Of a DNA stretch of 64,000 nucleotides, positions 1 to 64,000 are shown piece after piece. The stretch is from the NCBI GenBank assembly GCA_019114515.1, contig DXFH01000002.1, forward strand, positions 103,266 to 167,265, in the 5' to 3' direction. The stretch comes from Candidatus Limosilactobacillus merdigallinarum. Its GTDB lineage: Bacteria; Bacillota; Bacilli; Lactobacillales; Lactobacillaceae. Every line of letters starts with the position of its first letter. Position 1 is the stretch's first letter. Both the position numbers and the translations under genes were made by a program. The notes beneath the pieces are model-generated. The model did no database searches, was not told the DNA's origin, and saw nothing but the letters and a program-made list of their open reading frames with translations.

Positions 1-1114
1 CTTCGCCACGTTCTATCCGGCGCCATTCATCATAGCGTTCACCACTGGAAAGTGCCGAATGAATTACTGCCACCTTTTTGCCGAAGCGTCCACGCACTTG
101 ATCAGCAATTTGCGGTGTCAGTGATATTTCTGGAACAAGCAATAGCGCTGTCTTTCCCTGCTTTAAAGCATGAGCGATTGCATGCAGGTATACTTCCGTC
201 TTACCACTACCCGTGACGCCCCGTAGCAAGTATGTTTGCGCCTGTTGGTGATCGATATCGTCAACGATGGGTCGTAACACTCGTTCTTGATCATCTGTCA
301 GGGTTAAGGGTTTCGTCAACTGGTCACAATTAGGAATTCTTCCTGAATCCGGAATGCGGTAGCGTTCAACGGATCCGCGCATGAGCCAGCCCTTTTTTGC
401 TCCCGCACTAAAATCAGCACTAGTTAAGCCACTTTCTTGTTCTGCTTCAGGTAATGTAACGGAATGTCCTTGTAAATTCTGCAAGTAGGCAACTAGTTGG
501 CGTTGCACCTTTGCATTCTTACGCAAATCATGCAAGACATCTTCTAATTCCAAAAAGTTCAATGCTGGCGTAATGGTGGTAACCATCTTTACCTTGGCCC
601 GATCCACTACTTGGTATTCAAAACGAATTTTGCCAGCTCGTTTTAGTTTTAATAACTGGCTGACAATTTCTGGGTCATTTTGAACATCGGCAAAATCCAA
701 TTCATCTTGACCCTTAAATAGCTGCAGGCTGGTTTGCTCGTCGACTTCATCTACAATGCGCACTACCCGCTTAGACTGTGCCTTAAGCACATTAGGCAGC
801 ATCGTGTAAATACAAGAAATCCAAAAAGAATAGGTATTTTGCGCCAGCCACTTGCTAAGTTGCAATAGTTCAGTATTCACAACCGGTTGTAGATCCATCA
901 AGCCCGATAACATTTTGAGCTGGCCATCGTAATTAATGGGTTCGTCTAAACCAACAATAAAGCCTTGCACTTCCCGTTTTCCTTTACCAAAAGGAACGAT
1001 AACGCGCATCCCGACTTGCACTTGGTGGGAAAGACGTGCCGGAATTTTATAAGTATATGGACGGTTAGCCTGCATCGTCGTTACATCTACAACCACTTGT
1101 GCTAATTCCGGCAT
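1..1114 (-). CDS. priA: Primosomal protein N' (PriA helicase), N-terminal part, truncated by window edge
   Basis: Reverse-strand reading gives MPELAQVVVDVTTMQANRPYTYKIP... with the helicase motif LLRGVTGSGKTEVYLHAI and LLVPEISLTPQ; runs off the window start. Confidence 0.93.
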   Translation of the reverse strand, partial: MPELAQVVVDVTTMQANRPYTYKIPARLSHQVQVGMRVIVPFGKGKREVQGFIVGLDEPINYDGQLKMLSGLMDLQPVVNTELLQLSKWLAQNTYSFWISCIYTMLPNVLKAQSKRVVRIVDEVDEQTSLQLFKGQDELDFADVQNDPEIVSQLLKLKRAGKIRFEYQVVDRAKVKMVTTITPALNFLELEDVLHDLRKNAKVQRQLVAYLQNLQGHSVTLPEAEQESGLTSADFSAGAKKGWLMRGSVERYRIPDSGRIPNCDQLTKPLTLTDDQERVLRPIVDDIDHQQAQTYLLRGVTGSGKTEVYLHAIAHALKQGKTALLLVPEISLTPQIADQVRGRFGKKVAVIHSALSSGERYDEWRRIERGE

Positions 1115-1127
1115 TAAGGATACCCCC

Positions 1128-2324
1128 TTACTTCCCTAATTTTTGCGCAACCAGTTTCATTAATCGTTGCGCTACTTTTGCTTTTGACATTAACGGCCAT
1201 GCCTGTGGCTTTTCACCAGGCTGCAAGATTGTCACCTGGTTGGTATCTGTGCCAAAGCCACTACAAGCTTTAGCAACGTCATTAGCAACAATCATGTCAG
1301 CATGCTTACTAGCTAATTTATGCTCGGCATTATTCAACAGGTCTTGGGTCTCGGCTGCAAAACCGACCACCAATTGTGACTGCTTCTTAGCGCCCATAGT
1401 TGCCAAAATATCCGGCGTTGTCTCTAGTTTTAATGTCCACTCATTTTCTCCTGGATGCTTCTTGATTTTTTGATCCGCTAGGTGAAGCGGCTTAAAATCG
1501 GCAATTGCCGCGGCCATAATCAGTGCATCACAATCTGTGAACTGCTCATTCACTTTTGTAAGCATCTCTTCGGTAGTTTTGACAGAGATAATTTGCAAAT
1601 GCGGGTTGCTTGGCACAGCAACGCTCATTGTCCCGGCAATTAAAGTCACCTGTGCACCCATTGAAAGCGCCGCTTGTGCAACTGCTACTCCCATTTTTCC
1701 TGAAGAACGATTGCCAATAAACCTTACCGGGTCTAAATACTCCAAGGTCCCGCCAGCGGTGACAACAATCTTTTTACCAGCAAGCAGGCCATGATTTCCT
1801 AATTGCCCTTCGACAAACTCTTTAATCAACTCTGGTTCAGGAAAACGCCCTTTGCCAGCATAACCTTCTGCTAGTTGGCCATCAACAGGATCCATGATCA
1901 AATACCCATCTGATTTTAAAAGACGCAAATTACGCTGAGTTGCACTTTTTTCCCACATATGAGAATTCATCGCTGGAACTACAATCGTGGGCGCGTGAAC
2001 GGCCAATAACGTGCTTGTTACTGCATCGTCAGCAATTCCATTGGCCATTTTAGCAATGATATCGGCGCTAGCCGGTGCAACGATTGCCAGCTGTGTCCAA
2101 TCCGCAAATTCAATGTGTGCAATATGGCCATCGTTATGATCAAACAGATCGGTCAAAACTGGTTCATGCAATAAAGACGAAAAGGTTTCCGTACCCACAA
2201 ACTTTGTAGCCGCCTTAGTCATCGCCACTTTTACGTGATGACCATTTTTTTGCAGGCTCCGCATTAAGTAGACGGCTTTATAAGCGGCAATGCTCCCGCT
2301 AACAAAAATCGTAATATGAGCCAT
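1128..2324 (-). CDS. coaBC: Bifunctional phosphopantothenoylcysteine decarboxylase/phosphopantothenate-cysteine ligase
   Basis: ITIFVSGSIAAYK start, PAMNSHMW motif, VTAGGTLEYLDPVRFIGNRSSGKMG ligase motif. Confidence 0.95.
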   Translation of the reverse strand: MAHITIFVSGSIAAYKAVYLMRSLQKNGHHVKVAMTKAATKFVGTETFSSLLHEPVLTDLFDHNDGHIAHIEFADWTQLAIVAPASADIIAKMANGIADDAVTSTLLAVHAPTIVVPAMNSHMWEKSATQRNLRLLKSDGYLIMDPVDGQLAEGYAGKGRFPEPELIKEFVEGQLGNHGLLAGKKIVVTAGGTLEYLDPVRFIGNRSSGKMGVAVAQAALSMGAQVTLIAGTMSVAVPSNPHLQIISVKTTEEMLTKVNEQFTDCDALIMAAAIADFKPLHLADQKIKKHPGENEWTLKLETTPDILATMGAKKQSQLVVGFAAETQDLLNNAEHKLASKHADMIVANDVAKACSGFGTDTNQVTILQPGEKPQAWPLMSKAKVAQRLMKLVAQKLGK

Positions 2325-2349
2325 GTGAGTCTCCCTTCAGATACATAAA

Positions 2350-2377
2350 GAAAAAGGGGCCAGGAAATTCCCAGCTC
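2350..2377 (-). terminator. Hairpin followed by T-run on the minus strand between rpoZ and coaBC
   Basis: GGGAGCTGGGAATTTCCTGGCCCC-TTTTT read on the minus strand. Confidence 0.5.
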
Positions 2378-2400
2378 CCTATACCTGACTGCTGCCAGGA

Positions 2401-2676
2401 TTAATCTTGCTTATCTTCAACATGGTCAGGGTCAATCGTAACCTTGCCGGCTTCGATTTCTTCCAGTGCCATGCCGACTGACTTAGCTGATTTGTAATGG
2501 TCTAGTAGCAATGGCTTGTCGCCTTCCATGTTAACGGGCTTATCACCATGATCAGCATCCCACTTGTCACGGAAGTACTTATCAATTTCATGTGCCCGCT
2601 TGCTGGCCAGCATAATTAATGAATAACGCGAATCAACCCGCTTAAGCAATTCATCAACTGAAGGAAATAAAATCAT
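2401..2676 (-). CDS. rpoZ: DNA-directed RNA polymerase subunit omega
   Basis: [31 protein letters not shown] typical omega N-terminus; adjacent to gmk. Confidence 0.93.
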
Positions 2677-3293
2677 TTTTTCGAATCTCCTAACATCTCT
2701 AAGTAATCAGGCATTACCCTTTGTACCCGTAACCGTTCAGTCCGGATAATTCCCTTGATCTTTTCAACAGCATTATCGACTGTATCGTTAACAACTGCAT
2801 AGTCGTAGTTTTGCATCATTTCGATTTCACCAACAGCCTTGTGGATCCGCTTGTTAATCACGTCCATACTATCGGTGCCACGATGAATCAGTCGATGTTT
2901 CAATTCCATCAAGTCCGGCGGTGTCAAGAAAATGAATACCCCATCCGGACGCTTAGACCGAACCTGCATTGCTCCATTGACTTCAATTTCCAAAAATACG
3001 TCTTTGCCTGAAGCCAAAGTCTCATCAATATATTTTAATGGGGTGCCGTAATAATTGTCAACATACTTAGCATATTCCAGCATTTGACCACTTTGAATAT
3101 TCTTTTCAAATTGTTCCTTGGTCACAAAGAAGTAATCAACCCCGTTTTTTTCACCTGGACGCGGTTTACGGGTTGTCATTGAAATTGAATACTGGAAATC
3201 ATTACCAGGTTGACTAAACAATGCTTTACGCACTGTCCCCTTTCCCACACCAGAAGGGCCTGAAAGAACAATCAACATTCCACGTTTTGTCAT
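2673..3293 (-). CDS. gmk: Guanylate kinase
   Basis: [22 protein letters not shown]-loop and [20 protein letters not shown]. Confidence 0.97.
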
Positions 3294-3416
3294 AACTTAG
3301 CTTTCCCCTTACCTTATATCAAAAAAGTATTATTAATATTGTGCCTTAAAAAGACCGTTAATTCAAGTCTCCACCATGATCTGGCATCATTGTTGCAATT
3401 ATTGCAAAAAGATCAC

Positions 3417-3445
3417 TTGCGTTTTTGAACGTACGTTCGTATACT
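3417..3445 (+). promoter_or_regulatory. Predicted promoter (-35 TTGCGT, 17-bp spacer, -10 TATACT) with LexA/DinR-type SOS box GAACGTACGTTC (3427-3438) in the spacer
   Basis: Perfect palindrome GAAC-GTAC-GTTC matching the Gram-positive LexA half-site GAAC/GTTC, located exactly between the -35 and -10 hexamers. Confidence 0.8.
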
Positions 3446-3481
3446 ATGAAATGCAAACAAATGTTCGGGAGGACAATTCTT

Positions 3482-3808
3482 ATGCAAATGTCAGCTCAAT
3501 CACTTCTATCACGCAGCAATAACGTATTATCCCATTATTTTCAAGATTTCTTTGACCCTGAACCGCAAGATACAAAAGAAATCCGCTTGCTACCTGTGGA
3601 GCCCTTATTTCAGCGTCGTCTCTTTTTAAAGAAAGCAATTGCAAGCCAGCGTCCCGTTTTCCTACAGCTGGATCCACTGACGAATGCAGGACACACCGTT
3701 AACGTTCGTGGTGTTATTCGTCCCATGAATCACGGACGCTTCTTAATTACCGCCCATAACTTAACTTACGTTTTTCATCTTCATCAGCTTCGCTACATTG
3801 CAGGTTAA
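3482..3808 (+). CDS. YolD-like family small protein (putative SOS-associated)
   Basis: ATG at 3482 preceded by GGGAGG; C-terminal half ...FLKKAIASQRPVFLQLDPLTNAGHTVNVRGVIRPMNHGRFLITAHNLTYVFHLHQLRYIAG follows the YolD-like pattern; SOS box upstream. Confidence 0.6.
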   Translation: MQMSAQSLLSRSNNVLSHYFQDFFDPEPQDTKEIRLLPVEPLFQRRLFLKKAIASQRPVFLQLDPLTNAGHTVNVRGVIRPMNHGRFLITAHNLTYVFHLHQLRYIAG

Positions 3809-3836
3809 ACAGTGTCATTCGGTTAGTATAAGAATC

Positions 3837-3865
3837 AAAAAAGCAGGCTTTTCACCTGCTTTTTG
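3837..3865. terminator. Bidirectional intrinsic terminator between the YolD-like gene and recN
   Basis: AAAAAAGCAGG-cttttca-CCTGCTTTTT. Confidence 0.85.
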
Positions 3866-3869
3866 TTGT

Positions 3870-5549
3870 CTAATGAGCCATTTCTAAAAGCTCTTTGGCG
3901 TGTTCACGCGTTAATTTAGTAATTTTTTCACCAGCTAGCATCCGCGCTAACTCGTCAACTCGTTGTGCCTTATTTAGGGCCTGTACCTCAGTGACGGTTC
4001 GCTGCTTCTGCAAGTGCTTACTGATCAAGAAATGATGTTGTGCAACGGCGGCAACCTGAGGCAAGTGGGTAATGCACAAGACTTGTGAGTTTGCTGCAAT
4101 CAACTTGATTTTATCAGCAATTGCTTGGGCTACCCGGCCGCTCACACCCGTGTCCACTTCATCGAAAATAATACTTGTAACGCCCTCGACCTTAGCAAAA
4201 ATTGTCTTTAAGGCTAACATAACCCGTGACAATTCACCGCCAGATACAATTCTAACCAGTGGTCCCAATCGTTCACCAGGATTAGTTTGAATGTAAAACT
4301 CCACATTATCTTGCCCGGTTGGTGTAAATGTCAGTTGGTCTGCAGTCTTAAATTTCACTTGAAAAATTGCTTTAGACATATAAAGGTCACTAAGCTGCTG
4401 GTGAACCCGTCTTTCTAATTGACCAGCGGCTTTGACCCGCATTGAATGAAGTTTACCCGCTAGATTGCCTAATTGCTTAGTAATATCTTGCAATTCTTTT
4501 TCCAACTCATCGTTAGAATCAGCAGTACCCTCCATTTTGGCCAGTTCTTGTTGAATTTTTTCGTAATAATCTAAAACATCTTTTAATGAGTCACCGTATT
4601 TGTGTTCTAGGTCACCAATTAGGGTCAGCCGACCGTTAATTTGTTGCAGACGATCATCATCATAGGCTAAATTATCAAGTTCACGTCCGGCCTGATTGGC
4701 AGCGTCCTGGAGATTATAATAGGAATCCGTAATGCTTTTGGCCAGGTCATCATATTCACCATCAAACTGACTAATCTGACTGGTTGCATCCATCAGGCCT
4801 GCCAATTGATCCAGCACCGGTGTTGCTTCATCACCATTCAACACTGCAATAACGTCCTGCAACGTCTCATTGATTTGCTGAAAATGTTCCAAACGATCGC
4901 GCTCAGCAGTTAATTGCTCTTCCTCATCTGCTTTTAAGTGCGCTTCGCCAATCTCTTTTTCTTGATAATGCAACATATCAAGGCGTTGTGCCCACTGCTG
5001 TTCATTAGCCTGTTTCTTGGCCAAGGTGGATTTGATTTGCAGATAGCGCTCATACAATTCTCGATAATGTGACCTTATCTCCAGCAGCTCTTTACCGGCA
5101 AATTGGTCCAGCATTTCTAAGTGCTGATCTGGCTGCAACAAGCGTTGGCTATCATTTTGTCCCTGAATATCTACCAGTGCACTCCCAATTTTTTTAAGCA
5201 CACTGGTATTAATTAAGGTGCCATTGACACGGATCGTGTTTCGTCCATTACGGTGAATTGTACGCGAGATGATTAAAGTGCCATCTTCGTGATCAATCCC
5301 CAAATCATCTAGTTCATGCAGGTAAGCAGGACGGTTCGGCAACGTAAATTGTCCTTGTACGACCAGTTTATCGCTGCCCTTACGAATCAATTCCTGTGAC
5401 CCCCGACGACCAGCCAACAAGCTGACAGCGTCAATAATAATGGATTTACCGGCGCCAGTTTCCCCGGTTAACACTGTCATATGATCATCAAATTCCAGCG
5501 ATAAATGTGGAATAATTGCTAAATCATCAATCGTTAATTCCTGGAGCAC
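3870..5549 (-). CDS. recN: DNA repair protein RecN
   Basis: MLQELTIDDLAIIPHLSLEF, GETGAGKSIIIDA, VSGGELSRVMLALK, IIFDEVDTGVSGRVAQAI. Confidence 0.97.
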   Translation of the reverse strand: MLQELTIDDLAIIPHLSLEFDDHMTVLTGETGAGKSIIIDAVSLLAGRRGSQELIRKGSDKLVVQGQFTLPNRPAYLHELDDLGIDHEDGTLIISRTIHRNGRNTIRVNGTLINTSVLKKIGSALVDIQGQNDSQRLLQPDQHLEMLDQFAGKELLEIRSHYRELYERYLQIKSTLAKKQANEQQWAQRLDMLHYQEKEIGEAHLKADEEEQLTAERDRLEHFQQINETLQDVIAVLNGDEATPVLDQLAGLMDATSQISQFDGEYDDLAKSITDSYYNLQDAANQAGRELDNLAYDDDRLQQINGRLTLIGDLEHKYGDSLKDVLDYYEKIQQELAKMEGTADSNDELEKELQDITKQLGNLAGKLHSMRVKAAGQLERRVHQQLSDLYMSKAIFQVKFKTADQLTFTPTGQDNVEFYIQTNPGERLGPLVRIVSGGELSRVMLALKTIFAKVEGVTSIIFDEVDTGVSGRVAQAIADKIKLIAANSQVLCITHLPQVAAVAQHHFLISKHLQKQRTVTEVQALNKAQRVDELARMLAGEKITKLTREHAKELLEMAH

Positions 5550-5566
5550 AGTACATCCTCCTCAAA

Positions 5567-6016
5567 TTATTGCAGTGAAGTTAATTTACGTTCAAAAGCA
5601 GCTGCATCCGCTGCCGACTGACACACTACCAGCACACTAGTATCATCACCAATAGCCGTGAACACTTCCTGATAGTTCATCTGCTTAATCAGCATTGCGG
5701 CTACCGGGCCATTTCCTGGCTTCAATGCAAGTGAGAGGAAACGATCAGACCGCTTCAGCGAAATCAACCCATGTTTCAGAGTATCGGCGAGTTGACTGCT
5801 CCGGTTGCCTCCCTGTTGAAGTGGGAGACTGTAGTGGTAACCGCCGCCCACACTAGGCACCTTTACCAGCTGCATTTCCTTAATATCGCGCGAAACAGTT
5901 GCTTGTGTTACCTGAATACCTTCATCAAGTAATAGGCGAACCATATCCTCTTGACGTTCAACTTGTTGGTTAGCAATTAATTCTTTAATTTTTGCTTGGC
6001 GGATAGCTTTTTTCAT
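5567..6016 (-). CDS. argR: Arginine repressor
   Basis: IKELIANQQVERQEDMVRLLLDEGIQVTQATVSRDIKEMQLVKVP DNA-binding domain; standard position next to recN. Confidence 0.93.
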   Translation of the reverse strand: MKKAIRQAKIKELIANQQVERQEDMVRLLLDEGIQVTQATVSRDIKEMQLVKVPSVGGGYHYSLPLQQGGNRSSQLADTLKHGLISLKRSDRFLSLALKPGNGPVAAMLIKQMNYQEVFTAIGDDTSVLVVCQSAADAAAFERKLTSLQ

Positions 6017-6843
6017 TTGCTTTGCCCCTTAACTTTCAAATCCTCATATGCATGATCAATTACTGCATTGATGTCAACAGACGGATCAATTGTCCCCGTC
6101 TGATCTTTTAGCCGTAAGTGAACCAGAAATTCGATATTGCCTTGGCCACCCTTAATTGGCGAGTAGTCCAAAGCTAAAACATCAAAATGGTCTTCGGTGG
6201 CAAACTTAAGAACCTTGTTCAGCACGGCTTCATGGGTAGAACGCTTATGAATAATGCCATTCTTGCCCACATGGTCTCGTCCGGCTTCAAATTGTGGCTT
6301 AATCAACGCTACCACTGATCCGCCCTGTTTCAAGATGTGTGATAGCGGTGGCAAAATCATACTTAGCGAGATAAATGAGACGTCAATGGAGGCAAATTCT
6401 GGTTGCCCATGCGTAAAATCTTCTAGCTTACTGTAGCGAAAATTTGTCTGTTCCATCACTACTACCCGAGGATCCTCCCGCAACTGCCACACCAGCTGGT
6501 TGGTACCAACATCCAAGGCATAGCTCAACTTAGCTCCAGCTTGCAGCATCACATCGGTAAAGCCGCCAGTTGAAGAGCCAATATCCAGCACTGTCTCATC
6601 CTGTACGTCAATGTGAAATACCTTCAATGCCTTAGCTAATTTTAAACCACCACGACTGACGTAAGGCATTTTCTTGCCTTTCATGTGCAGGGTAGTTTCA
6701 ATGGGGATTTTTTGTCCAGGCTTATCCAGTCGTTCATTATTCTTCCCCAGAATTTCACCAGCCATCACCGCGCGCTTGGCCTGCTCACGAGAATCAAATA
6801 ATCCCTGTTTAACTAATAAGACGTCCACTCGTTCTTTTTTCAT
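6013..6843 (-). CDS. tlyA: TlyA family rRNA (cytidine-2'-O)-methyltransferase
   Basis: S4 domain VDVLLVKQGLFDSREQAKRAVMAG followed by FtsJ-like VLDIGSSTGGFTDVMLQAGA. Confidence 0.9.
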   Translation of the reverse strand: MKKERVDVLLVKQGLFDSREQAKRAVMAGEILGKNNERLDKPGQKIPIETTLHMKGKKMPYVSRGGLKLAKALKVFHIDVQDETVLDIGSSTGGFTDVMLQAGAKLSYALDVGTNQLVWQLREDPRVVVMEQTNFRYSKLEDFTHGQPEFASIDVSFISLSMILPPLSHILKQGGSVVALIKPQFEAGRDHVGKNGIIHKRSTHEAVLNKVLKFATEDHFDVLALDYSPIKGGQGNIEFLVHLRLKDQTGTIDPSVDINAVIDHAYEDLKVKGQSK

Positions 6844-6863
6844 CTTTTTTCCTCAGTTATTGC

Positions 6864-7733
6864 TTAATAACGAAAATATGCTAAAAAGTCATCTAACAAG
6901 CTAAAGTCGCCAACTCCACGATTGTCTAACTGTTGCTTGTCTGCTTTGGCACCAGCAATTGCTTGCGCCAAAGCCTGTTTAGTACCATCAATTCCTAGCA
7001 AGTTAGGATAAGTATTCTTTTGCTCATCAGCATCCTTATTGACAGCTTTGCCCATTTTTGCTTCGCTGCTTACCACATCCATCAGATCGTCATAAATTTG
7101 AAAAGCCAATCCATAGTGCGCACCAAAGCTTGCTAATACTCGCAAAGTATCTGCAGGAGCTTGGGCAATGACCCCACCAGCCATTACGCTATACCGCAGT
7201 AATGAACCAGTTTTTTTCGCATGCAAGTTCTTAAGTTCGTTTAAAGACAGGCCGGTTCCTTCATAGTGAATATCCATTGCCTGACCAGCAACCATCCCTG
7301 CAGGGCCAGCAGCCTGTGCTAACAATTGGACTAGCTGTAGGCGTACCGTCTCTTTCAGGTGGTTGTCACTAACCCACTGAAAAGCCAGGGTTAATAAACC
7401 ATCCCCTGCTAACGTGGCCATCCCGGCTCCAAAGCGACGGTGATTAGTCGGCAAAAAACGTCGCAAATCATCGTTATCCATTGCTGGCAAATCATCATGA
7501 ATAAGCGAATAAGTATGCAAAAGTTCCACCGCACTAGCGGCCCGCATGACATCATCGTCCAAATCTTTGCCCAACGCGTGAACCACTGCCAAAGTTAAAT
7601 TTGGCCGCAAACGCTTGCCACCAGCCATTAGTGAATAATACATCGATTCATATAAAGTGGACTGGTCACAATCGCTACCTAAATGCTTCTGAAGGTACTG
7701 ATCTACTTGTTTTTTTAAATCAGCAATTTCCAT
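6864..7733 (-). CDS. ispA: Polyprenyl (farnesyl) diphosphate synthase
   Basis: GGKRLRP, LIHDDLPAMDNDDLRR and FQIYDDLMD aspartate-rich motifs. Confidence 0.93.
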   Translation of the reverse strand: MEIADLKKQVDQYLQKHLGSDCDQSTLYESMYYSLMAGGKRLRPNLTLAVVHALGKDLDDDVMRAASAVELLHTYSLIHDDLPAMDNDDLRRFLPTNHRRFGAGMATLAGDGLLTLAFQWVSDNHLKETVRLQLVQLLAQAAGPAGMVAGQAMDIHYEGTGLSLNELKNLHAKKTGSLLRYSVMAGGVIAQAPADTLRVLASFGAHYGLAFQIYDDLMDVVSSEAKMGKAVNKDADEQKNTYPNLLGIDGTKQALAQAIAGAKADKQQLDNRGVGDFSLLDDFLAYFRY

Positions 7734-7747
7734 AGTTGTTACCTCGT

Positions 7748-8071
7748 TTATGCATCCTTAAATGGCAGGTCGTCATCATTATCTTTGTTTAAAAATTCCG
7801 ACTGGTATCCTTGGTTCTTAACACCATTGTTAGCTAAATCATCGCCCTTTTCTTCTGCCGGCTTAACGTTGCCATTTTCGTCAACTAATTCAGCTAAGGT
7901 CTTTTCAGATTTATCAAGCTGTGCTTGCATTTTATTGGCCAGCTTCATTCCTTCCTTAAATTGTTTTAAGGCATCTTCCAATGCAACGTTACCTTGTTGC
8001 AAATTATTGACAATGTTTTGCAACTGGGTCATTTGATCTTCAAACGTAAATTTTTTCCTAGTGGTTGCCAT
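7748..8071 (-). CDS. xseB: Exodeoxyribonuclease VII small subunit
   Basis: FTFEDQMTQLQNIVNNLQQGNVALEDALKQFKEGMKLANKMQAQLDKSEKTL; adjacent to xseA. Confidence 0.94.
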   Translation of the reverse strand: MATTRKKFTFEDQMTQLQNIVNNLQQGNVALEDALKQFKEGMKLANKMQAQLDKSEKTLAELVDENGNVKPAEEKGDDLANNGVKNQGYQSEFLNKDNDDDLPFKDA

Positions 8072-9446
8072 CTTGTTTGCCATCCTTCTGTATCAATTTA
8101 ATTTCTGCTTCTGCAATTCCATCTGACAAATGAATCCGTACCCGGTCGGACGGGTGCAATTGTGATATCTGCTTAACTACCTGACCATCCAAGGTTACAT
8201 AGCTATACCCACGTGACAAAATCGTAGTGGGATTCAGGGCAATTAATTGCTGCTGCAGGCCCTGCAAAGCAGCCTGGTTTCTTTGGAGTTTTGTGCGCAA
8301 GCTAGCAGCCAATTGAGTCTGTAAGTGTTGCAATTTAGCCTGATCACGTACCAATTGCACACGGGGAGCGTTCTGATTTAATCGTGCCTGCAGATGATCT
8401 AGCTGATTTTGCTTATTAACCAGCAGTGCATTAAACGTTAACCGCAAATTTTGCCTGAGGTCATCGACTTGTTGCTGATATTGATTAAATAGCCGGTCAG
8501 GCTGCTGAAACACATAGTTATTTTGCAAAGCATCCAGTCTTGTCTGTGCCTGTTGAATAATGTTTGAGCAACTAACATATAACTGCTGCTGGTACTGGCG
8601 TATTTGCGCTAAAACATCGTCTAACAGCCATGCTGATGCCTTTACCGCTGCACTAGTAGGCGTTGCCTCACGATCATCCGCTGCCAGGTCGGCAATTGTG
8701 GTATCAACTTCGTGCCCTACTGATGAAATGACCGGAATATTGGAGTCAGCAATTGCTCGACCAACTACCTCCTCATTAAAGGTCCACAAATCAGCTCGGG
8801 AACCACCACCACGAGCGACGATCAGTACATCAAAGTTGCCATCCTCATTAGCCCGCCTGATCTGCTTGGCTACCATGGGGGCAGCATCGTCTCCCTGCAC
8901 CTTCGTAGGATAAAATACCAACTGAATTAAAGGATTACGGCGGCGAAAGGTCGTAATCATATCATGCTTGACGGCAGCATCATTACTCGTCACAATGGCG
9001 ACTCTTTTAGGAAAAGGCGGGATTGATTTCTTTGGTCGATCAAAAAGCCCTTCTTTTTTGAGTTTGGCATACATTTGCCGAAAAGCAATTTCCAAAGAAC
9101 CCGTTCCGGTAACTTCCATTTGGCTAACATAAAACTGGTAGGATCCCCGATTAGGATACACATCGACGTGACCATACACGAGAACTTTCATCCCATTTTC
9201 GGGAGTGAATTTTAACTTAGAAAACTCCCGTGCAAACATGACCGCATCAATTTGGTACAGGTCCTGATCCGGTAAATCCGAATTATCATCTTTCAAAGAA
9301 AAGTACTGGTTGCGGCTACGCAAATGAAAGTTAGTCAATTCACCCTGCAGCCAAAAATTTTGTTGATAAATGTATGGGTCGGCACGAAATTTTCGGCGAA
9401 TATACTTTGTTAGCTGATTAACAGTTAACGGCTTTTCTTGCGGCAT
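8058..9446 (-). CDS. xseA: Exodeoxyribonuclease VII large subunit
   Basis: [14 protein letters not shown]..., [58 protein letters not shown]. Confidence 0.96.
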
Positions 9447-10299
9447 CCTGCTCACTCCACTCCGCTAAATCCACGGTTTGTTGCATCAAAGTGGCGATCG
9501 TCACTGGTCCTACCCCACCAGGTACAGGCGTAATCTTGTCAGCCACCGTCTTCACCTGGTCAAAGTCAACATCGCCAACCAAGTGACCATCAGACTGTCG
9601 ATTAATCCCCACATCAATGACCGTGGCACCTGGCTTTATATCCTTAGCCTGTACAAACTTCGGGTGCCCAACGCCAACGATTAATAAATCTGCATTCTTC
9701 GTATAGTACTGAGGATCTGCCGTCAGATGATTAATCATCGTGACCGTCGCGTTCGCATTCGTTAATAATGACAGCATTGGTTTGCCCACCAAATTACTGC
9801 GCCCAATAATGACGACATTGCTGCCGGCAACCGGCACCTGATACTTATTCAGCATCGTCATAATGCCTCGGGGCGTGCACGGAATTGGGTAGTTGCCTTC
9901 TTCGTTGGCGTAGAGTTTGCCAACATTCAACGGGTGGAAGCCATCTACATCCTTAGCGGGATCGATTGCTTGTACCAAACTCGTTTCATCTAATTGGTCA
10001 GGCAATGGGGACTGAACCAAAATGGCATTAATCTGGTCATCATTATTGAATTCCTGAATCGATGCTAAGACCTCTGATTGTCGTGCATCAGCAGGGAAAC
10101 GTTTCAAAATCGAGCGGATGCCCAGTTTTTTTGCTTTACGGTCCTTATTACGGGTATAAATCACGCTCGCCGGATCATCACCAACTAAAATAACTGCAAT
10201 GCCAGGAACAATTCCTCGCTTCTTTAAATCTGCGACCCGTTGTGCTGTTTCTGCATTTAAATCGGCAGCCAGTTTACGGCCATCAATGATAGTTGCCAT
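9418..10299 (-). CDS. folD: Bifunctional methylenetetrahydrofolate dehydrogenase/methenyl-THF cyclohydrolase
   Basis: [57 protein letters not shown]. Confidence 0.97.
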
Positions 10300-10317
10300 G
10301 TGAACCTCCTCAAATTA

Positions 10318-10351
10318 AACAAAAGACCCCTGTTACGTAAGCAGGAGTCCC
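10318..10351 (-). terminator. Hairpin with T-run downstream of nusB
   Basis: minus strand GACTCCTGC-ttacgtaa-CAGGGGTCTTTTGTTT. Confidence 0.6.
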
Positions 10352-10360
10352 CATTAACTA

Positions 10361-10774
10361 TTATTTATTTGCGTGCTCTTGTTCGTAATGACCTAAGACA
10401 CCGTTAATGAAGCGCCGTGATTTATCATCACTAAAACTCTTAGCTAGCTGCAGCGCTTCGTTGATCGCAACCGCGACTGGCAGCTTTTCAAATTGAAGTT
10501 CATACAAGGCCAGCCGCAAAATAACCAGGTTTGGACGCTCCAACCGCTCAACTGTCCAACCAGGTTCCAGATATTGACTAATTGTCTGGTCAATTTCATC
10601 CTGGTGATCCAACACCCCATTAACTAACTCTTCCAAATAAGCTGGAACTTCTTCGTTAGCATCTAGTTTTAACAGTTGACGGTAAAGCTGCTCACGATCT
10701 TCATCCGGTGTAGCAATCAAGGCAAACAGCGCCTGGAATGCGGCCACCCGAATCGTGTGTCGACTAAAACTCAC
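10361..10774 (-). CDS. nusB: Transcription antitermination protein NusB
   Basis: RHTIRVAAFQALFAL ... ERLERPNLVILRLALYEL ... VAINEALQLAKSFSDDKSRRFINGVL. Confidence 0.95.
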   Translation of the reverse strand: MSFSRHTIRVAAFQALFALIATPDEDREQLYRQLLKLDANEEVPAYLEELVNGVLDHQDEIDQTISQYLEPGWTVERLERPNLVILRLALYELQFEKLPVAVAINEALQLAKSFSDDKSRRFINGVLGHYEQEHANK

Positions 10775-11214
10775 TTTGTGTCCTCACTTTCATTTTCATC
10801 CTGACCAAAAATGTCATTAGGGTCAATTTCCTGATCAGTCTTAGTTGGCGTAATTCCTTGAATGTGGACATTTACTAAACCAACCTTTAAATCAGTCATC
10901 AAGGCAACCTGCTGCTTAATCTTATTTTGAATTTCAGCAGCTACCTGGGGAACATCTTTGCCGTAATCAACATAGACGGCCACATCAAAAGTCAATGAGT
11001 GATCGTCTTCAATTGTTAAGTGAACGCCACGACGATAATCAGAACGTCCTAACATTTCGCCCACGTTATTGGCAAATGTGCCGTGCATGCGGGAAACTCC
11101 ATCCACTTGGCTGGCGGCAATCCCGGCGATAAATTCTAATACTTGCGGCGCAATCTTGATCGAGCCCATGCTCTGGTCTTCATTGCTTAACCGAATTGCT
11201 GTATCTTCTGCCAT
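10771..11214 (-). CDS. Asp23/Gls24 family envelope stress response protein (YqhY-like)
   Basis: GSIKIAPQVLEFIAGIAASQVDGVSRMHG... VDYGKDVPQVAAEIQNKIKQQVALMTDLKVGLVNVHIQGI; GGAGG RBS before ATG at 11214. Confidence 0.92.
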   Translation of the reverse strand: MAEDTAIRLSNEDQSMGSIKIAPQVLEFIAGIAASQVDGVSRMHGTFANNVGEMLGRSDYRRGVHLTIEDDHSLTFDVAVYVDYGKDVPQVAAEIQNKIKQQVALMTDLKVGLVNVHIQGITPTKTDQEIDPNDIFGQDENESEDTK

Positions 11215-11425
11215 TATTTGACCTCCATTGTGGTGGAACGCCACCGATTTTGTATTTGTATTCATTAAACAATATCCATTTCATTTTGCACTAAGCAAGC
11301 ACAAAATGCAACTATCCGTCACCTTATTAACCAAGAAAACCATTAATCACTTTGCATTGCAGCCGCTTTTGCCAATTAATTAGTATTATTGACCACTTAA
11401 TCAATAAGTAATGATCAAATAGTGC

Positions 11426-12499
11426 TTAATCGACAACAACCAGATCTGTTGGCGTATGCGTTAGCTGTTGTGCTGGGCCATGGCCAATCACCAAATCATC
11501 TTCAATGCGAACACCACCCAAACCAGGTACATAAAGTCCCGGCTCGACTGTGATTACCTCATTTGTTTGCAGACGCAGGTGCTTAGCATTAGGGCCATAA
11601 GCTAACGGCATCTCATGAACAGCCAGGCCAATGCCATGGCCCATCCCATGAATGAATCGATCTCCTAAACCAGCCTCTTCAATCACTTGGCGGCCATAAT
11701 GATCTAAGGACGCACCATTAATTCCGGTATGTGCACGTTGGATGACCGCCTTTTGAGCAGCGAGAACCAATCCATACATTTCTTTTAATTCAGGAGCTAC
11801 TTCGCCTATCGCAAACGTCCTGGTCATGTCGGCCGTATAGCCATTGACAAAATAGCCAAAATCGAGAGTCACCAATTCACCCCTTTGAATGGCACGGTTG
11901 GTCACGGTGGCATGAGGCTTGGCGCCATTCTCACCACTGGCAATGATGGTAGGGAAAGAGGCAGCCGTTGCACCATGATCTTTCATCCAAAAGTCCAGCC
12001 GGTTAGCCAATTCACGTTCTGTCATCCCAGGCTTAACGATACTCAACACATAACGATAGCCGCTATCCAGTAGCGCCGCGGCGTTGCTCAACAACTCAAT
12101 TTCATGGATATCCTTAATTTCACGCATCCGTTCAATTAACTGGTGGAAAGGAACCAAGTCGGTGGTCATTAAATTATCTAGTAAGTCATAAAGCGAATAT
12201 GAGATGCCATCTTCAAAACCCAACACATCAATATCCATGCCCTGGCAAATTTTATTCAAGCTGCCATAATAATCACCACTGATCGTTGCCACTACTTCAT
12301 CACTATCGAATTCAGCCAACAATTCAGCATACCGTGCATCCGTAATCAAAATGGCATTTTCTGCAGTTACTAATAAACAGCCATCCCCCGCTGCCAAACT
12401 AAAACCCGTTAGGTAGTAAATATTAAGCGGATCGGTGACTAAAAATGCATCAATATATAATTCAGGAAACCTTTTTTGCAAACGGGAAATTCTGGTCAT
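11426..12499 (-). CDS. pepP: M24 family Xaa-Pro aminopeptidase
   Basis: YYLTGFSLAAGDGCLLVT, VTLDFGYFVNGYTADMTRTFAIG, FIHGMGHGIGLAVHEMP, ITVEPGLYVPGLGGVRIEDD. Confidence 0.9.
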   Translation of the reverse strand: MTRISRLQKRFPELYIDAFLVTDPLNIYYLTGFSLAAGDGCLLVTAENAILITDARYAELLAEFDSDEVVATISGDYYGSLNKICQGMDIDVLGFEDGISYSLYDLLDNLMTTDLVPFHQLIERMREIKDIHEIELLSNAAALLDSGYRYVLSIVKPGMTERELANRLDFWMKDHGATAASFPTIIASGENGAKPHATVTNRAIQRGELVTLDFGYFVNGYTADMTRTFAIGEVAPELKEMYGLVLAAQKAVIQRAHTGINGASLDHYGRQVIEEAGLGDRFIHGMGHGIGLAVHEMPLAYGPNAKHLRLQTNEVITVEPGLYVPGLGGVRIEDDLVIGHGPAQQLTHTPTDLVVVD

Positions 12500-12563
12500 C
12501 ACAACTACCTCACTTGCGTCATTATAGTTTTATTCTATCACTTGCAGATGAGTCATTAGATAC

Positions 12564-12595
12564 AAAAAAAGACCTATGCAAAACACAGGTCTTTT
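12564..12595 (-). terminator. Intrinsic terminator downstream of rpmA
   Basis: minus strand AAAAGACCTGTG-ttttg-CATAGGTCTTTTTTT. Confidence 0.85.
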
Positions 12596-12606
12596 GGTAT
12601 ATCTAG

Positions 12607-12900
12607 TTAGGCTTCTTCAGCTTCAGCAACTGGGTAAACGGAAACCTGACGCTTGCTACGACCAAGGCGTTCGAACTTAACAACACCATCGATCTTTGCA
12701 AACAGGGTGTCATCACCACCACGGCCAACATTGGCACCTGGGTAGATGTGAGTACCACGCTGCCGGTAAATAATTGAGCCGGATGTTACGACAGAACCAT
12801 CAGCCGCCTTAGTACCAAGACGACGACCAGCTGAGTTCCGACCGTTGGCAGTGGAACCGCCCCCTTTGTGGTGGGAGAAGAATTGGAGATCCATAATCAT
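12607..12900 (-). CDS. rpmA: 50S ribosomal protein L27 (with cleavable Firmicutes-type N-terminal extension)
   Basis: [31 protein letters not shown]. Confidence 0.97.
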
Positions 12901-13244
12901 ACTTGTTCACCTCCAGCATGAACTTCATGTATTTTAATAGAAACGAAATCTGGATACTGTTCTTGAATATCCTCCATGGCATTCAAGAAGGTATTCATTA
13001 AAATTTGCGCATCATGGCCAGTAGCAATCTGCGTAACTTGTAAATAGCCGCCTTCAGTGTCATTTTTATCAATTTTAGGTGTTGAATGAACTACCTTGGT
13101 TAATCCATTAACCGTTGAAATTGACAACACAGAGACTGCAGCACAAACAATGTCGTGACCATAATCACCAGCGTCAGCATGACCAGTCAGCTTAAACGCA
13201 ACGGTTTGATGATTGGGAGTTATGGAGAAACTTGCCTTAATCAT
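12897..13244 (-). CDS. prp: Ribosomal-processing cysteine protease Prp
   Basis: [23 protein letters not shown] His/Cys motif; located between rplU and rpmA. Confidence 0.93.
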
Positions 13245-13253
13245 CTTAAAAAC

Positions 13254-13562
13254 TTAGGCGTTGATCTTGTCAACAGTCAGCTTAGTGTATGGCTGACGGT
13301 GACCTTGCTTAGTGTGGGTGTGCTTCTTTGGCTTGTACTTGAAGGTAACAACCTTCCTGTCCTTACCCTGCTTTTCAACAGTAGCTTCAACTGAAGCACC
13401 ATCAACATAAGGTTGACCGATCTTAACGTCGTCACCACCAACAAAGACAACTTTGTCGAAGGTTACCTTGTCGCCAGCCTTAACGTCCAGCTTTTCAACA
13501 AAGATAGACTTGCCAGCTTCAACCTTGTATTGCTTACCACCGGTAACAATAATTGCGTACAT
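13254..13562 (-). CDS. rplU: 50S ribosomal protein L21
   Basis: [38 protein letters not shown]. Confidence 0.97.
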
Positions 13563-13650
13563 CTTGTGCACCTCCTTAAATCTCAGACTCGCCGAGACAA
13601 GCAGCAAAGCTTTTAACTTGTCGTCGTGCGGTTGTAGTTGTTGGTTCACA
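13563..13650 (-). promoter_or_regulatory. Putative ribosomal protein L21 leader
   Basis: GC-rich structured-looking 5'UTR directly upstream of rplU ending in AAGGAGGTGCACAAG-ATG; Firmicutes rplU operons commonly carry an L21 leader in this position. Confidence 0.5.
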
Positions 13651-13697
13651 AATACAACGTTTGTATATTACCAATAAATGTGACCAACGTCAAGGCA

Positions 13698-14339
13698 TTA
13701 CAGCTTTATTTGTGGATTAACATTGTAGTCAAAAAATGAAGTTAAGAGCAGCTTATCACCACTGTAAGTATTAAGCATTTTGGCTACACTACTAGTCATG
13801 TAACGAGAAGTGTAAATCAGGCCATTATTCAACCATTGAGCAATTAAGCCCAGCAAAGCGGACGTCATAAATGCCACTTGTACCTTAATTGGTACATCAA
13901 GTTCATCTAATTCATCATGCATTGTCTTGCCATATTTCAGCATCTCATCAGAAAGGCGTGCATAGAATTGACGGTAAAAGTCGTTATTCTGTGTCCGATC
14001 AAGCAAAATGGTGAAGATATCCGAATTCTTTTCAATGTAGTCAAAGGCACGATTCAAAGAAAAGACCTTTACCGGTTCCGCAATATGATCAACATCGTTA
14101 TTAATCATAACGTTGTCGAACAATTCATCAATAATTTCCTGCATGGCACGACTAATGAAATCATGCTTATCCTTATAATGAAGATAAAAAGTACCACGGG
14201 TAATGTGCGCAGTTTCAGTAATCTTTTGCACACTAATATCATCCAGCTTCTCACTTTGCATTAAAAAGACTAAAGCATGCCGCAAGTTCAAACGGGTTTT
14301 GACCACTCGAGGATCTAATTTGCTACTATTACTCATCAT
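13698..14339 (-). CDS. TetR/AcrR family transcriptional regulator
   Basis: KTRLNLRHALVFLMQSEKLDDISVQKITETAHITRGTFYLHYKDKHDFI HTH; YfiR/TetR-C-like C-terminus. Confidence 0.88.
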   Translation of the reverse strand: MMSNSSKLDPRVVKTRLNLRHALVFLMQSEKLDDISVQKITETAHITRGTFYLHYKDKHDFISRAMQEIIDELFDNVMINNDVDHIAEPVKVFSLNRAFDYIEKNSDIFTILLDRTQNNDFYRQFYARLSDEMLKYGKTMHDELDELDVPIKVQVAFMTSALLGLIAQWLNNGLIYTSRYMTSSVAKMLNTYSGDKLLLTSFFDYNVNPQIKL

Positions 14340-14507
14340 ATAGAACTCCATTCTCATTCTATTAATTAAGCCTTTATCAATGAACATTGTAGGCTAAGAA
14401 AGCGCATTGGTCAAAAGAAAAGTAAACATTTTGAAAACGCATATCTAATAGTGCTTATTAATAGTACTTGACTGAAAAATTAAGGGATTATAACATATTA
14501 AGTGTTT

Positions 14508-14581
14508 GGGAGGATAGCTCAATTGGATAGAGCATTGGTCTTCTAAACCAAAGGTTGTGGGTTCGATTCCCACTCTTCTCA
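14508..14581 (+). tRNA. tRNA-Arg (anticodon TCT)
   Basis: GGGAGGATAGCTCAATTGGATAGAGCATTGGTCTTCTAAACCAAAGGTTGTGGGTTCGATTCCCACTCTTCTCA folds as a cloverleaf; anticodon loop gTCTTCTAAac. Confidence 0.93.
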
Positions 14582-14594
14582 TTTAACGGGCGGT

Positions 14595-14634
14595 AAAGAT
14601 GCTTGATATATCAACATCTTTCCGTCTTTTTGTT
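14595..14634 (+). terminator. Hairpin/T-run downstream of tRNA-Arg
   Basis: AAAGATG-cttgatatatcaa-CATCTTTccgtctttttg. Confidence 0.55.
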
Positions 14635-14948
14635 TAGCTAGTCCGCCACTAAGTCCGCTTTCTTCTCCCACCAGTAAATAAGTAAACACTTCTTAACACT
14701 AAAAAATCAGCCTCGAGTATTATACAAAAACCCGGTGAATTATTCAGCAAAAATCTATATAAATTTTAGAAAATAAATAAATTAATCAAAACACTTTTAA
14801 TACCTGATGTTAAAGGGGTTTACTAGTCATACGACGCCATTTTAAAAGAAAGTATTAAGTTTGAATATCTTTTGTTACAAAAGCGTTGCATTTCTGCAAT
14901 ATTTTAGCAATAATACTATATAGACAATGCTTTTGTGGAGGTGTAGCA

Positions 14949-15083
14949 ATGTTACCATTCTTTATTATTGTGTTGATTCTTTCTTTGTCTGTAGTTGCTC
15001 AAGTGAAGTATGGTACGAAAGTGCCATCCTCCACCAGCCGGATTGGCAAGCATGCTATGGAATCTAGCCGTCGAAAAGCATAG
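14949..15083 (+). CDS. Small (44 aa) single-pass membrane protein of unknown function
   Basis: GGAGGTG RBS then MLPFFIIVLILSLSVVAQVKYGTKVPSSTSRIGKHAMESSRRKA; followed by a strong terminator. Confidence 0.65.
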   Translation: MLPFFIIVLILSLSVVAQVKYGTKVPSSTSRIGKHAMESSRRKA

Positions 15084-15111
15084 CCTGATATTTCTTTTAT
15101 CTTATCAACCT

Positions 15112-15145
15112 AAAAAGATGCTGCATTCTATGCAGCATCTTTTTT
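15112..15145 (+). terminator. Intrinsic terminator
   Basis: AAAAAGATGCTGCAT-tct-ATGCAGCATCTTTTTT. Confidence 0.92.
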
Positions 15146-15170
15146 GTCTTATCTTATTTAAATAAATCAA

Positions 15171-15204
15171 TGACTCATGCGTCACTTCCGTCACACATGA
15201 GTCA
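15171..15204 (-). terminator. Perfect 9-bp inverted repeat downstream of the 171-aa ORF, probable terminator
   Basis: TGACTCATG-cgtcacttccgtcaca-CATGAGTCA; minus strand followed by TTGATTTATTT. Confidence 0.5.
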
Positions 15205-15218
15205 TCTGGTTTAAAATA

Positions 15219-15734
15219 CTATTCTCCTAATAAAGAACTGACCAATTGATCATGGGCTTGCATAATTTCGTTTTCCTCAAGTTGCAAATCAACCAGTCCC
15301 CACTTTAAGAAGAGATGCCAGGCATGGCGATAATAATCTTGCTGGTGAGTTGTGTAAGCTGAAAACATAAACTGCTTAATGGCCAAATATTGTTGGTCGG
15401 CAACGGTCGCTTTGTCGGCAGGATCCGCTGCTATTATCCGTTGAAAAGCATCCTTATCCATAACAACTAAATGGGTCCACTGCTTCCGGGCACTGAAAAT
15501 CAACATCCACTGCATAGCAACAGTATATGCCTGCAACAGTTCTGTGTGAGTTAATGCTTGATGCTTAACCAGCCCATAATCAAATTGTGCTTGATAACAG
15601 CTTGCTAAAGACTGATCGAGCCGCACCATAATCTCTCGCAAATGGCCTTCAGGACCTAGTAAAAGATCACGCTTATCGATTAACTGATTATCTAAATAAA
15701 TTGCATCTTGCAGCAGCTTAGTAATGTCTAGCAT
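15219..15734 (-). CDS. Hypothetical protein (171 aa), third gene of an uncharacterised operon
   Basis: Intact ORF 12 nt downstream of the preceding gene; no recognised domain. Confidence 0.75.
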   Translation of the reverse strand: MLDITKLLQDAIYLDNQLIDKRDLLLGPEGHLREIMVRLDQSLASCYQAQFDYGLVKHQALTHTELLQAYTVAMQWMLIFSARKQWTHLVVMDKDAFQRIIAADPADKATVADQQYLAIKQFMFSAYTTHQQDYYRHAWHLFLKWGLVDLQLEENEIMQAHDQLVSSLLGE

Positions 15735-15746
15735 TCAATCACTCCA

Positions 15747-16682
15747 TTATTCAGCAAAAATCAACGGATCAGAACGAACGGCCAAGGCCTCCCGATTGTC
15801 CAGGTACCAATCCCGAATCATCTTGTAGTGCAATAAAACATCAAAGAAGGAAACTTCCTCGTCGTTATCAACCACGCGGAATGCCCACTGGCGGCTGTAA
15901 TCGTCCGGATCGAATCCTAATTCAATATGTACTTCCCGATCTAGTTGCAAAGAGGCACCATTATTGTGTGGCAAGTTCAATAACCGGTAATCGGAATCAG
16001 CCGTTTCCACAAAGAGTTTATCAATCACTTGTAGGTCTAATTCTGGTTGCGATAGGCGAGCTAAGAAGTCATTAGCCGTTTCCAAGATGCCCAGATCAAT
16101 CTGGAATTTCAGCTGATCCTTCAGTATATGAGCAAAACTGATTAACGGTTTGATGGCGGCTGCCAGATCCAGATCACTGTAATGATCAATTTCCCGCACG
16201 ATAAAGAAGTTTACTAAGGCACGGTTGCTAAAACGTAATGCCGTCTTTTCCAAATTAAGATAGAAAAGTGGTTCATGATTTTCTTGTTCCGTGAAAAAGG
16301 CGCCACCTTGTTTATCATCTAATTCAAACTTAAAAGTAATCTTGTCGCCAAAGTTAGCTAATTGTAATGCCAGCGAATGGTCTTCATTTTCATGCAGACT
16401 AACACCCTCAACCTGGTTCAGCTGCAATAAACGATACATAAACAGCAGGTAATAATCAGCCGTTTCATAATGCTGGGGGAATTTAACAAAAGCGTTCGTT
16501 AAATCAATGGCATCCAACTGCTTCATTGCATCCAACAGGTCACTGGATTGTTCAGTGGAAGCAAGCTGGTTAAGCAAAGCAACGTACTTTTCACCTACAG
16601 TCAGGCCTTCCTTAATGGAGTTACTCAGCGCTAAAACTTTACTGCTGGTGTTGGTGGTAACTTTTTCCTCAGTCATGGTCAC
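15747..16682 (-). CDS. Hypothetical protein (311 aa), second gene of an uncharacterised operon
   Basis: Intact ORF overlapping the end of the upstream ORF by 14 nt; no recognised domain. Confidence 0.78.
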   Translation of the reverse strand: MTMTEEKVTTNTSSKVLALSNSIKEGLTVGEKYVALLNQLASTEQSSDLLDAMKQLDAIDLTNAFVKFPQHYETADYYLLFMYRLLQLNQVEGVSLHENEDHSLALQLANFGDKITFKFELDDKQGGAFFTEQENHEPLFYLNLEKTALRFSNRALVNFFIVREIDHYSDLDLAAAIKPLISFAHILKDQLKFQIDLGILETANDFLARLSQPELDLQVIDKLFVETADSDYRLLNLPHNNGASLQLDREVHIELGFDPDDYSRQWAFRVVDNDEEVSFFDVLLHYKMIRDWYLDNREALAVRSDPLIFAE

Positions 16683-17583
16683 TCACCTGCTTTTCATCAT
16701 CATTTTTAGCATGCTGATTGTCTGAATTACCCTTTTCGAGGCTCTTTAGGTAGTTGGCATACAAGTTGCGATTGGCCAGTGCAAAATCTTCAAAGCTGCC
16801 AAAAACATCCGTAATGCTCTTCTGTTCATAACTCAAGATGGTATTTTCTTTGGACAGTTCCAGTACTGCCTGGTTGTTTTTCCTAATGTTAACCGCCGCA
16901 TTCCGGGCTTCTTCGTCTTGATCCTCTAGTTGACTGATTTGGTCCTTAATATCTTCACGGGTTTCCCGGTTTTTAGCTGATTCAAACAAGCCACCACGAT
17001 TAGAAGCATCTTTCAGCTCGCTCTGCAATTGTGCTCGTTTTTGGCTCCGCTCTTCAGTAGAATCAATCAGGGCCTGCAAGTGGTCATTTGCGGATGACAA
17101 GTCTTCAATTCGCTTACTGTTGTAGCGTTTACCATGACTGGCCAATTCAAATGAATCTTGCAGTTTCTTGTATTCTTTTTGGTCGAATACAAAACGGATA
17201 TTCAAAACATCCAATTCACCAAATTGCCGCCGATCCCACCAATTACCAAAGTAAATGCGGTAATGGCCGGTTTGGTACTCTTCATAGTAGAAGAATGGGT
17301 ATGCCTTACCCAAATATTTAATGAGCTTGCTGCTCAAATAACTCGATAATTGGTCAGCTAAATTATCCACCAAGTTCATTACTGACGAATCATTACCCTG
17401 TTGCTCACGGTGTTCAATCTCGGCCGCGTACCGCTGGTTGTCGAGTAAACGATAGATTTGGCGATCATCATGATCTTTTAATGCAGCCATTAATTGTTGC
17501 AGGTAATCAATTTTTTTAGCAATCTGCTGGTTAATGGATTCGCTGATTTCAAGCGCACCATGCCGTTTTTCTTCACTTGCCAT
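16669..17583 (-). CDS. Hypothetical protein (304 aa) with central coiled-coil-like charged region
   Basis: Intact ORF; EERSQKRAQLQSELKDASNRGGLFESAKNRETREDIKDQISQLEDQDEEARNAA charged heptad-like segment. Confidence 0.78.
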   Translation of the reverse strand: MASEEKRHGALEISESINQQIAKKIDYLQQLMAALKDHDDRQIYRLLDNQRYAAEIEHREQQGNDSSVMNLVDNLADQLSSYLSSKLIKYLGKAYPFFYYEEYQTGHYRIYFGNWWDRRQFGELDVLNIRFVFDQKEYKKLQDSFELASHGKRYNSKRIEDLSSANDHLQALIDSTEERSQKRAQLQSELKDASNRGGLFESAKNRETREDIKDQISQLEDQDEEARNAAVNIRKNNQAVLELSKENTILSYEQKSITDVFGSFEDFALANRNLYANYLKSLEKGNSDNQHAKNDDEKQVSDHD

Positions 17584-17787
17584 GGACCATGTCTCCTTAA
17601 TAATTCAAAGTCATACACGTTTATTTTAACCAGAATTATATTAGAATTAAAGACGATATGCGTAGGATATATGTCTTTTTTTTACATTTAAAGCCGCACT
17701 GTTGCATTTATTTTGTTCGGAAGTATAATTAAATATAGCTAGTTTAGTTAGGATAACTAGCCGCATTCTGGAAAGAGGCGAATTATT

Positions 17788-17913
17788 ATGGCTTTAGGTA
17801 AGCAGGAACGTAAGGAAATGGCTCGTAAGGCTATGGAAAAACGTGGTAACAAAAAGCCGGATGGCTCTGGCTTCGCTAAGATTGACGCAGATGCCGAGAA
17901 ATTAGAAAACTAA
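17788..17913 (+). CDS. Small (41 aa) charged protein of unknown function
   Basis: GAGGCG RBS, MALGKQERKEMARKAMEKRGNKKPDGSGFAKIDADAEKLEN, followed by a strong terminator. Confidence 0.65.
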   Translation: MALGKQERKEMARKAMEKRGNKKPDGSGFAKIDADAEKLEN

Positions 17914-17930
17914 TTCCTTCTGACAGAATC

Positions 17931-17964
17931 AAAAAGCTGCTGTGATGATCACAGCAGCTTTTTT
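17931..17964 (+). terminator. Intrinsic terminator
   Basis: AAAAAGCTGCTGTGA-tga-TCACAGCAGCTTTTTT. Confidence 0.92.
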
Positions 17965-17972
17965 GTTTACGA

Positions 17973-18005
17973 AAAAATGCCTGGCAATCATTGCCAGGCA
18001 TTTCT
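17973..18005 (-). terminator. Intrinsic terminator downstream of glnA
   Basis: minus strand AAATGCCTGGCAATGATTGCCAGGCATTTTTTC. Confidence 0.85.
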
Positions 18006-18025
18006 TCAGTCATCATGTGTTGAAT

Positions 18026-19363
18026 TTAGTAGGACATGTATTTCTTAGTTTCCCAACTAGAAACATTGAGGCGGTAAGAATCGTATTCACGTGTCTTTGC
18101 TTCATAGAAGTTCTTGTAAAGGTGTTCGCCTAATGAATCCTTGACTACTTCATCAGTTGCTAAACTCTCCAAAGCGTTATGCAAAGTATCAGGCAAGTCA
18201 ACAATGCCTTTCGACTTACGTTCGGCAGGAGTCATCTGGTAGATGTTTTCGGAAACTTCCGGAGCTGGCGTCATCTTGTTTTCAATCCCATCTAAGCCAG
18301 CACCTAAGACTGCTGCAATTGCTAAGTACGGGTTAGCCGCCGGGTCAACCGAACGCAATTCAAGACGGGTGCCAACGCCACGGTCACCTGGTATCCGAAC
18401 TAGTGGTGAACGGTTAGAAGCGGACCAAGCAACGTAGACTGGTGCTTCATAACCAGGTACTAAACGCTTGTATGAGTTAACCAGCGGGTTGCAGATCGCA
18501 GTCAAGCTACGCACATGCTTCAACAAACCTGCTAAGAAGTGATAAGCCATGTCTGACAGCTTCAAATCACCCTTGGGATCATAGAAAGTGTTGCCGTTAT
18601 TATCGAATAAGGACATGTTCAAGTGCATACCGGACCCGTTAACGCCAGACAATGGCTTAGGCATGAAGGTGGCGAACAAGCCATGCCGCTTAGCAATCGC
18701 CTTAACGACCATCTTAAAGGTCTGAATATTATCAGCGGCCTCTAATGCATCCGCGTACTTAAAGTCAACTTCATGTTGGCCAGGAGCAACTTCATGATGG
18801 GCAGCCTCAACCGAGAAGCCCATCTTTTCTAGGTTTAAAACAATGTCACGACGGCACTCTTCACCAAGGTCCAATGGTTCCATGTCAAAGTAATTCTCTT
18901 GGTCATTAACCTCCATTGTTGGCTGACCATTTTCATCGGTCTTAAAGAGGAAGAATTCGGGTTCTGGACCAATGTTGAAGCTCTTAAAGCCATCAGCATG
19001 CATCTTGTCAACGACCCGCTGCAAGTTGTTCCGCGGATCACCAGCAAATGGCTTGCCATCAATGGTGTGGACACTGCAGATCACCCGGGCAACCTTCCCG
19101 TGTTCTTCACCCCATGGAAATACCAGCCAAGTCGACATGTCAGGATAAAGGTACATGTCACTTTCTTCAATCCGCACAAAACCATCGATGGAAGAACCAT
19201 CAAACATAATCTTGTTATCCAGCAGCTTATCTAGTTGACTGATTGGCAAGTCAACACTCTTGCTGACCCCCAATAAATCAGTAAACATTAACCGCAGAAA
19301 ATGAACGTTAGAGTCCTTTACCAATTGGTGAACTTCTTCTTTAGTGTATACATGTTTAGCCAT
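18026..19363 (-). CDS. glnA: Glutamine synthetase, type I
   Basis: [63 protein letters not shown]. Confidence 0.97.
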
Positions 19364-19396
19364 AATACAGGTCCTTTCTCAATCTCAATCACTGTT

Positions 19397-19420
19397 ATAC
19401 CAATTCCTTAAATTGGTTAT
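19397..19420. promoter_or_regulatory. Inverted repeat in glnA upstream region, candidate operator
   Basis: ATACCAATT-CCTTA-AATTGGTTAT. Confidence 0.45.
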
Positions 19421-19483
19421 TACCTTAGTCGATACCTGAGCTAAAGTCAATCTATACGACAAAGACCTGGAAATCTGTTCTAT

Positions 19484-20437
19484 TTAATCAACTTTCCTTT
19501 CTTTTTTTAACCAAGCTTCAATTTCCTCTTCAATTTCTTCAGTGCGGTTTTTGCCAGTAACTAAATCAAACCAATGCGTGTTTAGGTGATGCCTAAACCA
19601 GGTTAACTGCCGTTTGGCATAGTGACGTGAGTCCTGTTTGATTTTTTCGACACATGCAGCTAATGACTGCTGACCCGCAAAATAAGGAACCAATTCACGA
19701 TAGCCGATCCCCTTCCCGGCAGGCAATTCCAGTCCTCCTTGCCCATAGAGCCACTGAGCTTCATCGAGCAGGCCCTTTTTCATCATCAAATCTACCCGTT
19801 GATTAATCCGCTGGTAAAGCAACTTACGATCCGTAGTCAAGCCAATGGTCAAATAATCATAAACCGGTTTTGGCTTCTCCTGTTTTGAAAATAGCTTCCC
19901 GGTTTTCTCAATGACTTCCAAGGCCCGGATACTGCGCCGAATATTGTTAACCGGAATTTTACCAGCAGCTTTGGGATCAATACCATTAAGATGATGCCAC
20001 ACAAATGCTGGCCCTTTTTCCAGCGCTACTTGCTGCCAGTGCTCACGAATCATCTGTGATTTTTGGTCATAGTTGTCTGCTCCCAGACTTAAATTTTCTA
20101 CCAGTCCCTGCAAATAAAAGCCGGTACCGCCGACAACCAAGGGCAAATGACCATGCCTTGTGATTGTATCGATGGCCTGACTGGCCTGCTGCTTAAAATC
20201 GGCTACTGTATAGCGTTGATCAACATCGGCTACGTCAATTAAATGATGGGGCACACCTGCCATTTCCTCCGGTGTCACTTTCGCCGTCCCAATATCTAAT
20301 TTACGATAAACCTGCATTGAATCCCCAGAAATAACCTCCCCATTCAATGCTTTTGCTAGGGAAATCGATAAATCTGTCTTACCAACTGCTGTGGGGCCGA
20401 CAATCAATAAAATTTTTTTCAAAGTTCTTATCCTCAC
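19484..20437 (-). CDS. miaA: tRNA dimethylallyltransferase
   Basis: ILLIVGPTAVGKTDLSISLAKALNGEVISGDSMQVYRKLDIGTAKV. Confidence 0.97.
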   Translation of the reverse strand: MRIRTLKKILLIVGPTAVGKTDLSISLAKALNGEVISGDSMQVYRKLDIGTAKVTPEEMAGVPHHLIDVADVDQRYTVADFKQQASQAIDTITRHGHLPLVVGGTGFYLQGLVENLSLGADNYDQKSQMIREHWQQVALEKGPAFVWHHLNGIDPKAAGKIPVNNIRRSIRALEVIEKTGKLFSKQEKPKPVYDYLTIGLTTDRKLLYQRINQRVDLMMKKGLLDEAQWLYGQGGLELPAGKGIGYRELVPYFAGQQSLAACVEKIKQDSRHYAKRQLTWFRHHLNTHWFDLVTGKNRTEEIEEEIEAWLKKERKVD

Positions 20438-20510
20438 TATGTCTTAAACTGGTAATCTCTCTTAAAATCTTGCATAATAGAAGCAGATATAATTGAAAGG
20501 AGTTAGCAAC

Positions 20511-20687
20511 ATGAAACAATTTACAAAGGGTTTTGCCTTCGGGACGGTAGCAACATTAGGCGCTATTGCCAGTGGCATCCTTGCCTTTCATAAAACCGTC
20601 ATTCAGCCAATCGAAGATACTGAAGAAAAGTTTGATACCAACCGTCGGGCAGCCGTTCGCAAGGGTCGTTCTGCTCACCAAATGTAA
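20511..20687 (+). CDS. DUF3042 family small protein
   Basis: MKQFTKGFAFGTVATLGAIASGILAFHKTVIQPIEDTEEKFDTNRRAAVRKGRSAHQM, characteristic DUF3042 sequence; RBS AAAGGAG. Confidence 0.88.
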   Translation: MKQFTKGFAFGTVATLGAIASGILAFHKTVIQPIEDTEEKFDTNRRAAVRKGRSAHQM

Positions 20688-20741
20688 TTAATAATTGAAT
20701 TAACAATGGAGACCATGTTAAAAGTCTCCCTCATTATAACT

Positions 20742-20783
20742 AAAAATGGTTCCAGTATTCATAGATACTGGAACCATTTTTTA
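20742..20783. terminator. Bidirectional intrinsic terminator
   Basis: AAAAATGGTTCCAGTAT-tcatag-ATACTGGAACCATTTTTT. Confidence 0.92.
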
Positions 20784-20796
20784 TACCAACAAGAAA

Positions 20797-21216
20797 CTAA
20801 TCGTTGTACTTAGCCTTCTTCGTCTTGCCATTCCACTTAGCATAACCGCCCTTCAGAATGTAGACATGCTGGAAACCATGCTTGGACAAAACCCGTGCAC
20901 CTTGGATGCTTAAGGCTTCACCAGCATCATAAAGATAAACCGGCAGGTCCGGGCGAAGATCAGCATAGGTTTGCTGCAAGTAAGCCAGTGGCAACGACCG
21001 TGCACCTAAAATGTGACCCCGATTGAAGTCATCCTTATTGCGCAAATCTAATACCTGAGCTTTGTGCATGCCCTTTTGAAATTCATCCTGATCAAGCACT
21101 GTGGCGTAATGACTCCGGCGCCAGCGATTGAGTAACCAAGTGCCGGCCCACGCTATAATAATGACAATACATACAATATCAACGACAATTAATGTTGTGC
21201 TTGCTGCTAAAAACAA
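20797..21216 (-). CDS. Rhodanese-like domain protein with N-terminal membrane anchor
   Basis: VLDLRNKDDFNRGHILGARSLPLAYLQQ ... YLYDAGEALSIQGARVLSKHGFQHVYILKGGYAKW. Confidence 0.88.
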   Translation of the reverse strand: MFLAASTTLIVVDIVCIVIIIAWAGTWLLNRWRRSHYATVLDQDEFQKGMHKAQVLDLRNKDDFNRGHILGARSLPLAYLQQTYADLRPDLPVYLYDAGEALSIQGARVLSKHGFQHVYILKGGYAKWNGKTKKAKYND

Positions 21217-21241
21217 ATCAATTCCCTACTTTCATCTGCGA

Positions 21242-22216
21242 CTATTTATTATCTTCAAACTGCAATGCTAACGAAGCTGCACCGATAATCCCAGCGTCAT
21301 TGCCTAATTCGGCTAGCTTTAACTTAGTCGAGGTACGGACAGTTGGAAAGGCAAAACGTTCAAAGTTCTTTTGTACCCGTTCCAATAAGAAATCACCCGC
21401 AGCAGAAACACCGCCGCCGATAACTGCGAATTCTGGATTCAGCGTGTTGCTAATGTTAGCAATTGCTAAGCCTAAGTAGTAGCATACACGATCAACAACC
21501 CGGTTAGCAAGGTAGTCATCTTCTTTAGCCAGGTCAAAGACAATCTTAGAAGTAATTTCGTCACCATTATCGATCATTGCTTTCAGCCGCGAACTGCCTT
21601 CATATTCTTCAGCCAGGTCCTGAGCCAAGTGGACCACCCCAGTTGCTGAAGCGTATTGTTCCAGGCAGCCATGGTTGCCACAGGTACACTTGTAGCCATT
21701 TGGTTCAACGATAATGTGGCCGATTTCACCACCGGCGCCGTTGATCCCATGAATCAGCTTATGGTTGGCAATAATACCGCCACCAACACCGGTACCTAAA
21801 GTAATGAAGACGACATCATCACCGTCATTGCCGGCACCCTTCCAGCGTTCGCCTAAGCCAGCACAATTAGCATCGTTATCCAATGAGAATGACATGCCAG
21901 TGCCTTCTTCGATTTGCTTCTTTACTTCTTGCGTAGTCTTCCAGTTCAAGTTGTAAGCACCAATGACAGTTCCCTTTGCACGGTCAACTGTCCCAGGAGT
22001 TCCCATCCCAATGCCCACAAACTGACTGCGATTCATTTTATACAAATCTAAGTGGTGGTTGATGGAGTGAACAATATCCGGCACAATGTGGGACCCCTCA
22101 TCTAACACATTTGTCCGAATTGACCACTTCTGCTGAATTTCACCTTGAATCGTTAAGATACCAAATTTAATGGTAGTACCACCAAGGTCAACCCCGATTA
22201 ACTTTCGATTGTCCAT
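21242..22216 (-). CDS. glcK: ROK family glucokinase
   Basis: LIGVDLGGTTIKFGIL, GTGVGGGIIAN, CTCGNHGCLEQYAS zinc motif. Confidence 0.94.
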   Translation of the reverse strand: MDNRKLIGVDLGGTTIKFGILTIQGEIQQKWSIRTNVLDEGSHIVPDIVHSINHHLDLYKMNRSQFVGIGMGTPGTVDRAKGTVIGAYNLNWKTTQEVKKQIEEGTGMSFSLDNDANCAGLGERWKGAGNDGDDVVFITLGTGVGGGIIANHKLIHGINGAGGEIGHIIVEPNGYKCTCGNHGCLEQYASATGVVHLAQDLAEEYEGSSRLKAMIDNGDEITSKIVFDLAKEDDYLANRVVDRVCYYLGLAIANISNTLNPEFAVIGGGVSAAGDFLLERVQKNFERFAFPTVRTSTKLKLAELGNDAGIIGAASLALQFEDNK

Positions 22217-22466
22217 TCTGTTTTCCTCCTAGGTTGAAGATATCGTGATGTGTTTCCTCATAATGGTGATCCCTTTTCAACACCATTTTGGCCTGTAAAA
22301 ATAACTTTTTGCTAATTACATGAGCTCGGTACAGATTATCAATCTCTAAAGACATCACTTCAATATCCCAAATACGCTTGCCGACATGGACATACACATC
22401 GAACCGCTTCAATAGCTGCTGAACATCATAAAGCGTGCGCAAGTGTTCAATTGGTTTGAGTCTCAT
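22188..22466 (-). CDS. yqgQ: YqgQ family protein
   Basis: LRTLYDVQQLLKRFDVYVHVGKRIWDIEVMSLEIDNLY; position before glcK. Confidence 0.85.
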   Translation of the reverse strand: MRLKPIEHLRTLYDVQQLLKRFDVYVHVGKRIWDIEVMSLEIDNLYRAHVISKKLFLQAKMVLKRDHHYEETHHDIFNLGGKQNGQSKVNRG

Positions 22467-23137
22467 AATAATCCCCTCCAAACGAGCATCCACACCAACA
22501 ACACTAATATAGTGCCACTCAGTAAGCGCTTTAGCAACCCAATTTGTCCTAATTTTGGTGCACCAACTATTGCCGTCATGAAAAAGCCCGCTACTAAACC
22601 GCCGACGTGACCAGCCATATCAATTCCCGGCATTAAATCGGCTACCAGGTTAAAAATCACCAAGATCAAGAATTGACGCGCTAACTGGTGAATTAAAGGA
22701 TTATCATGAAATTCGGTTCCTAAGAAAATAAAGGCGCCAAACAAGCCAAAAATCCCCGTACTGGCACCAGCTGATACGCTGTTAGCAGCCACTACCGCAC
22801 TTAAAAGATTGCCACCAACGATGCTTGTCAAATAAACCGCCAGCATCCGCATTGACCCAAGAATATTCTCGAGATACAGTCCCAAAAAATACAGGGTTAA
22901 CATGTTGATAATTAAGTGTTCAATTCCAATATGGAGAAAGCCGGCTGAAAGAATCCGCCACCACTGTCCTGCAATGATTAATGGCGTATATTTAGCACCG
23001 TAAGTAACTAAAGTCGCCGTGTTGGTCGACCCACCATTAACCGTTATCCATAAAAATACCAGCACATTGATGATAATCAAGCTAACCGTCACCGGGGCAG
23101 TTTTAAAGATCCGCGTATTCATCTTATTCACCAACAT
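22463..23137 (-). CDS. Rhomboid family intramembrane serine protease
   Basis: HIGIEHLIINMLTLYFLG, SAGASTGIFGLFGA, GHVGGLVAGF. Confidence 0.92.
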   Translation of the reverse strand: MLVNKMNTRIFKTAPVTVSLIIINVLVFLWITVNGGSTNTATLVTYGAKYTPLIIAGQWWRILSAGFLHIGIEHLIINMLTLYFLGLYLENILGSMRMLAVYLTSIVGGNLLSAVVAANSVSAGASTGIFGLFGAFIFLGTEFHDNPLIHQLARQFLILVIFNLVADLMPGIDMAGHVGGLVAGFFMTAIVGAPKLGQIGLLKRLLSGTILVLLVWMLVWRGLL

Positions 23138-23684
23138 CTAAGGTCGTAATGATCCGATCCACTGGAATATCAAATGATTCCGGTTGCCATTCGTCATCAC
23201 TGGCCAGTTGTGTTGATAATGCCAAAGAGCACTTGAATCCCGGATATTTTGCCAGGTAACGGTCATAATAGCCGCCACCAAAGCCCAGGCGCTGACCATT
23301 CTCTTTAAAAGCCACGCCAGGAACAACCATTAAGTCAATCTCATCTGGACCAACGACAGTACCATTCTCTGGCTCTAACAAACCAAATACCGTTTCCTTA
23401 AATTTTGTTTCTTCATTCAGTTCAACGAATTCCATTTGCCGCTTTGGCAGAGTGCGTGGTACCACTACCCGTTTGCCCTTATGGCGAGCATGCATGATGA
23501 TCGGACCAGTATCAACCTCAAAGGACTGACTCATTGTCAAAGCAACCGTGTTTGCGACCACCCATTCCTGCTGATCATACAAACGAGCAGCTAGTTTTTC
23601 CTGTTCCTTAACTTTGCTAGCAATGTCGAGCTGTCGCATTCGTGCAATGTAAGCCCGTCTAAGTTCTTGCTTGCTATATGTCAT
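23124..23684 (-). CDS. 5-formyltetrahydrofolate cyclo-ligase
   Basis: YSKQELRRAYIARM ... DLMVVPGVAFKENGQRLGFGGGYYDRYLAKY. Confidence 0.94.
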   Translation of the reverse strand: MTYSKQELRRAYIARMRQLDIASKVKEQEKLAARLYDQQEWVVANTVALTMSQSFEVDTGPIIMHARHKGKRVVVPRTLPKRQMEFVELNEETKFKETVFGLLEPENGTVVGPDEIDLMVVPGVAFKENGQRLGFGGGYYDRYLAKYPGFKCSLALSTQLASDDEWQPESFDIPVDRIITTLDVGE

Positions 23685-23706
23685 TTGCACCCCTCCTCTT
23701 TCGATA

Positions 23707-23748
23707 AAGAAAAAGACCCTTCTAATGAAAATGACTTTCATCAAAGGA
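23707..23748 (-). terminator. Terminator downstream of rpmG
   Basis: minus strand AGATCCTTtgatgaaagtcattttcattaGAAGGGTCTTTTTC. Confidence 0.6.
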
Positions 23749-23762
23749 TCTCTTCGGTCAAA

Positions 23763-23912
23763 TTACTTCGTTTCACGATGAAGCGTCACTTTACGTTCCC
23801 GTGGGCAGTATTTGTTCAATTCCAAGCGGTCGGGATTGTGACGACGGTTCTTACTGGTTAAGTAAGTCCGTTCGTGGCATGAAGTGCATTCTAAGGTAAT
23901 ATTTACACGCAT
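23763..23912 (-). CDS. rpmG: 50S ribosomal protein L33
   Basis: Reverse reading [49 protein letters not shown] (49 aa). Confidence 0.95.
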
Positions 23913-24046
23913 CTTATTGTGCCTCCAAACTATTTATATTTAACGAGAATACGTTATACGTAACCCTAACTCGTATAACTATATCATTAATTGGTCGCTT
24001 TGACCAGTCATTTAGCAAAGTTTGTTAAGTATAAAGCCTTGACAAG

Positions 24047-26095
24047 CTATTTCAGATCCTTGTCGCTTTGCACGTCTTTCCAGTAAGCAGAGAAGATGGC
24101 CTTCGCCATATTTAGGTTACTTTCACCACCAGAAGCGTTGGGCACTGCAAGGGCAACTACCACCTGTGGCTTATCAGATGGTGCATAACCAGCAAAAGAC
24201 AAAGTTTCGGTACTTTGCTTCTTATAAAAGGTTTCAGCAGTACCAGTCTTAGCAGAAATTGATGGCTTTTCCCCAGACAAGGTCCGTGCGGTAGTGTAAG
24301 GGTTGCTCCCATGAGTAACCAGGTACAAGCCCCGCTTGACTAAGTCAAAGTAGGATTTTGGTGCTGGTATGACTTGTTGAACCTCCGGATGAGCAGTGTA
24401 TTCAATTTTGCCTAAATCACCATTTGACTTCGTTCCCCGAATTTCCTTGACAATGTAAGGCTTCATCCGGTAACCGCCGTTAGCGATTGTCGACATGTAC
24501 TGTGCCAGCTGCAAAGTCGTGTAACCATCATAGTTACCATAAGACAGGTCTAGTGCAGAACCAATGTGCTTTTGACTAGAAGGGCCATTATAGCCAGCCG
24601 TTTCACCAGGCAAGTCAATCCCTGTCTTTTGTCCTAGGCCAAACATGTTGAAGTAGTAACGTTCCTTTTGGAAAATACTTGGCTTCAGGTCTAGTTGTGC
24701 CCCACTGTGGTATTTCATACCTCCTTCTCTCATGGCAATCTGCATCATGTAAGAGTTAGAAGAAACTTCCAGTGCTTCAGGAGCACTCAGCGACATGCTA
24801 GCACTTCCTGACTTATTGAACCAGGATGACTTAACGGAAGTTCCTGCAACCTTGATTGGCTGGTCCGTTAAGGTGTTATTTTCTGGCGTAATCACACCTG
24901 ACATCAAGCCACCCATGATAGTAGCTGGCTTAACAACTGAACCCATAGTGATTGGGTGGTTGATGGAACCAATCTGATCAACTTCAGACTTACCAGTATC
25001 AGGGTTGCGGTCCATTCCTGCCATTGCGTAAATGGCACCCGTGTATGGATTCATAACTACTGCATATGCACCAGTACAATTCCCACCAGGCATGTTATCT
25101 TGAATTGCCTTTTGGACATCCGCCTGGAACTTTGCGTTAACCGTTAGAACCAGGTTATCTCCCTTTTTACCAGCATACTTAGTAACAGACTTTGTCACGT
25201 TGTTACCAGTGGTGGTAACCTGCGTCTGCGATTTTGAGCCTGCCAGCGTTGCTTGGTACTGTTTTTCTAAGTAACTCTGACCAACACTATCGTTGCGTGA
25301 ATAGCCTTGTGCTAGTAATGTATTAACTTCATCACTTGGCAAACCAGTAGTCGAAACTGTCCCGGCTAAGGTTTTAACATCCTTACCTGCTGGATAGTTA
25401 CGCGACCATGCCGTACCGATCTTAACCCCTGGCATCTGACCCAGGTGTTCACCAACCGCCGCTAACTCCTTAGTCGTAACGTGATTTTGCTTGATGTAGG
25501 TCGTTGATAATGAATAAGCACCACTCATCGTGGCATAGATCATTGCCCGATTCTTCTGTGCATGAGTCAGTTTAAAGTAATGCGGGTGCTTGTCTAAGTA
25601 CTTAACGGCATCATCATACTGCGCAGTACTGCCACTTTTATGTACCTTTTTCATGATCGCTTGCAGGTTACTCTTTTTGGCTAAGTAGTAATCTTCCTGA
25701 TTACGTTTAGTCAGTTTTTTTGTTGGTACACTGATATAGCCGCCTAAACGGTTCGCAATCTTGTACATATCTTCACTAGAAACATTTTGACCCTTGGTAT
25801 AGGTAATCGCCTGTTTAGCCTGGTTACCAACCATGACCTTGCCTGTCGAATCGTAAATCATCCCCCGCTGAACATTGTTAGTTTGAATCGTGGTATCAGA
25901 CCGCTTGACTTCAGCTTTATAAGCCGAGCCATTCATTACCTGTAAGTAGAACAAACGAATTGCCAGTGTCAATAACAGGATAGCGACGATCCATAACAGA
26001 AAGTTCAACCGGAAAGGAATTACCGATTGGGGATTTTTGTTTTTATTTCTTGATCGAAAGGTAAAAAAGCCTTTGAAACGATTAAAAAAATTCAC
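24047..26095 (-). CDS. pbp2b: Penicillin-binding protein 2 class B transpeptidase
   Basis: N-terminal TM, RGMIYDSTGKVM, SSNSYM (SxN), SAKTGTAET (KTG) motifs. Confidence 0.93.
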   Translation of the reverse strand: MNFFNRFKGFFTFRSRNKNKNPQSVIPFRLNFLLWIVAILLLTLAIRLFYLQVMNGSAYKAEVKRSDTTIQTNNVQRGMIYDSTGKVMVGNQAKQAITYTKGQNVSSEDMYKIANRLGGYISVPTKKLTKRNQEDYYLAKKSNLQAIMKKVHKSGSTAQYDDAVKYLDKHPHYFKLTHAQKNRAMIYATMSGAYSLSTTYIKQNHVTTKELAAVGEHLGQMPGVKIGTAWSRNYPAGKDVKTLAGTVSTTGLPSDEVNTLLAQGYSRNDSVGQSYLEKQYQATLAGSKSQTQVTTTGNNVTKSVTKYAGKKGDNLVLTVNAKFQADVQKAIQDNMPGGNCTGAYAVVMNPYTGAIYAMAGMDRNPDTGKSEVDQIGSINHPITMGSVVKPATIMGGLMSGVITPENNTLTDQPIKVAGTSVKSSWFNKSGSASMSLSAPEALEVSSNSYMMQIAMREGGMKYHSGAQLDLKPSIFQKERYYFNMFGLGQKTGIDLPGETAGYNGPSSQKHIGSALDLSYGNYDGYTTLQLAQYMSTIANGGYRMKPYIVKEIRGTKSNGDLGKIEYTAHPEVQQVIPAPKSYFDLVKRGLYLVTHGSNPYTTARTLSGEKPSISAKTGTAETFYKKQSTETLSFAGYAPSDKPQVVVALAVPNASGGESNLNMAKAIFSAYWKDVQSDKDLK

Positions 26096-26279
26096 AACAA
26101 TTGCTCCTTAGTAGAATGCTACTATTTTAACAAATCAGTATCTAATATGATAATGATTTGACGTGTTCAATCATACTATCATTTTCTTATCTTAAACTAC
26201 TTTTAACGCTGATTTAAATAAAAATAAAGGCTTGCGTTATATAATAGGCAGCAGTATTCGTCGAAGGGAAAGATCTTTT

Positions 26280-28892
26280 ATGTTGAAACGACTCCGTAAT
26301 CATCCGCCATTCCTACTATTTGCCTTTCTGATGCCGATTTTAATCATGGGCGTTTACTTCGCATATCGAGGAATGGCACCATTTGGATCCAGCAGTATCT
26401 TAACCGTCGACCTTGGTCAGCAATATGTCGATTTCTTTGCCTATTTCCGGCATTCGCTGCTACATCACCCCAGCAGCTTCCTCTATTCATTCTCTAAAGG
26501 ACTTGGGGGTGAAATGCTAGGCACGAATGCCTACTATTTATTTAGCCCCCTAAACCTGTTATTATTGCCATTTACCGGCAAGAGTCTTTCGGCCGGAATT
26601 CTAATCTTGTTGCTAGTGAAATACGGACTGGCATCGTTGAGTTTTGCCTGGCTGCTGCAGCGAGAAAAGCTACAAAACGGTAGTCGGTTAGTTGCTTTTG
26701 GCACTGCTTATGCTTTGATGGGGTGGATGATTGCCAACCAGTTGAACCTTCTTTGGCTAGACGCCCTCTTTTTGCTACCCGTAGTCATTGCGGGTGTCCT
26801 GCAAATTACCCGTCAAAAAGGGGCGCGGTTATTTATTATCGCCATGGCCTGTACCATGATGGATAACTATTACATGGCATGGATGATTGCCCTGTTTGCC
26901 CTCTTATTCTTTATTTGGCAACTCAGCCGCAATGATAATCCCTTCAAACAAAAATTAATCTTGGGCGGTCACGTTGTTATTGATGGGGGCGTTTCGGCCT
27001 TACTAGCATCCTGGATGCTACTACCTAGTATTTACGCCTTAATGCAAAGTAAGGGCAACTATACAGAGACTCAACTGAAATGGCATTTTGAATATCCACC
27101 GTTCAAAATCCTGGCCAAATTAGTTCCGGGATCATTTGATTTTTCCCAAATGCCGTCCGGGCAACCGAATATTTACGTCGGTGCGCTTTGCCTAATCGGC
27201 GCCTGCCTTTATTTCTTCTATTACCATGACCGCTGGCAGGCAAAATTGAGTGCTGGCTTAATCAGTGTATTCATGTTAGTCTCCTTTTGCTGGCCACCAC
27301 TTGATCTATTATGGCACCTTGGTCAATATCCCGTTTGGTACCCCTCACGCTTTTCTTTTGTCTGGTGTTTCTGGATCATTTGGCTGGCGGCGACAACATT
27401 GCAGCCGGAGTTTCAGCTTAAAAAGCGTGAATCCCTAATTGCAGCCGTGTCAATTGCTATTTTCACGGTCATTTTATTATTTGCCCAAAAACAGGTTTCT
27501 TACATCGAGCCGGCAGAAATTTTTATTGAAACAGGTTTCCTACTGATCGGTATCTGCTTATTAATGTTTAATTACCAGCAGTCGCCAGTCCTAATCAACA
27601 GTCTCTTCTGCCTGCTGATTGTCGTTGACGTGGCCACAAATGCCTTTGTTTCACTCAATCAAATATCCTATGTTTCTCAGGCTGAATTCGGTAATTATAC
27701 CACTGCACTCAATAGCGGCATTAACAAAATCAAGCACAAGGGGACCGGTTTTTACCGGGTTGGCAAAAACTTTATGCGGACTAAAGATGATCCCTTCCAG
27801 TCTGATTTTTACGGTGGTGACCATTTTGGCTCCACTATGGAACCCAATATCAGCCACTTTATGGGAGCCATTGGCAATCCAGAAGGCGATGGGTACATTA
27901 CATATACGAACGGTACGAAAGTCACTGACACGCTGCTTGGTTTTCGCTATTACATGGCCGCCCGCAACAATGGCTATTCAGGTGGCAATGCTGTCTTACC
28001 ATTAACCTCTACTAGACCTGACTGGAAGCATGCGGCAACCGTTGGACAGACAAAGCTAATCACGGTTAAAGAAAATAAAGACGTTTTACCATTAGCCTTT
28101 GGTGCTAGCCGGGATATCGTTAATTTCCGTTCCTTAACCCTAGATCCCCTGGCCTATCAATCCCAGATTTTTCAAACATTAGCTGGTCGTGGCAATCAGC
28201 CATCATTCTTCCAAGTCCAGAATTTCGACCACGTTGACTTCAATAACGTTAATTCTGCGCAACAAATCACGGGCACCACTTTCCGTCGTAAAAAGAGCGG
28301 TAAAGCAGCGAGCGTTGTTCTCCATTTCCGCCCAACGACAAATAATTCGTATTACTTAACGCTTGGTCCTTCAGTTAAAGATGTCGCGAATATTTCGATC
28401 AATGACCACCCGCTTCACCAATACTCAACCTATAGGGACACGATTGTGATTAACGCTGCTTCTCATGTTAAAAACCAGGATGTCGCCATCCGTTTGGACC
28501 TGAAGAAACAGACCATGTGGTTACAAAACGTTAGTCTGTACCGTCTCAACCAAAAAAGCTTCGTTAAGTGCCGGCGAATTTTACAAAGTTCACCAATTCA
28601 TATCACTAAATTACACGAAAACCGCCTGTCCGGCTGGGTCAATATGAAAGATAATCAGGTCTTAATGACTACCATCCCATATGACGCTGGCTGGCACGTT
28701 AAGGTTGATGGGCACCCCGTTGCCACTGAAAAGGTATTGAACACCTTCTTAGCAGTACCAATGACGAAGGGCAAGCACCAAGTCAGCCTGACTTTCTGGC
28801 CGCCGTTCTTAAACCTTGGCTTAGGCATTACCATCATTACAGCTGTAGGTCTAGTTATCCTCGACAAGAAGCATTTGCTCAATAAACTATAG
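26280..28892 (+). CDS. YfhO family multi-pass membrane protein
   Basis: FGSSSILTVDLGQQYVDFFAYFRHSLLHHPSSFLYSFSKGLGGEMLGTNAYYLFSPLNLLLLPF typical YfhO N-terminus; many TM segments. Confidence 0.92.
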   Translation: MLKRLRNHPPFLLFAFLMPILIMGVYFAYRGMAPFGSSSILTVDLGQQYVDFFAYFRHSLLHHPSSFLYSFSKGLGGEMLGTNAYYLFSPLNLLLLPFTGKSLSAGILILLLVKYGLASLSFAWLLQREKLQNGSRLVAFGTAYALMGWMIANQLNLLWLDALFLLPVVIAGVLQITRQKGARLFIIAMACTMMDNYYMAWMIALFALLFFIWQLSRNDNPFKQKLILGGHVVIDGGVSALLASWMLLPSIYALMQSKGNYTETQLKWHFEYPPFKILAKLVPGSFDFSQMPSGQPNIYVGALCLIGACLYFFYYHDRWQAKLSAGLISVFMLVSFCWPPLDLLWHLGQYPVWYPSRFSFVWCFWIIWLAATTLQPEFQLKKRESLIAAVSIAIFTVILLFAQKQVSYIEPAEIFIETGFLLIGICLLMFNYQQSPVLINSLFCLLIVVDVATNAFVSLNQISYVSQAEFGNYTTALNSGINKIKHKGTGFYRVGKNFMRTKDDPFQSDFYGGDHFGSTMEPNISHFMGAIGNPEGDGYITYTNGTKVTDTLLGFRYYMAARNNGYSGGNAVLPLTSTRPDWKHAATVGQTKLITVKENKDVLPLAFGASRDIVNFRSLTLDPLAYQSQIFQTLAGRGNQPSFFQVQNFDHVDFNNVNSAQQITGTTFRRKKSGKAASVVLHFRPTTNNSYYLTLGPSVKDVANISINDHPLHQYSTYRDTIVINAASHVKNQDVAIRLDLKKQTMWLQNVSLYRLNQKSFVKCRRILQSSPIHITKLHENRLSGWVNMKDNQVLMTTIPYDAGWHVKVDGHPVATEKVLNTFLAVPMTKGKHQVSLTFWPPFLNLGLGITIITAVGLVILDKKHLLNKL

Positions 28893-28934
28893 TTTAAAAC
28901 CGCTTCGTCGGCTATTCGGCCGCCAATTAGGCAA

Positions 28935-28978
28935 TCAAAAAAGTCTTTCCACATTGAAATGCGGAAAGACTTTTTTGA
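28935..28978. terminator. Bidirectional intrinsic terminator between yfhO-like gene and greA
   Basis: ATCAAAAAAGTCTTTCC-acattgaaatgc-GGAAAGACTTTTTTGAT. Confidence 0.92.
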
Positions 28979-28990
28979 TGCTGAGATCAA

Positions 28991-29467
28991 TTACTCAACC
29001 TTCAAGATTTGAACATGCATGGTGCCGCTTGGAATATCAATGTCAACTTTTTCGCCAACCTTGTGTCCCAAAAGGCCCTTAGCCATTGGTGATTCGTTAG
29101 AAATCTTGCCGTTCATTGGGTCTGATTCTGATTCACCAACGATAGTGTAGGTTTCAGGTTCTTCATCTGGCAGTTCCTTAAAGGTAATGCTGCGGCCCAT
29201 TGATACTTCATCAGCTGCCACATCATCATTATCGATGATCACTGCGTACTGCAGCATGTTTTCAATCTGACTAATCCGCCCTTCAACAAATGCTTGTTCA
29301 TCCTTAGCAGATTCGTATTCAGAGTTTTCGGACAAGTCACCATAGCTGCGCGCGATCTTAATTCGATTAATAACTTCGGGACGCCGGTGCATCCGCAAAT
29401 CTTCCAGTTCCTTTTGCAGCTTTTCCTTACCGTCCGCGGTCATCGGATAAGTTTTTTCATCAGCCAT
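28991..29467 (-). CDS. greA: Transcription elongation factor GreA
   Basis: [18 protein letters not shown] ... [27 protein letters not shown]. Confidence 0.96.
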
Positions 29468-29548
29468 ACTTTTTGTTACCTCTTTTTCCTTTTTTCATAA
29501 ATGCAACACTATCATCTCAACGTTCACATTGCAACCGTTCTTGGCAAA

Positions 29549-30193
29549 TTAAGACAAGTGGTGTCCCCGTGCATTTAAGACATCCTTGACCTTCGTTGCC
29601 AGTAGGTCAATTGCTACGTGGTTTTGCCCACCTTCAGGAACAATGATGTCAGCATAACGCTTGGTTGGTTCCACGAATTGGTGGTACATCGGCTTAACCG
29701 TTGCCAAGTATTGATCAATTACGGAGTCCAGTGTCCGTCCCCGTTCTTCCATATCTCGCTTAATCCGCCGAATAATCCGGATATCTGAATCGGTATCAAC
29801 GAAGACCTTGATATCCATTAAATTACGCAAGCGCTCGTCATCTAAAATCAAAATCCCTTCCAGGATGATGATGTCTTGTGGTTCCACGTGAACCGTCTTA
29901 TCAGACCGCGTGTACTGCTTGTAATCATAGACCGGCATTTCAATTGCCTTGTCGTTACGCAAGTCAGCCAGCTGCTTAATCAGCAGGTCGGTATCAAAAG
30001 CCAACGGGTGGTCATAGTTAACCTGCTTACGCTGTGCCATCGTCATGTCAGACTGGTCATTGTAGTAAGTATCCTGGGTAATAATTTGGATCGATTCACC
30101 ATGCAGTTCGTCATAAATTGCATGGGCAACGGTTGTTTTTCCACTGCCGCTGCCGCCAGTAACTCCAATTACAATCGGTTTTTTGCCGTTCAT
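29549..30193 (-). CDS. udk: Uridine kinase
   Basis: [45 protein letters not shown]. Confidence 0.96.
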
Positions 30194-30265
30194 TATTTTC
30201 TCTCCTGTTTTTCTCAATGTATGAACAAAGGAATTGGCAATGCCAATTCCTTAATTACGATTCAA

Positions 30266-32695
30266 TTAGCGAATCTCTGCACCCAAGGTATCCTTCAAGT
30301 GGTCTTCTACCTTTGCAAATTCCTTATTAACCGTATCTTCTTTCAACGTACCGTTTTGGTCTTGGTAGGTTAAAGTGTAAGCCAATGACTTCTTGCCTGC
30401 CGGCAGATGACTGCCTTCATAAACATCAAAGAGGTGAATGTTTTGCAAGAAGGCGCCGCCCTTTTCCTGGATTGCATTAACCACATCACTGTTGGTGACG
30501 GTGCTGTCGACTAACAAAGCAATGTCACGGGTGATGGATGGGTACTTGCTGATTGCTTCATAATGCTTATCCCGCTGGTCGGCCTTAAGCAAAGCTTCCA
30601 AATTAAGTTCAAAGACGTATGTTTCCGGAATCTTGTATGACTGAGCTATTTGTGGGTGAACTTCCCCGATGAAGCCAACTGGTTGTCCATCCAGCAAAAT
30701 ATTAGCAGTCCGTCCAGGATGCATTTCTGGGCGCGAACTATCAGCAACATACTCAATCTTACCTGCAACGGCAAAGTTCTTGAAGTATTGTTCAACGATA
30801 CCCTTCAACTGGAAGAAGTCGATCATGTTGGCGGCCATGTGCCAGTTATCAGCGTACAGACTGCCAGTGACAGCCGCTGCCACGTGTTCTTCTTCCCGTG
30901 GCCGATCGCCACCAGCTGGGATGAAGACACGTCCTTGCTCGTACAAGGCAACGTTGTCAACATTACGTGCATGGTTATATGCAATGTCATTCAGAAGGCC
31001 GGAAACAATACTCATCCGCGTTGCCACATGGTCACTGCTCATTGGGTAAGAAAGTACCATCGGCTCAATATCCTGTGGGTTATCCATGAACTGCTTAGCC
31101 TTTGCAACCGTGGTTAAGGAGTAGCTAATGGCTTGATCTAGGCCTAATCCTTCCAGCACGTGACGACTAGCACGCAGACGCTTCTGACGGTCAGTCAAGC
31201 CGCCCAGCGTCCGTGTCATCACTGGCAGGGTAGAAGGAATATTGTCGTAGCCATAGAGACGGGCAATTTCTTCGTTTAAGTCCGCTGGAATGCTGATATC
31301 CCAACGACGAGCCGGAACAATGACCTTGAATTGATCATCATCAATTTTCTCAGTGGCAAAGTCCAGCCGCCGGAAAAGATCCAAGATATCGTCTAATGAC
31401 AAGGCGGTCCCCAACGTATGGTTGACCTTGGCAACTGACATTTTAATTGGCTTCTCTGGGTAATCAGTATCATTGCCAACCACAATGCCCTTGTCAACGG
31501 TACCGCCAGCCAGATCTTGCAACCAGTAAGCAGCTTCATTCAGCGCGGTTTCCACAGTTTCTGGGTTAATCCCCCGTTCAAACCGCATGGATGATTCACT
31601 GTGCAAGTCTAAGCGCCGGGCTTGTTTCCGGACCATAACCGGATCAAAAATAGCTGCTTCTAATGCAACCGTCTTTGTATGGTTGTCAACCATGGTGCTT
31701 TCGCCGCCCATCGTACCAGCTAAGGCCACCGCTTCATTACCAGCAGCAATCACAATATCGTTAGCATTCAATTCACGCTCTTCACCATCCAAGGTGGTCA
31801 GCTTTTCGCCATCTTGCGCATGCCGTACATTGATATCATGACTTGGTAGCTTATCATAGTCAAAACTGTGCAGTGGTTGACCATACTTCAGCAAGATGTA
31901 GTTGGTAATGTCAACGACGTTATTAACGGGGCGGACACCAGAATTCATCAGCTTAATTTTCATCCACAATGGACTATCAGCAACAGTCACATTTTCTACG
32001 ACCCGCATCTTGTAAACTGGGGCGATCTTTTGATCAGCAACCGTAGCGGTCAGCTTTTCGCTAGCTAAAGCACCTTTTTCTTCTGTTAAGGCATGCTGAC
32101 GAAAGTTCTTCGGCAAATCATAAATGGCAGACAGGTCATTGACGTTGCCGTAAATGCTCAGCATGTCACCACGGTTGGGCGTTACGTCGGTATCTACAAT
32201 CGTGTCATCCATGCCCACGTATGGCCATACCGGTTCGCCCACCTTGGCGTAGTCAGGCAGGATCCAAATACCTTCATCGTCGCTCTTTGGCGTCACACTG
32301 TTGCTTACGCCTAATTCTTGCAGTGCACACAGCATACCGTTGGATTCTTCGCCCCGCATCTTGCTACGCTTAATCTTTACGTTGTTGCCGATCCGGGCAC
32401 CATGTAAGGCAACAATTACCTTTTCCCCTGCGGCGACATTAGGAGCCCCACAAACGATTTGCAAAGTTTCGTCGTCACTAACCTGCACTTGGCAAACATG
32501 CAGGTGGTCAGAATTGGGATGTGGTACACATTCTTTTACATAACCAACAACCACCTTTTTCAGACCATCTTTTGGTGATGATACTTCGTTAATATCGACA
32601 GAGGTCCGTGCCAGCTTTTCTGCTAAAGCAGCTGGCTTAATGCCCTCCTTTGCCAGTGGCAGGTATTCATTTAACCATTGATATGATACTTTCAT
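30266..32695 (-). CDS. pheT: Phenylalanine-tRNA ligase beta subunit
   Basis: MKVSYQWLNEYLPL; tRBD HPNSDHLHVCQV; B5 and FDX domains. Confidence 0.97.
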   Translation of the reverse strand: MKVSYQWLNEYLPLAKEGIKPAALAEKLARTSVDINEVSSPKDGLKKVVVGYVKECVPHPNSDHLHVCQVQVSDDETLQIVCGAPNVAAGEKVIVALHGARIGNNVKIKRSKMRGEESNGMLCALQELGVSNSVTPKSDDEGIWILPDYAKVGEPVWPYVGMDDTIVDTDVTPNRGDMLSIYGNVNDLSAIYDLPKNFRQHALTEEKGALASEKLTATVADQKIAPVYKMRVVENVTVADSPLWMKIKLMNSGVRPVNNVVDITNYILLKYGQPLHSFDYDKLPSHDINVRHAQDGEKLTTLDGEERELNANDIVIAAGNEAVALAGTMGGESTMVDNHTKTVALEAAIFDPVMVRKQARRLDLHSESSMRFERGINPETVETALNEAAYWLQDLAGGTVDKGIVVGNDTDYPEKPIKMSVAKVNHTLGTALSLDDILDLFRRLDFATEKIDDDQFKVIVPARRWDISIPADLNEEIARLYGYDNIPSTLPVMTRTLGGLTDRQKRLRASRHVLEGLGLDQAISYSLTTVAKAKQFMDNPQDIEPMVLSYPMSSDHVATRMSIVSGLLNDIAYNHARNVDNVALYEQGRVFIPAGGDRPREEEHVAAAVTGSLYADNWHMAANMIDFFQLKGIVEQYFKNFAVAGKIEYVADSSRPEMHPGRTANILLDGQPVGFIGEVHPQIAQSYKIPETYVFELNLEALLKADQRDKHYEAISKYPSITRDIALLVDSTVTNSDVVNAIQEKGGAFLQNIHLFDVYEGSHLPAGKKSLAYTLTYQDQNGTLKEDTVNKEFAKVEDHLKDTLGAEIR

Positions 32696-32700
32696 GTGAC

Positions 32701-33747
32701 CTATCCTTTCTGATCAAATTGGTTCAGGAAACGGACATCATTGAGGTAGAAGTCCCGAATATCTTCGACCCCGTATTTGAGCATGGCAAACCGGTCAGGA
32801 CCCAGGCCAAATGCGAAACCGCCATATACGTCAGGATCAACGCCTGACATCTTCAGAACATTTGGATGCGTCATCCCTGCACCGAGGACTTCAATCCAGC
32901 CGGTGTACTTGCAGATTGGACAACCCTTACCCATACAGTTAAAGCAGGTGATATCAGCCTCAACCGATGGTTCCGTAAATGGGAAGTAGCTTGGCCGCAA
33001 CCGAACCTGCAGCTGGTCACCAAACAGTTTTTGGGCCACCAATTCCAGCGTTCCCTTCAAGTCAGCCATCGTAATGTGCTTACCGACAACCATCCCTTCG
33101 ATTTGGTGGAATTGGTGGCTGTGAGTAGCATCATCAGTATCCCGCCGGTAAACCTTACCTGGTGAAATCATCTTCAATGGGCCCTTGCTGAAATCATGCT
33201 TTTCCAGCATCCGCGCCTGCATCGGTGAAGTTTGAGTCCGCATCAAGATCGAAGGTGTGACATAGAAAGTATCCTGCATGTCCCGAGCAGGGTGATCCTT
33301 TGGCAGGTTCAGCTTTTCAAAGTTGTATTCTTCTTCTTCGACTTCATCACCAACGGCTACCTGATAACCCATATCAGTGAAGATGTCGACCACTTGATCG
33401 ATCACTTGCTGGATGACGTGTGGCTGACCTTGAGCTACGGATGCTCCTGGCAAGGTGACGTCGATCTTCTCAGACTGCAGCTTAGCTTCCATTAAGTCAG
33501 CTTCGATCTGCTCCTTCTTGTCATCCAGCCGCTTTTGCAATTCATTACGTACTTGGTTAGCAAACTTACCAACTTTGGGCCGTTCTTCGGCACTCAAATC
33601 CTTCATGCCACGCAAAACATTCGTAATCGGTCCTTTTTTACCCAATAAGCTGACCCGGATCTTATTGATCGCATCCAGATCATCAGTATGTTGGATATCG
33701 GCGAGCCCTTGATCACGAAGCTCTTCAAGTTTCTCTCTAATTCCCAT
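32701..33747 (-). CDS. pheS: Phenylalanine-tRNA ligase alpha subunit
   Basis: [29 protein letters not shown]-like ([15 protein letters not shown]), [30 protein letters not shown]. Confidence 0.97.
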
Positions 33748-33767
33748 GGTTTTCCTCCTTTACAGGT

Positions 33768-34005
33768 GGCCATAAAAAAAGCCCCGTCCGAAAAAGGGAC
33801 GAGGTTCATTCGCGGTACCACCCTAGTTTATGACATGTGTCATACACTCGACGATTTGATAACGGCAATCAACCGGGATAATACCAGCTCAGGAAGTGAA
33901 ATTCGTTAGGCTTCCCAGAGGATGACTTTCAGTGAATCCATCATCCCTCCCTGACAGGTATTCCTAACTACTAGTTTCCGTCAAAGCGTTCTTTAATAAT
34001 TGGTT
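33768..34005 (-). promoter_or_regulatory. T-box leader (tRNA-Phe responsive) upstream of pheST
   Basis: minus strand AGGGTGGTACCGCG (33811-33824) antiterminator core followed by terminator CCTCGTCCCtttttcGGACGGGGCTTTTTTT; candidate TTC specifier in GAATTTCACTTCC. Confidence 0.93.
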
Positions 34006-34037
34006 TTATTATAACAATTTAAGCGACCGGGTCAACA

Positions 34038-34376
34038 TCACTTACACCATTTATCGCTCCAATTATGGACGGCAGCCATTACCGGAGCCAGTTCACGGCC
34101 CCGCTCAGTCAGTGAGTAATCAATTCGACTTTGACCTTCATAAGTGTTGCGTTGAATGATCTGGTCTTCTTCCAGCTCCTTCAAACGTTCGCAAAGAACC
34201 CGGTCACTACAAGCATCAATGTGGGAAGCCAGGTCTTTAAAGCGCTGCGTCGGTTCATTGAGTAATACCTCAATAATTAAGCCGTTCCACTTTTTTCCTA
34301 GAATTGAAAAAGTCTTGGAAAACCGTGGACAAAGGCTAAAGTCGTCCTCAGTATGTTTTTCTTTGACTTGATCCAT
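34038..34376 (-). CDS. HxlR family transcriptional regulator
   Basis: CPRFSKTFSILGKKWNGLIIEVLLNEPTQRFKDLASHI ... LCERLKELEEDQIIQRNTY. Confidence 0.9.
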   Translation of the reverse strand: MDQVKEKHTEDDFSLCPRFSKTFSILGKKWNGLIIEVLLNEPTQRFKDLASHIDACSDRVLCERLKELEEDQIIQRNTYEGQSRIDYSLTERGRELAPVMAAVHNWSDKWCK

Positions 34377-34397
34377 TCACAAAACCTCCCAAATTAA

Positions 34398-34907
34398 TTA
34401 CTTCAAGTTTAACTTTGTTGCTTCGCGTTCCAGCTTTTGACCAATCCGCTTCCGAAATGGTGAGAAGAACTCATTTTCAGCTTCGTAGTCATCGACTAAA
34501 GAGACAAGCAAACTCTCCATATACCGGGGCACAGCCAAAGTAGCACCAAACATATGCTTCAAAATGATATCTTTTTCCTTATCATTCAATTTGGTAATCT
34601 TCTCTGCATTGCGCAATGCTACCCGTGGGTGAATAAAAGCATGCGTGCCCAAATCGAACTTCGTCTTCCGCCAATCATAATAGAACAAGTCATGCAATAA
34701 TCCTGCCCGCGCGGTACTCTTGTAATCTAAATGCATGCGTTTAGTGATCCGGTAACTATCATATGAAACGGCGATCGAATGCTGCAAGCGATTGGAGTGG
34801 TGGTGTTGCGTAAACTCCGACAAGCGCTGCACTGCCGGCTGGTCCAACAAATCTTGCACGATCGCTACGTATTCAGGGTCGTGTTTCCATTCATCCTTCG
34901 TCCGCAT
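34398..34907 (-). CDS. HD domain-containing protein (putative phosphohydrolase)
   Basis: HHHSNRLQHSIAVSYDSYRI ... AGLLHDLFYYDW ... THAFIHPRVALRNAEKI. Confidence 0.85.
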   Translation of the reverse strand: MRTKDEWKHDPEYVAIVQDLLDQPAVQRLSEFTQHHHSNRLQHSIAVSYDSYRITKRMHLDYKSTARAGLLHDLFYYDWRKTKFDLGTHAFIHPRVALRNAEKITKLNDKEKDIILKHMFGATLAVPRYMESLLVSLVDDYEAENEFFSPFRKRIGQKLEREATKLNLK

Positions 34908-34995
34908 TTACATCACTGCCTCTTTCCTATTTTGATTTAATTTTACCGTATTCCAACGCAAAAAGGAATAATTTTGCTTGTTAATTGTAAGTGTT

Positions 34996-35778
34996 TTACA
35001 AACGATTTAACTGGAACATTAAAATCCCTGCCGACACGGCCACGTTCAATGATTCCGCTTGTCCCCGCATTGGAATATATAGGTTATCCGTGGTTTCTTG
35101 TAACAAGTCATGATCCATCCCATGGCCTTCGTTACCCATAATCAGGGCAAAATCAGCTCCTGGCTGAACGTCACGGAAGTTCTTGGCTTGCGGGTTCAAT
35201 TCCGAGCCATAGACTGGCAAACCAGCCTCTTTAAAATCAGCAATCCATTTCTTCAAATCGCCATCAACTAGTTGCAAATGAAACTGGCTGCCCTGCATTG
35301 ACCGCACGACTTTTGGATTGAAGAAATCAGCAGTCTGATAACTAGCCACTACTCCCCGAAAACCAGCAGCATCCGCTGTCCGAACCATCGTTCCTACGTT
35401 GCCAGGATCTTGAATCCGATCAAGGAAAAGCCATGCACCATGCAGCCGATCAGCTGGCAATTGGTGGGCATCAGGCAATTCAACAACTGCTGCAATTCCC
35501 TGGGGAGTTTCTGAATCGACAATGTCTTTCATGATCGCAGGGGTGACTTCGAAGACCTCGTCAAACAGTGCTACAATGTCTGCATGACGATCCAATTCAT
35601 CAGCAATCCCAATTAAAGTCAATAATTTCTGATTGCTATGGCTGGCTTCCATTACTAAATGCCAGCCGTCCAATAGGTAAGTGTGCGACTTTTTGCGACC
35701 CTTTTTGGTTTGTAATTTTTTCCAATCCTTAACTCGCTGGTTGTGGATGGAAGTAATCTTTTCTCTCATTCTGTTCAC
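34996..35778 (-). CDS. TrmH/SpoU family RNA 2'-O-methyltransferase
   Basis: DRIQDPGNVGTMVRTADAAGF, ALIMGNEGHGM, IPMRGQAESLNVAVSAGILMF. Confidence 0.94.
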   Translation of the reverse strand: MNRMREKITSIHNQRVKDWKKLQTKKGRKKSHTYLLDGWHLVMEASHSNQKLLTLIGIADELDRHADIVALFDEVFEVTPAIMKDIVDSETPQGIAAVVELPDAHQLPADRLHGAWLFLDRIQDPGNVGTMVRTADAAGFRGVVASYQTADFFNPKVVRSMQGSQFHLQLVDGDLKKWIADFKEAGLPVYGSELNPQAKNFRDVQPGADFALIMGNEGHGMDHDLLQETTDNLYIPMRGQAESLNVAVSAGILMFQLNRL

Positions 35779-35832
35779 CTCGTCGCGCTAATTATACCAT
35801 TGTCGATTCAATCCTAAGTGGAGGGTTTTAGT

Positions 35833-36114
35833 ATGATTAATTACCATATTCTGGTTTCCGGCGTCGTGCAAGGTGTCGGTTTTCGCTGGTCAACTTATCA
35901 ACTAGCTAAACAACTGGGATTAACTGGCTTCGTTAAAAATCTGCCTAATGGTCAGGTATATATTGAAGCCCAGGGCCCCAGCAAAAACATGCACCAACTT
36001 GTCCGTGCGCTTAAGGATGGGTCCATCGCCCCTTATGCGCGGATCGAACATTACGAAGTGACACCGGCCAATTTAAGTGACTATGCGAACTTTTCAATCA
36101 GTACTGATTGGTAG
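35833..36114 (+). CDS. acyP: Acylphosphatase
   Basis: VSGVVQGVGFRWSTYQLAKQLGLTGFVKNLPNGQVYIEAQG. Confidence 0.95.
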   Translation: MINYHILVSGVVQGVGFRWSTYQLAKQLGLTGFVKNLPNGQVYIEAQGPSKNMHQLVRALKDGSIAPYARIEHYEVTPANLSDYANFSISTDW

Positions 36115-36186
36115 AGTTACTAGCATTTCAGACTGTTTTAGAGTATTATTTAACAGATACTTTTGAAAAAAGGATGAATTAAAACA

Positions 36187-37167
36187 ATGAATAAAAAAAG
36201 AGGACTAACTCTCGCTAGCTTAGGCCTAGCTGCCGCTATTTTAAGTGGGTGTTCATCCAAGCAAGCCATGATGAGTACAAAAGCGCCTACTCATGGGATC
36301 TATGGCTGGATTAATACCTACCTTGGTATTCCAATGCAGCACTTAATGGAATGGCTAGCTAGCCACTTAGGAAATAACTACGGATGGGCAATCATTGCGA
36401 TCGTAGTCATTGTGCGACTGATCTTACTCCCAGTAATGATGAGTCAGATGAAAAAGTCGACTATGATGCAAGAAAAGATGGCAATGGTGCAACCACAGAT
36501 TCGCTCACTGCAAGCGCAATTAAAGCAGGCGAAAACACCCGAAGAACAAGCGGAAGTCAACCGCTCCATGATGCGTCTGTACCGTGACAATAACATCAGC
36601 ATGACCGGCGGTATCGGCTGCTTTCCACTACTGATTCAATTGCCAATCTTCACCGGCCTGTACGATGCCATTCGCTACTCACCGGATCTTTTCAATGCAC
36701 AGTTCATGGGCATCCACTTAGGGCAACCAAGCATCGTCTTGGCCATCCTGTCATTTGTTGCTTACTTAGCACAAAGCTGGCTGTCCTTAGTGGGACTACC
36801 TGATAGTCAGAAGAAACAAATGCGGGCCATGATGATCTTTAGTCCGCTGATGATCTTCTTCATCTGTATGTCATCTTCGGCTGGTTTAGGACTGTACTTC
36901 TTCATTGGTGGGATCTTTGCTATCCTGCAAACTTGGCTAATCAATGCTTATCGGCCACGTCTGAAGAAACAGATCCAAGAAGAAGCAAAGCAACACCCAG
37001 TTAAGCCAGTAACGATTGCTAAACCAAAGCAAACAACGGCACAAGATAATTATTCCGCAAATGTTGCCCAGCTTAAGGGGAATGTTAATCATCAGAAGCG
37101 TAATCAAGGCAACCAGCGCAATGCCGGGAAACAACGAAATGCTGGTAAGCAGCATCACCATCCATAA
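36187..37167 (+). CDS. yidC: Membrane protein insertase YidC (lipoprotein type)
   Basis: Lipobox LSGCSS; YGWAIIAIVVIVRLILLPVMMSQMKKSTMMQEKMAMVQPQI; FPLLIQLPIFTGLYDAIRYSP. Confidence 0.96.
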   Translation: MNKKRGLTLASLGLAAAILSGCSSKQAMMSTKAPTHGIYGWINTYLGIPMQHLMEWLASHLGNNYGWAIIAIVVIVRLILLPVMMSQMKKSTMMQEKMAMVQPQIRSLQAQLKQAKTPEEQAEVNRSMMRLYRDNNISMTGGIGCFPLLIQLPIFTGLYDAIRYSPDLFNAQFMGIHLGQPSIVLAILSFVAYLAQSWLSLVGLPDSQKKQMRAMMIFSPLMIFFICMSSSAGLGLYFFIGGIFAILQTWLINAYRPRLKKQIQEEAKQHPVKPVTIAKPKQTTAQDNYSANVAQLKGNVNHQKRNQGNQRNAGKQRNAGKQHHHP

Positions 37168-37181
37168 CAACACTAATTAAT

Positions 37182-37222
37182 AAAATCGCCAGTATTTCCG
37201 ATCCGGATGCTGGCGATTTTTG
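37182..37222 (+). terminator. Intrinsic terminator downstream of yidC
   Basis: AAAATCGCCAGtatttccgatccggatgCTGGCGATTTTT. Confidence 0.85.
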
Positions 37223-37263
37223 TATAATGAAAGCACTAATTATTTTTGCGGAGGCAAACAAGT

Positions 37264-37674
37264 ATGATTCGTCCGATTCAACACGACCCTATGTTTCTGA
37301 GTCAAAAAAGTGAGCCAGCAACTAAAGCTGACTTACAAGTAGGTCGTGACCTGTTAGATACCTTTCAAGATCATCGCAAGAATTGTATTGGGATGGCAGC
37401 CAATATGATCGGCCAGCTGAAAGATATTATTGTAATTGACTATATCCCACAGCCTTTATTGATATTTAACCCCCAAATCGTGCAACAAGCCTCCCCATAC
37501 CAAACTAGTGAGGGCTGCTTGAGTTTAAAAGGACAGCGCCCCACTACCCGTTTTCATAAAATAACTGTGAAGTTCGATGATCAAGAATTCAAGCCACAGC
37601 GGCTAACACTTACCGACCTTTACGCTGAGATTGTTCAACACGAAATTGACCACTGTAATGGCGTATTGATCTAG
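37264..37674 (+). CDS. Divergent peptide deformylase-like protein
   Basis: EGCLS and QHEIDH (HExxH) metal-binding motifs present; motif 1 is IGMAANMIG instead of GxGxAAxQ. Confidence 0.82.
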   Translation: MIRPIQHDPMFLSQKSEPATKADLQVGRDLLDTFQDHRKNCIGMAANMIGQLKDIIVIDYIPQPLLIFNPQIVQQASPYQTSEGCLSLKGQRPTTRFHKITVKFDDQEFKPQRLTLTDLYAEIVQHEIDHCNGVLI

Positions 37675-37710
37675 TTCAAAGTGACCACCAAATCAGCGAG
37701 GCAAAATTAA

Positions 37711-37862
37711 GGGAGTGTGACAGAAGTCGTTTACGACTTCGTCTTCACACCCCCGCGAGCACAAATAGAGGTCCAGAGTTCGGCTTTTGCCGGACTTTGG
37801 ACCTCATTTGTGTACCGCGTTGTACGCTTTTAATCTATGTAGATGGACTTATGTCACAGCCC
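37711..37862. repeat. MITE-like nested palindromic element (~152 bp)
   Basis: Near-identical terminal inverted repeats GGGAGTGTGACAGAAGT / ACTTATGTCACAGCCC enclosing hairpins GAAGTCG-TTTA-CGACTTC (37723-37740) and CACAAATagaGGTCCAgAGTtCGGC-TTTT-GCCGgACTtTGGACCtcATTTGTG (37760-37812). Confidence 0.6.
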
Positions 37863-37866
37863 TATT

Positions 37867-39357
37867 CTATTCATTCTTCTGATTTACGTCTTTAGCAATC
37901 GGGATCGTGATCCGAAAGACTGATCCGGATACTACCTGACTCTCGACGGTAATCGTACCGTGGTAACTTTCTACGAGACGTTTAGCAATGGACAGGCCTA
38001 AGCCGTTGCCGCCACTTTTCCGACTCCGCGCCTTATCCACTCGGTAGAAGCGATCAAAGACCCGGTCCAGTTGATCAGGAGAAATCCCCTCACCAAAGTC
38101 TTGGACCCCAATTTCAGCTGAATCGAAATTCCGCGAAAGGGAAAGGTGGATTTCCTTGCGGTTAGTTGAGTATTTGACGGCGTTATCACACAAGATAACT
38201 AAAATCTGCTCTAAGTGGTCGCGATAGATTTTAATGTCAATATCTTTACGCAAGTCATCATCCAATATAAAGACAAAGTCAGGATGAATCATCTTGAAAT
38301 TATCAAAGACCTGCTTAACTACCTCGCGGACATTGGTAGTCGCATCATGGTAATTCAAATTAGCTTGTTCGGCACGCGACAAATCAAGCATCTCTTTGAC
38401 TAGGTTATTCATCCGGTGCGTTTCTGCCAAAGAGGCTTTAATCGACTCATTAAGGATCTTGGGATCATCTTTACCCCACCGATCCAACATTTCCATATGT
38501 CCTTGGATAATGGCTACTGGCGTCCGCAATTCATGCGAAACATCACCCACAAATTGCGACTGGGCATCAATATAACGCTGCGTCTGATCCAGCATCTCAT
38601 TAAACAGGTGCGACATTTCGCTTAACTCATCGTTGCGGTCAGTTTCTGGCACCCGCACATCCGTGGTCGGATCCTGCGTAACGATGGCCATGGCTGACTG
38701 CAGGTCGTTGATGGGCCGTAATAAGAACCATGACAAGAAGTAACCAATTAAGCCGCTGAAGACAAAGACTACACACAGTGCCATCAACATGACTAACATG
38801 AGCCGATGATAAAGGTCATGGTAATTATTTAACTGGTTTTCTACTTGGAGGTAGCCAATGCGGTGACCATGGCTGTTATCAACCGGCATTCGTCCGAACA
38901 TCACACGGTGTTTTGGTCCCCGCACCAAGCTGATGCTAGAGCGTTGCGGGTTCACAAATGGACGCAAAGGTTTGTCAGTAGCGAAAATCAATTTACCCTT
39001 CCGGTCATACACGAAGAAATTGAGTCGCGAATTGCTTAATCCTTGCAGTAATGGCCGGTGATATACCGAGGTACTGTATTTGTGCTCTGGTTTAGCGAAA
39101 GCCTCTTTTGCTAATGCCTGGTGAACGTTGTCCTTGGTGAGTGGTGCATCAATGTCCTTAAGCCGCTGACTGATAACAGTCATTTCATGATCCATCGTCG
39201 ACTGTTCTTGATTGAGCAGATCATGGGTAAAAAAGCTAAAAATAGCTACGATCACCACGATGGAAACCAACAAGGTGCCAATAGCAGTCCCCAAAGCCCA
39301 CTTGAGCTTCAACGACATGAAACGCTTGGTTGGTTTTTTCGTTGTTGTTTCTGGCAT
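37867..39357 (-). CDS. Two-component system sensor histidine kinase (ArlS/HAMP-type)
   Basis: Two TM segments, HAMP, FVGDVSHELRTPVAIIQGHMEML H-box, NAVKYS N-box, FDRFYRVDKARSRKSGGNGLGLSIAKRLV. Confidence 0.93.
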   Translation of the reverse strand: MPETTTKKPTKRFMSLKLKWALGTAIGTLLVSIVVIVAIFSFFTHDLLNQEQSTMDHEMTVISQRLKDIDAPLTKDNVHQALAKEAFAKPEHKYSTSVYHRPLLQGLSNSRLNFFVYDRKGKLIFATDKPLRPFVNPQRSSISLVRGPKHRVMFGRMPVDNSHGHRIGYLQVENQLNNYHDLYHRLMLVMLMALCVVFVFSGLIGYFLSWFLLRPINDLQSAMAIVTQDPTTDVRVPETDRNDELSEMSHLFNEMLDQTQRYIDAQSQFVGDVSHELRTPVAIIQGHMEMLDRWGKDDPKILNESIKASLAETHRMNNLVKEMLDLSRAEQANLNYHDATTNVREVVKQVFDNFKMIHPDFVFILDDDLRKDIDIKIYRDHLEQILVILCDNAVKYSTNRKEIHLSLSRNFDSAEIGVQDFGEGISPDQLDRVFDRFYRVDKARSRKSGGNGLGLSIAKRLVESYHGTITVESQVVSGSVFRITIPIAKDVNQKNE

Positions 39358-39382
39358 AAGGAACCCTTCTATTTATTAAAGC

Positions 39383-40069
39383 TTAGGAACGAATAACGTA
39401 GCCGGTCCCACGAACGGTTTGAATATAGCTCTTTTCGCCGGGACGGTCGATCTTATTACGTAAGTAACGAATATAAACATCGACCACGTTAGTTTCGACT
39501 TTCGAATCATAACCCCATACTTTGCTCAAAAGGTCCTTACGTGACATAACCACATTAATATTCTCCATCAAAATGAGAAGTAATTCATATTCACGCTTGG
39601 TCAGGTTAATTGTTTCATCACCACGACGTACTACCCGATTTTCTTTTTCGATCGTCAGGTCTTCGTAAGTTACCGTAGTTTGGTGGGTCGTATTGTTGCC
39701 ATCCTCAATATTAATTCGCCGCAACAATGCACGAACTCGTGCTAACAATTCTTCAATGGCAAATGGCTTAACGATGTAATCATCTGCCCCATGATCCAGT
39801 CCCGATACCCGATCGATGACTGAATCACGCGCGGTCATGATAATAATCGGCGTATCCTTTACTTCACGAACTCGTCGAGCAACTTCAATCCCATTCAATT
39901 CCGGAAGCATAAGGTCCAGCAGAATCACATCAAAGTCTTGGTTCAATGCTGCTTCTAAGCCAGCGCGACCATCTAATTCTACATCCGTTTCATATCCCTC
40001 GTGTTTCAATTCGAGCTCCACAAAACGGGCCAGGTTCTCTTCATCTTCAATAACCAAAATCCGACTCAT
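39383..40069 (-). CDS. OmpR/ArlR family response regulator
   Basis: [35 protein letters not shown], w[18 protein letters not shown] ... GYVIRS. Confidence 0.94.
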
Positions 40070-40155
40070 TTGCGTTCACCTTTCAATTTTAACAATATTA
40101 GTAAATCATTCCTAGTTTATCATAAAAATTTCATTGAGAACTGATGAAAAAATAA

Positions 40156-40201
40156 AAAAACTTTCCCAGGTCCGGCGCCTAGAGGAAAGCTTTTTTAAAA
40201 A
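40156..40201 (-). terminator. Intrinsic terminator downstream of rpmF
   Basis: minus strand AAAAAGCTTTCCtctaggcgccggacctGGGAAAGTTTTTTT. Confidence 0.75.
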
Positions 40202-40211
40202 ATGTGATAAA

Positions 40212-40394
40212 TTAGTTGTTGCTCTTGGCAATAACTTCCTTACCATCGTAGTAACCACAGTTTGGGCAAACCATGTGTGACTTACGAAGTTCACCACAGT
40301 TTGGACATGGTGCTAAGCCAGGAACAGCCAACTTAATGTGTCCCCGACGGTTACGCTTACGAGTCTTTGATGTCTTCCGTGCTGGTACAGCCAT
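40212..40394 (-). CDS. rpmF: 50S ribosomal protein L32
   Basis: [55 protein letters not shown]. Confidence 0.97.
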
Positions 40395-40445
40395 GTTTGA
40401 CACCTCCTTAAAATAAATTATCCACTAGTGGCTTTTAACCGTTCG

Positions 40446-40997
40446 CTAATTGTGGTCATCCTGATCAGGAAATAATTGTTTGAGTTTAGCGAGACGTGGA
40501 TCAACACTTTGATTTTTCTGCTCCGTATGAGTCTGCTCATCAATTACCTGCCAACCCTTGCCAGCGGGAAATTTTTGACCAGCCTTCTCTTTTGCAGAAA
40601 GAACTTTGGTTGGAATCTGCTCATAGATATTTTCAACCAGTGCATTGTCAAAATCAATCATCGTCTGATCATTTTCTAAGACAAACACTAATTCATCGTC
40701 GTCATATAATGCACGGTGATCAGGATCAGCCGTGTAATTTTCGACGAAGGTAAAATCGAGCGGTAATTCAACCTCAGTTAATGAACGCGTGGAAGGAACC
40801 GTCAGCTTAGTCTGCACGCGAACGACTATCGTCGCATCGCCATTGTGATAAGTAACGTCTCCTTTTACACGCACACCCGTAACATCCAGAATCTCTTCTG
40901 GAAAGCGGGTCGTTAAGGGTGCTTTCAGATCAAAAGTACTATCGATATGAAGTGGCTCCCGGGAATACCGGTGCAACTCAGATAACGACCATTTCAC
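40446..40997 (-). CDS. YceD family (DUF177) protein
   Basis: MKWSLSELHRYSREPLHIDSTFDL... gene pair with rpmF as usual for YceD. Confidence 0.9.
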   Translation of the reverse strand: MKWSLSELHRYSREPLHIDSTFDLKAPLTTRFPEEILDVTGVRVKGDVTYHNGDATIVVRVQTKLTVPSTRSLTEVELPLDFTFVENYTADPDHRALYDDDELVFVLENDQTMIDFDNALVENIYEQIPTKVLSAKEKAGQKFPAGKGWQVIDEQTHTEQKNQSVDPRLAKLKQLFPDQDDHN

Positions 40998-41052
40998 AGT
41001 ACTAGCCTCCTAATTGCAACGTGCCTAATTATACTCAACCGCATGTGGAATG

Positions 41053-42207
41053 TCAACGGTCTTTACTTGACAGCTCCATAATTGGTGCACGTTTAAGGTC
41101 CTGTTCGTCATTGGTAAAGTTTTGGTAGAGTTTACCTGCCCGGTAATCCAGGTCTAATAAACCATTATGCAAAGTCTGATCAACCTTAGTGATAAGTGGC
41201 AAAGACAAGTCCTTTTTTACTTGATGCAAATATGCTTGGCCGCGTTGATTAAAACCAAGCAGCCGAATATACGGATGCTTAATCGTCCAATCAACCTGGT
41301 CTTGCGTTGCTTCTAAGCATAGGTACAGAAAAAGACGCAATAAATGGGCGTATGTATAGCGCTTCGTTTTAGCCTGATGCATTAGGCTCTTGAAATCCAG
41401 GCTGCGACTGGCAGCTTGCTTCAGCCTATTCTCCAGTCCTTCAGCCATCGAGTAAGTTTTAGCAAGCTGACTAGCAGGAGCTTGGATAAGATGATTGCGT
41501 AAAATCATAAACAGCTGGTCCATTGCTGGCACCTGCTGTAAGTCTTTAAGCAGTGACCAAGTAGTTGCCGGCACCGCCTGCTTTACCAATGCATCATTAC
41601 CTTTAACTAAAGCTTCGCGAATGGCACTGGCACTCGCAATATGTCCATTGATGTGCAGATCATGATAGTCACTGCCCCGTCGCTGAATTGCGTGTAAATG
41701 CAGCGGCCACTTTTCATGAATTACTTTCTTGTAATAGGTAAATGCCAAAATATCGTTGGGATCGCGTAGGCTATGCCCCGTAACTGCTTCTAGCTGTTGA
41801 TTAAACTGAGTAGCATAAGTCTGATCATAATTTTGAAAGGCGGCCTGTTGAAATTGCTTTTCTGCTGCTACTAGCGCTGCAAAATCCCATTCTGGATGTT
41901 CAGCGCCAAAGACCAAGTCGCTTATTTGTAGGTCATGCAAAATAGTTAACGCACCATTGGCAAAGCGATCGGCCGGTTGGACCACAAACACTAGGGGCAG
42001 TTCAACGACTAAATCGGCCCCATTCAATAATGCCATCCGCGTACGTGTCCACTTATCTATTACGGCCGGTTCACCACGCTGGGTAAAATTGCCACTCATT
42101 ACCACAACAACTGCATCTGCTCTTGATAGACGCTTGGCCGCCTGTAGATGGTGCAAGTGGCCATTATGGAAAGGATTGTATTCAGCTATTAGTCCTACTG
42201 CACGCAT
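41053..42207 (-). CDS. tmcAL: tRNA(Met) cytidine acetate ligase / nucleotidyltransferase
   Basis: MRAVGLIAEYNPFHNGHLHHLQAAKRLSRADAVVVVMSGNFTQRGEPAVIDKWTR. Confidence 0.94.
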   Translation of the reverse strand: MRAVGLIAEYNPFHNGHLHHLQAAKRLSRADAVVVVMSGNFTQRGEPAVIDKWTRTRMALLNGADLVVELPLVFVVQPADRFANGALTILHDLQISDLVFGAEHPEWDFAALVAAEKQFQQAAFQNYDQTYATQFNQQLEAVTGHSLRDPNDILAFTYYKKVIHEKWPLHLHAIQRRGSDYHDLHINGHIASASAIREALVKGNDALVKQAVPATTWSLLKDLQQVPAMDQLFMILRNHLIQAPASQLAKTYSMAEGLENRLKQAASRSLDFKSLMHQAKTKRYTYAHLLRLFLYLCLEATQDQVDWTIKHPYIRLLGFNQRGQAYLHQVKKDLSLPLITKVDQTLHNGLLDLDYRAGKLYQNFTNDEQDLKRAPIMELSSKDR

Positions 42208-42953
42208 CAGTCCACCTTCTGACATTCAAAGAACCAGCGCGTGGTCTTATCGCTAATAGGATGCTGACCAAAATCGCTCGTAATAACAGGCTTATTAAAA
42301 CCAGCACTTTGAACTGCCTGAGTTACCGATGCAAGTCCATAAGCACGTTCAAAATGCGTTTCAGTGCCCCGCCGATAGAGGCCATTATTTTGACGGTAGA
42401 AAAACGTCAGATCATGAATTACGCCATGAGGCACATCATCATACTGATAGCTGGACCACATAAAGGCTCGTTGACCATCTGGATCTTCGTAATTATACAT
42501 ATAGCCTGGATAAACAACATCCGTTTGATAAGGCGTGATCATATCAAACAGGAACTTACCGCCTATACGTAAATGCTGATAAACCTGCTGCATGCTTTCA
42601 GTTACCTGGTCAATATTTTCCAGGTAGTTCAAAGAGTCGGCAAAACAGGTAACCAAATCGTATTGTCCTAAACCCTTTAAGTCCGTCATATCGGCGCAAA
42701 CCAGTTTTAAAGGCACCTGAGATGCATCTGCATGAGCTTGTGCCAGCGTGAGCATATCCTCTGAAAAATCCAGATCGCAAACACTGTAACCCTTTTGCGC
42801 AAGAAGTACACCCAGCCGGCCAGCACCGCCTGCTAGATCAAGCACCTGTTTAGTATTTTCGGAGCGATGTTTTTCAACATAATTTGCCCATTCTTCATAC
42901 AAGTGCTCATCAAACAGGTCATCGTAAAATTGCGCAAACGATTGGTAAATCAT
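42207..42953 (-). CDS. Class I SAM-dependent methyltransferase (YqeM-like)
   Basis: YQSFAQFYDDLFDEHLYEEWANYVEKH ... VLDLAGGAGRLGVLLAQKGYSVCDLDFSEDML. Confidence 0.92.
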   Translation of the reverse strand: MIYQSFAQFYDDLFDEHLYEEWANYVEKHRSENTKQVLDLAGGAGRLGVLLAQKGYSVCDLDFSEDMLTLAQAHADASQVPLKLVCADMTDLKGLGQYDLVTCFADSLNYLENIDQVTESMQQVYQHLRIGGKFLFDMITPYQTDVVYPGYMYNYEDPDGQRAFMWSSYQYDDVPHGVIHDLTFFYRQNNGLYRRGTETHFERAYGLASVTQAVQSAGFNKPVITSDFGQHPISDKTTRWFFECQKVD

Positions 42954-43313
42954 TTAATCTTTGACCCACTGATCAATCTTTGCCAATGGGGCATCGGACC
43001 ACAATTTCTCCAAATTGTAAAAGTGCCGGGTCTCATCACGAAAGACGTGGACTACCACATCGCCTAAATCAATCAGTACCCAGCGGGCCTCACGCTTACC
43101 TTCAATACTGCCAATATTGACACCATTTTCATGTGCTTTTTCAACAATGGCGTTAACAATGGCTTGTACTTGCCGGTTAGAGCCCCCTGTCATCACCACA
43201 AAGTAATCGGCCATTGGGCTTAATTGATCCACCTTCAGGGCAACGATATCTTCTGCCCGGCGGCCATCCGCAGCCTTCACAACCATTTCCAATAATTGTT
43301 TGCTATCCATCAA
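42954..43313 (-). CDS. rsfS: Ribosome silencing factor
   Basis: KAADGRRAEDIVALKVDQLSPMADYFVVMTGGSNRQVQAI ... VLIDLGDVVVHVFRDETRHFYNLEKLW. Confidence 0.95.
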   Translation of the reverse strand: MMDSKQLLEMVVKAADGRRAEDIVALKVDQLSPMADYFVVMTGGSNRQVQAIVNAIVEKAHENGVNIGSIEGKREARWVLIDLGDVVVHVFRDETRHFYNLEKLWSDAPLAKIDQWVKD

Positions 43314-43925
43314 TCAAAGATCCTTTCTATACTGTGGTACCCACGCGTTATACGTCGTTAATGTCTGTGGGTATACGGGTTGATTGTTGTCAATTAAATA
43401 TTCTAACGTGTGCTTAGTCTGGTAAGCCACAGCAGCACCCAAATCGTGCTTACACAGTTTACGGGCACGGTCGACTCCTTCAAAGTCTCTGGCCGGCTCA
43501 ATATAATCAGCCATATAAATAATTTGGGCCAGTTTGGTCATGTATGTTCCACCAACTGTGTGCTGGCGAATGGCATCTAAAATATCTTCCGACTGCACGC
43601 CTAATTCGTCTTTCACCATTTCAGCACCAACTACGCCATGCCAGATTGCATTGCCGTAATTTAATAATTCGGGGTCTAATTTTTTAACTTTGATCACCGC
43701 AATAAAATCTTTGTCCGGCCGCTGTTTTGCATAGTCATGGCATAGACCAGCAATACTAGCCGCTTCAACATCGGTTCCAAAACGCTTGGCCATTTTCATT
43801 GCGACTTTTTCTACCCGTTTAACATGAGCAAAACGGCTATCTGATAAAGCAGCGTGCAGCTTATCTAACAATTGCTCACGCGTCAACGGAATTAAATGTT
43901 CATGATATTGAATCTGATCATTCAA
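43314..43925 (-). CDS. yqeK: HD domain protein YqeK (bis(5'-nucleosyl)-tetraphosphatase, symmetrical type)
   Basis: Likely TTG start overlapping the nadD stop; SRFAHVKRVEKVAMKMAKRF, AGLCHDYAKQRP, IWHGVVGAEMVKDELGV. Confidence 0.9.
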   Translation of the reverse strand: MNDQIQYHEHLIPLTREQLLDKLHAALSDSRFAHVKRVEKVAMKMAKRFGTDVEAASIAGLCHDYAKQRPDKDFIAVIKVKKLDPELLNYGNAIWHGVVGAEMVKDELGVQSEDILDAIRQHTVGGTYMTKLAQIIYMADYIEPARDFEGVDRARKLCKHDLGAAVAYQTKHTLEYLIDNNQPVYPQTLTTYNAWVPQYRKDL

Positions 43926-44550
43926 GATACAATTGATGCTCCTTAATATAATCTTCAACGGCATCGGGAACCATGTATTTAATGGAACGTCCGTCATGAA
44001 TGCGTGCGCGAATATCACTGGATGAAAAGTCAACCTGTGGCGTGTCGACCCAAATCACCGGATAATCACTATGATTGCGCGCTCCGGGACGGCGAACCCC
44101 CACAAAATTGACTAATTTTAACAGTTCGTTAATCCGGTGCCATTTCGGCAGATAATCAACCATATCGCCACCAATGATAAAGTAGTAGTCAATTTCTGGG
44201 TGTTTCTTTTTCAATTCTACCATCGTGTCATATGTGTAACTAACGCCACCACGGGTAATTTCAGCCAGTTCCAAGCCCAAAAAAGGATTGTCCGCAATTG
44301 CTAGTTTCAGCATTGCAACCCGGTATTTAGCGGCTAAAGCGTCTTTATGGTCTACATGCGGCGGCTGCATGTCAGGCATGAGGTATACCCGATCTAAGCA
44401 AAGGGCCTTGCCCACCTGATCAGCAACCAGTAAATGACCATTGTGGACCGGATTAAACGTTCCGCCATACAACCCCACCCGCCGGTGCGGAATCGTCGTT
44501 ACCCGTTGAAATTGCAATTGTGGAGTTGTACCATACGTTGACTTCGCCAT
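43918..44550 (-). CDS. nadD: Nicotinate-nucleotide adenylyltransferase
   Basis: VGLYGGTFNPVHNGHLLVADQV, VYLMPDMQPPHVDHK, FSSSDIRARI. Confidence 0.96.
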   Translation of the reverse strand: MAKSTYGTTPQLQFQRVTTIPHRRVGLYGGTFNPVHNGHLLVADQVGKALCLDRVYLMPDMQPPHVDHKDALAAKYRVAMLKLAIADNPFLGLELAEITRGGVSYTYDTMVELKKKHPEIDYYFIIGGDMVDYLPKWHRINELLKLVNFVGVRRPGARNHSDYPVIWVDTPQVDFSSSDIRARIHDGRSIKYMVPDAVEDYIKEHQLYLE

Positions 44551-44564
44551 ACTGGTCGCCCCAT

Positions 44565-44876
44565 TTATAATTTAGATACGCGCCGTGATAGGTCACGCAG
44601 TTCTGTCTTTTTAGAAGGCTTAAATAATACCAATACCCGGCCGATCGTCTGGACCACCTGAATATCGGAATTATCTTCAATGTATTCCTTGACGTCAGCA
44701 GTCGAAACGTCCGCATTCTGCAGAATATTGACCTTAATCAACTCACGCCGGTCAAGGGCACCTTCTAATTGTGACAGCCAAACCGGTGACAATCCGTTTT
44801 TGCCCACTGCAAAAATCGGCTGTAGTTGGTTAGCGTGTGCTCGTAAAAATCGTTTTTGTTTGCCTCGTAATTGCAT
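44565..44876 (-). CDS. yhbY: YhbY family RNA-binding protein (CRM domain)
   Basis: LRGKQKRFLRAHANQLQPIFAVGKNGLSPVWLSQLEGALDRRELIKVNIL. Confidence 0.95.
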   Translation of the reverse strand: MQLRGKQKRFLRAHANQLQPIFAVGKNGLSPVWLSQLEGALDRRELIKVNILQNADVSTADVKEYIEDNSDIQVVQTIGRVLVLFKPSKKTELRDLSRRVSKL

Positions 44877-44887
44877 ATTTGTGCTCC

Positions 44888-46003
44888 TTAAATCATTGCT
44901 CGTCTAATCAAGACTGAAACGCCGGCAGGTGCCCAGCCAGCAACCGTAACGCCAGCTGGGACGGTAATCCAGCCTAAGCCTTCAAACACAATGTCGCTCT
45001 TTTGTTCAGTCGTAAATTCATACCGCGTCAGCTCCGGTATCTGGCCAACTTCATCCTTCGTCGGGGGCGTTAATAGATCACCCAAGTGTTTTTTATAGAA
45101 ACTGTCCGCATTAGCCAGCTTAGTTCGATGCAGCTTCAGATTGTTGTCAAAGTAAGCCACAAAGCCCGCATGCGGGCCATTCAGATAGTCGAAGCGACCA
45201 ATGCCACCAAGGAAGATGGTCTGCTGATCATCTAACTGATAAGTCTTGGGCTTCAATTCTTTCTGTGGTGAGACCAATTTCAGGTCCTTAGCTGGCAAAA
45301 CATGGGCCATCTGGTGCTCATGAATAATCCCTGGAGTATCAATTAACTGATGACCATCGTCCAGCGGAATTTCAATCTTATCCAAAGTGGTACCGGGAAA
45401 ACGGGAAGTAGTGATCAGGTCCTTGACCCCTGTCCGTAAAGCAATAATCTGGTTAATCAAAGTCGACTTGCCGACATTAGTAACCCCAACTACATATACG
45501 TCACGATTTTGCCGGTACTTTTCAATTAAGGCCAACAGTTCCTCAATTTGGTGATTCTTCTTTGCTGACACTAGAGTTGTCGCAATTGGTCGGATACCTG
45601 CCTGGTTAACCTGTTGCCGCATCCAATCAGTTAAACGAGTGCGATGCAATGACCGGGGCAAAATATCTTCTTTATTGCCGACCAGTAAAACCGGATTATT
45701 GCCCACAAAGCGATGCAGGCCAGGAATCAAACTGCCGTTTAAATCAAATATATCCACAACGTAGACAATTAAAGACTTCGTATCGCGAATTTGACTGAGC
45801 AAACGCAAAAAGTCGTCATCGCTCAAAGAAACCGGGGCAATTTCATTATAGTGACGTAGGCGAAAGCAGCGTTGACAGTATAACTCGCCGCTTGCCATCC
45901 CCTTTTTAACCGCTGACTGTGGCGTATAACCAACCTTGTGCGGATCAGTGGACTGAATCACTGCACCACAGCCAATACAACGTAATTCTTCCTGATTATC
46001 CAT
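44888..46003 (-). CDS. yqeH: Ribosome biogenesis GTPase YqeH
   Basis: Zinc finger CIGCG...CQRCF; permuted GTPase VGNKEDILP, VTNVGKSTLIN, FPGTTLDKIEIPL. Confidence 0.96.
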   Translation of the reverse strand: MDNQEELRCIGCGAVIQSTDPHKVGYTPQSAVKKGMASGELYCQRCFRLRHYNEIAPVSLSDDDFLRLLSQIRDTKSLIVYVVDIFDLNGSLIPGLHRFVGNNPVLLVGNKEDILPRSLHRTRLTDWMRQQVNQAGIRPIATTLVSAKKNHQIEELLALIEKYRQNRDVYVVGVTNVGKSTLINQIIALRTGVKDLITTSRFPGTTLDKIEIPLDDGHQLIDTPGIIHEHQMAHVLPAKDLKLVSPQKELKPKTYQLDDQQTIFLGGIGRFDYLNGPHAGFVAYFDNNLKLHRTKLANADSFYKKHLGDLLTPPTKDEVGQIPELTRYEFTTEQKSDIVFEGLGWITVPAGVTVAGWAPAGVSVLIRRAMI

Positions 46004-46526
46004 GCAACTCCTCCTGCCACTTCATATCCTCATATTTGTACTGCAATGCTTTCATAATCATATTACCCATAAAGCGGTTGGGCCAAGTGACCCACTTGTC
46101 GGTCGAAATAAGGGGCTTTACTAATACACTGCGAACACCAGCGCGATGGGCGGCCATGACATCGGTCATCAATTGATCGCCCACCATCACTACCTCATGC
46201 TTATTCAGGCCCAAGCGTTTACGCGCATTATTGATTCCCCAACTAAGAGGCTTCAATGAACGCGCAACAAAAGGCAAGTTCAATTTTTCCACAGCGCGGC
46301 CCACTCGGTCAGCACTATTGTTAGAGATGACAATTAAAGGAATCCCTGTCGCATGCAGCTCATCCATCCAGTGATGCAGTTCAGGAGTACCATCGGGATT
46401 ATTCCAAGCAATCAGGGTATTATCCAAGTCAGAAAACACGGCCCGGATGCCCTCTTTTTTTAATTGTGCAGGTGAAAGATCATATACAGTTTTGACCATC
46501 CACGTTGGTTTAAATGCTTCTAACAA
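45996..46526 (-). CDS. yqeG: YqeG family HAD IIIA-type phosphatase
   Basis: GIRAVFSDLDNTLIAWNNPDGTPEL, VISNNSADRV, MVGDQLMTDVMAAHRAGVRSVLVKPL. Confidence 0.95.
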   Translation of the reverse strand: MLEAFKPTWMVKTVYDLSPAQLKKEGIRAVFSDLDNTLIAWNNPDGTPELHHWMDELHATGIPLIVISNNSADRVGRAVEKLNLPFVARSLKPLSWGINNARKRLGLNKHEVVMVGDQLMTDVMAAHRAGVRSVLVKPLISTDKWVTWPNRFMGNMIMKALQYKYEDMKWQEELHG

Positions 46527-46774
46527 AATGTTACCTCGTCTAATTCTTTTTATTATTAATTATACCGACAGTCACAAAGGGGTTCAATTATCTAATAAAT
46601 TCAATGAAAACAACTAACTAGTATTGCCTGACTTTCTTGTTAAGCTTTAACATTATGGGATTAAACTTTCCCAGCATTAGGTTACCATTTACAGGATCTA
46701 AGAAGGACTCACATTGTAGTCACTGCTTGCAGTAATGCGATCTAAAACGGCAACTAACATTAACGATTAATCAC

Positions 46775-46919
46775 ATTACTTGCGACTGCGCGGCGGTCTC
46801 AGTACCGAAATTCAACTTAGCGGGGTACCGCTTAGTCGAAGCCTCAGTTTGAAGACCGGCAAAGACGGGCTTCAAATGATGGCCGCTACGATCCAGAACA
46901 GCCGAGCTAAGCAAGTAAT
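46775..46919. ncRNA. Putative structured intergenic element, copy 1 (strand undetermined)
   Basis: Core 46793-46897 roughly 78-80% identical by eye to 55594-55695; internal hairpin AGCGG-GGTA-CCGCT; flanked by perfect inverted arms ATTACTTGC / GCAAGTAAT. Confidence 0.5.
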
Positions 46920-46965
46920 AGGTTATCTATCTAAAATATTCCTACTCAGCTAATGCCTTGGATAA

Positions 46966-47014
46966 GCAAAGACCTCTTAGCATCAGGTAAAGCCGAACGC
47001 CAAGAGGTCTTTTA
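46966..47014. terminator. Intrinsic terminator downstream of rplT (also T-rich on + strand)
   Basis: AAAGACCTCTTAGcatcaggtaaagccgaacgCCAAGAGGTCTTTTAT. Confidence 0.8.
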
Positions 47015-47035
47015 TATCATATTCAAATGACAAGC

Positions 47036-47389
47036 TTAGTTTAATGCCTGCTTAGCTTGGTCAACGATGGCCTTGAAAGCATCTGCATCGTTCACAGCCA
47101 AGTCAGCCAGCATCTTACGGTTAATGTCGATGTTAGCCAGCTTCAAGCCGTGCATCAGCTTGCTGTAGCTAATGTCATTCATACGGGCACCGGCGTTGAT
47201 CCGGGCAATCCATAATTCACGGAACTTACGCTTGTTAACCTTACGATCACGGAAGGCGTAAGTACCACTCTTCATTACTTGGTCCTTAGCAGTCTTAAAA
47301 AGACGGTGCTTGGACATCGTGTAACCCTTTGCTAATTTCATAATGCGCTTACGACGAGCGCGCGTAACTGTTCCACCCTTAACTCGCAT
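47036..47389 (-). CDS. rplT: 50S ribosomal protein L20
   Basis: [67 protein letters not shown]. Confidence 0.98.
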
Positions 47390-47433
47390 AGTGGTCTCCT
47401 CCTATTTTTTCGAATTAACTTTCAATTCAGGTA

Positions 47434-47631
47434 TTAAGCGTAAGGAAGCATCTTCTTGAAACGATTCTTGTTAGTCTTGTCCATCATGCTTAATCCACGT
47501 AATTGACGACGCTGTTTCTTGGTCTTACCGTGGAAACGGTGGCTGGTGAATGAGTTACCACTCTTGAATCCACCCTTTGCAGTACGCTTGAAACGCTTTG
47601 CAGCAGCGCGATTAGTCTTCATCTTTGGCAT
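47434..47631 (-). CDS. rpmI: 50S ribosomal protein L35
   Basis: MPKMKTNRAAAKRFKRTAKGGFKSGNSFTSHRFHGKTKKQRRQLRG. Confidence 0.98.
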   Translation of the reverse strand: MPKMKTNRAAAKRFKRTAKGGFKSGNSFTSHRFHGKTKKQRRQLRGLSMMDKTNKNRFKKMLPYA

Positions 47632-47649
47632 AAGTATTCCCTACCTTCT

Positions 47650-48180
47650 TTAATTTTTTGCCTTATCAGTAATTGGGGCAAGCGTTAAGAACATGCTGCG
47701 ACCTTCCATCTTAGGACGCTGAACAACTGTAGCAATGTCCTTAGTTTCTTCCGCCATACGTTCGATCATGTCTCGACCGATATCCTTGTGGGTAATGGCA
47801 CGACCACGGAAGCGCAAAGAAACACGAACTTTATCACCCTTGGCGATAAACTTACGAACCCGATTTAACTTAACGTTGAAGTCGTTAGTATCGATCGTAG
47901 GACTCAGGCGGATTTCCTTAACCGCTTGGGTCTTTTGATTCTTACGAGCTTCACGTTCCTTCTTCTGCATCTGAAAACGATACTTTCCGTAGTCCATGAT
48001 CCGGGCAACCGCAGGACGAGCCTTTGGTGCTACCAAAACCAGATCGAGGCCAGCATCTTCAGCTAATTGCAATGCTTCCCGTTTGGACTTGATCCCGAGT
48101 TGTTCGCCGTTTTGATCAATCAAACGAACTTCCCGTGCACGAATACCGTTGTTGACATTCATTCCCTGAGCTATGGCAAT
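47650..48180 (-). CDS. infC: Translation initiation factor IF-3, probable non-AUG (ATT) start
   Basis: IRAREVRLIDQNGEQLGIKSKREALQLAEDAGLDLVLVAP; only ATG at 48162 is ~21 nt from the GGAGG; ATT at 48180 (or ATA at 48174) fits IF-3 N-terminal alignment. Confidence 0.9.
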   Translation of the reverse strand: MAIAQGMNVNNGIRAREVRLIDQNGEQLGIKSKREALQLAEDAGLDLVLVAPKARPAVARIMDYGKYRFQMQKKEREARKNQKTQAVKEIRLSPTIDTNDFNVKLNRVRKFIAKGDKVRVSLRFRGRAITHKDIGRDMIERMAEETKDIATVVQRPKMEGRSMFLTLAPITDKAKN

Positions 48181-48199
48181 ACACCTCCAATTTGATAAC

Positions 48200-48345
48200 G
48201 AAAGAAGAAGCAAAAAAGCGAGGTGCAAAACACACCCCGCTAACGCCGATCACTCGACGAAATTTCTACTAGTCAGCCCGGTCACTCTAGTCACCAAGGC
48301 GAGAAGCGGGTGCTTCTGCTTTTCTTTCAACAGTTATATAGACTA
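48200..48345 (-). promoter_or_regulatory. Putative L20-type leader/attenuator of infC-rpmI-rplT
   Basis: minus strand structured leader ending in terminator GCGGGGTGtgttttgCACCTCGCTTTTTTGC just upstream of the infC RBS. Confidence 0.7.
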
Positions 48346-48381
48346 CAAGCTTTATGGCCCAATGTCAAGGGACCCATCAAA

Positions 48382-49314
48382 TTAATCCTTAACCCGTAAG
48401 TTTTTACCGGAAATAACCAATTCTCTAGATAAGAAGCGAATTCTTTCCATGATTCTTTGTGCTTTCAGTGGTTCCGAGCCGCCGTTGTTATCCTGGGCCA
48501 AGTGGGCGGTTAACTCGTCCATGGTGAAGTTTGATGAGAAGAAGGTTGGTAATTCCTCTTGCATCCGGTATTCGAGAATAACGCCCAGCACTTCATCGCG
48601 CAGCCATGGTGACAAAGTATCAGCACCAATGTCATCTAGCATCAGGATCGGTGCTGCCTTAACCTGGTCGCGCAATTGATCAGTAGTGTTATTGCCAATC
48701 GCACTCTTCATCTTGACGGCAAAGGTGGGAAAGTGCACCAAGGTACTCCTAATTCCTTTGTGTGCCAATGCATTCGCTAATGCACCCAATAAATAAGTCT
48801 TACCCACACCAAATTTGCCGGTGAGATAGTAACCAGGCATAAAGTGCTGACCATCATATTCTTGGCTAAAGGAAACTAATTTACCAAAGGCCGCTGTCCG
48901 ACTGGGCGAGCTATTAGCCCCTTCCAGCCAAAAATCATGGAAATTGGCCTGTCGAATGTTGCGGGGCATATCCATTGTAGAAACCCGATCATGTAGTTCC
49001 TGGGCTGCCTGTTGCTCCATATGCTCCTTAGTCGGGACATAGGAAACATCAATCTGTCCGGCTGCGTATACCAAGCGAGGGGTATAACCAGGAGCAACAC
49101 TCACGCCACCTTGTTTGATAATGTTCTTTTGGTGAACATATTCGTAGAGCTTCGACTCGCCCCTTTGAATAGCCTCTTTTGATAGGTCCGCCTGGTGGAC
49201 AGTCAAAAATTGCTTTACATCATTATCGGCAAAGACCTCTGCCATGAATTGCTGCATCTGGTTGCTTTGATTTTGATTCTGCCAGAAATTATTTACTGCT
49301 TTCATCCTTTTCAC
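48382..49314 (-). CDS. dnaI: Primosomal protein DnaI (helicase loader)
   Basis: GYYLTGKFGVGKTYLLGALANALAHKG Walker A; PILMLDDIGADTLSPWLRDEVLGVILEYRM. Confidence 0.95.
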   Translation of the reverse strand: MKRMKAVNNFWQNQNQSNQMQQFMAEVFADNDVKQFLTVHQADLSKEAIQRGESKLYEYVHQKNIIKQGGVSVAPGYTPRLVYAAGQIDVSYVPTKEHMEQQAAQELHDRVSTMDMPRNIRQANFHDFWLEGANSSPSRTAAFGKLVSFSQEYDGQHFMPGYYLTGKFGVGKTYLLGALANALAHKGIRSTLVHFPTFAVKMKSAIGNNTTDQLRDQVKAAPILMLDDIGADTLSPWLRDEVLGVILEYRMQEELPTFFSSNFTMDELTAHLAQDNNGGSEPLKAQRIMERIRFLSRELVISGKNLRVKD

Positions 49315-50695
49315 CTCGCTTATGCTTATCTTGTTGTTCGCCTTGCATCAGTAAGCGACGCATTGCGGCCGCTTGCTCAGGACTCGCTTCTTCATGCTTT
49401 TCTTGATAACCTGGCTGGGCCCACTTTGGCAGCTTTTCGTGCACCGCATTTTTACGACGATAAGTCTTTTTGCGCGGCGATTGTAACGACTGCCGATTTT
49501 TTTGATAATCCTTGGCTGCCTTTAATGCACTAGCCGCGTCGCTTACTCCCTGTTGCAACCAGTTATTGGCAATAGCATCCGCAAAATTGGCACTTAAGCT
49601 AGCATTGCCCCGTTCACCAATAATATACCAGATTAAAACGTTCACTGCTGCCGGATTTAAGTTGCTAACTAATCGTTCAACAGTATTTTTCTCGGCGGGG
49701 CTGACATAGCCGCTGCCGGTCTGTTGTTTCAGCTGAGTCAAAAAATCCAGTGGCCGGGCTTGCGTACAAGCCTTAATCAATGCCTGTTCTTGACTAGAAA
49801 AATCATTGTTAGCTGGGCTGCTTACCGCTGCGTTATCTAATGGTTTAGCTGGTCCTTGAAATTGAGATGGTTCTTTGGGTGACTGTTGAGCACGCACCAA
49901 TATTTTAAAGCGATCAATGTCTAATTTGCCTGATACCAGGTCAACGGATTGTGCCAGCAGTTTAGCAATGGTTAATTCATCAAAGCCGTACACCAAGTGT
50001 TCAGTTAAAATCAGGTGGCGATACTCTTGCAGTTCTTGTGCTGATACTCCCTGATCAGCTAATTGCTGCGCTAAAAAGTGAAAGTCAAAGTCGTTATCTG
50101 GTAGTTGATTGCGCTCTACTCGTTGATTAGATAGTTCATCAAGCGTTATCCGTGACTGCTGGATTACGGGATCATCAATCGACTGGCTTGCCTGATCAAC
50201 CTTAAACACATCAAAAAAGGAGTGGCTAACATTATGGTAATTAGATAAATCCAGCTGGTATGCCTTTGCTTGTTGACCCAGCTTTTTGAACTGCTCAGCG
50301 CCAACCATCTGCAAGCATAATACACTTAACAAGTCGTCGTTTATAAACTCTACTGGCGTCAGTGTAGGCTGCAATTCCAAAATCAATGAGTCATGATTGC
50401 TGTCTGATCGATACGTTTTCAATAACCGCAAGCCCTCTAGCTGCGCCAACCCCTCTTTGACCTGTATGAATCCTTCATTCACCTGCATCAATAGTGATGA
50501 CAGCGGCTGAGCATTGATTACCAGCGGTGTTTCTGAAATCTGCTGGCGCAGGGCCAAAAAAAGCCCCAGTGTATGGGGACTCATCATTGGCTGATAGTAA
50601 TCTAACAGGACCTGCAGGTTAAAGGCATAAAAATCGGCTGATGCACAGACCACATACCCGGTTCGCGGGCTTAACTCAGTATTTGCATCAGTCAT
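49289..50695 (-). CDS. dnaB: DnaD/DnaB-type replication initiation and membrane attachment protein
   Basis: Position between nrdR and dnaI; DFLTQLKQQTGSGYVSPAEKNTVERLVSNLNPAAVNVLIWYII DnaB_2-like domain. Confidence 0.92.
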   Translation of the reverse strand: MTDANTELSPRTGYVVCASADFYAFNLQVLLDYYQPMMSPHTLGLFLALRQQISETPLVINAQPLSSLLMQVNEGFIQVKEGLAQLEGLRLLKTYRSDSNHDSLILELQPTLTPVEFINDDLLSVLCLQMVGAEQFKKLGQQAKAYQLDLSNYHNVSHSFFDVFKVDQASQSIDDPVIQQSRITLDELSNQRVERNQLPDNDFDFHFLAQQLADQGVSAQELQEYRHLILTEHLVYGFDELTIAKLLAQSVDLVSGKLDIDRFKILVRAQQSPKEPSQFQGPAKPLDNAAVSSPANNDFSSQEQALIKACTQARPLDFLTQLKQQTGSGYVSPAEKNTVERLVSNLNPAAVNVLIWYIIGERGNASLSANFADAIANNWLQQGVSDAASALKAAKDYQKNRQSLQSPRKKTYRRKNAVHEKLPKWAQPGYQEKHEEASPEQAAAMRRLLMQGEQQDKHKRGEKDESSK

Positions 50696-51167
50696 CTTGC
50701 TCACCCTGCTTTTTGTTTTTACCAATCATCGACTGAATTTCGTTCATAAAGGCATCGACATCCTTAAATTGACGGTAAACACTGGCAAAACGGATGTAAG
50801 AAATTTCATCGACACCTTTCAGTTTTTCCATGACATACTTACCAATGAGTTGACTAGAAACCTCATTTTCGCCTAGGCTGCGGACCTTATTTTCAACATA
50901 GTCCGTAATGGAGGTTAATTGATCCATGCTTACTGGTCGTTTCTCAGCAGAACGGATTAAACCATTTAAGATCTTTTTGCGATCAAATTCTTGACGGGTG
51001 CCATCCTTTTTGATCACCAAAAGAGGGCTCTCTTCATAACGTTCAAACGTAGTATAGCGAAAGCCACAGTGGATGCACTCACGCCGTCGACGGATGCACA
51101 TACCATCATCTGTGGGACGACTATCAACCACACGGGAACCATTTTTATGACAATGTGGACAAATCAA
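50688..51167 (-). CDS. nrdR: Transcriptional regulator NrdR
   Basis: MICPHCHKNGSRVVDSRPTDDGMCIRRRRECIHCGFRYTTFERYE. Confidence 0.98.
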   Translation of the reverse strand: MICPHCHKNGSRVVDSRPTDDGMCIRRRRECIHCGFRYTTFERYEESPLLVIKKDGTRQEFDRKKILNGLIRSAEKRPVSMDQLTSITDYVENKVRSLGENEVSSQLIGKYVMEKLKGVDEISYIRFASVYRQFKDVDAFMNEIQSMIGKNKKQGEQDD

Positions 51168-51217
51168 GGGATACCCTCCTTAGCTTACGTTTTTATCAAC
51201 ACATTATTATACCATAA

Positions 51218-51814
51218 CTAAGCAATTGTTCGTTTGATCCAGGCCGCTAGCTGGGCCTTTGTTTGGGCAATTGTCCCATCATTATCGATAACAACGTCTG
51301 CCAGTGCAATTTTACGACTAAGCGGCCACTGAGCGGCAATGCGCCTTCGAGCTTGCTGCTCATTTAATTGATCGCGGCTCATCAAACGCTGCAACTGGGT
51401 TTGCAAAGTGACGGTCACTACCATGATCTCGTCGCACATTGACTGATAATTCTCTTCAAATAACAGCGGTGCTACCAAGAAGATGTATTCTTGGCCTTGA
51501 GCAATGAATTGTTGTAATTCTTGTTGAATCTGTTGCCTAATCAGCGGCTGCAAAATATCGTTGAGCAGCTTCAATTGCGAATCATCCGCAAATACTATTT
51601 TGGCTAGTCGCTTACGGTCAAGATTGCCCTTTGTGTCTACGATCTCGTTACCAAAAGTAGCCGCCACTTTTTTTAGCCCGATGCTGTCAGGAGCAACTAC
51701 TTCGCGTGCCACAATATCCGCATCCACAATGGAAAAGCCATGCGCAATCAGATAAGCACTAACTAAACTTTTGCCGGATGCAATGCCACCGGTAACGCCA
51801 ATAACCTTCGCCAT
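51218..51814 (-). CDS. coaE: Dephospho-CoA kinase
   Basis: VIGVTGGIASGKSLVSAYL ... VVAPDSIGLKKVAATFG. Confidence 0.97.
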   Translation of the reverse strand: MAKVIGVTGGIASGKSLVSAYLIAHGFSIVDADIVAREVVAPDSIGLKKVAATFGNEIVDTKGNLDRKRLAKIVFADDSQLKLLNDILQPLIRQQIQQELQQFIAQGQEYIFLVAPLLFEENYQSMCDEIMVVTVTLQTQLQRLMSRDQLNEQQARRRIAAQWPLSRKIALADVVIDNDGTIAQTKAQLAAWIKRTIA

Positions 51815-52647
51815 TACTTTTCCACCAAATGCTGACAGTGGGGACAGAAAGTCGTACCCCGCTCGGCCACCTTAATCTTGACCATCTTAGTGTCGCAGCG
51901 TGGACAGCGATCACCCACATGACCATACGCTACCAGTTTCTCCTGAAAAGCGCCGGCATCGCCAAAGGCATTGGTGAAGCTATGGACCGTTGTCCCCTTG
52001 TACCTCGTAGCAACGGCAATTTCATTAATGATATTTTTGCGTAGTTCGGCTGCCTGCTTGTGGGTCAAGGTATTAGCCGGCTGTTCTGGATTAATCTTGC
52101 TTTGCCAAAGAACCTCATCGCAGTAAATATTGCCTAAACCCGCAACGTGCTTCTGGTTTAACAAAAACGGCTTGATCTTGCTGCGGCTCTTGCTCAGTAT
52201 TTTTTCGAAATAGTCGAGTCTAAAATCCTTCTCCGTTGGTTCAGGACCGATTGTCCGCAAGCCGCCATAGTCCATTTCCGTACCCGTCTTAACCAGGTGC
52301 ATCCGCCCAAATTTCCGTGTGTCATGGTAGCAAAGGTCCGTCCCATCGTCTAAGTGAAATACAACATGGGTATGCTTATCAATGGGCGTACCCGCTTTCT
52401 GGTTGAAATATTTACCTTCCATTCGCAGGTGGGAAATCATCGTTAAATGATTGGTAAAGCGAAACAGTAAGTACTTGCCCCGCCGATCAACATCTTTGAT
52501 TGTCTGACCGATTAAAGCCTGGCGAAATTCTTCAACATCATTTTCAATCGTCTTGCCATAGTGCACATCGATTCCCACAATCTTCCTGCCCACTGCGATC
52601 TTCATCAAACCGCGGCGGACGGTTTCTACTTCAGGCATTTCCGGCAT
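51814..52647 (-). CDS. mutM: Formamidopyrimidine-DNA glycosylase
   Basis: MPEMPEVETVRRGL; zinc finger CPRCDTKMVKIKVAERGTTFCPHCQ. Confidence 0.97.
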   Translation of the reverse strand: MPEMPEVETVRRGLMKIAVGRKIVGIDVHYGKTIENDVEEFRQALIGQTIKDVDRRGKYLLFRFTNHLTMISHLRMEGKYFNQKAGTPIDKHTHVVFHLDDGTDLCYHDTRKFGRMHLVKTGTEMDYGGLRTIGPEPTEKDFRLDYFEKILSKSRSKIKPFLLNQKHVAGLGNIYCDEVLWQSKINPEQPANTLTHKQAAELRKNIINEIAVATRYKGTTVHSFTNAFGDAGAFQEKLVAYGHVGDRCPRCDTKMVKIKVAERGTTFCPHCQHLVEK

Positions 52648-52750
52648 CTTCAACCACTCCTCAATTGTTTATTTAAAATCATTATAAATTAACTCGGTGA
52701 AAAAGCAAAAGGAAGCCGACGCCACACGTCTTAGGCTGCCTTATCAAAAT

Positions 52751-55411
52751 CTATTTCAAATCGTACCAAGTGTCACCCGTCTTGCTGTCAACTTTCAGCG
52801 GCACATCTAACTTAACGGCCGAATCCATGATATGTGGTACTAATTTCTCCAGGACCGGAATCTCCTCTGCCGGTGCTTCGAAGATCAGTTCGTCGTGAAT
52901 CTGCAGCATCATCTTAGCTTGCAGCTGGTGGTCTTGCAGAGCTTTATCCATGTTGATCATGGCAATCTTAATGATATCCGCCGCACTACCCTGAATTGGC
53001 GTGTTCATCGCCGTCCTTTCGGCAAATGACCGGCGACTAAAGTTCTTGGAATGGATGTCAGGCAGGTAACGCCGTCGATGAGTTAGCGTCTCGACATAGC
53101 CCTTTTTGTGTGATGATTCCACAATATCGTGAACATACTTCTTTACACCCGGAAATTCCTTAAAGTAGTTTTGGATAAAGGCATGGGCTTGCTTGCGGGT
53201 AACGTGGATGTTTTGTGACAAGCCATAATCAGAGATGCCGTACACAATACCGAAGTTCACTGCCTTCGCCTGCCGCCGCATATTAGGGGTGACTTTTTCA
53301 TCGGGCAAGAGATTGAAGATCCGCCGGGCAGTACTTTCGTGAATATCCTTCCCGTCAATGAAGTCTTGCTGCAGGTTATGGTCATGAGTAACGTGCGCCA
53401 GTACCCGTAATTCAATCTGTGAGTAGTCTGACGAGAAAATTTTCCAGCCCTTATGACTAGGAACAAAAGCCTGCCGAATTCGTTTACCTTCTTCAAGTCG
53501 TACCGGAATATTCTGCAGGTTAGGATCTACTGATGATAAACGTCCCGTCTGGGTCAGGGTTTGCAAATAACGGGTATGAATCTTTTGATCACTAGAGTGA
53601 ATAACCTTTAGCAGTCCTGTAATGTAGGTCGACTGGATTTTAGCAATCTGCCGGTAATTCAGAATATCTTCAATAATCGGTGATTGTCCTTCGAGTTTTT
53701 GTAAAACCTCAACGGAAGTCGAATACCCCGTCTTTGTCTTCTTAATCACTGGCAGCTTTAGTTTTTCAAAGAGAACCGTGCCCAATTGCTTGGTGGAATT
53801 AATATTAAATTCCTCGCCCGCCTCATTGTAGATTTGCTGTTCCAATTCTGCTAAGCGCTCTTTCAGCTTGCTACCCATGGATTTCAGCGTAGTGGCGTTA
53901 ACTCGAACACCGGTAATTTCCATCTTTGCCAGGACGGTTGAAAGCGGACGCTCAATATCAACATAGAGCGGCAACTGTTCGTTTTTCGTCAGCTCTTTTT
54001 TCAAAGGTTCTTGCAGCTGCCAAATGGCCCGTACCTTCTGTACCAGGTGATTGAAGAATACGTGATCATCACTAGGCAGCTCGCGCTTTTTACCCTTGCC
54101 GTATACGTCTTCATCTGGTTGGACGTCATGATAATCATGTTCTGCGGCCACTTGGCCCAGATCATCACTATTGTCAAAAGTATTTAAGAGGTAAGAGGTT
54201 AATAACAAATCAAAGTTTAATCCGGCAAAGGTAATCCCCATGCGGTGTAAGCCCACATACTGTGCTTTAGCATTAAAAGTATCTTTCTTAATGTTAGGAT
54301 CACTCAAAAGACTCTTTAAAGGCTCTTGCTTGAGTAATTCCGCATCCCGGCTCGCCCACCATTTTTCGCCGTTACCAATAGCAAAACCAGCAAATGGCGA
54401 CAAGTGATAGTTAGCATCTGGCATTTCTAAATAAAAGGCCACTTCAGGACCAATCTGCTTTACATCTGCTAAATTATTCTTCGTCAGGGTGGTAAACTGA
54501 ATGTCTTTTTCTCCCTCACCTTCGCCTTCATCTGGGGCTAAGTTCATTTTGGAGAGGAAGGATTTAAAGTTAAGCTGTGTGTAAAGGTCTACCAACTTTT
54601 CCGTTTGGGGACCATCATATTGCAATTGATCTAGCGTCAATTCAACCGGAGCGTCCCGACGAATACGGGCCAGATCTTGACACTGGCGCGCAATCTTTTC
54701 TTCGTTAATCAGATTTTCCTTACGCTTGCTAGGTTTCATTTGGTCAATATGCTCATACATCTGATCGAGTGAACCATATTCCTGAATCAATTTCAGGGCT
54801 GTCTTTTCACCAATTTTGGTAACCCCTGGATAATTATCAGAACTGTCACCCATCAACGCCTTCACATCAATGAATTGCGTTGGTGTTACCCCTAATTTTT
54901 CCTGCATATATTCAGGGGTGAAATGTTCCGTCTGCGTGACGCCCTTCTTAGTGACCGCAACCGTTGTGTGTGCAGTAGCCAATTGAGTAAGGTCACGATC
55001 ACCGGTAACGATCAGCGTCTCGTAACCCGCTTCGTCAGCCATCTTAGCGACTGTCCCAATAATGTCGTCGGCTTCGTAGTTCTTTAATTCATAGCTGTGC
55101 ATACCGGAATCAGCGACCAACTGACGGACATAAGGCAACTGTTCGGTTAATTCACTAGGCGTTTTAGCACGGCCACTCTTATAATCAGCGTATTTTTGGG
55201 TCCGGAACGTGACTTTACCGGCATCAAATGCGACCAGGGCAGCGTCGGGCGTAAAGTTAGCCAACACATGATCTAGCATTAACTTAAAGCCATAAATAGC
55301 CGCGGTGTGCAAGCCATCCTGGTTGGTAAAACGATCAATTTGGTTGTGCATCGCAAAGAAGGCCCGGAATACGATGCTGTTGCCATCAATCAATAATAAT
55401 TTTTTTGCCAT
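52751..55411 (-). CDS. polA: DNA polymerase I
   Basis: LLLIDGNSIVFRAFFA, SSDYSQIELRVLAHVTHD, RRQAKAVNFGIVYGISDYGLSQ, QIHDELIFEAP. Confidence 0.98.
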   Translation of the reverse strand: MAKKLLLIDGNSIVFRAFFAMHNQIDRFTNQDGLHTAAIYGFKLMLDHVLANFTPDAALVAFDAGKVTFRTQKYADYKSGRAKTPSELTEQLPYVRQLVADSGMHSYELKNYEADDIIGTVAKMADEAGYETLIVTGDRDLTQLATAHTTVAVTKKGVTQTEHFTPEYMQEKLGVTPTQFIDVKALMGDSSDNYPGVTKIGEKTALKLIQEYGSLDQMYEHIDQMKPSKRKENLINEEKIARQCQDLARIRRDAPVELTLDQLQYDGPQTEKLVDLYTQLNFKSFLSKMNLAPDEGEGEGEKDIQFTTLTKNNLADVKQIGPEVAFYLEMPDANYHLSPFAGFAIGNGEKWWASRDAELLKQEPLKSLLSDPNIKKDTFNAKAQYVGLHRMGITFAGLNFDLLLTSYLLNTFDNSDDLGQVAAEHDYHDVQPDEDVYGKGKKRELPSDDHVFFNHLVQKVRAIWQLQEPLKKELTKNEQLPLYVDIERPLSTVLAKMEITGVRVNATTLKSMGSKLKERLAELEQQIYNEAGEEFNINSTKQLGTVLFEKLKLPVIKKTKTGYSTSVEVLQKLEGQSPIIEDILNYRQIAKIQSTYITGLLKVIHSSDQKIHTRYLQTLTQTGRLSSVDPNLQNIPVRLEEGKRIRQAFVPSHKGWKIFSSDYSQIELRVLAHVTHDHNLQQDFIDGKDIHESTARRIFNLLPDEKVTPNMRRQAKAVNFGIVYGISDYGLSQNIHVTRKQAHAFIQNYFKEFPGVKKYVHDIVESSHKKGYVETLTHRRRYLPDIHSKNFSRRSFAERTAMNTPIQGSAADIIKIAMINMDKALQDHQLQAKMMLQIHDELIFEAPAEEIPVLEKLVPHIMDSAVKLDVPLKVDSKTGDTWYDLK

Positions 55412-55445
55412 TATACTTACCTCTCTCTTTCACCTCCTATTGTAA

Positions 55446-55492
55446 CAAAAAGGGCGTGCAAACAAAGTCAGAATTGACTTGCTTGCATGCCC
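55446..55492 (-). terminator. Hairpin/T-run between the copy 2 element and polA
   Basis: minus strand GGGCATGCAAgcaagTCAattcTGActttgTTTGCACGCCCTTTTTG. Confidence 0.75.
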
Positions 55493-55567
55493 AATTTAAA
55501 TTATTTGGCCAACACTGTGGATGAACTGAATCGTATTACGTAAAGCCATCATAGTGAGTAAATCAAC

Positions 55568-55710
55568 TGATGTTATAACATTGCGATTGATCAGCGGTCT
55601 CAGTGGTGAAATTCGACTTAGCGACCTTTCGCTTAATCGAAGCCTCAGTTTGCAGACCGATAACGGGCTGAAAATGATGGCCACCACGTTCCAGACCGCA
55701 ATTAGCATCA
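55568..55710. ncRNA. Putative structured intergenic element, copy 2 (strand undetermined)
   Basis: Core 55594-55695 similar to copy 1; hairpin AGCGA-CCTT-TCGCT; flanking arms TGATG..ATTGCG / CGCAAT..CATCA complementary but different in sequence from copy 1 arms. Confidence 0.5.
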
Positions 55711-55725
55711 GCATTAGCGCTTTAA

Positions 55726-56436
55726 TTAGTTACGATCACTCATCCCGAAAATCTGCAGGAATGAGATGAATAAGTTGATGAAGTCTAGGTACAGCTGCAA
55801 TGCGCCTAAAACAGCTAAACCACCAATTGACGTTTCACTGCCATAGTTAACGTAAATGGCCTTCATCTTCTGTGCATCCCAAGCAGTCAACACCGTAAAG
55901 ATAATCACTGCGATAAAGGAGAAGACGTAGGTGATCGCTGCTGATCGCAGGAACATGTTGATGATGTAAGCAATCATTAAGGCAATTAAAGCGGCGAAGG
56001 CATGACTGCCTGCCCGACTCAAATCAAGCCTAGTGAATGTCCCCATCAACGCCATCGTGATAAAGACCGCCGATGATGACAGGAAGGCAGCTACAATGTT
56101 AGCAGTAGTGTAAGCCATCGAAATCAATGAAAATTCGAAGCCATAAATCACTGCCACCACCATCAGCATTACAAAGCTGCCAACTGGATTACGTGTCGCG
56201 CTAAAGCTAATCCCCATCGACAATGCAATTGGCAACAGTAGGATCAGCCACACCATACCAGAGTGTGCAGCCACAAAGCCCATTGTTGCAGCACGGAAAG
56301 GAACCATTGTTAAGTAAGCTACAAATGCAGACACAAGGACTGCTAGTGACATATAGCCATACATTCGTCCTAAGAATGCATTCAAGCCAGCGCCGGTGTT
56401 AACCTCGCGTCGTGGCTCTCCGGAAAAGTTATCCAT
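55726..56436 (-). CDS. Bax inhibitor-1/YccA family membrane protein
   Basis: FLGRMYGYMSLAVLVSAFVAYLTM ... ALGALQLYLDFINLFISFLQIFG-type C-terminus. Confidence 0.94.
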   Translation of the reverse strand: MDNFSGEPRREVNTGAGLNAFLGRMYGYMSLAVLVSAFVAYLTMVPFRAATMGFVAAHSGMVWLILLLPIALSMGISFSATRNPVGSFVMLMVVAVIYGFEFSLISMAYTTANIVAAFLSSSAVFITMALMGTFTRLDLSRAGSHAFAALIALMIAYIINMFLRSAAITYVFSFIAVIIFTVLTAWDAQKMKAIYVNYGSETSIGGLAVLGALQLYLDFINLFISFLQIFGMSDRN

Positions 56437-56515
56437 ATTTAAGGCCTCCTAAAAGTTTGACTAATCTTGACGTTTATTAACAAGTATATTAACAAACGAC
56501 TTCCAACGGTACAAG

Positions 56516-57832
56516 TTATTTTTCTTCTTGATCTACTAATTGTTGGAGACAGTCTTCATACTTTTGAATATCTCCTGCCCCCATAAAGATCAGGACTTGC
56601 TGATGGTATTTAAGCAAATCGCTCAGATGGTCCATTGTTAATTCCACACTTCCAGGAATAAGGGCTTGCAAATCATCATCAGAAACATGGCCGCTGTGTT
56701 CACGGATAGAACCGAAAATTGGCAAAATATAAGTCTTATCAGCCTGTGATAATGATTCACCAAACTCCTTTAAGTAAGCTTGCAAGCGCGAATAAGTATG
56801 TGGCTGAAAGACCGCAATAATCTGTTGGTCAGGAAACTTTTGTCGTGCCGCATCAATCGTTGCCTTAATTTCGGAAGGATGGTGAGCATAATCATCGACA
56901 ATGGTAATGTCTCCAACTTTCTTAGTGCTAAAGCGTCGTTTAACGCCTTGGAAGTTAGCTAATTCCTGCTTGATTTGGTCAAGGTCAACGTGTTCCATGT
57001 AAGCAGCCGCAATAACTGCCAGACTATTCAATATGCTGTGTTCTCCATACAGGTGGATCGTAAACCGTCCTAGTTTTTGATCACGGAAGTAAGCATCATA
57101 AGAAGAACCTTCTGCATCCCGCTCAATATTGGCGGCCCGAAAATCGTCCTGATCTCCCGTACCATAGTAGTAGATTGGTACGTCTACTTGCAGCTTGCGC
57201 AGGTTGGGATCGTCACCAAAAGCAAAGATGCCCTTCTTCACCTGGCGACCAAATTGCTCAAAAGATGAGCGCACATCATCGATATCCTTAAAGAAATCGG
57301 GATGGTCAAAGTCAATGTTGGTCATGATTGCGTAATCCGGGTGGTATGCCAGAAAGTGGTCACGGTATTCATCCGCTTCAAAGACAAAGAAGCGTGAATC
57401 ATTTTCGCCATGACCAACCCCATCACCAATCAGGTAGCTGGTCGGTACAACGTTTGCAAATACATAGGACAGCAGGCCAGTAGTACTGGTCTTACCGTGT
57501 GCACCGGCAACCCCTATGGAAATGTTTTGACTGACGACCTGTTCAACGGTTTGGGGATAACTTTGCACCGTTAAGCCCATTTCCTTTGCCTTTACCACTT
57601 CCGGCTGGTCATCGGGAAAAGCATTGCCCTTCACCACAATCATGCCCGGTTTTAAATTGTCCGGATTAAACGACAGAACGGGAATCCCGGCTTCTGCCAA
57701 TGGCTTTTGCGTAAAGGTCTCCTTATCAATATCAGAGCCTAATACTGTATTACCCAGTCCCTTTAAAACACGGGCAAGAGCCGCCATACCGGTACCCTTG
57801 ATGCCAACAAAATAATAATTCTGCTTGGTCAT
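56516..57832 (-). CDS. murC: UDP-N-acetylmuramate-L-alanine ligase
   Basis: [60 protein letters not shown]. Confidence 0.97.
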
Positions 57833-57853
57833 GCTAACTGGTCCTTTCCTAAT

Positions 57854-58492
57854 TTAAGCAAACAGTTCATTACCACGTTTGAAGTCAAAAGCAGCACCAT
57901 TTTCAGCAAACTCGTCATCTAAAATCAGGCAGCCCGGCTTCTGTGGTGCATTCTTCAATGCCAACTCGCGTGGTGCACAAATCATGCCATCACTTTCAAC
58001 GCCGAGCAGCTTGCCTGGCCAAATAATTTTGCCATCTGGCATCATCGTACCGACATTGGCGACTACTACTTTAATATGGTTACGTAAGTTTACTGAGCCG
58101 CACACAATTTGTTGCACGTGGTCGCCCAGGTTGACTTTAGTGATGTGCAGGTGATCAGACTTAGGGTGGTCACTAACTTCTTCAACATAGCCAACTTGAA
58201 AGTGCGGGGTAGTATCTAAAACCAGTTCATGGTCAAAGCCAGCTGCTTGTGCTGTTTGATTGAGCTTTGCCACTTCATCGCTGGTCAATGCTACTTCACC
58301 ATTTTGGCCTTGCAATTCAGGCAGAATTTGGCTCGCATTTAAAAAGTTGTAGCCCAGTAAATTGCCTGACTTTTCATCAGTTATGGCAACGACATCGTCC
58401 TTTTGATTAACCGTTTGTGCATCCGTATCAGGTGCAGTTAAAATCACTAAAATGTCACCCATTACTGCCGGATTATAACTTGCAATCAGCAT
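57854..58492 (-). CDS. ytpR: YtpR family tRNA-binding domain protein
   Basis: MLIASYNPAVMGDILVIL ... VGYVEEVSDHPKSDHLHITKVNLGDHVQQIVCGSVNLR tRBD. Confidence 0.92.
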   Translation of the reverse strand: MLIASYNPAVMGDILVILTAPDTDAQTVNQKDDVVAITDEKSGNLLGYNFLNASQILPELQGQNGEVALTSDEVAKLNQTAQAAGFDHELVLDTTPHFQVGYVEEVSDHPKSDHLHITKVNLGDHVQQIVCGSVNLRNHIKVVVANVGTMMPDGKIIWPGKLLGVESDGMICAPRELALKNAPQKPGCLILDDEFAENGAAFDFKRGNELFA

Positions 58493-58626
58493 ATCTATCT
58501 CTCCATCTCTATCATGTTTTTGCCAAATCATGGCACAGTCTAAGTAATTGTACCATAATGGTCGTCCCTTATCTGCACGACCTTCATCCAAAACAAAAAA
58601 AGCTGGAGACATCTCCAGCCATAGCT

Positions 58627-58950
58627 TTATTTCAGTGCATCAGTCAGGAAGCTTTCGACTTCTTCCTTTGTCTTCCGCTTCTTATTAACTAGTCGTGCCT
58701 TTTCTTGCCCATCTTGCATTACCACAAAGCTTGGGATTCCCATAATTCCAAAGTCGGCGGCCAGTTCAATATTGTCATCACGATTAATAGCAATGAACTT
58801 GGTCTGGGAAAAGTCGCTTTCAATTTCCGGCATTGCTGGTTTGATAAAGTTACAGTCTGGACACCAGTCAGCGGTAAAGAACAATACATATGTGCCCTTC
58901 ACAATCTTCTTCATGAATTCATTCATATCCATATGCTCTAACGTCTCCAT
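58627..58950 (-). CDS. Thioredoxin family protein (YtpP-like)
   Basis: YVLFFTADWCPDCNFIKPAMPEIE, GIMGIPSFVVMQDGQEKARL. Confidence 0.92.
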   Translation of the reverse strand: METLEHMDMNEFMKKIVKGTYVLFFTADWCPDCNFIKPAMPEIESDFSQTKFIAINRDDNIELAADFGIMGIPSFVVMQDGQEKARLVNKKRKTKEEVESFLTDALK

Positions 58951-59099
58951 TACAGTTCCTCCTCGGTCGTTTTTCTTCAATTTACCACAGTAACCTCTCT
59001 TAGAACAACTCATGTGCCTGATGAACTTGCTTGCTTATAAGACAAGATATGATAAGCTTAAACTATCATGCCGTTAATAAAGTAAGGTGAATCATTTCT

Positions 59100-59429
59100 A
59101 TGAACAACAGCAAAAATATCGCTAATCCATTGGTCTTTTCAATGATCTTAGGTATGTCCGGACTTATTGGCTGGATGGCTGGTAAATTAGCGGGACAACG
59201 ACAGCAAAGTGCTAATACTATTTTAAGGCTGGTGATTGCGGACTTTAAGCGTGAAGGCTCAGTGATTGGTAGCTGGATTGATCAAACGCCAAGGCCTTTC
59301 CAGCGTTTTGCAGTTCACACGCAAGCATACCGCGGCGGGATCCAACGGTTAGAGGACGGTAAAATTGTTAATTACCGTTTCATTGCTGATGCCTATACTG
59401 GATCCATTCTCGATATGCAAAGACACTAA
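59100..59429 (+). CDS. Membrane-anchored small protein, PepSY-like C-terminal pattern, unknown function
   Basis: N-terminal TM NPLVFSMILGMSGLIGWMAG; ...YRGGIQRLEDGKIVNYRFIADAYTGSILD. Confidence 0.7.
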   Translation: MNNSKNIANPLVFSMILGMSGLIGWMAGKLAGQRQQSANTILRLVIADFKREGSVIGSWIDQTPRPFQRFAVHTQAYRGGIQRLEDGKIVNYRFIADAYTGSILDMQRH

Positions 59430-59564
59430 TTAATAAGAAAATTGACAGCAACGATACTGTACATTCAAATCGCTCCTTTTCTTAAAGAATAATAGCCCCC
59501 TGTTAACTTTAACAGGGGGCTATTTGTATGCGTTGATAATTAATTTGGAGTGTTAAGTTTTTGC

Positions 59565-60305
59565 TTAGACCGTCATTGCTTCCTTTTCATCTAAAATGCT
59601 AAAGCCCAATGACTTAATATCATTGTCAAAGCCCCTAACCGTATCCATTGCAACTGCGTCTGGGGTGAAGCTGCGCCGTGCATTGTACTTTTCCAAGATC
59701 TTCGGTGGCACAGTAATAATGTCAATTCCAGCCTTTTCGGCTTGGTAGATGTTGTAAACTTCACGGGTTGAAGCCCACAGAGTTTCAACATTTGGATAGT
59801 CTGAGCATAATTCAACGCTCCGATCAACAAAGTTCTTTGGATCACGACCAGTATCCGCAACCCGGCCAACAAACAAGGAAACAATTGCTGGAGTAGTAGA
59901 GTTAACAGCTGTTAACGCCTCTGCTACTTGGTGGTCAGTCGTAATCGCAGTAACGTTAACTTTAACGCCGCTGTCAGACAAATCACTGATCAATCCAGTA
60001 TTGTAGTTGCCATTTAAGTTCAAAATAGGAATTTTGACGTAAACATTCTTGCTAAGCGAAGAAAGCGTTAATGCTTCTTCCTTCATCGTGACTGGATCTT
60101 GACTGAATACTTCAAAAGAAATGCAGTAATTTGGAAATTCAGATACCACTTCATGAGCAAATTTCAGGTAATTAGTAATCCCTGCCCGCTTCATAAGGGA
60201 TGGATTAGTAGTGAACCCAGTCAGATAATCATTTTGCGCCATTTTGCGCATAGCATTGATTTCAGCTCCGTCAGAATAAACTTTGACTGAAAATTCGTTT
60301 TTCAT
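59565..60305 (-). CDS. tal: Transaldolase/fructose-6-phosphate aldolase family protein
   Basis: FTTNPSLMKRAGI, VYVKIPIL, VNVTAITTDHQVAEAL, SLFVGRVADTGRDP. Confidence 0.9.
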   Translation of the reverse strand: MKNEFSVKVYSDGAEINAMRKMAQNDYLTGFTTNPSLMKRAGITNYLKFAHEVVSEFPNYCISFEVFSQDPVTMKEEALTLSSLSKNVYVKIPILNLNGNYNTGLISDLSDSGVKVNVTAITTDHQVAEALTAVNSTTPAIVSLFVGRVADTGRDPKNFVDRSVELCSDYPNVETLWASTREVYNIYQAEKAGIDIITVPPKILEKYNARRSFTPDAVAMDTVRGFDNDIKSLGFSILDEKEAMTV

Positions 60306-60724
60306 TATTAGGTTCCTTTCACAAATAAAAACTATACCAATTTGGTTGGTAACCATCTATGTGTCATATATTGGCACTAACCATCCCAATCGTCAAGCTA
60401 AATTATGCAAATTAATTTTGCCAATCTTGCTAAGCGTATAGCATTAAAGATATTAATTTCCCCGCTTTTGTGGGTTATTAGTAAGAAACATTGCAATTGA
60501 TAATCGTTTGTAAATGTCCTTGGAAAAATAAATAAAAATTTTGCTTTGTCGCCTAAAGCTCGACTATACCAATTTGAAAAATAAGGATATTTTTTGCTAA
60601 ATTGAGCAAGCTAAACCAATTTACTAAATCACTATTTTGCTTGTGAAAAATCAGCGTAATCGTAAAAAAGACCATCAGCATCTCATTTGACGCCAATGGT
60701 CTGATTGTATTTTAGAAATTATTG

Positions 60725-61363
60725 TTAGAAATGTGCTGTTAGTTTGTAAATTGGCTGGCCTAATTCACTAAATTTATGCTCATACTCCGTTTCAACATTA
60801 TGTTCAGCTTCTTCGCTGTTGTGGAGGTCGAGCCAAACACCATCAAACTGCATACCAAAGTTATTCATGCTGACCAATGAGAATTGGAAGAATCCCATAT
60901 TATCAGTCTTTAGTTCAATGGCTCCGTGTTCTTTTAAAATCTCTTGATAGCCACTTAAGAAGGTATGATACGTCAACCGACGCTTAGCATGCCGCTTCTT
61001 TGGCCAAGGATCAGAAAAATTCAAACACATCCGGTCAATGGAATGAGGCTCGAAAAAGTCGGTCAGATCCGCCCCATCAGCACAAACTAGCTGCAGGTTG
61101 GGCAAATCTTCTGGCAAGGCTTTTTTCAACGCAATCGCTGCAACCGTGTGTTCAACTTCCAGCCCGATAAAATTAATGTCTGGGTGGGCCTTAGCCATGC
61201 CAATGATAAATTGCCCTTTACCCATACCGACTTCCAGCTGCAGTGGCTGTTTCTTTTCAAAGCGTGACTGCCACTTGCCCTTTACAGCTGACGGATCCAG
61301 TACCATCTTTTCTGGATGATCATGCATTAATGGCTCTGCCCATTTTTTATGTTTAACTCTCAT
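60725..61363 (-). CDS. trmB: tRNA (guanine-N7-)-methyltransferase
   Basis: LEVGMGKGQFIIGMAKAHPDINFIGLEV, LNFSDPWPKKRHAKRRLT. Confidence 0.97.
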   Translation of the reverse strand: MRVKHKKWAEPLMHDHPEKMVLDPSAVKGKWQSRFEKKQPLQLEVGMGKGQFIIGMAKAHPDINFIGLEVEHTVAAIALKKALPEDLPNLQLVCADGADLTDFFEPHSIDRMCLNFSDPWPKKRHAKRRLTYHTFLSGYQEILKEHGAIELKTDNMGFFQFSLVSMNNFGMQFDGVWLDLHNSEEAEHNVETEYEHKFSELGQPIYKLTAHF

Positions 61364-61375
61364 ATAGTTTCTCCA

Positions 61376-62569
61376 TTACAATTTTTTGATTCGATAATTC
61401 AAGTAGTAGTGTGTCAAAAGATAAGCTTCGATTATTGTTAAGACCAGGTTGATCAATACCAGTAACCAGTCTAAGTGCATCCCGATTGATGATAAAGACA
61501 ATAGGACGGCTACTATGAGCATCAGCTTCTGACTAATCTGCTTAAATGCCTGCAGCTTGGTATCAGATTCGATGGGGTAAACGTAAGTGAAGGCTATTTG
61601 ATCAAACCGGTAATAAAATGGCACCAGTTGAACAAAAATCAAGTAGACCATCAGCATCACCAGCAACGAATTAAGCCAGGCTACCGGGATAAAGAAAGCT
61701 ATCAGCAGGCCTAATAAAGTCAGGCGAAGAAGCAAGCCACTCACTTCGGTATTACGGACTAATCCCCGACTAAACAGATAAGCCCACGGGTCACTGCTAC
61801 CCAGCCAATTAATCAGACAGTCAGCCCAACTGCGCCGTTTAACCTGACCCTGAACACTAGGAACGTCCGTAAACAGGTTAAAGAAGCGGTATAGGCCCGT
61901 CATCCGGTCGCTTTCCAAACTAACTGCGTTACGCCAATTTATACGCCGTCCATGCACTCTTAAGTGTTGACAGATTGCATCAGCTGAACCCAATGCTAAG
62001 CCTAAAAATGGATTAATAAACCAGCACAGTATCCAAGATAATGCCGGCATCACCCAACTCATCCAACTAGAAACACCCTTGGGCAAAAACAACATCCTCT
62101 GCTGATAGATTAATAGGTTGGCTGTCTTTAAGCAGACCGCTAATAAAGCAATAGCGATGATATCAACGGTGGTTAAATGCATGACCACCATTGCTAATGG
62201 CAGAGGGATCATCACGCCAGCAAGGCCCATGATGATTGCCAGCCACCAGCTATAGGCATACGCCGACCGGAAATAGTCCGACATGCTGTCTGATTTTGGC
62301 AATAGAAAAACTGGATCGGCTTTTTTTAGTAAGCTGGCAACTCTGCCTAACTGGGCAAAAATAGTCAAAAAAATCACCAGCGCCCATTTAGGCCACCACA
62401 TTGACGGTTTAACCTGCGGCAGCATTTGAGAATAGCTGTATGCGAGTGCACCTAGGATAAAGAATAGTGCGATTACAAAATGGTCATTGAAAACCAGTCT
62501 CCAATACTTAAGCAACAACATAAAGTGACGCCGGCGCCGTTGTTCAAATAGTTTATTCATGGGCATCAC
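61376..62569 (-). CDS. ecsB: ABC transporter permease EcsB
   Basis: LFEQRRRRHFMLLLKYWRLVFNDHFVIALFFILGALAYSYSQ; multiple TMs; adjacent to ecsA. Confidence 0.92.
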   Translation of the reverse strand: MMPMNKLFEQRRRRHFMLLLKYWRLVFNDHFVIALFFILGALAYSYSQMLPQVKPSMWWPKWALVIFLTIFAQLGRVASLLKKADPVFLLPKSDSMSDYFRSAYAYSWWLAIIMGLAGVMIPLPLAMVVMHLTTVDIIAIALLAVCLKTANLLIYQQRMLFLPKGVSSWMSWVMPALSWILCWFINPFLGLALGSADAICQHLRVHGRRINWRNAVSLESDRMTGLYRFFNLFTDVPSVQGQVKRRSWADCLINWLGSSDPWAYLFSRGLVRNTEVSGLLLRLTLLGLLIAFFIPVAWLNSLLVMLMVYLIFVQLVPFYYRFDQIAFTYVYPIESDTKLQAFKQISQKLMLIVAVLLSLSSIGMHLDWLLVLINLVLTIIEAYLLTHYYLNYRIKKL

Positions 62570-63290
62570 CCTTCGCTAATTGAAGGTAGATATCACTTAG
62601 TGAACCATCAGGATGGTTGCTTTGTGCCTGCAGTTCCTGTAAAGTACCAGCAATCTTAACCTGGCCTTCATTTAAGAGCACAAAGCGATCGCAGTACCGC
62701 TGCGCCGTATCCAAAACATGGGTCGACATCAGGATCCCGACACCCTGCTTTTTCTTTTCAGCAATCAATTGCAACAAGTCGTGCACTGCTAGTGGATCAA
62801 GGCCATAGAATGGTTCGTCAACAAACAGCATTTTGGCATCGGTCATGAATGCACAGACGATCATTACTTTCTGCCGCATCCCTTTTGAGAAGTCCGCTGG
62901 GAACCAATCTAGCTTGTTGTCCAGGCGAAACGTCTTTAACAGTTTTCGTGCGCGAACCCATGCCTGCTCATTATCCAAGCCATAGGCATTAATCGTCAAT
63001 TGCAGATGTTCACGCAGGGTTAACTCATCATACAAAATTGGTGTCTCTGGCACATAAGCAATTTGTTTTTTGTAAGCTGCTGGATCTGTCTGCAGGTTAA
63101 TACCATTCAATGAGATCGATCCGGAGAATGGCTGCAGCAAACCAATTAAATGATTGATGGTGGTTGATTTACCAGCACCGTTAAGGCCAATTAACCCCAC
63201 CAATTCGCCCGGCTGCACAGAAAAACTCACTTTATGCAAAACTGGGATTTTTGAATAGCCGCCGACTAAATCCGAAACTTCAAGTGACAT
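62553..63290 (-). CDS. ecsA: ABC transporter ATP-binding protein EcsA
   Basis: VGLIGLNGAGKSTTINHLIGLL Walker A, FSKGMRQKVMIVCAFM signature, LFVDEPFYGLDP Walker B. Confidence 0.95.
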   Translation of the reverse strand: MSLEVSDLVGGYSKIPVLHKVSFSVQPGELVGLIGLNGAGKSTTINHLIGLLQPFSGSISLNGINLQTDPAAYKKQIAYVPETPILYDELTLREHLQLTINAYGLDNEQAWVRARKLLKTFRLDNKLDWFPADFSKGMRQKVMIVCAFMTDAKMLFVDEPFYGLDPLAVHDLLQLIAEKKKQGVGILMSTHVLDTAQRYCDRFVLLNEGQVKIAGTLQELQAQSNHPDGSLSDIYLQLAKGDAHE

Positions 63291-63416
63291 AGTATGCTCC
63301 CTTCTTTTTCCAGCTAATTATATCACAGGGATCTTTTAAACATTCTCACCATAGTCGTGACCATTTTGATTGCGTTATAATAACTTTATATGATTCTAAA
63401 GAAATGAGGCGGTCAC

Positions 63417-63842
63417 ATGGACGATTGTATTTTCTGCAAAATTATTAAGGGTGAAATTCCTAGTTACACAGTTTACGAAGATGATGTCGTAAAGGCATTC
63501 CTCGATATTTCACAAGTTACCCCTGGTCATACCTTGATGGTGCCCAAAAAGCACGTCCAAGATATTTTTTCCTACGATGATGAATTAGCTCAGGCCGTCT
63601 TTGCTCGTTTGCCAAAAGTTGCCCGGGCAATCAAAGCATCAAACCCGGAGATTAAGGGGATGAATATTCTGAATAACAACGGTAAAGTCGCTTACCAGTC
63701 CGTATTCCATTCACACATCCACTTAATCCCACGTTATGGCAACAATGACGGCTTCGGCATGAAATTCGAAGACCACTCTAAGCAGATGACTGATGAAAAA
63801 TACAAAGAAATTCAGCAGGCAATCGTGAACCAATTCAAGTAA
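63417..63842 (+). CDS. hit: HIT family protein
   Basis: DDCIFCKIIKGEIPSYTVYEDD ... FHSHIHLIPRY HIT motif. Confidence 0.96.
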   Translation: MDDCIFCKIIKGEIPSYTVYEDDVVKAFLDISQVTPGHTLMVPKKHVQDIFSYDDELAQAVFARLPKVARAIKASNPEIKGMNILNNNGKVAYQSVFHSHIHLIPRYGNNDGFGMKFEDHSKQMTDEKYKEIQQAIVNQFK

Positions 63843-63859
63843 TAGGAAGACACAAAATC

Positions 63860-64000
63860 ATGCTTACAGAAGTAAAAAGTATTTTCCAAGTTGGCAAGCA
63901 AGTTCACAGTGAATTAAAGCAGCTGCACAACAATGCGCAAAAGCAAGCCCAAGCGTTAAGAGATCAATCTGGCTTTTCCATTCCAATAATTGAAGTTGAT
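63860..64000 (+). CDS. Hypothetical protein, truncated at window end
   Basis: ATG at 63860 then MLTEVKSIFQVGKQVHSELKQLHNNAQKQAQALRDQSGFSIPIIEVD; open to the window edge; usual position between hit and prsA. Confidence 0.6.
   Translation, partial: MLTEVKSIFQVGKQVHSELKQLHNNAQKQAQALRDQSGFSIPIIEVD

Follow-up and report, generated by a model that had tools for sequence, protein, structure and literature searches.

The element that lies between rplT and yqeG is, at a probability of about 0.7, a module of a non-autonomous, REPIN-/MITE-like mobile repeat family of Lactobacillaceae chromosomes that would be recognized as folded DNA. Its relatives share a single fold, are spread through the genomes of this bacterial family, and occur in pairs, and the repeat family is real, widespread, and apparently undescribed.

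Modules in the window and in the Lactobacillaceae

The window (the whole stretch of DNA analyzed here, 64,000 nucleotides) contains two copies, both on the plus strand, and the host genome holds more. Copy 1 is a full module at positions 46772 to 46921 (cmsearch, 146.9 bits, positions 1 to 151 of covariance model R1), between rplT and yqeG. Copy 2, also a full module, occupies positions 55573 to 55720 (132.7 bits), between polA and the gene for a Bax1/YccA-like membrane protein, the names of these neighbors having been assigned by reading ORF translations. A first-pass annotation of this DNA had placed the two copies at 46775 to 46919 and 55594 to 55695, and both are present there. Its estimate of roughly 78 to 80% identity agrees with the 79% that we measured over about 118 bases, and the hairpin and loop replacement that it described (AGCGG-GGTA-CCGCT in copy 1, AGCGA-CCTT-TCGCT in copy 2) is as claimed. 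The statement that the element has no ORF holds for copy 1 and fails for copy 2, which is overlapped by two mechanical ORFs of 71 to 72 amino acids; nothing suggests that these ORFs are genes.

The terminal arms of copy 1, which like the other parts described here are given on the plus strand, are ATTACTTGC on the left (46775 to 46783; family consensus AAAACTTGY) and GCAAGTAAT on the right (46911 to 46919; family consensus RCAAGTTTT). Inside them are the 5' side of the closing stem, GCGGTCT (46793 to 46799); helix P1, whose 5' side TACCG (46803 to 46807) has its partner at 46884 to 46888 and covaries across copies; arm P2 (46811 to 46840), where a conserved T.T mismatch sets 46818 opposite 46833; arm P3 (46841 to 46883), with a bulged G at 46847, an A.G mismatch at 46855/46869, and a bulged T at 46880; and GATCC (46890 to 46894), the 3' side of a conserved 2x5 internal loop (CA/GWTCC). 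GCGGTCT and AGACCG had been proposed to pair around the core in both copies. This is correct for copy 2, which has a clean partner, AGACCGC, at 55693 to 55699; in copy 1, AGACCG (46853 to 46858) lies inside arm P3, and the true partner of GCGGTCT is a degenerate AGAAC at 46895 to 46899.

Compared with shuffled sequence, each of the two copies folds far better, whichever strand is taken, with z scores of -4.2 to -4.8 for RNA and -4.1 to -5.8 when DNA folding parameters are used. The window also contains RNA leaders that are already known, all on the minus strand: a T-box (33792 to 33993), the L20 leader (48206 to 48327), and the L21 leader (13575 to 13643).

The description of the element as present in two copies was wrong; the host genome carries 13 strong copies plus about 8 that are diverged or truncated, and both the nature of the element as a dispersed, lineage-specific repeat and the divergent-pair organization of its copies had been overlooked. 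When copy 1 was searched with blastn against this genome (G000; Limosilactobacillus, 1.56 Mb in 32 contigs), 15 convincing places were found. Model R1, which was built on 13 full-length copies, scored the 13 strong copies at 126 to 173 bits and a further 8, weaker or truncated, at 39 to 82 bits. The flanks of G000 copies have nothing in common except second modules and one short match, and because flanks are unrelated between copies, the copy ends, around AAAACTTG...CAAGTTTT, are sharp. Two chimeric or truncated copies, G000:C11:49793-49966 (L046) and G000:C29:27929-28066 (L047), have a replaced 5' half, which in L046 is part of an oppositely oriented module.

Within Limosilactobacillus, 5 of 54 genomes were positive: G000, G063 (47 copies), G074 (78), G022 (5), and G075 (2). 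A covariance-model search of the Lactobacillaceae, in which seven candidates were scored per genome, was positive for 86 of 401 genomes, which fall in 13 of the 40 genera, and copy number within this bacterial family ranges from 0 to more than 100. Complete or near-complete genomes carried 107 copies (G201), 105 (G420), at least 150 (G393), and 12 (G124); the genus of G201 and G420 (g21) is one that we take to be Companilactobacillus. When 398 Lactobacillales genomes were searched with model R2, every strong match fell in the Lactobacillaceae, and two genomes of another family of the order gave one marginal match each. Only Limosilactobacillus, Companilactobacillus, Pediococcus, Lacticaseibacillus, and Loigolactobacillus were matched in a sequence-pattern scan of 84,980 species. 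Plasmid and phage collections gave zero blastn matches with two different family members, a pattern scan of viral contigs in IMG/VR gave zero matches, and Rfam yielded no convincing match for the element at gathering or permissive E-value thresholds. Although lactobacilli, as bacteria of food and the gut, have been sequenced heavily, a repeat family that exceeds 100 intergenic copies in some of their genomes is missing from Rfam. We found no earlier description of it in the open-access literature, which is no proof of novelty.

Conservation of the fold at the DNA or RNA level

A single three-way-junction plan, in a module of about 100 to 160 bases, is common to all lineages. Read along the plus strand, it comprises a closing stem, the internal loop CA/GWTCC, helix P1 (5 bp), AAA, arm P2, and arm P3. 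Across lineages, arm P2 carries a near-invariant T.T mismatch; in arm P3 an A.G mismatch occurs together with two bulges, one a T and the other mostly G or A. In an alignment of 100 distinct rows, which was fitted to a related structure and is to that extent biased in the fold's favor, 96.5% of pair cells are standard and both sides have changed in 39 of 43 pairs. Covariation in this alignment scores 0.626, versus 0.165 for shuffles and 0.04 to 0.08 when partners were slid. A motif parse of 68 copies, in which stem complementarity was used solely for the choice between registers, recovered identical helices. That the fold is under selection, as the first-pass annotation had proposed, is strongly supported; copies and homologues are many, covariation is strong, and neither a tRNA nor an Rfam match was found.

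G074 has a GC-rich subfamily (L087 to L096) with additional outer arms GGGCCTCCGCTCCGG...CCGGAGCGGAGGCCC around the module, and in a second subtype of this subfamily CCAAGATGG/CCATCGTCACGG replaces CTCAG/CGTTCCAG.

Whether the selected fold is one of RNA or of DNA had been left undecided, and the evidence favors DNA. A strand that acts as RNA should tolerate G-U on that strand and not A-C. As a control RNA, the L20 leader of the host genus was aligned and folded; it had 95 G-U and 0 A-C pairs. The corresponding counts in the elements were 30 G-T versus 44 A-C (29 versus 38 once each combination of genome, column, and type is counted a single time), and in G201 elements they were 49 versus 44. 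The full element set was somewhat G-T rich (81 versus 58) on a model-fitted alignment, the model having been trained as RNA and leaning toward G-U. With G-T as rare as A-C, neither strand looks RNA-like. This symmetry could partly stem from neutral decay of dead copies; G-T makes up about 2% or less of cells in the elements versus 16% in the control, and it follows from this low frequency that wobble pairs are seemingly missing from the master sequences too. We conclude with moderate confidence that selection acts on a DNA fold and not on RNA. The G-T versus A-C count is a cheap way to tell whether the structure of a repeat is maintained at the DNA or the RNA level.

The element might instead be a structured noncoding or cis-regulatory RNA (a 3' UTR stabilizer, a terminator, or an sRNA) that was spread by duplication. 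Deep covariation and conserved loops do resemble those of RNA families, copies lie near gene 3' ends, with the outer end turned toward the gene 3' end in a ratio of 58:31 (hand tally of pooled copies), and the G000 arm ends AAAACTTG/CAAGTTTT are terminator-like in look. We nevertheless judge an RNA of this kind to be unlikely, given that G-U is not preferred over A-C on either strand, as against 95:0 in the RNA control, that both orientations relative to genes occur, that U-runs are missing from the arms in other genera, and that Rfam offers no match.

Empty sites, paired units, and a possible mover

The closest relative found, G026 (93% identical in yqeG; assembly 86% complete), had zero copies in the genus-wide search, and the element is missing from it at 4 of 4 host sites tested. 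Between rplT and yqeG, about 354 bp of host DNA that includes copy 1 (46609 to 46962) is replaced by 33 bp, the whole spacer measuring 512 bp in the host and 189 bp in G026; at the polA site, about 223 bp that includes copy 2 (55502 to 55724) is replaced by 12 bp. The two other empty sites measure 253 versus 84 bp and 256 versus 38 bp. Of 28 further Limosilactobacillus loci, 25 have an rplT-yqeG spacer of 120 to 162 bp, two are long exceptions, and one was not measurable. Long intergenic regions were recorded here in L228 and L235 (G009 and G012), at 936 and 874 bp.

The DNA that G026 lacks is longer than the module by about 20 to 170 bp, and for this surplus at copies 1 and 2 a search through 0.92 Mb of host sequence turned up no source. 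Inspection by eye of about 10 copies from G000 and of 18 units from G201 revealed no target-site duplication. For the empty sites, gain is more parsimonious than the loss of every copy by G026, although loss could be what happened. Mobility of the family is well supported.

Adjacent copies are arranged in a consistent way: 49 of 56 are divergent (-+), 7 are tandem, and none are convergent (+-). Divergent arrangements account for 20 of 20 cases in G201, 12 of 12 in G063, and 17 of 24 in G074, and convergent ones occur in none of these genomes; a separate tally of neighboring copies gave 23 -+, 4 --, and 0 +-. The pairs inspected in G000, G063, and G075 combine two different module subtypes in either order, and some pairs in G074 have both modules of one subtype. 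In G201, the unit is a module pair plus spacer, mostly 370 to 510 bp in length, with no ORF and with inverted repeats of about 20 bp at its ends that resemble GGTTAAGNATGCCGTCGTCCG. G201 spacers have sequence common to several units and in some cases a central hairpin, and G074 spacers have a center that is unique to each pair, recurrence being limited to the inner 60 to 70 bases. A second, simple hairpin repeat, GCATCTATTCAG...CTGAATAGATGC (G201 L310, L322, and L334), was found in some pair spacers or beside solo modules.

We looked for a mobilizing enzyme close to the copies. Recurrent neighboring genes included no recombinase and were diverse host genes only, the largest cluster being an ABC-type ATPase, judged by its sequence, and ORFs between or beside paired copies had no Pfam match or were ordinary host genes. 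Y1 transposase (PF01797) was rejected as the driver in three carriers; it is absent from the carriers G000 and G063, which are incomplete assemblies, and G075, which is 99% complete, and it is present in many noncarriers. No parental IS or transposon with matching ends was found in 800 kb of G201, where the terminal repeat is present at modules only.

Units without an ORF that end in inverted repeats of about 20 bp, along with truncated and chimeric copies, could also suggest ordinary IS or MITE remnants whose inverted repeats fold by chance, the fold itself being unselected. This we regard as highly improbable; simple inverted repeats would leave unexplained both the compensatory changes at 39 of 43 pairs in three helices and the near-invariant mismatches and bulges, and the 800 kb of G201 contained no parental IS with such ends.

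The genomic placement of copies bears on a further possibility. In the same 800 kb of G201, 0 of 37 clusters lie within an ORF, many begin no more than tens of bases from a stop codon, and convergent intergenic regions hold more than their share (12 of 37 clusters versus 58 of 382). Among the best-scoring 95 hits in G201, 54 of 75 units fall in the origin-proximal half (one-sided p about 9e-5), the origin being set at the GC-skew sign change near 2.185 Mb; copies show no strand bias with respect to the replichores. The intergenic location, the origin-proximal enrichment, and the lack of any match in the phages and plasmids searched would suit host-maintained chromosomal sites for gyrase, the nucleoid, or replication (compare the proposed roles of BIMEs), kept in place by selection instead of transposition. 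Such sites seem quite unlikely to us, given that most Limosilactobacillus species lack copies (5 of 54 positive), that the closest relative found is empty at each of the four sites tested, that copy number varies from 0 to more than 100 inside the Lactobacillaceae, and that the replichores show no strand bias.

Returning to a mobile family, we infer that its modules are recognized as folded DNA. A recombinase or transposase encoded elsewhere would move the unit or, in the Limosilactobacillus from which the window comes, the solo module. The target of this enzyme would be the module as folded DNA, either a single-stranded hairpin exposed in replication or repair or a cruciform, and the conserved bulges, mismatches, and internal loop may be its recognition marks. 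Helix sequences would be free to drift while complementarity holds, and insertions would survive chiefly in spacer DNA near gene 3' ends. We speculate, tentatively and with the odds against it, that there is an undescribed family-wide system in which a non-Y1/RAYT recombinase mobilizes or maintains paired three-way-junction DNA modules by shape. As naturally occurring folded DNA that covaries while its mismatches stay nearly invariant, the repeats could reveal how proteins recognize DNA by shape, and copies may influence gene 3' ends, assembly, and typing in carrier species.

Comparison with known repeat systems

REP/REPIN repeats, mobilized by the RAYT protein (TnpA-REP), occur for example in Pseudomonas fluorescens SBW25 and E. 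coli (PMC3116915, PMC8266576). Inverted doublets are the replicating unit of REPINs, and singlets are likely remnants (PMC3116915). The enzyme recognizes folded single-stranded DNA, which it reads through bulges or mismatches (PMC8266576). The Lactobacillaceae repeats are also intergenic, high in copy number, and non-autonomous, with inverted doublets over-represented (49 of 56 -+), and their fold has conserved mismatches and bulges too. They differ in having a three-way junction of about 100 to 160 nt in place of a hairpin of 29 to 37 nt preceded by GTAG (no constant GTAG was seen beside modules in the copies inspected) and in a unit of about 370 to 510 bp that has terminal inverted repeats and is confined to the Lactobacillaceae. 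The REPIN model, moreover, expects a Y1 transposase, whereas three carriers of the Lactobacillaceae repeat have none. REPINs are the best functional analogue; because module architecture, unit length, and the missing Y1 differ, we do not file the Lactobacillaceae repeats among them.

A survey of structured repeats lists the Firmicutes families bcr1, BOX, RUP, and Efa-1 and, for the one Lactobacillus genome that it covers, L. johnsonii, reports only the genic family Lac-1 (PMC2267715). The four listed repeats resemble ours in being about 60 to 170 bp long, dispersed, and intergenic, with predicted structures on both strands. They are reported as stem-loops or double hairpins with no link to a three-way junction, and it is by these descriptions that we set them apart.

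Bacterial MITEs are likewise short, free of ORFs, present in many copies, and bounded by terminal inverted repeats, as are the GGTTAAGNATGCCGTCGTCCG-type units of G201 and the G000 copies with AAAACTTG/CAAGTTTT. Unlike MITEs, the Lactobacillaceae units have no target-site duplication that we could see, and inside them lie three-way-junction modules whose conservation shows as covariation; the 800 kb of G201 yielded no parental transposon.

Integron attC sites conserve structure rather than sequence, and their extrahelical bases are recognition marks in folded single-stranded DNA. The Lactobacillaceae repeat also places structure over sequence, and it does so in a three-way junction, whereas attC is a single hairpin. 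If recognition by shape is borne out, these modules would be a further kind of repeat recognized as folded DNA, alongside REP and integron attC.
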